From a virus: a stretch of DNA of 20,945 nt. Location: the IMG/VR virus record IMGVR_UViG_3300043313_000282, positions 1 through 20,945 of that record, one strand, 5' to 3'. This document shows positions 1 to 20,945 of the stretch, piece by piece (position 1 is the stretch's first letter; the number at the start of each line of letters is the position of its first letter). The notes beneath the pieces were generated by a model. The model saw only the letters and a list, made by a program, of their open reading frames with translations, was not told where the DNA came from and searched no databases. Made by a program: the position numbers and the translations under genes.

Positions 1-70
1 ACCTCCACGTCAACTCGAATGGTGGATCCGTCAAGGACGGTATCGCCATGTACAACGGCATCAAGAACCA
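1..70. repeat. terminal overlap, left copy
   Basis: These 70 bases are identical to 20876-20945. The repeat lies inside one uninterrupted protease gene, so it is best read as the assembly overlap of a circular molecule, not as a biological direct terminal repeat. Confidence 0.95.
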
Positions 71-527
71 TCCCAGCTACTTCCGTGGTGTGGTCGATGG
101 CTTTGCTGCCAGTGCTGCTTCGGTCGTCATCCTCGCCTGTGACAGGGTGGAGATGGAGAAGGCGTCACGGATGATGATCCACGACGCAGGTATCGGTGGC
201 ATGTACATCGAAGGTAACGCGAAGCAGTTCCGTGAGTCGGTCAAGGAAGTCGAACAGATGGCTGACTTGCTTGACGATCTGTCCAACATGATCGCACAGA
301 TCTACGTAGACAAGGCGGGCGGCTCCGTTACATCATGGCGCTCGTTGATGGCTAGTGACAAGTGGTACACGGCAGAGGAAGCTGTCGAGGCAGGTCTTGC
401 GGACGGTCTGGTTGGAAGTACCGATACAGAGAACAAAGTGGTCCGAGAAGCCACTGCATCAGTTGAACTACCCACGACATGGGATGTCGAGGGGCTTCGC
501 AATGCTTTGAAGGGAGCATTCGCATGA
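1..527 (+). CDS. ClpP-like (S14) prohead protease, C-terminal part
   Basis: This is the 3' part of the gene that begins at 20653; on the circular map the joined product is 249 aa. It is probably the head-maturation protease that trims capsid subunits during procapsid assembly. Codons are read in frame from base 3. In joined numbering, the ClpP-type oxyanion motif NSNGGSV is at 79-85, the nucleophile Ser112 lies in GFAASAAS, and His135 in RMMIHDAG; the 23-residue Ser-His spacing is close to ClpP. The third catalytic residue is not assigned. The gene lies between portal and major capsid, the usual position for this enzyme in HK97-like head modules, and its TGA overlaps the capsid ATG (ATGA). 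The ATG at base 48 is internal Met91, not a start. Seen: motifs and position. Inferred: capsid processing. Confidence 0.9.
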   Translation, partial: LHVNSNGGSVKDGIAMYNGIKNHPSYFRGVVDGFAASAASVVILACDRVEMEKASRMMIHDAGIGGMYIEGNAKQFRESVKEVEQMADLLDDLSNMIAQIYVDKAGGSVTSWRSLMASDKWYTAEEAVEAGLADGLVGSTDTENKVVREATASVELPTTWDVEGLRNALKGAFA

Positions 528-1876
528 CGACCACTACTGCGACCCCTACCACTCCCAAGGAGTGGGAGGAGTACATTCACACCACGATGACCTCGCCCGA
601 GAAGTTCAAGGCCGAGTTCGACAGTGGTAACTTCACCGCTGCGCTCAAGGGCTACCAGGGCGCTACCAACAAGACCATGGAAGACATCAAGGGCCAGGTC
701 ACCGAGCAGGTGCAGGCCTCCGTCCTCGAGATGTTCAAGCGAAACGGTACGGCTCCGACCAACCGCGTGAACCTCTCCGGTCAGCGTGGTGCGGCTCACT
801 TCAACGACAAGGCTCCGGGTGCTGGCCTCAACGGCAAGTACAAGTCGGCTGGTGACTTCTTCCAGAACGCCCTCGGCAAGCCTGGTGCTCTGAACGAGGA
901 GCAGCGCAACCAGCAGATGGAGCTCCTGAACTACTCGTCGAACACTGGTGAGGGTGGTGGCTACCTGGTTCCTGAGGAGTGGCGCTCGGAGCTCTTCTCC
1001 GGACCTGCGATGGCTGACTTCGTCGTGCGTCCGCGTGCGACCGTCATCCCGATGGCGTCGAAGACCCTTCACTTCCCGGCTGTCGACTTCACCACCGAGG
1101 TCGGCGAGGTCCTGGGCGGTATCATCTGCTACTGGATGGACGAGGACGGGACGATCCCGGATACGTCGGCCAGCTTCGCACAGATCGAACTGATCGCGAA
1201 CCGTCTCGCGGCGGCTGCTCTGGTTCCGAACGATACTCTCAAGGATGCTGGTGCCCTGGACGCGTGGCTGCGGAGCATGCTTCCGAAGGCCATCCGGGAG
1301 TTCGAGGACCGTGCCTTCCTCAAGGGTAATGGTGTCAAGAAGCCCCTCGGCGCTCTGACCAACCACGCGTCGATGATCGTGGCGGGCGACGAGAGTGGTC
1401 AGTCGACCGCTTCGATCACCTGGAACAACGTTCTCGCCATGGCCTCGCGTCTTCTGCCGGAGTCGTGGAACAGTGCCGTGTGGACGATCACGCCTGACGC
1501 GTTCGCGGAGATCTACACCATGGCCAACCCGGTTGGTACTGGTGGTGACTCCGTGATGGTCGGTGGCGGTACGGGTGCTCAGGCTCCCGCGCAGTCTCTC
1601 CTTGGTCGTCCGATCGTCTGGAGCCGTAAGGCTCCGGGTGCGATGGGTACGCAGGGCGACATCAGCCTGTCGGACTACTCGTACTACGCGATCGGTGACC
1701 GGCAGGACGTGCGGCTCGACACCTCCGAGCACGCCTACTTCCTGGCGGACAAGACGGCGTTCAAGGTCATTGAGCGTGTCGACGGCACTCCGCTGCTGCT
1801 CGCGCCGCTGACCCCGGAGAACGGTGGACCGACCCTGTCGGCGTTCGTTCAGCTCGAGACGCGTTCGACCGACTAA
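524..1876 (+). CDS. HK97-fold major capsid protein
   Basis: A 450-aa major head subunit. The N-terminal ~130 residues are charged and helical in character and look like a scaffolding delta domain that the upstream protease would remove. The remainder carries HK97-family signatures: a GGGYLVPEEW segment opening the mature domain, FLKGNGVKKPLGALTNHA in the middle, and GDRQDVRLDTSEHAYFLADK near the C-terminus. The ATG at 524 is chosen because it overlaps the protease stop and has AAGGGAG seven bases upstream; a longer reading from 479 adds 15 residues lying within the protease gene. Codon use is strikingly restricted (GTC, CTC, AAG, GAC, almost no rare Leu codons), as expected of a very highly expressed gene. 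I cannot place the exact protease cleavage site. Confidence 0.95.
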   Translation: MTTTTATPTTPKEWEEYIHTTMTSPEKFKAEFDSGNFTAALKGYQGATNKTMEDIKGQVTEQVQASVLEMFKRNGTAPTNRVNLSGQRGAAHFNDKAPGAGLNGKYKSAGDFFQNALGKPGALNEEQRNQQMELLNYSSNTGEGGGYLVPEEWRSELFSGPAMADFVVRPRATVIPMASKTLHFPAVDFTTEVGEVLGGIICYWMDEDGTIPDTSASFAQIELIANRLAAAALVPNDTLKDAGALDAWLRSMLPKAIREFEDRAFLKGNGVKKPLGALTNHASMIVAGDESGQSTASITWNNVLAMASRLLPESWNSAVWTITPDAFAEIYTMANPVGTGGDSVMVGGGTGAQAPAQSLLGRPIVWSRKAPGAMGTQGDISLSDYSYYAIGDRQDVRLDTSEHAYFLADKTAFKVIERVDGTPLLLAPLTPENGGPTLSAFVQLETRSTD

Positions 1877-1879
1877 TAC

Positions 1880-1897
1880 CTCTCCTGCCCGGGAGAG
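1880..1897 (+). other. hairpin just after the capsid gene
   Basis: CTCTCC and GGAGAG form a perfect 6-bp stem around TGCCCG, three bases after the capsid stop. There is no U-tract, so it may be an mRNA 3'-end stabiliser, a weak attenuator or a processing site, not a proven terminator. The string CTCTCCTGCCCGGG recurs exactly at 13560-13573, where on the opposite strand it contains the ribosome-binding site of a 35-aa gene. Confidence 0.5.
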
Positions 1898-1905
1898 TAA
1901 GTGGA

Positions 1906-1979
1906 GTGGGCGATGGGATCGAGGAATGGTGAAGACCGTTGCTCCGGCCCGGGTGGAGGTTCGAGCCCTCCCGCCCACG
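1906..1979 (+). tRNA. tRNA-like element, possibly degenerate
   Basis: A 7-bp acceptor stem GTGGGCG/CGCCCAC (1906-1912 with 1972-1978) encloses a canonical T-arm: stem GGAGG/CCTCC (1955-1959 with 1967-1971) and 7-base loop TTCGAGC, matching the TTCRANY consensus. Total length with the discriminator G1979 is 74, as in a normal tRNA, and no CCA is encoded. The centre does not fit: the best anticodon arm is GACCG/CGGCC (1934-1938 with 1945-1949), which has one mismatch and a 6-base loop TTGCTC. No good D-stem is visible; AATGGT/ACCGTT (1925-1930 with 1935-1940) is a competing hairpin. It lies in the 166-bp gap between capsid and the next head gene. It could be a decayed tRNA, an unusual functional one, or a tRNA-mimicking processing signal. 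I assign no anticodon. Confidence 0.45.
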
Positions 1980-2042
1980 CGCTAAACCTCGTGACGGTCA
2001 ATCGGATCGTACACCGGGTCGAATCCCCAGAGAGGGGAAGCA

Positions 2043-2591
2043 ATGCGTGCACTTGGCGACATCATTGACATCGGTACCTGCTTCGCGCCTGTCGACATCG
2101 ACACCGCGAACGCTTGGACCGGTAAGCGGATCAGCCTTGCTGGTGCGGCTGCAATCACCTTCGTCTTCTTCGGTGCTGTGGGTGGCGCTGAGGATCTGGT
2201 TCTCGACTGGAACCAGCACACCGCCTACACCGGTGGTACCACTGCTGACCTCGACGCTGTGGGTGTCTCCACGAGTCGTGGTCTGACGGAGTACTACATC
2301 AAGGCCGAGACGGCTCTCGACAACGACGAGTCCTGGGTCCGTGTGACGCAGTCTGTCGCGTCGGAGCTGACTGTCGTCGGCGCGACCTACGGTGCGATGC
2401 AGAAGATCGTGGTCTCGTCCATCGAGGCAACGCAGGTGGCCGACGGTTACTCTCACGTGTCGGTCAACGGTGCAATCACCACGGGTACGGCTCAGCTGGC
2501 CGGTGGCCTGTACATCCTCCACGGACTTCGGCAGCGGCGTCGTCCCGATCGCCTCGGGAACCTGCTGAACCCGAACGTCGCGAACGCGTAA
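2043..2591 (+). CDS. putative head-associated structural protein (unknown family)
   Basis: A 182-aa protein directly downstream of the capsid gene. It is rich in Ala, Gly, Thr and Val with alternating hydrophobic stretches suggesting a beta fold, and it ends in a basic, proline-containing tail (LRQRRRPDRLGNLLNP). GAGGGGAA stands just before the ATG. Codon use is as restricted as that of the capsid gene, which argues for abundant expression. Position and composition suggest a capsid decoration or minor head protein, but no catalytic or family-defining motif is visible. A short hydrophobic run at about 32-48 looks like a buried strand-helix segment, not a membrane anchor. Confidence 0.65.
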   Translation: MRALGDIIDIGTCFAPVDIDTANAWTGKRISLAGAAAITFVFFGAVGGAEDLVLDWNQHTAYTGGTTADLDAVGVSTSRGLTEYYIKAETALDNDESWVRVTQSVASELTVVGATYGAMQKIVVSSIEATQVADGYSHVSVNGAITTGTAQLAGGLYILHGLRQRRRPDRLGNLLNPNVANA

Positions 2592-2601
2592 GGGGGCTGA
2601 C

Positions 2602-3057
2602 ATGACTGTCATTAACGAAGCGGCTGCCTACACCAAGGGCATCTACGGTCAGATTGCTCGCAAGTCTACGGGTACTCTGGCTGCTACGACCATTCCGCTA
2701 TTCACTATCGCCGGCGGTCTGGTCTCGATCACGTCGATCGTCGGTGAGGTTACTACGTCGATCACGGTCGCGAACAGCTACAAGCTCCAGGCGAACCCGA
2801 CTACGGGTACGACCAAGGACCTTGTGACTGCAACCGACATCGGTACCACTGACACTCTTGCTGGTTCTCTTCTGGGCTTCGACGGCGTTACTGCTTCGTC
2901 GATCCAGCAGGGTCCCGGTGCTGTACCGATGCTGCTGCGGCCGATCGCTGTCAACACTGGTCAGATCGAGTCGGTCTCGGCAGGTACTGACGGTGTAATC
3001 GTCTGGACCGTCACGTGGGTTCCACTGACGGACGGTGCAACTCTGGTGGCGGCGTAA
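2602..3057 (+). CDS. putative head decoration/minor structural protein
   Basis: A 151-aa protein that starts ten bases after the previous stop behind AAGGGGG. It is rich in Thr, Val, Ile, Gly and Ala, with almost no charged residues beyond the first 25 positions, consistent with a compact all-beta virion protein. A central stretch (GLVSITSIVGEVTTSITVAN, about 39-58) has clear beta alternation. It is probably cotranscribed with the capsid gene and shares its codon style, so a stoichiometric capsid-binding protein is plausible. The family is not recognised; a small surface fibre is an alternative. The structural assignment is inferred from location and composition only. Confidence 0.6.
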   Translation: MTVINEAAAYTKGIYGQIARKSTGTLAATTIPLFTIAGGLVSITSIVGEVTTSITVANSYKLQANPTTGTTKDLVTATDIGTTDTLAGSLLGFDGVTASSIQQGPGAVPMLLRPIAVNTGQIESVSAGTDGVIVWTVTWVPLTDGATLVAA

Positions 3058-3058
3058 C

Positions 3059-3466
3059 ATGGCTGTTACCGAGACGCAGTACACCCTAGCCATGCAGCGT
3101 CATGGCACTCCAGAGTTCACTGATGAGGATCGTGAGGTCCAGGAGCAGTGGCTCATGCAGCGCGAGGAGGAACGTGCAATGGCAATCCGTGCAACCGATG
3201 ACGAGGCCCTGGCGACTGAACTCTGGGGCGACAACAAGGAGTGGAACGACGAGCTTCGGCAGTTCGTTCCGACCGAGGAGGAAGGTGATGACGTATCAGC
3301 TGGGAACAGTACGGAGCGATCGTCCAAGCCGACCGTGAGCTCCGAGCAGACGAACTCGACCAGCCCCCGACCGACTGTCCCAACGACGGTACAGGGCTCG
3401 AATCAGGACCCCAAGGGGAGCTCCACTGTCCCTTCGACGGGTGGACCTGGCAAGGATAAGAAGTAA
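3059..3466 (+). CDS. hypothetical acidic protein with disordered C-terminus
   Basis: A 135-aa protein of unknown function. Residues 1-75 are strongly acidic and probably helical (many Glu, Asp, Gln and Arg), and residues 76-135 are a low-complexity Ser/Thr/Pro/Gly/Gln tail ending in Lys-rich GKDKK. The start at 3059 lies one base after the preceding TAA, so translation is probably coupled; the Shine-Dalgarno sequence is weak. The ORF can be extended upstream to 3035, but only into the preceding gene. The acidic helical half could bind partner proteins during head assembly, but nothing in the sequence settles this. It is the last gene before a 234-bp structured noncoding gap. Confidence 0.6.
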   Translation: MAVTETQYTLAMQRHGTPEFTDEDREVQEQWLMQREEERAMAIRATDDEALATELWGDNKEWNDELRQFVPTEEEGDDVSAGNSTERSSKPTVSSEQTNSTSPRPTVPTTVQGSNQDPKGSSTVPSTGGPGKDKK

Positions 3467-3470
3467 AGTT

Positions 3471-3560
3471 AGACCCTAGATAGCCGAGCGGTTCTTGTGA
3501 GCAATACTAACTCGCGAGAGCGACCAAGTCCTTTGGTCCAACCGCTCGGCTATCAGGTCT
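3471..3560 (+). ncRNA. branched foldback RNA element between head and connector genes
   Basis: A perfect 15-bp stem (3479-3493 with 3540-3554) is extended by AGACC/GGTCT (3471-3475 with 3556-3560) across a 3:1 internal bulge. The 46-base interior can form TCGC-GAGA-GCGA, a GNRA tetraloop hairpin (3512-3523), or GACCAA-GTCCT-TTGGTC (3522-3538); the two overlap by two bases, so they may be alternatives. CTTG/CAAG (3494-3497 with 3525-3528) could extend the outer stem. There is no U-tract. Possible roles are an attenuator setting head versus tail transcript levels, an RNase processing site or a stable small RNA. Only the base pairing is seen. Confidence 0.5.
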
Positions 3561-3700
3561 ATTGTCGTCTATCTAGAGCTTTGAGCTCGAGGAAATCACG
3601 TGCTTGTGAGACCTAGATTTAGATGATGGATCCACTCTATACTTAGAGTGATTAACAACTCCAGAGCACGCCCAAGGAACACCGTAGAAAGCAGCCGGAC
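3561..3700 (+). promoter_or_regulatory. leader region with small hairpins and a possible internal promoter
   Basis: This stretch has no credible ORF. It contains a 5-bp hairpin GAGCT-TTG-AGCTC near 3576 and a perfect 7-bp hairpin CACTCTA-TACT-TAGAGTG near 3633. TATACT overlaps the second hairpin and has TAGATT 18 bases upstream, so a weak internal promoter is possible. CTTGTGAG at 3603 repeats the string at 3494, and CTTGTG also occurs in the main rightward promoter near 16967. This is weak evidence for a promoter feeding the connector and tail genes. Confidence 0.25.
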
Positions 3701-4750
3701 ATGGGTGTATGGTACGCCACCAGGGAGGACGTGAAGTCTGCTCTGGATACGAAGTCGACCGCGCGAACGAATGCGCAGATCGACCGTGCGATTGAGGCAT
3801 CCTCTCGCACCGTCGAAGGCTTCCTTCACCGCATCTTCTATCCTCTGACAGCAACCAAGTACTTCCCCTGGCCTAACTATCCTCAGAGGTCCGAAGGCTG
3901 GGTGCTGTGGCTAGACGCCAGCGAGCTCTATTCGGTTACGGCTCTCGTAGCTGATGGTACGACGATTGTCAGTGCTGACTACTTCCTCGAGCCGCAGCAG
4001 TACGGTCCGCCTTACAACCGTATTGAGCTCGACAAGAGCTCCACGTCTTCCTTTACTGTCGGTGAGACCAATCAGCGGAATGTCGGTATCACGGGCGTCT
4101 TCTGTGGTTGCACCATCGCCGAGCTCGTTGGTCCTACTACTTCCGAAGCTCTCGACTTGACTGAGACTGGTGTCGATGTCTCGGAGTCGGCTTCTGTAGG
4201 TGTCGGATCCATTCTTCGCATTGACTCCGAACGAATGATCGTTACGGGGAAGCAGTCGATCACCACTGGTCAAACCATCACGGGCAACTTGACCGTTCAG
4301 AAGAACGATGAGACTGTCGGTGTCCAGACTGGAACCAGCTTTACGGTCGGTGAGCAGATCCTGGTTGACGCTGAGTACATGCAGATCGTCGATATCGCCG
4401 GGAACAACCTGATCGTGAAGAGGGCAGTCGATGGGTCGACACTCGCAACACATACCCTCGGCGCGACTGTCTACGCTCCTCGGACTCTGGTGGTCACGCG
4501 TGGCGCTCTGGGTACGACTGCAGCGACGCATCTGACTTCTGCACCTACCTACGTGTATGAAGTTCCTGGGTCTGTACGTGAACTGTGTGTTGCCGAGACG
4601 CTTCTCGAGCTCGGCCTCCGCCCAGTAGGCTATGCGATGACTACCGGATCACAGACAGCCTCGGCTACCGTGAAGCTGGATCCGATCAAGGACCTTCGTG
4701 ATAGTGTCTACGCATCGTACGGGCGCAAGGCAAGGATTCGATCCGTATGA
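3701..4750 (+). CDS. head-tail connector/adaptor protein with inserted beta domain
   Basis: A 349-aa probable neck protein joining portal to tail. Residues ~1-50 (YATREDVKSAL, then helices ending FLHRIFYP) and the C-terminal ~60 residues (VRELCVAETLLELGLRP onward) look like the helical gp6-type connector fold. Between them is a long Thr/Val/Gly-rich beta region, which makes the protein much longer than usual adaptors (about 100-200 aa). The insertion contains two related units of the form V-G-x-I-L-x-(I/V)-D-(S/A)-E-x-M, followed by a basic AVDG segment. A similar unit closes the tail-tip protein encoded at 9546. The ATG at 3701 has only a weak ribosome-binding site. The stop overlaps the next start (ATGA), giving translational coupling. 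The connector call rests on termini and gene order. Confidence 0.75.
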   Translation: MGVWYATREDVKSALDTKSTARTNAQIDRAIEASSRTVEGFLHRIFYPLTATKYFPWPNYPQRSEGWVLWLDASELYSVTALVADGTTIVSADYFLEPQQYGPPYNRIELDKSSTSSFTVGETNQRNVGITGVFCGCTIAELVGPTTSEALDLTETGVDVSESASVGVGSILRIDSERMIVTGKQSITTGQTITGNLTVQKNDETVGVQTGTSFTVGEQILVDAEYMQIVDIAGNNLIVKRAVDGSTLATHTLGATVYAPRTLVVTRGALGTTAATHLTSAPTYVYEVPGSVRELCVAETLLELGLRPVGYAMTTGSQTASATVKLDPIKDLRDSVYASYGRKARIRSV

Positions 4751-5127
4751 ACTACGTAACTACTTCAGGACCTCTCTTTGATGGTCGAGCAGCCATCATC
4801 CTCAAAGAGGCTACGGATGCTATCGGTCAGCAGGTTGCTGAAGAGGGTCTGGATCTCATTCAGTCAGACCTCGCTCGCGTCATCCGTACTCATCCCACGG
4901 GACGCTACATTCCTAGCGTGAAGGTTGTTCGTAGAGGTTCAGGTTCCTTTACCGTGGGAACCGATATCGTCTACGGTGCCTGGATCGAAGGTACAGGCTC
5001 TAGGAATGCTACGACTAGGTTCAAGGGCTACTCGACCTTCCGACGTCAGCGACAGGTTCTGGAAGCTCGTGCAGGTGTCATCGGTAACCGTGTCATCAAG
5101 CCGTACGTGGGGAGGTTGAACGGATGA
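4747..5127 (+). CDS. head-tail joining (HK97 gp10-like) protein
   Basis: A 126-aa neck or tail-completion protein. The N-terminal half is helical (KEATDAIGQQVAEEGLDLIQ). It is followed by HPTGRYIPSVKVVRR and a beta-rich segment FTVGTDIVYGAWIEGTGSRN that resembles the gp10-like family of joining proteins. The start overlaps the adaptor stop (ATGA), with AAGGA about ten bases upstream, and its own stop overlaps the next start in the same way. The order adaptor, joining protein, tail terminator, tail tube is typical of siphovirus neck modules. The family call is from pattern recognition, without an alignment. Confidence 0.75.
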   Translation: MNYVTTSGPLFDGRAAIILKEATDAIGQQVAEEGLDLIQSDLARVIRTHPTGRYIPSVKVVRRGSGSFTVGTDIVYGAWIEGTGSRNATTRFKGYSTFRRQRQVLEARAGVIGNRVIKPYVGRLNG

Positions 5128-5582
5128 CACTCAACTCGAAGGACCTCATCGAAACGGTTGCCTCGCACGCTATGGCTACTGGGTACTTCGATCAGGTTAA
5201 CCAGCACGAGGCTAAGAACGGTCCTGGCACGTCGATGGTTTGTGATGTCACGATCCTCTCGGGCCGCGCATTGGCATTGGCATCAGGCCTTGATGCAACC
5301 TCGGCCATGATCGTGATGTCTGTCGTCGTGTACCAGAGCATGCTTAAGGAACCGCAAGATGACATCGATGGCGAAATCATGGATGCTATCGATAGCCTGA
5401 TCAACCGTTACTGTGGAGACTTCACCTTGGATGGTCTGATCAGGAACGTCGACATCAAGGGTGCTTATGGTCAGGAGCTTAGCTGGACCATGGGTCACAT
5501 CGACAAGAGCAAGCAGCCGGTTCGAGCTGCTGAAATCTTCCTTCCCCTCGTCATCAACGATGCGTGGACCGACACTCCCTAA
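5124..5582 (+). CDS. tail terminator/tail completion protein
   Basis: A 152-aa protein likely to cap the tail tube at the neck and stop its polymerisation. It opens with a helix (SKDLIETVASHAMATGYFDQVNQHE), has central strands (MVCDVTILSGRALALASGL; MIVMSVVVYQSML), and ends in a strand leading to EIFLPLVINDAW, an alpha/beta layout like that of tail terminator proteins. GGGGAGG is eight bases before the ATG, and the start overlaps the previous stop (ATGA). Placement between the gp10-like gene and the first tail-tube gene supports the role. No catalytic motif is expected. The call is inferred mainly from order and secondary-structure character. Confidence 0.7.
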   Translation: MTLNSKDLIETVASHAMATGYFDQVNQHEAKNGPGTSMVCDVTILSGRALALASGLDATSAMIVMSVVVYQSMLKEPQDDIDGEIMDAIDSLINRYCGDFTLDGLIRNVDIKGAYGQELSWTMGHIDKSKQPVRAAEIFLPLVINDAWTDTP

Positions 5583-5591
5583 GGAGGTACG

Positions 5592-6332
5592 ATGACCAAG
5601 CAAAGCGGCCTCGGTGATCAGCTGTACGTGGATGGTTACGACCTCTCGGGTGACATCGGTAGCCTGTCTCGCATCGGAGGTGGACCTGCAGCTCTTGAGG
5701 TCACCGCGATTGACAAGTCGGCTCCGGAACGCGTAGGCGGTCTGCGTACGGGTGAGATCGCCTTCCAGGCCTGGTTCAACAAGGCTGCAGCACAGGCTCA
5801 TCAGGTACTGAAGCTCATCCCGACCACCGATACTCAGGTGTCGTACTTCAAAGGATCGGGCATCGGTAACGTCTGTGCCTCTCAGATTTCGAAGCAGATC
5901 GGTTACGACCCGACTCGCGGCGCAGACGGCTCGTTGAGCCTAGCGACCTCCGCACAGTCGAACGGCTACGGCCTCGAGTGGGGCAAGCAGCTCACGGCTG
6001 GTAAGCGAACCGACACGACGGCGACCTCTCCTGCGACTGGTCTCGACACGGTTGCCTCTGCAAGCTTTGGTGGCCAGTTCTACGTTCACCTGTTCACGTT
6101 CGTAGGCACGTCGGTAACCTTCACCATCCAGGACTCAGCTGACAATGCAACCTTCGCGAACGTCACGGGTGGTGCCTTCACTGCCATGACGGCGATCGGT
6201 GCACAGAGGCTCGAGCTCCTCAACACGACCACGATTCGTCGATATGTTCGGGTCATCACGACGGGTACGTTCTCTAGTGCCATCTTCGCTGTGAACATGA
6301 TCAAGAACGAGATCGCAGGACAGGTGTTCTAA
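5592..6332 (+). CDS. tail-tube-like protein with extra C-terminal beta domain
   Basis: A 246-aa structural tail protein. Residues 1-130 are recognisably related to the 135-aa protein encoded at 6748. Both begin M-x-K-(Q/E)-SGLG, share VT-x-IDKSA-x-ER near residue 40-50, a (L/F)K-x-(I/V)P-(T/S)T segment, and RG-(A/T)-DGSL before the end of the domain. Residues ~145-246 form a separate Thr/Phe/Val-rich beta domain (for example FTIQDSADNATFANVTGGAF and RRYVRVITTGTF). It is the sort of accessory sandwich domain added to tail-tube or fibre proteins. A strong AAGGAGG precedes the ATG by four bases. It may be a minor tube subunit, an initiator ring or the main tube protein with a decorating domain; sequence alone does not decide. 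Confidence 0.75.
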   Translation: MTKQSGLGDQLYVDGYDLSGDIGSLSRIGGGPAALEVTAIDKSAPERVGGLRTGEIAFQAWFNKAAAQAHQVLKLIPTTDTQVSYFKGSGIGNVCASQISKQIGYDPTRGADGSLSLATSAQSNGYGLEWGKQLTAGKRTDTTATSPATGLDTVASASFGGQFYVHLFTFVGTSVTFTIQDSADNATFANVTGGAFTAMTAIGAQRLELLNTTTIRRYVRVITTGTFSSAIFAVNMIKNEIAGQVF

Positions 6333-6742
6333 TGGTTGTCTCAGGTCAGACGCACAAGCTGTACGGCATCCACGTACCTCCGTCGAGCTTCCGAAAGGCA
6401 ACTTGCCAGGAGGTACATTGTAGCGCATACGCACGTGGCTGGAGTACGACACTCCTCCTAGGCGATGGTGACTTCGCTGACAAGTCCTACCACGACATCA
6501 GGCGCCTTGGCTTCAAGTACAAGATGGAGACGCAGCCCGACGGCTTCACTAGGTTCACCTTCGAAGCAGGCCAGCAATGCTTCAAGGGTCGAGCAGGGGC
6601 TCACCGCAAGCGCATCGAAGGGTCCAGCGAGCTCTTCTATGTCAAGGATCGGGGTGAGGTGATTCGGCGTACTGCCTCCACGTGGGTCGACGACTTCGCC
6701 AATCACCAGATCAACATCAGTGACGCTCTCGAAAGGGGCTGA
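6332..6742 (+). CDS. conserved-type hypothetical tail-region protein
   Basis: A 136-aa protein between the two tail-tube paralogues, starting on the stop of the first (TAATG). Visible features are an N-terminal VPPSSFRKATCQEVHC, an aromatic middle, and GQQCFKGRAGAHRKRIEGSS followed by a short FYVKDRGEV strand. I recall similar proteins in the tail modules of actinobacteriophages, but no function is known to me. Cys residues at the two conserved-looking positions could support a small metal- or disulfide-stabilised fold. The location suggests a virion or tail-assembly role. Confidence 0.6.
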   Translation: MVVSGQTHKLYGIHVPPSSFRKATCQEVHCSAYARGWSTTLLLGDGDFADKSYHDIRRLGFKYKMETQPDGFTRFTFEAGQQCFKGRAGAHRKRIEGSSELFYVKDRGEVIRRTASTWVDDFANHQINISDALERG

Positions 6743-6747
6743 CAGAC

Positions 6748-7155
6748 ATGGCAAAGGAATCAGGTCTTGGCTGGACCACCTTCTCGGTGGACAACTCCGC
6801 CGGTGTGGCCAAGGCAATCAAGAACGACATCACGAACTTCACCTTCGCGACGCCGCGTGGTGTGCAGGACGTCACGGGTATCGACAAGTCGGCCTACGAG
6901 CGTCTCCTGCTCCTGGCGGACTTCTCGGTCACTCCGACCGGTGTCTTCAACGACGCGACCGACTTCTCTCACGACGTCTTCAAGACGGTTCCGTCGACTT
7001 CGGTCGCACGTACCACCACGCTGACCATCTCGGGTCAGACCCTCGCGAATGAGGTGCTCTACACCGACTACAGCTACGCACGCGGTACGGACGGCTCACT
7101 GGTGTGGACGGCTCCTGGCGTCCTCGCCGACGGCACCGTTCCGACCTGGGCATAA
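6748..7155 (+). CDS. major tail tube protein (probable)
   Basis: A compact 135-aa beta-rich protein, probably the main tail-tube subunit. It contains GVQDVTGIDKSAYERLLLLADFSV and closes with a YARGTDGSL strand, matching the first 130 residues of the 246-aa protein at 5592 but lacking that protein's C-terminal domain. Codon use is as restricted as in the capsid gene (GTC, CTC, ACC, GAC, AAG), supporting very high expression and therefore the major tube role. AAAGGGG lies nine bases before the ATG. It stands immediately upstream of the tail chaperone and tape measure, the usual place for the tube gene. Which of the two paralogues forms most of the tube is inferred. Confidence 0.75.
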   Translation: MAKESGLGWTTFSVDNSAGVAKAIKNDITNFTFATPRGVQDVTGIDKSAYERLLLLADFSVTPTGVFNDATDFSHDVFKTVPSTSVARTTTLTISGQTLANEVLYTDYSYARGTDGSLVWTAPGVLADGTVPTWA

Positions 7156-7184
7156 CGATTCTTTAGGGCAGGAGAGGATCTATT

Positions 7185-7583
7185 ATGGGTTTCCGACTTA
7201 ATCAGAGGACGTACCTTCTCAAGTTCGAGGACTCTGCTATGGAGGGCGCGGAGATTCGTCTTCGCTCCACCCCCATATCTACGCTCCTTCGACTAGGTGA
7301 GACTGTTCCCTATGCCGAGCTCGTTGAGCTGTTGTGTGAATACGTCCTAGACTGGAACCTTGAGGATTCGAAAGGTGAGCCTCTAAAGGTAGAGGTCGAG
7401 GCAATTCTTGACAACATCGAAGAGGTCATGCTCACACGGATCGTTCGGGAGTGGTATAGGGCAGCAAAGGGGATCACTGCCCCTTTAGATCCGCCATCGA
7501 CAGATGGCGAGCAGTTCAAGGAGGAGACTTCTCTGGACTTGTCGGAAATCCCGATGCAAGCGTTGGACGCCCCCGAGAACTAG
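7185..7583 (+). CDS. tail assembly chaperone, short form (gpG-like)
   Basis: A 132-aa acidic helical protein upstream of the tape measure. Visible are a start-proximal YLLKFEDSAMEGAEIRLRST, LVELLCEYVLDWNLEDSKGEP, and a C-terminal acidic tail. The layout is that of tail assembly chaperones, which bind the tape measure and recruit tube subunits and are themselves absent from the mature virion. The start is ATG 7185 with GGCAGGAGAG eight bases before it. An overlapping -1 frame stays open to 7705 and contains a plausible second domain, so a longer frameshift product is expected. Confidence 0.8.
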   Translation: MGFRLNQRTYLLKFEDSAMEGAEIRLRSTPISTLLRLGETVPYAELVELLCEYVLDWNLEDSKGEPLKVEVEAILDNIEEVMLTRIVREWYRAAKGITAPLDPPSTDGEQFKEETSLDLSEIPMQALDAPEN

Positions 7584-7705
7584 ATAGGAATGAGTGGATC
7601 CTATCGTTGTGCGATAGATTCCACTGCCTCCCTAGTCAGCTCCTGGCCGAAGATGCATCCTTCATGGGAATGCTGGAACTGGAAGGGATAGGGGGTGTAG
7701 AGTGA
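7185..7705 (+). CDS. tail assembly chaperone, -1 frameshift long form (gpGT-like)
   Basis: If ribosomes slip back one base within 7466-7487, translation continues in a frame open from 7460 to the TGA at 7703-7705. The product is 173 aa. The added C-terminal region includes ELDRNEWILSLCDRF and SQLLAEDASFMGMLELEG, a helical segment like the T domains of siphovirus chaperones. That region lies in a 118-bp space otherwise noncoding, and the extension ends exactly on the tape measure GTG (GTGA overlap). A programmed shift joining G and T chaperones is conserved across tailed phages. The frame and both slippery heptamers are seen; actual frameshifting is inferred. Confidence 0.75.
7466..7487 (+). 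promoter_or_regulatory. candidate -1 ribosomal frameshift site
   Basis: Two in-phase heptamers of X-XXY-YYZ form lie here: A-AAG-GGG (7466-7472) and C-CCT-TTA (7481-7487). They are almost the two arms of one perfect hairpin, AAAGGGG-ATCACTG-CCCCTTT (7466-7486). Slippage at either gives the same 173-aa length but differs in five residues. Which heptamer is used is not determinable by eye. Confidence 0.6.
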
Positions 7706-9549
7706 GTAACGATGTCGTAGTTCACGTCAAGGCTGAGAATCACACCCAGAGCGATCTTGATGGTGCGCGCAGGGGCTTTGCTGACTTCGCACGGGATACT
7801 GTAAAGAGAGGTATCTCGGCAGGTACTGAAGCCGGACAGAGCTTTAGCAAGTCCTTGTCTGGTGCCGTATCTTCTGCTAGCGGTAGTCTAGGACCCATTC
7901 TTGCTGGGGCTGGAGTTGTTGCTGCACCACTCATCGGAGCCAGTATCGCGGGCGCCATCGTTGGTGGTGTAGGTGTTGGCGGTGTCGTCGGTGGCTTCTT
8001 GGCCGCGAAGGATGACCCTCGCGTAGCTGGTGCTCTCAAGGGAATGCAGGCAGAACTGCAGAGTGAATTCAAGAGTGCTGGACAGACCTTTGTGCAGCCC
8101 ACCCTTGAAGGTATCAGCACTATTAACAAGGCGATCGACACGATTGACCTGCAGGGTATATTCGCTGACTCTTCCAAGTTCGTCAAGCCTCTCACCGATG
8201 GTATTGGTAGTGCTATCGAAGACATTGGTAACGGTGTCGAAGATATCATGGGCAAGGCTGGGCCAGCTGTCGAAGCCTTTGGTAATAGCTTCGCCGAGAT
8301 CGGTGATGCTGTCGGTGATACCTTCTCGCTTCTATCCAACGATGCTGATGAGGGTGCGTCGGCTATCGACGACCTAACGAACGCCACGGTCAACTTCATC
8401 AAGACCGCAGGTGGCATCGTTCATGGCTTGGCTGAATTCAAGGGAGGTCTTGACAGTCTCGATAACGGGATCGACTCCTTTAGGTACAAGTTGGAAGACA
8501 TTGCATCCATCGACGCGTTCGGCGATGGCGCGCAGTTCGATATCACGGCTGACGGTTACGCTAGAAACACTGAGGCAGCAGAACTTTACCGTCAAGGTCT
8601 AATTGGTGCCAAGGGTGAGGTGGACGACTACAACGCCTATACCAAGGCCCAGGCGGAGAAGCAAACTGAGCTCCAGGAAGCTGTTGGTGGTAGTACTCTC
8701 GCTATGACGAACTTCTCCGAGGAGAATGCCAAAGCTTCTGCCACTACCGAGGGCGTTACTAGGGCTATCGACGAACTCAACAATTCACTCCTTGCTGAAG
8801 TCGATCCTGTATTCAACCTTCTGGATGCTCAGAAGGGTCTGGCCGACGCACAGAAGGACGTTACTAAGGCTATCGACAAGTTCGGTAAGAAGTCACCTGA
8901 GGCACAGGAAGCTCTTCGCGATCTAGCCACCAAGGCACTCAAGCTGGACGTGGCAGGTAAGGAGCTTGGAGGCACGTTCGACGGTAAGATGACTCCTGCT
9001 ATGCGTAGGACGCTCTCTGCCGCAGGACTAACCAAGGGACAGATCAGCAGCCTCGAGGGTCAGTTCCGTTCAGCTAGACGTACTGGTGATAACTTCGCAC
9101 GTACTTACGCTGCTAAGCTACGAGTCGATGGCTACCCTGCAGTGTATAGCAGGCTCTATAGTGTGAAGGATGTCATTAACGATATTCCTCGTTCTGTCAA
9201 CATTGCCATGCGCATCACGGGTGTGAGCTCTGCCTCTGCAGCTGCGGCTGCGATTCGTAAGAACATGGCAACTGGCGGTATCAAGGGCGCAGCTAACGGT
9301 GCCACGTCTTCTGGACTCACCTGGACTGGTGAGCATGGACCCGAGCTCGTTGACCTTCCGCCAGGCAGCAAGGTCCACTCGAACGGTGACAGTATGCGAA
9401 TGGTCGGTCAGGGAGGACTTTCAGGTCCTGTTACGATCAACTTGGTATTGGCCGACGGTAGTGTTCTAGGCAAGGCAGTTCTCCCATCGCTACGCGAAAT
9501 GAACCGTGCACGCTTCGGTAACTCTGCCGAAAGGATGTTGGCCGGATGA
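7702..9549 (+). CDS. tail tape measure protein
   Basis: A 615-aa tape measure protein, which sets tail length and is thought to be ejected with the DNA. It follows the chaperone gene directly and begins with GTG inside that gene's frameshifted stop (GTGA). The N-terminal ~60 residues are amphipathic and charged. Residues ~60-105 form a long Gly/Ala/Val hydrophobic stretch able to insert into membranes, and the middle is helical with heptad-like character (for example LDAQKGLADAQKDVTKAID). The C-terminus (TGEHGPELVDLPPGSKVHS) is a segment common at tape measure ends. At roughly 0.15 nm per residue, the tail should be near 90 nm. No lysozyme or peptidase motif was noticed inside it. Confidence 0.9.
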   Translation: MSNDVVVHVKAENHTQSDLDGARRGFADFARDTVKRGISAGTEAGQSFSKSLSGAVSSASGSLGPILAGAGVVAAPLIGASIAGAIVGGVGVGGVVGGFLAAKDDPRVAGALKGMQAELQSEFKSAGQTFVQPTLEGISTINKAIDTIDLQGIFADSSKFVKPLTDGIGSAIEDIGNGVEDIMGKAGPAVEAFGNSFAEIGDAVGDTFSLLSNDADEGASAIDDLTNATVNFIKTAGGIVHGLAEFKGGLDSLDNGIDSFRYKLEDIASIDAFGDGAQFDITADGYARNTEAAELYRQGLIGAKGEVDDYNAYTKAQAEKQTELQEAVGGSTLAMTNFSEENAKASATTEGVTRAIDELNNSLLAEVDPVFNLLDAQKGLADAQKDVTKAIDKFGKKSPEAQEALRDLATKALKLDVAGKELGGTFDGKMTPAMRRTLSAAGLTKGQISSLEGQFRSARRTGDNFARTYAAKLRVDGYPAVYSRLYSVKDVINDIPRSVNIAMRITGVSSASAAAAAIRKNMATGGIKGAANGATSSGLTWTGEHGPELVDLPPGSKVHSNGDSMRMVGQGGLSGPVTINLVLADGSVLGKAVLPSLREMNRARFGNSAERMLAG

Positions 9550-12416
9550 GCTTCCCAAACGATCCACTTCCCATCACGGGTGAGCTCTTCATCAATGGTG
9601 CCTGGGTAGATGTCACCTCGTACATCCGTGGTGCAGGCAGTATCAACATTGAGAGGGCCTTCCGATCGGAGCAGGGCAACAGTATTACGGTTGATCAGTG
9701 TAACTTCACGTTGAACAACCGTGACGGCCGATTCTCCAACAGGAACCCCAATTCGCCGTACTACAAGAAGCTAGGACGTAACACCAAGTTCCGTTGTTCC
9801 GTCGACGATACTAATGGCAACGCTCTTGTACTGTACAACCACTACGACAGTCAGAGTGGTTATGCTCAGACAACGGATAAGGCAGTCCTCGACATCGTCG
9901 GCGACATCGACATCCGTGGTGACATCTGGCCCGATACTTGGACTCCTGCGATCCCTCAGGTACTAGGTTCGAAGTACAACGAAACGGGTAACCAGCGTTC
10001 CTGGATCGTGTTCCTCAATGCGAACGGAACTCTCACGCTTCGGTGGTCGAACAATGGTACTGCAACACTCTCAGCCGACTCTACTGTAGCAGTAGCTACC
10101 AGTGGACGTAAGGCTTGGCGTGTTACTCTCGACGTGGACAACGGTGCGGCAGGCAAGACAGTTACCTTCTACACCTCTGACACCATCTCGGGATCCTGGG
10201 TACAGCTTGGTGCAGTTGTCACGACTGCTACTACGACGTCGATCTTCTCGAGTACTGCTCCTCTTACTGTAGGTAGTGGCCCTGATGGTGTACCTCCCAC
10301 AGGATACACTGCGTCGCTGAGCTATGCGGCCTTTACTGGAAGCTACTACAGGTTCCAGGTGTATACTGGCATCTCAGGTACGCTTCGAGCGGATGCTAAC
10401 TTCGGTGCGCAGACAGTAGACGCAACGAGCTGGTCAGACGGACTCGGAACTCCTAACACTTGGACTGTGTCGGGACGCAGCTCGTTGGCTAGTGGGAATC
10501 GTCGCTTCTATGGTGAGGTGTCCGAGTTCCCTCAGGTGTGGGATACGACAGGTACTGACATCTATGTTCCTGCCGTAGCTTCCTCGATCATGCGGCGCAT
10601 CGGACAGGGTGAAGCGCCTCTCGATAGTACTATGTATAGGTACTTGAAGGCCAAGACGAGCCTCATCGGCTACTGGTCTATGGAGGGTGAGCAGTCAAGC
10701 ACCTCACGTATCTCCTCGAGCATCAGTGGCGGCAAGCAGGCAGTCGTTACAGGTACTGTAAACTTTGGTACCGACGATACACTGGCGAGCTCTTCAGGTG
10801 TTGCGACTATCGGTACGGGCAGCTCGATCATCGAGGGCGCTTCGAATGCAGGGACAGCATCTCCTACAGTTGCTACTGGTGTCATCCTCTTCAAGTACGG
10901 TACCTCTCCTGGTGTGGCTACTCCTGAGATGTGCCGCTTCGTAGGTGACGGAACGGTCAACTTCTGGACAGTCTCGATCGATACTACTGCTTGGTATGTA
11001 GCAGGTTTCGATTCGGGAGGTAGCGTACTGGGTGGTGTAGTCACTGACACTTGGCCTTCAGGGACCACGATTGATCAGTGGATCTCGTTCCGTCTGACTA
11101 TCACTACGACTGGCGGCAACATCGCTGTACGTGTTGACATTCACGAGATCGGTACCAGTACGAACGATACTACCTCGAACAACTCGTACTGTGCAGGTAC
11201 AAACGTAGGAAGGTTCACTTACTTCTACGTCAACCCTGTGCCTGAAGCCGAGAACAATGACCTACGAGTGGCGCACGTAGCTATGCTGCAGGAGTCGCTA
11301 GTTGCCGATACCACGAACTACATTGCGGCTACGGAAGCCTTCCTGGGAGAGACTGCGGGTGCAAGGTTCCTTCGCAACTGCAGCGATGCTGATATCGATG
11401 CTGACGTTGTAGGTAATCCTGATGATACAGTCGCTATGGGTGTACAGCCTGCGACTACACGTACTGCAATCCTCCAAGAGTGTGCTGACGTAGATGGTGG
11501 CTTCATTTACGCATCTAGGAACTTCCTAGGCCTCGAGATGCGTACGCGACGGTCCATGTACAACCAGACGACTCTCGAGTTGGACTATGCAGCAACTCAC
11601 TTCGATGGCGAGCTTAAGCCCACGGACGACGACAAGGTCCTTCGGAATGATGTGACTCTCACTCGTCCCAGTGGCGGTTCGGCTACAAGCACAGTTACTG
11701 AAGGTCCGAACAATATCAGTGACCCTGAGGATGATCCCGAAGGTGTGGGTCGTTACGATACCTCCTACGCTCTCAACCCTGAGTCAGTCGACATTCTAGG
11801 GCGACTGGCTCAGTACGCAACCTTCCTTGGTACATGGGATGAGATCAGGTTCCCTCAGACCTCAGTGTCTCTCGAGCGTGCGCCGTTCGTGGCAAGTACT
11901 GCACTCACCTACGGTGTCTCTTCGATGGACATCGGCGATGCTTATCGGATCGTGAATCTACCATCGTGGATTCCTCCGGATGACATTGAGCTCTTGCTTC
12001 GAGGTACAACTGAGGTCTTGTCGAATCGTGGATGGCGTCACACCTGGAACACCCAGGCTTACGGGCCATTCAGAATCAATGACCTGTCAAGCAGCTCGTT
12101 GTCTAAGTATCGTGCCGGGTCAGGTAATCGTGGTGGATCATATTCTACGCTTACGTCGAGCCTTACATCTTCAGCTACGAGCTTTACCGTCACGATCGCT
12201 ACTGGCAAGGTGAAGTGGGGAACAACTACTACCAAGCCAGGTAACTTCCCATTGAACATCAAGGTAGGTGGTGAGGTCATGACTGTGTCTGCGATCTCAG
12301 GTACGTCAAGTCCTCAGACCTTTACCATCTCAGCTCGCTCTGTCAATGGAGTCGTCAAGGCTCACGATGCTGGTACCGAAGTCCAGGTCGCCGACATGTT
12401 CTATGCAGTGCTTTAA
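9546..12416 (+). CDS. minor tail/tail-tip protein with lectin-like beta domains
   Basis: A 956-aa baseplate or tail-tip protein that starts on the tape measure stop (ATGA). Residues 1-100 resemble the entry domain of actinophage minor tail proteins (INGAWVDVTSYIRG, then FTLNNRDGRFSNRNPNSPYY). Two long Thr/Ser/Gly-rich stretches (~100-300 and ~370-600) look like concanavalin/LamG-type sandwiches; they are separated by FYGEVSEFPQVWD and the helical IMRRIGQGEAPLDS. The remainder has tail-associated character, and the last ~90 residues carry a beta unit (IKVGGEVMTVSAISG, then RSVNGVVKAHDAGTEVQV). It probably recognises host surface polysaccharide and joins the tail tip. No peptidoglycan hydrolase motif is seen. 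Domain boundaries are estimates. Confidence 0.8.
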   Translation: MSFPNDPLPITGELFINGAWVDVTSYIRGAGSINIERAFRSEQGNSITVDQCNFTLNNRDGRFSNRNPNSPYYKKLGRNTKFRCSVDDTNGNALVLYNHYDSQSGYAQTTDKAVLDIVGDIDIRGDIWPDTWTPAIPQVLGSKYNETGNQRSWIVFLNANGTLTLRWSNNGTATLSADSTVAVATSGRKAWRVTLDVDNGAAGKTVTFYTSDTISGSWVQLGAVVTTATTTSIFSSTAPLTVGSGPDGVPPTGYTASLSYAAFTGSYYRFQVYTGISGTLRADANFGAQTVDATSWSDGLGTPNTWTVSGRSSLASGNRRFYGEVSEFPQVWDTTGTDIYVPAVASSIMRRIGQGEAPLDSTMYRYLKAKTSLIGYWSMEGEQSSTSRISSSISGGKQAVVTGTVNFGTDDTLASSSGVATIGTGSSIIEGASNAGTASPTVATGVILFKYGTSPGVATPEMCRFVGDGTVNFWTVSIDTTAWYVAGFDSGGSVLGGVVTDTWPSGTTIDQWISFRLTITTTGGNIAVRVDIHEIGTSTNDTTSNNSYCAGTNVGRFTYFYVNPVPEAENNDLRVAHVAMLQESLVADTTNYIAATEAFLGETAGARFLRNCSDADIDADVVGNPDDTVAMGVQPATTRTAILQECADVDGGFIYASRNFLGLEMRTRRSMYNQTTLELDYAATHFDGELKPTDDDKVLRNDVTLTRPSGGSATSTVTEGPNNISDPEDDPEGVGRYDTSYALNPESVDILGRLAQYATFLGTWDEIRFPQTSVSLERAPFVASTALTYGVSSMDIGDAYRIVNLPSWIPPDDIELLLRGTTEVLSNRGWRHTWNTQAYGPFRINDLSSSSLSKYRAGSGNRGGSYSTLTSSLTSSATSFTVTIATGKVKWGTTTTKPGNFPLNIKVGGEVMTVSAISGTSSPQTFTISARSVNGVVKAHDAGTEVQVADMFYAVL

Positions 12417-12425
12417 GGAGCAGTT

Positions 12426-12941
12426 ATGACTGTCACACCGTTCGAAGTCGGTGACCCTGTAACTGCTGATGCTCTTGATGAACAGTTCGATCCACCTATG
12501 GGCAGGCTTCGCCAAGGTACTACACAAACTGGATTGGCATCCGCAGCGGTAGTTGCAATAACCTTTGCGGCAACCGATGAGCTCGACACTCACGGCTTCC
12601 ATGATCCTGCATCCAGTAATACTAAGGTGACACCTACTGTACCTGGTTGGTACGATGTTCGTGGTGGAGTGTCACTCGCTGGGCAGACAGACTTTACGGT
12701 GGTGCAGGCTGTGATTGGTAAGTCAGGAGCCTCATTCCTGGCGCCTGCACATCGGATCACCCCGTCAGCGTCAGCACAGTCACTAGTGCTACCAGTACAG
12801 GCACTAGTGCAGTGCAACGGCACCACTGACTATTTCGAACTGTACGCATCGGCTACACGATCGGGTGCTGGCGTCTGGGCGACAGTAATATCTAGCCAGT
12901 TCGCATGTGTACTAGAATGGAAGTTCGAGCGTCCACTGTAA
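12426..12941 (+). CDS. putative tail fibre / C1q-like structural protein
   Basis: A 171-aa beta-rich protein and the last gene of the virion operon. A short N-terminal segment (VTPFEVGDPVTADALDEQFD) may attach it to the tail tip. The rest shows the strand order of C1q/TNF-like trimeric heads: a VPGWYDVRGGVSL strand, central FTVVQAVIGKSG, then YFELYASATRSGAGVW and a closing FACVLEWKFER. AAGGAG lies five bases before ATG 12426, and the previous gene ends ten bases upstream. Such small heads usually form adhesins at fibre tips. The fold call is from pattern only, and receptor binding is an inference. Confidence 0.6.
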   Translation: MTVTPFEVGDPVTADALDEQFDPPMGRLRQGTTQTGLASAAVVAITFAATDELDTHGFHDPASSNTKVTPTVPGWYDVRGGVSLAGQTDFTVVQAVIGKSGASFLAPAHRITPSASAQSLVLPVQALVQCNGTTDYFELYASATRSGAGVWATVISSQFACVLEWKFERPL

Positions 12942-13062
12942 TCTAACAGCGTAGATTTCTCAGCTATAACGACATAGTGCGACCAGTACGTCATTTGGTC
13001 TAACACCTCAGCTAACTGGTCTGTTCTTAGTCTAAAGTTGAGAAATGAGAACTCAAGCAGCA
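12942..13062. other. noncoding stretch with inverted repeats between convergent operons
   Basis: No credible gene. GACCAGT (12981-12987) can pair with ACTGGTC (13015-13021), and GACCA (12981-12985) alternatively with TGGTC (12996-13000). The segment from GCGACCA to TTTGGTCTAAC closely resembles the inner hairpin at 3520-3542. TTGAG and CTCAA around 13038-13056 can form another small stem. It leads into the strong terminator-like hairpin and may be part of the 3' untranslated end of the virion transcript. Confidence 0.4.
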
Positions 13063-13095
13063 AGAAGGCCCGGGTCATTTAGACTCGGGCCTTCT
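13063..13095. terminator. bidirectional terminator hairpin between the two operons
   Basis: A 14-bp stem with one wobble pair (13063-13076 with 13082-13095) closes the 5-base loop ATTTA. Ten consecutive pairs, AGAAGGCCCG with CGGGCCTTCT, are perfect. It sits between the end of the rightward virion operon and the stop of the last leftward gene, nine bases from the latter, where a shared terminator is expected. U-rich tails are poor on both strands; actinobacterial terminators often lack them. Confidence 0.8.
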
Positions 13096-13103
13096 CTGTC
13101 GAA

Positions 13104-13451
13104 CTACTTGACGGGCTGCGTGACTCCTCGAACTCTTGCCCACGGATAGAACGCGTGTACGGTACCGTCGAGGATGTAGCCTCTGATGCCGTCCTCATGC
13201 ACCGACCAGGTCTCGGCCCCGAAGGTAACCTGCTCGCCCTCCAGGCCAACCGTCAGCGGTGCCTTGGTGTCGAACTGTTCGATTGCCAAGGTCTCTCCCA
13301 TGTTGCGCTTGACGTCCTTCTTGCCAGTACGTTCCTCGAGTGAAGGCACTCTGCTTCCCTTCTCCAACCCTCTGATGAGAGTTCGTTTTCCTTGGCCTAG
13401 TTCTTCCTGCGTCGTGATCTCGTGCCAGTCGAACTGGTTGATGTGGTTCAT
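13104..13451 (-). CDS. hypothetical protein, last gene of leftward operon
   Basis: A 115-aa protein of unknown function. The N-terminal half is hydrophilic with many charged residues (TQEELGQGKRTLIRGLEKGS). The C-terminal half looks like a small beta domain (PLTVGLEGEQVTFGAETWSVHEDG, aromatic FYPWARVRG). I chose ATG 13451 because it overlaps the stop of the 35-aa gene (ATGA); a longer reading from a TTG at 13493 would overlap that gene by a further 42 bases. No signal peptide, membrane segment or catalytic motif is seen. It ends just before the terminator hairpin. Its place with the small membrane-protein genes makes a host-takeover or lysis role possible, but nothing proves it. Confidence 0.6.
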   Translation of the reverse strand: MNHINQFDWHEITTQEELGQGKRTLIRGLEKGSRVPSLEERTGKKDVKRNMGETLAIEQFDTKAPLTVGLEGEQVTFGAETWSVHEDGIRGYILDGTVHAFYPWARVRGVTQPVK

Positions 13452-13555
13452 CGTACGAACGTCTCGATGGCCCCGTATACCATGACGGTACAAACTACAA
13501 GACTGATGACCTTCATGTACGTGGTTGGCATGTAGTAGTTGATCTTCTTACGCAT
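13448..13555 (-). CDS. 35-aa membrane peptide
   Basis: A short gene on the minus strand encoding 35 residues. It begins MRKKINYYMPTTYMK and is followed by one hydrophobic segment, VISLVVCTVMVYGAIETFV, then a final Arg. The basic start and single ~19-residue hydrophobic run suggest an inner-membrane peptide with cytoplasmic N-terminus. GGCAGGAGAG lies four bases before the ATG, a strong ribosome-binding site, and the TGA overlaps the next ATG (ATGA). This operon logic argues that it is real despite its size. Function is unknown; a small holin-like or membrane-perturbing peptide is one possibility. Confidence 0.65.
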   Translation of the reverse strand: MRKKINYYMPTTYMKVISLVVCTVMVYGAIETFVR

Positions 13556-13578
13556 CGTACTCTCCTGCCCGGGTTGAC

Positions 13579-13791
13579 TTATGCGGCTGCGTGACGGACA
13601 CTTACAGTTTCAAAGTCGTAGTTGTGCAGTTCGACTTCGAACACACTTGCGGAACCACTACACCTCAACGAGCTCGCTAGCATCCGGAGCGACCAGAGCT
13701 CGTTGGCTCCACACGCTACCACTACGCGATCGCCTGCTTCGGCGTACAGCTTCCCAGACTTGCCATCATAGGTTACGAACAGTGCGAACAT
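13579..13791 (-). CDS. hypothetical 70-aa protein
   Basis: A small protein of unknown function in the leftward operon. It starts with a beta-like FALFVTYDGKSGKLYAEAGD and continues with VVVACGANELWSLRMLASSL and a C-terminal strand region. GGAGGG lies five bases before the ATG. The predicted fold is small and mixed, with two Cys residues and no membrane anchor. The coding region contains a 10-bp inverted repeat, CAACGAGCTC/GAGCTCGTTG (13666-13675 with 13696-13705), that could form a hairpin in DNA or mRNA. No family is recognised. Confidence 0.55.
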   Translation of the reverse strand: MFALFVTYDGKSGKLYAEAGDRVVVACGANELWSLRMLASSLRCSGSASVFEVELHNYDFETVSVRHAAA

Positions 13792-13821
13792 AGCGACCCT
13801 CCAAGGAATTGACTATTTACT

Positions 13822-13849
13822 TGACGTCCCTTTCCCTCGAAGGGCCGTC
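13822..13849 (-). repeat. intergenic hairpin containing one copy of a 21-bp exact repeat
   Basis: Bases 13822-13842 are identical to 16120-16140 inside the replication gene. Here the copy forms most of a foldback: GACG and CCCTT pair with AAGGG and CGTC around TCCCTCG, with one internal mismatch (13823-13849). It lies five bases beyond the stop of the leftward 155-aa gene, so it could act as a 3' end or processing signal; no U-tract follows. Confidence 0.6.
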
Positions 13850-13854
13850 CTATG

Positions 13855-14322
13855 TTACTTCTCGACGCTGAGTCGGATCATCTCGCCGTGTAGTACGTTC
13901 GCGATGCCATCACAATCCGGTACGTCGCAGTTGATTGCCCAGTTGGGACCGAGGATCATAACGATAGGTTCGGTACCGTCCATGAGTGTGTAGAGGTTCG
14001 TAGGTGCAGCCTGAGTGTCTTCCGAGGATGCGAAGATGCTGATTACCAGGCTACCTTCCTGGCAGCTACCCATATCGAGTGCCTCAGTCAGAGGGTGGAT
14101 GGTAGCGAAGGTACCACATTCGATTCCTCCCGCGGTCAGAGCCGAAGCAATCTGTGTTGCGGCGTAGTACTTGACCGCCTCCGAGGGAACTGCGGAAGGC
14201 TCCACTACGCGGTGCTCGAGCGTTCCTTTACCGTCTTGTGAGGCCTCCCATGCGAAGAGTCCGGAGGTGACAACCGCAGCTCCAATTGCGGTTCCGATCA
14301 AGATCTGCTTGAGGTACTGCAT
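13855..14322 (-). CDS. membrane-anchored extracytoplasmic cysteine protein
   Basis: A 155-aa protein with an N-terminal anchor: QYLKQILIGTAIGAAVVTSG (residues 2-21) is a basic start followed by a hydrophobic helix, either an uncleaved signal anchor or a Sec signal. No lipobox Cys is present. The outside domain has four cysteines (69, 87, 132, 137), enough for two disulfides, in contexts GIECGTF, GSCQEG and NCDVPDC. AAGGAG lies seven bases before the ATG. I know of no enzyme with this pattern; similar small exported domains occur in actinobacteria and their phages. In a phage early operon such a protein might block superinfection or modify the envelope. That is an inference. Confidence 0.65.
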   Translation of the reverse strand: MQYLKQILIGTAIGAAVVTSGLFAWEASQDGKGTLEHRVVEPSAVPSEAVKYYAATQIASALTAGGIECGTFATIHPLTEALDMGSCQEGSLVISIFASSEDTQAAPTNLYTLMDGTEPIVMILGPNWAINCDVPDCDGIANVLHGEMIRLSVEK

Positions 14323-14340
14323 GTTCGAACTCCTTAGGGT

Positions 14341-14393
14341 GTAACAGTGGGGCCCAAGTTTACTAGTGAGTGACTTGGACCCCGACTGAGTTA
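14341..14393. terminator. long hairpin between replication gene and membrane-protein gene
   Basis: GGGGCCCAAGT (14349-14359) pairs with ACTTGGACCCC (14373-14383) with one mismatch. Flanking GTAAC-AGT and ACT-GA-GTTAC extend the stem through 14341-14393 with small bulges. It lies between the stop of the leftward replication gene and the next ribosome-binding site. It may attenuate or terminate transcription, or separate mRNA segments by processing; no clear U-tract is present. Confidence 0.5.
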
Positions 14394-14402
14394 CTATTGG
14401 GG

Positions 14403-16433
14403 CTAACTGTTAGCTTCTCGGTGTGAGACGTTCACGACGATCTTGTCGCCCTTATCTTCAGGGTTCGTGAGTGCCCGGTACTTCGGACGACTATCAGTTC
14501 CCGACTTGACAACCAGACCCAACTCAACTGCCTGCTTCAGTGCATTGTAGAAGGGCGTGTTACTCTTACCCGTCATCTTGAACCACTGCGTCGTGCCCAC
14601 ACCGTCAACTTCTGGTTGCATCTTCCAGAGAGTCGATACAATGTCAGACACCGTAGAAGGGATCTTACTCCCTTGCTCCCCGCTTTCCTCCCCTGTTTGC
14701 TCCCCGGTAGCAATCACAAGAGAAGTACGCTGCTTACCATTAACGTCGAACATCCCATCAACTTCAACGCGCAACACATCGAGGAAGCGATCTGGTGCCT
14801 CCTCGTCATCCTTCTGCTTCGTCACTTCGAGTTTCAAACGTCCGTCACTGGTCTTACCCGATAGACCTAGCTCGGTGTCAATAGCGCCGCCCAGCGTAGA
14901 TGATCCACGACCGCGACTCTTATCTTGGTGTCCTGAGTGGTGCAGGATCAAGACGCACGCACCAGAGATTCGCCGAAGTCTGTCAGCGTTAGCTACTACG
15001 ATGCCCATGTCTCTGGCACCGTTCTCATCAGCACCTGCAGTGGACCTTGCTAGTGTGTCAATCACAATCAATGACGGCTTCAGGATCTCTACGGCCTTGG
15101 CTAAATTCTCTACCTCTTCGGGGTCCGAAAGGTTTGCCGCCATTGGAAGAGCCTTAACTGGTAACCTCCGACCGAGCTCGTTGTGGAATTGCTTCCACGC
15201 ACGAGTACGAACACCGAAGCCCTTTACACCCTCCGCTACGATGTAAAGAACCTGTTCGGCCTTCTGCACCTTATGGCCTTGCCAGTCCTTACCTGTGGCG
15301 ATGTGCATCGACCAGTCGATCGCAAGGAAGCTCTTGCCAACACCCCTGTCAGCAAACAACATCGCGAGCGTGTCACGTACAAGGTAATCCTGGATCAGAT
15401 ACTCTGGGGGATCGAGTGCCTCGATCTCCTCCAAGTCCATCATTAGATCCAGGAAGCTCATACCTGATCGACTCACCTCACTAACTACAGCTTCAGGTAC
15501 CTTAACCTTCTGGTCCTTCGATCCAGTAGCTTGGAATCGCTTGAGTTCGTCGATGTTGTAGATGCCCGAAGGCCAATTGCCTGCTTCACTATAGATATTC
15601 GCTACACCACAGTTGATGTGACCAATCGATGCACTCGTGTGGTAACCTTCGTAGCCGCTGTGTGCTAGCTCCACACAATATGCTTCGCGATCCCACTTAG
15701 TGCCCTTGCGAAGGACTGGATGGTGCCATCCATTCGACATCAGGAAGTCCACCGACTTCAAGGTGTCTGCGTCAACCTTCGTGCGGTCGAAGTCTACACT
15801 CTCACGAGTACGTGCACCCGTATTGGCCAACTTGCCTGCTAGCCAACCAGGCCAATCTGCACACTCTTCGAGCGGTACCTCAAGCCTGTAGGTACCAGCA
15901 TCAGTTGTTACACCTGGTGCGACTACCAACAGCTTGTCGGCTGCGATATCAATACACTCAGGCCACCCAGGTACATCGGCTCGCCGACCTACAAAGGTAT
16001 CAAAGGTCTTCTTGAACCAGATGTGCCTACCACCCGAAGGCGTACGTGTTATTGTAGTGTGCGGAAGCTTCCCGTAGGTTGCCTCCAACTCAACGAGCTG
16101 GTCTGAACCGTGACTCCCGTGACGTCCCTTTCCCTCGAAGCGACAGTTCCCGGGTCCTGCGTCCTCGTCTCGGTCCAGCGGCTTGCACTTGTCGTCGACG
16201 TCGAGAATAACGTACCCTGCCGGTCCGACGACCAAGCCTACACCACACTGACCATTTGCGAAGCTGAAGAGTCTTGCCAACTCAGTCAGGTCAGTAGTAG
16301 CATCGTTGTGACCCTTCCCACCCTTATCCCTCGGAATCAACGGTGCCTTATTCCGCCCGAGAGGAAGTGACGGGATGTTGTACTTAGTAACGAACTCCTG
16401 CGCGAGAGCGAGGGATTGCTTCGTTGACTGCAT
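14403..16433 (-). CDS. primase-polymerase (AEP) / RecA-like helicase replication protein
   Basis: A 676-aa fusion that probably primes and unwinds the phage genome. The N-terminal primase-polymerase domain (~5-200) has the metal motif DVD (78-80), SGGRH (133-137) and a later acidic strand IDIAAD with Asp162, as in bifunctional primase-polymerase proteins. Between the first two motifs is an unusually long charged insert (~82-111) that contains a 21-bp repeat copy (codons 99-105). The second half is an AAA_25/RepA-like RecA fold: Walker A ADRGVGKS (361-368), Walker B LIVID ending at Asp459, and ILHHSG with His498-His499. The last ~90 residues look like a winged-helix region. GAGGAGG lies seven bases before ATG 16433. 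It is the only replication gene seen, so host polymerase is presumably needed for elongation. Confidence 0.9.
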   Translation of the reverse strand: MQSTKQSLALAQEFVTKYNIPSLPLGRNKAPLIPRDKGGKGHNDATTDLTELARLFSFANGQCGVGLVVGPAGYVILDVDDKCKPLDRDEDAGPGNCRFEGKGRHGSHGSDQLVELEATYGKLPHTTITRTPSGGRHIWFKKTFDTFVGRRADVPGWPECIDIAADKLLVVAPGVTTDAGTYRLEVPLEECADWPGWLAGKLANTGARTRESVDFDRTKVDADTLKSVDFLMSNGWHHPVLRKGTKWDREAYCVELAHSGYEGYHTSASIGHINCGVANIYSEAGNWPSGIYNIDELKRFQATGSKDQKVKVPEAVVSEVSRSGMSFLDLMMDLEEIEALDPPEYLIQDYLVRDTLAMLFADRGVGKSFLAIDWSMHIATGKDWQGHKVQKAEQVLYIVAEGVKGFGVRTRAWKQFHNELGRRLPVKALPMAANLSDPEEVENLAKAVEILKPSLIVIDTLARSTAGADENGARDMGIVVANADRLRRISGACVLILHHSGHQDKSRGRGSSTLGGAIDTELGLSGKTSDGRLKLEVTKQKDDEEAPDRFLDVLRVEVDGMFDVNGKQRTSLVIATGEQTGEESGEQGSKIPSTVSDIVSTLWKMQPEVDGVGTTQWFKMTGKSNTPFYNALKQAVELGLVVKSGTDSRPKYRALTNPEDKGDKIVVNVSHREANS
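16120..16140 (-). repeat. coding copy of the 21-bp exact repeat
   Basis: These bases match 13822-13842 exactly and differ on both flanks. They encode residues 99-105 of the replication protein, within the insert separating two primase motifs. Both copies have the same orientation and are 2298 bp apart. Confidence 0.75.
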
Positions 16434-16460
16434 TACTTGACCTCCTCACGCAGGAACGTA

Positions 16461-16709
16461 CTAGTTGCCCTCAGGCTTGAAGAACTTGATCTCGACAGAA
16501 GAAGCCTTCAGAGACGTCTTGGCCTTCAGACCTCGTTCACGTGCTACTGCGTGAACGTAGACACGCAAGCTCGCCGAAGTGCAGGTGTAGTCCACACCTC
16601 GCGCAAGTACCACCTTCTTGTCCTCCTCCAAACTGAGTCGAATCCACTCGTCCCAGTCGTACTTCTGTTGGCCTCTTCCATCGGATACTTCGCCTGTAGA
16701 ACTCTTCAC
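16461..16709 (-). CDS. hypothetical 82-aa protein, first gene of leftward operon
   Basis: A small basic protein starting with GTG behind a strong AAGGAGG (four-base spacing). It contains YDWDEWIRLSLEEDKK, a central GVDYTCTSASLRVYVHAVAR and a C-terminal strand VEIKFFKPEG. The middle helix after Thr-Cys-Thr-Ser and the basic composition are compatible with a small nucleic-acid-binding protein. I recall similar short proteins beside replication genes in actinophages, without known function. It is first in the leftward transcript, 27 bases before the replication gene, so it is probably early. A DNA-binding or replication-accessory role is an inference. Confidence 0.65.
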   Translation of the reverse strand: MKSSTGEVSDGRGQQKYDWDEWIRLSLEEDKKVVLARGVDYTCTSASLRVYVHAVARERGLKAKTSLKASSVEIKFFKPEGN

Positions 16710-16733
16710 TTTGCCTCCTTTGTTTTTCTTTTC

Positions 16734-16760
16734 CTTATACTATAATTATACATTAGGCAA
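16734..16760 (-). promoter_or_regulatory. leftward promoter region
   Basis: Read on the minus strand the sequence holds TATAATTATAGTATAAG. TATAAT occupies 16750-16745, and further possible -10 boxes end at 16739 and 16734. The -35 is poor: TTTGCC stands 16 bases before TATAAG, and TAGCTT 17 before TATAAT. It lies 25-40 bases upstream of the first leftward gene, so this is the expected place for its promoter, but the exact start is uncertain. Confidence 0.45.
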
Positions 16761-16772
16761 AGAGCTAAAGCT

Positions 16773-16814
16773 AGATGTTCATCTGAAATTTCTTTGTCTC
16801 CGAGATGTTCGTCT
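16773..16814. repeat. paired operator-like palindromes AGATGTTCRTCT
   Basis: AGATGTTCATCT (16773-16784) and AGATGTTCGTCT (16803-16814) differ by one base. Each is an imperfect inverted repeat of AGATG or AGA(C/T)G arms around TT, and they start 30 bp apart, about three helical turns. The second is flanked by CC and GG, extending its dyad. The spacing and location by the leftward promoter suggest binding sites for a dimeric regulator. Confidence 0.55.
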
Positions 16815-16967
16815 CGGTTGTCCTGTATCGTCAATGCTACCTTTGCTTTTTACTCCCTTAGATATAACTACCGGTAGGTAGTACTGGTAGCTAGTAGGGA
16901 GGGTAGGGTAGTCCGGGAGTATCCCGTATGCAGGACGAGCGATGAGAAAATACCTTTAATGACGTAC

Positions 16968-16997
16968 TTGTGGTATCTAAGTGTTACCTTATATACT
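16968..16997 (+). promoter_or_regulatory. rightward promoter for virion operon
   Basis: TTGTGG (16968-16973) and TATACT (16992-16997) are separated by 18 bases, a good sigma-70-type pair. TATATA two bases earlier is an alternative -10. The transcript would start near 17004, about 50 bases before the first rightward gene. It is the best promoter match I found in the window and stands at the head of the terminase-to-fibre operon. Confidence 0.6.
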
Positions 16998-17052
16998 TGG
17001 GGTAGCAGGATGTAGGAAATGGTCCACATGCCTGACGATGAAGGAGAATGAC

Positions 17053-17361
17053 ATGACATTCGAAGAGCAGGTTGCACGTGGTGAGTACATCCACGAGGTC
17101 AACAAGGCGCTGACGATCCTGAAGAGCGTTCGCAAGCTGGGTGGCAAGGGTGTCTCGACCGAAGAGCGTGAGGCAGTCACCAAGGCTGTCAGTGACATCG
17201 AAGAGGCGTTCACCACGAAGGTCACCAACGGTTCGCCGATCATTAAGTTCAATCGAGGTGAAGGTAAGACCGTGGTGGTGTCGGTGAAGGGCTACGGCGT
17301 TCCGTTCACCGTTGACCTGGACGAGCTAGAAGCTAAGGGTACTCTTGCAGTCGCCTTCTAG
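17053..17361 (+). CDS. hypothetical 102-aa protein, first rightward gene
   Basis: A small protein of unknown function opening the rightward operon. AAGGAG lies six bases before ATG 17053, which decides the start; an in-frame ATG at 17038 would put that site inside the gene. Residues 1-60 look helical and charged (FEEQVARGEYIHEVNKALT, STEEREAVTKAVSDIEEAF). Residues 60-102 look like three strands (PIIKFNRGEGKTVVVSVKGYG, FTVDLDELEAKG). There is no membrane segment. An inverted repeat AGCTAGAAG/CTTCTAGCT (17324-17332 with 17355-17363) spans its stop. Position before the terminase suggests a packaging or regulatory accessory, but this is not shown. Confidence 0.65.
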   Translation: MTFEEQVARGEYIHEVNKALTILKSVRKLGGKGVSTEEREAVTKAVSDIEEAFTTKVTNGSPIIKFNRGEGKTVVVSVKGYGVPFTVDLDELEAKGTLAVAF

Positions 17362-17363
17362 CT
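17324..17363 (+). other. inverted repeat over the stop of the first rightward gene
   Basis: A perfect 9-bp inverted repeat AGCTAGAAG/CTTCTAGCT, with a 22-base loop, includes the TAG stop. It could be an attenuator between the first gene and the terminase genes, or a protein-binding dyad. There is no U-tract. Confidence 0.4.
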
Positions 17364-17428
17364 AAAGCTACCATGAACACGTAGTTCGGAAGGCTTTCAG
17401 TAATTCAGAATCTTCGAGGGTGGTGACC

Positions 17429-17869
17429 ATGAGCGACGTCGATGATGCAGCATTCACTCGAAAGTACGGTCGTGGTCACCGGAAGCTTGCGATGGTCCGT
17501 GAGTGTGCAGAAGCCAAGCTCTCGTGGGTAGACATTGCAGGCAAGTACAACATCTCGGTCCAGCGCCTCTACCGATTCAGGGAAGAGAACGCGGAAGCGA
17601 TTGCCGAGATCAAGTCGAACGTCGACGACGCTATGGCTGGACTCTGGATTGCTCAGAAGCACAACCGTGTAGCCGAGTACCAATCCCATTCCGAGCTCGT
17701 TGATGAACTCATTGCGGCCGGTGCAGAGCAGCCTCAGGTCCTGTTGAAGGTAGCCCAGTCGGCTCTTCGTGGTGTGGCCGAAGAGTTGGGTCAGCTGAGT
17801 CCTAGGGACAACTCCGAGCGTACGCAGGTCGATGTCCGCATCGTTGGAGTCGACAGTGATGCCTTGTGA
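17429..17869 (+). CDS. terS: terminase small subunit
   Basis: A 146-aa DNA-recognition subunit of the packaging motor. An N-terminal helix-turn-helix is visible as SWVDIAGKYNISVQRLYRFR (about residues 32-51). Helical regions follow: an acidic VDDAMAGLWIAQKHNRVAEY and a likely oligomerising VLLKVAQSALRGVAEELGQL. Length and layout suit TerS proteins that form rings on cos or pac DNA. ATG 17429 has GAGGG eight bases upstream; a GTG at 17420 would add three residues. The stop overlaps the TerL start (GTGA). The call rests on the HTH plus immediate adjacency to TerL. Confidence 0.8.
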   Translation: MSDVDDAAFTRKYGRGHRKLAMVRECAEAKLSWVDIAGKYNISVQRLYRFREENAEAIAEIKSNVDDAMAGLWIAQKHNRVAEYQSHSELVDELIAAGAEQPQVLLKVAQSALRGVAEELGQLSPRDNSERTQVDVRIVGVDSDAL

Positions 17870-19176
17870 CGATCACCCTCGAGAAGGTCTTTGCTCCACG
17901 AGGTACTGCACGTGATATCTTTTATACGCGTAAGCCAGAGGTCCTGGTAGCTGGTCCGGCTGGCACCGGTAAGTCACGTGGCATCCTCGAGAAGTTGAAC
18001 GCCCTCGCCATCAAGTACCCTGGCATGCGTGGACTGATCGTCCGTCACACTGCCATCTCATTGACCAACACTGCAATGGTAACGTTCAAGCAGTGGGTGA
18101 TCCCGGAGCAGTTGGCTAGCGAGTCGGTCAAGTGGTTCAGTGGCTCAGGGAGTACGCCTCCAGGGTTCCAGTACAGCAACGGGTCGACGATCGAGACCGG
18201 TGGCATGGACAAGCCGTCGAAGATCATGTCGTCGGAGTACGACTTCATCTACGTGATGGAGGCTACCGAGCTTACTGAGAACGCCTGGGAGATGCTGGGC
18301 ACTCGGTTGCGTAACGGTGTCATGCCGTACCAGCAGCTCATGGCAGACTGCAACCCTGACTCGGACGTACACTGGTTGAACGTGCGGTGTGCCAAGGGTA
18401 AGACGGTGATGCTGAACAGTCGGCACGAGGAGAATCCGAGACTGTACGACGACGAAGGCAACGTGACCCTTGAGGGAGCTCCGTACATGGAGCGTCTCGA
18501 CAACCTCACGGGAGTCCGGAAGCTTCGCCTGCGTGACGGTATCTGGGCTGGTGCTGAGGGTCAGATCTACGACGAGTTCGATCCAAGCCTTCACATTGTC
18601 GAACCGTTCGAGATTCCTAGTAGCTGGCGACGCAAGTGGTCCGTCGACTTCGGTATGACCAATCCGTTCGTGCTCCAGTGCTGGGCTATCGATCCCGACG
18701 GTCGAATGTACCTATACAGAGAGATCTATAGGTCACAGCGTCTGGTGGAGGATCACGCTCGGGACATCCTCGCACTAGTCACGGACGCCAAGGGTAACTG
18801 GACTGAGCCTCAGCCGTCCGGTGTCGTGTGTGACCATGATGCAGAGGGCCGAGCTACCTTCCAGCGTCACGCTCACCTTGGAACTGTGCCAGCACACAAG
18901 GCCGTCTCCGATGGTATCCAGATGGTGCAGTCAAGGTTCCGTCGTGCGAAGGATGGTAAGCCTCGCATCTTCTTCTTCCGCAATGCTGTCGTGCAGATCG
19001 ATCAGCTTCTGGTAGATGCGAAGAAGCCTACGTCGACCGTCGCAGAGTTGCCTGGCTACATCTGGGATAAGAAGAAGGATGCACCGCTCAAACTTAACGA
19101 CCACGGTTCCGATGCCATGCGATACGCCGTCGTGGACGAGGACCTCCACGGCATCACGAGAGTGAGGTTCGCATGA
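17866..19176 (+). CDS. terL: terminase large subunit
   Basis: The 436-aa ATPase-nuclease that cuts and pumps DNA into proheads. Walker A is GPAGTGKS (30-37). The Walker B strand is DFIYVMEA (126-133) with the catalytic Glu132 preceded by Met instead of the commoner Asp. Residues ~260-420 form the RNase H-like nuclease, with metal-binding Asp261 (WSVDFGMTNPF), Asp323/Asp325 (CDHDAEGR) and Asp416 (HGSDAMRYAV). It starts with GTG overlapping the TerS stop and ends overlapping the next ATG. All active-site elements are intact and the length is normal for a compact TerL. Packaging mode (cos or headful) cannot be read from this sequence. Confidence 0.95.
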   Translation: MTITLEKVFAPRGTARDIFYTRKPEVLVAGPAGTGKSRGILEKLNALAIKYPGMRGLIVRHTAISLTNTAMVTFKQWVIPEQLASESVKWFSGSGSTPPGFQYSNGSTIETGGMDKPSKIMSSEYDFIYVMEATELTENAWEMLGTRLRNGVMPYQQLMADCNPDSDVHWLNVRCAKGKTVMLNSRHEENPRLYDDEGNVTLEGAPYMERLDNLTGVRKLRLRDGIWAGAEGQIYDEFDPSLHIVEPFEIPSSWRRKWSVDFGMTNPFVLQCWAIDPDGRMYLYREIYRSQRLVEDHARDILALVTDAKGNWTEPQPSGVVCDHDAEGRATFQRHAHLGTVPAHKAVSDGIQMVQSRFRRAKDGKPRIFFFRNAVVQIDQLLVDAKKPTSTVAELPGYIWDKKKDAPLKLNDHGSDAMRYAVVDEDLHGITRVRFA

Positions 19177-19445
19177 CAGCAGGACCCTTTGGTCTCGCCT
19201 GGACGGATGGTCGTCGGGCTCATGACATTGCAGCACGACGTAAGCGTCGACAGGCTCTGTTGGTTACCTTCGTAGCTTTCCTTGGACGTACACTGCCGAG
19301 GTGGAAGAAGGTTCGTACTACGTCGATGCAGGTTACTGCGTTCGCGTTCCTGGACTACGCAGCATGGCATGCAGGACTGATCTGGGGCTGTATTGCCATC
19401 GGCGTGTCGCTACTCGTCCTGGAATACTTGGGAGGTGATCGGTAA
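19173..19445 (+). CDS. small membrane protein between terminase and portal
   Basis: A 90-aa protein starting on the TerL stop (ATGA). A basic N-terminal region (RRAHDIAARRKRRQ) is followed by a hydrophobic run ALLVTFVAFLG (about 28-38). Then come MQVTAFAFLDYAAWHAGL and IWGCIAIGVSLLVLEYLG (about 52-87), probably two or three membrane passes. Small membrane proteins occupy this slot in various actinophages, with no function known to me. Because no holin is otherwise recognisable, this is one candidate for lysis timing, although its place in the head operon is unusual for that. An alternative is anchoring head assembly or packaging at the membrane. Confidence 0.7.
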   Translation: MTAGPFGLAWTDGRRAHDIAARRKRRQALLVTFVAFLGRTLPRWKKVRTTSMQVTAFAFLDYAAWHAGLIWGCIAIGVSLLVLEYLGGDR

Positions 19446-20656
19446 TGCGTAGTCTCATCGGTACCATTGTTAACAAGGCTCCCGTACCGTTCACTGGTAG
19501 CAGTCAGGCCTTCTCGAGTTGGTTCGGTGGTGGAGGTAACGGTAGGGCTTCTCAGCTGGCAGCAATGGGAGCAAGTGCGACATTGTTTTCCATTGTTAAC
19601 CGTACCTCAACGGCTACCGCGGCTGAGCAGTGGCACCTACACCGTAAGACGAACAACCCGTCGGACGTGTGTACCGAGTGCGACTGCACAGGTGTTCAGA
19701 ACGTAGAGAAGCATGCAGCGTTGACGGTCATCAACAAGCCGAACGACTTCTTCACTCGCCAAGAGCTCTTCGAGGCTGGACAGCAGCACGTCGATCTGAC
19801 CGGTGAGAGCTGGACGGTTATCTACCGTGTCGGTGAGGTTCCGTACGAGCTGTGGAACATTCGTCCTGACCGAGTTACGGTCGTGGAGAACGAGTCGCAG
19901 TTCCTAATCGGGTACATCTATACGGACCCTGATGGCAAGGAGCATCCCATCCGTAAGGAGGACATGCTCAGCATTCGGATGCCGAACCCTACCGATCCCT
20001 ATCGGGGTATGGGTCCTGTGCAGACTCTTCTTGACCAGATCGGATCCTCGAAGCTCGCAGCACAGTACCAGAAGCACTTCTTCGCTAACGGTGCGCGACC
20101 TGGTGCAGTGATCAAGCTGAGTCGTCGTCTGTCGGATCCCGAGTTCGATCAGCTCGTGTCTAGGTACAACGCTAACCACCGAGGCGTGGCCAACACGAAC
20201 CGTACAGCGTTCCTCGAAGAGGGTGACTTCATCGATGTCAAGCCGTACACGATCGCGGACATGCAGTTCGTCGAGTCCGCGAACCTGAACCGTGACACGA
20301 TCCTCCTGGCTTACGGGATGAGCAAGTTTGCAGTCGGTGTTGTTGACGATGTGAACAGAGCAACTGCCGAAGCTTCGAAGGCTTGGTTCGGTGAGACGAT
20401 CACTGTACCTCGACTGGACCGATGGAAGGGAATGTTGAACAATGACTTCCTTCCTCAGTTCCCTGGGTACCAGTACGACCTCGAGTTCGTCTACTCCAAC
20501 CCTGTCCCCGCCGATCGTGAGGCGGACAGGGCAGATAAGGAGACGACGACTCGGATCTACATCGACTTAATCAATGCAGGTTGTGACCCAACAGAGGCCG
20601 CGGCGTATGCCGGGCTGCCTCCCATGACTGTAATGCGACAGGAGGTAGCAGCATGA
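19445..20656 (+). CDS. HK97-family portal protein
   Basis: A 403-aa portal subunit, the dodecameric ring through which DNA enters and leaves the head. Family-like features are the N-terminal helices before residue 60, PNDFFTRQELFEAGQQHVDL, and SWTVIYRVGEVPYELWNIRP. They continue with MPNPTDPYRGMGPVQTLLDQ, the clip and stem region around FFANGARPGAVIKLSRRLSD, and a C-terminal helix with ADKETTTRIYIDLINAG. A Cys cluster C76-x2-C79-x-C81 near His64 and His66 is unusual for a portal. The start overlaps the preceding stop (TAATG), with GGGAGGTGA upstream, and the end overlaps the protease start (ATGA). The family call is firm from these segments and gene order. Confidence 0.9.
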   Translation: MRSLIGTIVNKAPVPFTGSSQAFSSWFGGGGNGRASQLAAMGASATLFSIVNRTSTATAAEQWHLHRKTNNPSDVCTECDCTGVQNVEKHAALTVINKPNDFFTRQELFEAGQQHVDLTGESWTVIYRVGEVPYELWNIRPDRVTVVENESQFLIGYIYTDPDGKEHPIRKEDMLSIRMPNPTDPYRGMGPVQTLLDQIGSSKLAAQYQKHFFANGARPGAVIKLSRRLSDPEFDQLVSRYNANHRGVANTNRTAFLEEGDFIDVKPYTIADMQFVESANLNRDTILLAYGMSKFAVGVVDDVNRATAEASKAWFGETITVPRLDRWKGMLNNDFLPQFPGYQYDLEFVYSNPVPADREADRADKETTTRIYIDLINAGCDPTEAAAYAGLPPMTVMRQEVAA

Positions 20657-20945
20657 CCGTCGACCTGAAGAAGCTCATGGCACTGTCTTCTGCAGTTCAG
20701 GAGCGAACGTCAAAGCGTCCAGCCGAAGCTCGCAAGGGTGTCGAGGCTTGGAAGAAGCAGAACATCAAGGCGTCGGCTGAGGCCACTGCGGTGTATCTGT
20801 ACGACGACATCGGTGACTGGGGTATCACGGCTGGCGACCTGGTCGAGGTGATCAACCAGATTACAGGTAACATCGACCTCCACGTCAACTCGAATGGTGG
20901 ATCCGTCAAGGACGGTATCGCCATGTACAACGGCATCAAGAACCA
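20653..20945 (+). CDS. ClpP-like prohead protease, N-terminal part
   Basis: The 5' part of the protease gene, cut by the end of the window. The true start is ATG 20653, overlapping the portal stop, with AGGAGG seven bases upstream. The first ~40 residues are helical and basic (KKLMALSSAVQERTSKRPAE). They lead into the ClpP core with YLYDDIGDWGITAGDLVEVI and the oxyanion segment NSNGGSV (79-85). Bases 20876-20945 repeat 1-70, so the sequence continues without a break from 20875 to base 1. The full gene is 750 bp and encodes 249 aa. Confidence 0.9.
   Translation, partial: MTVDLKKLMALSSAVQERTSKRPAEARKGVEAWKKQNIKASAEATAVYLYDDIGDWGITAGDLVEVINQITGNIDLHVNSNGGSVKDGIAMYNGIKN
20876..20945. repeat. terminal overlap, right copy
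   Basis: Exact copy of bases 1-70. Removing one copy leaves a circle of 20,875 bp in which the protease reading frame is continuous. Confidence 0.95.

Follow-up and report, generated by a model that had tools for sequence, protein, structure and literature searches.

The stretch of DNA analysed here, referred to as the window, comprises the 20,945 nucleotides of IMG/VR record IMGVR_UViG_3300043313_000282. Its first and last 70 bases are identical (1–70 = 20876–20945), and given this 70-bp terminal repeat the contig most likely represents a circularly closed phage genome of approximately 20,875 bp. The phage is uncultured and small, with relatives among the actinophages. The genes for the terminase, portal, head protease, capsid and tail lie on the plus strand, and the structural proteins have relatives in other viral contigs at approximately 30–78% identity. 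The minus strand carries, between 13.1 and 16.7 kb, a small replication group that includes a PrimPol–AAA_25 protein (Table 1). This replication group is carried by none of the relatives checked for it, and the nearest relative, L029, has a replication protein of a different type. No lysis gene was recognised among the scanned proteins, though the structural genes are well conserved; the minus-strand genes of no assigned role at 12426–16709 are candidates.

The replication gene is followed on the minus strand by two small co-oriented genes, here termed the upstream and the downstream gene, for both of which family-match and homologue searches gave no result. The downstream gene is a putative one, recognised by its Shine–Dalgarno sequence and its position. 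The genes beyond it also look closely packed: the stop codon of an unlisted minus-strand ORF of 35 residues with a hydrophobic stretch (13448–13555) forms an ATGA overlap with the likely ATG start, at 13451, of ORF 13104–13493, so that 13448–13555 overlaps 13104–13451. Three other features of the region were noted. A strong minus-strand hairpin at 14340–14385 (GGGGUCCAAGU...ACUUGGGCCCC, z −3.6), between the replication gene and the upstream gene, lies upstream of the Shine–Dalgarno sequence of the latter and does not cover it. A very strong bidirectional terminator-like hairpin is located at 13063–13095 between convergent gene groups (z −7.0 on the plus strand and −5.7 on the minus strand). 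The palindromes AGATGTTCATCT / AGATGTTCGTCT, at 16773–16784 and 16803–16814 and 30 bp apart, occupy a divergent intergenic region where the GC skew changes sign, and are candidate operators or a candidate origin.

Table 1. Features of the minus-strand region around the two copies of the 21-nt repeat
Feature	Position	Strand	Description
PrimPol + AAA_25 (RepA-like helicase) replication protein	14403–16433	−	676 aa
PrimPol loop	16098–16193	−	residues 81–112, 32 residues; contains the primase copy; Streptomyces PrimPol length class
21-nt repeat, primase copy	16120–16140	−	codon 98 third base to codon 105 second base, FEGKGR(H)
Upstream gene	13855–14322	−	155 aa, hydrophobic N-terminus
21-nt repeat, intergenic copy	13822–13842	−	10 nt of hairpin 5′ arm + 11 nt of loop
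RNA hairpin (predicted)	13788–13855	−	last base of upstream stop codon to one base past downstream AUG
Hairpin 5′ arm	13833–13855	−	ACAUAG, 2-nt bulge GA, CGGCCCUUCGAGGGA
Hairpin 3′ arm	13788–13808	−	UUCCUUGGAGGGUCG CUAUGU; holds Shine–Dalgarno + AUG of the downstream gene
Shine–Dalgarno GGAGGG	13797–13802	−	predicted pairing probability 1.0 (261-nt context)
Downstream gene (putative)	13579–13791	−	70 aa, start sequestered in predicted hairpin

The sequence TGACGTCCCTTTCCCTCGAAG occurs twice in the window, exactly and in the same orientation, with one copy inside the primase gene and the other in the 63-nt gap between the upstream and downstream genes. The copies are 2298 bp apart and belong to the same minus-strand gene group. 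An earlier note on this DNA had reported the identical, co-oriented pair, which is confirmed; no third copy was found on either strand of the whole window at up to three mismatches. Apart from the terminal repeat, this is the longest exact repeat of the genome, and the flanks of the two copies are unrelated (9/45 and 7/45 matches). The 21-mer is absent from the IMG/VR viral contigs and the GTDB prokaryote genomes, was found at up to three mismatches in 0 of 14 relatives, and a distant blastn search of the intergenic region against phages returned no match. The repeat is unlikely to mark an assembly misjoin: a misjoin needs both copies to exist, and the primase reading frame and domain run intact through the copy.

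Both domains of the replication protein score above their curated cut-offs (PrimPol, PF09250, 75.3 bits against 22.8; AAA_25, 124.8 against 27). The primase copy codes for part of a variable PrimPol loop that follows the DVD motif. This segment had previously been described as an unusual insert whose absence from close homologues should be looked for. The loop is not unusual: it comprises 30–36 residues in 81 of the 89 homologues measured (32 here), with a few having 7–28, and alignment with Streptomyces plasmid PrimPols places the same loop at the same position, so that the proposed comparison finds most homologues sharing its length. Arrival of the primase copy as a 21-bp insertion is likewise disfavoured, as most homologues have the same loop length, although shorter loops do exist. 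At the RNA level, no significant fold was predicted at the primase copy, and no structure comparable to that of the intergenic copy. Pairing of the primase mRNA in trans with the ribosome site of the downstream gene was also unexceptional (−21.8 kcal/mol, rank 21 of 568 windows).

The intergenic copy is part of a predicted RNA hairpin that spans the whole gap. The 63-nt intergenic sequence folds at −27.4 kcal/mol (z −4.5, with 0 of 200 shuffles as good), and the slightly longer segment 13860–13788 at −31.7 kcal/mol (z −5.8, 0 of 2000 shuffles as good); the plus strand of the same segment reaches only −16.1 kcal/mol (z −1.9). Among the 26 gene starts scored in the genome the hairpin is the most extreme (z −6.1, the next being −2.9). 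In related phage loci, z fell below −5 at only 5 of 907 Shine–Dalgarno-led starts, in a screen based on crude gene calls, in which starts folding less strongly than −18 kcal/mol were classed as not extreme and left unscored. Although a thermodynamic prediction from one sequence, the hairpin is larger and stronger than the earlier note had judged. The Shine–Dalgarno sequence and the AUG (13791–13789) are predicted to be fully paired, with a probability of approximately 1 in a 261-nt context, and the stop codon of the upstream gene (13857–13855) contacts the base of the stem. By the predicted fold, a stable helix of the mRNA strand thus takes up the ribosome site of the downstream gene, as in start-sequestering hairpins of the T4 gene e type. 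The 15-bp main stem contains four non-Watson–Crick positions, all of them G-U on the minus strand, the rest being Watson–Crick. Since the G-U pairs would be mismatches as DNA, it is apparently as RNA that the arms are held together, and RNA pairing of the main stem appears to be under selection, as would fit the G-U pattern of this single sequence.

This fold changes how the repeat relates to the hairpin. The repeat had been thought to form most of the structure; it supplies only 10 nt of the 5′ arm and 11 nt of the loop. That a hairpin exists between the genes was correctly recognised, with strong support from the fold, whereas its reading as just a stem at the end of the upstream gene falls short, since the Shine–Dalgarno sequence and the AUG are paired in it. 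A simple gene-end hairpin (−12.9 kcal/mol, z −0.6) is an artefact of truncating the folded sequence at 13800; folded whole, the gap gives a far stronger structure. A search of Rfam gave no match over the hairpin, and one weak sub-threshold hit elsewhere (13059–13177).

The arrangement of the two genes is the one expected of a translationally coupled pair, namely co-oriented neighbours in which the upstream stop codon is near a structured downstream start. By pairing the Shine–Dalgarno sequence and the AUG, the hairpin would keep translation of the downstream gene poor, and a ribosome ending the upstream gene would open the 5′ arm and free the downstream start. Translational coupling by RNA unfolding is, on the predicted structure, the most likely function of the hairpin. 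A position after a stop codon and an A+T-rich loop would also suit an intrinsic terminator or a stabiliser of transcript ends, and the sequestration of the starts of phage T4 genes e, soc, 49 and I-TevI in mRNA hairpins (PMC3014915) is similar enough to suggest a transcript switch of the gene e type in place of coupling. We regard these alternatives as unlikely. An intrinsic terminator joins a G+C stem to a T run, and no T run follows the stem of either fold; the ribosome site itself makes up the 3′ arm, at normal spacing to the AUG; a scan of the hairpin region gave neither a terminator nor a promoter; and a strong bidirectional terminator-like hairpin sits elsewhere, at 13063–13095.

The identity of the two copies was evaluated against two yardsticks. 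In null models of matched composition (300 simulated genomes each for Markov orders 0, 2 and 4), the longest repeat was 13–17 nt as a rule, with maxima over the 300 runs of 17 (order 0), 19 (order 2) and 20 (order 4), and the probability of a longest repeat of at least 21 nt, extrapolated from these simulations, is approximately 2e-4 to 3e-3. The earlier statement that an exact 21-mer is very unlikely by chance therefore holds against composition-matched random sequence. The second yardstick consisted of 76 non-redundant related phage loci of at least 9 kb, in which exact dispersed direct repeats with copies at least 300 bp apart were sought. Such a repeat of at least 21 nt is present in 14 of the 76 loci (approximately 18%) and, among the 26 loci of 18 kb or more, in 6. 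The 21-nt repeat is thus non-random but of a kind that is ordinary for phage genomes, and a striking exact repeat can prove ordinary when the yardstick is real relatives rather than shuffled sequence. A few of the 300 simulations did produce longest repeats of 19–20 nt, so that a chance match is conceivable; with approximately 18% of related loci holding such repeats against a chance of 2e-4 to 3e-3, genuine copying is the more probable origin, and we consider coincidence extremely improbable.

Other repeats were observed in the related loci. In L029, three copies that contain CGGACACGGGTGTCCG or a one-base variant, 68–69 bp apart (8497–8657), are iteron-like and fall inside the different replication gene of this related small phage. 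The related phage L017 holds TGTCAACTAGGCTATGGGTATGA three times (3271, 3752 and 4773; 23–34 nt), at least partly in intergenic positions, and in L021 GAGTGTCAACGAGTGTCAA occurs at positions 5082 and 14811, with 16 nt of it recurring at 5288. The repeats of L017 and L021 may serve as promoters or operators.

The identity most likely arose when a short segment was copied ectopically within the phage. A duplicated segment is the best supported of the readings suggested earlier, which included a recombination scar, the repeat being too long for chance and repeats of this length being common in relatives. The direction of copying can be argued both ways. Unbroken pairing of the hairpin arm beyond the edge of the repeat points to the hairpin as the source, whereas the usual family length of the primase loop favours the primase as the source, or a replacement without change of length. 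Had the 21-mer simply been pasted from the primase, it would be fortuitous that all ten arm nucleotides pair with the ribosome site, and this direction therefore needs later adaptation. The two copies would now do different jobs, the primase copy as loop-coding sequence and the intergenic copy as hairpin 5′ arm and loop. We consider it probable, for the locus as a whole, that a start-sequestering hairpin couples the two genes and that its 21-nt identity with the primase gene arose by short ectopic copying, with no functional link between the copies.

Such a link would appear to be absent, as no shared function is supported, although one feature leaves some probability of a shared role: the 11 loop nucleotides are identical to those of the primase copy and are not explained by the stem. 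With all 21 nt identical, including these unconstrained positions, and with both copies co-oriented within one minus-strand gene group, a single RNA-binding protein or antisense RNA might recognise both and so control primase expression together with the freeing of the downstream start. This shared role is doubtful. Only two copies exist, with none elsewhere at up to three mismatches, and their structural contexts differ, the primase copy having no significant fold; the presence of repeats this long in 14 of 76 related loci makes identity weak evidence. A more specific form, in which the level of primase mRNA competes for such a trans-acting factor and so times downstream translation, is very unlikely. 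Were the copies functionally linked, they would tie the mRNA of the replication gene to the expression of a downstream gene in an unusual way.

The copies might instead act as DNA, as a binding site for the PrimPol–helicase protein or as sites for excision of the intervening 2.3 kb. One copy lies inside the replication gene, and recombination between exact, equally oriented copies would delete 2298 bp. This also seems highly improbable. The two copies form no iteron array, which for an origin would comprise at least three phased copies; the repeats lie away from the region near 16.7–17.0 kb where the cumulative GC skew reaches its minimum and the palindromes AGATGTTCATCT / AGATGTTCGTCT are located; no integrase-like gene was found among the scanned proteins; and the G-U pattern favours RNA over DNA recognition. 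The suggestion that the replication protein or a primase binds both copies finds no support in two copies without iterons, with the 21-mer absent from IMG/VR and GTDB and origin-like marks elsewhere, and an origin of the iteron type was rejected on the copy number. Short repeated sequences also occur in the actinophage genomes of the cluster K mycobacteriophages, where they are reportedly multi-copy, dispersed and associated with gene starts; the present repeat has two copies, and one lies within a gene.

The replication protein resembles actinobacterial PrimPol proteins (PF09250), such as those of Streptomyces plasmids, in the domain itself, in the loop of 30–36 residues after the DVD motif and in the motif PL..RD...PG. 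It differs in that PrimPol is here fused to an AAA_25 RepA-like helicase, and identity is only approximately 30–37%. Translational coupling in which RNA unfolding frees a structured ribosome site of the next gene has been reviewed (PMC12548453), and the present locus shares with it an upstream stop codon that abuts a structure hiding the downstream Shine–Dalgarno sequence and start. At 63 nt, the gap exceeds that of the most efficiently coupled pairs, structure right after a stop codon can lower coupling (PMC12548453), and coupling is here predicted from sequence. As in the T4 hairpins, a helix in phage mRNA is predicted to pair the Shine–Dalgarno sequence and/or the AUG, and lower 30S binding would be expected. 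In T4 gene e, the start is masked in long transcripts, whereas a shorter transcript made later can be translated, which sets the timing (PMC3014915); in the present phage the scan found no internal promoter, and the genes are unrelated. The style of control is already known, and the locus contributes to it a start-sequestering hairpin, predicted to be strong, from an uncultured small phage.
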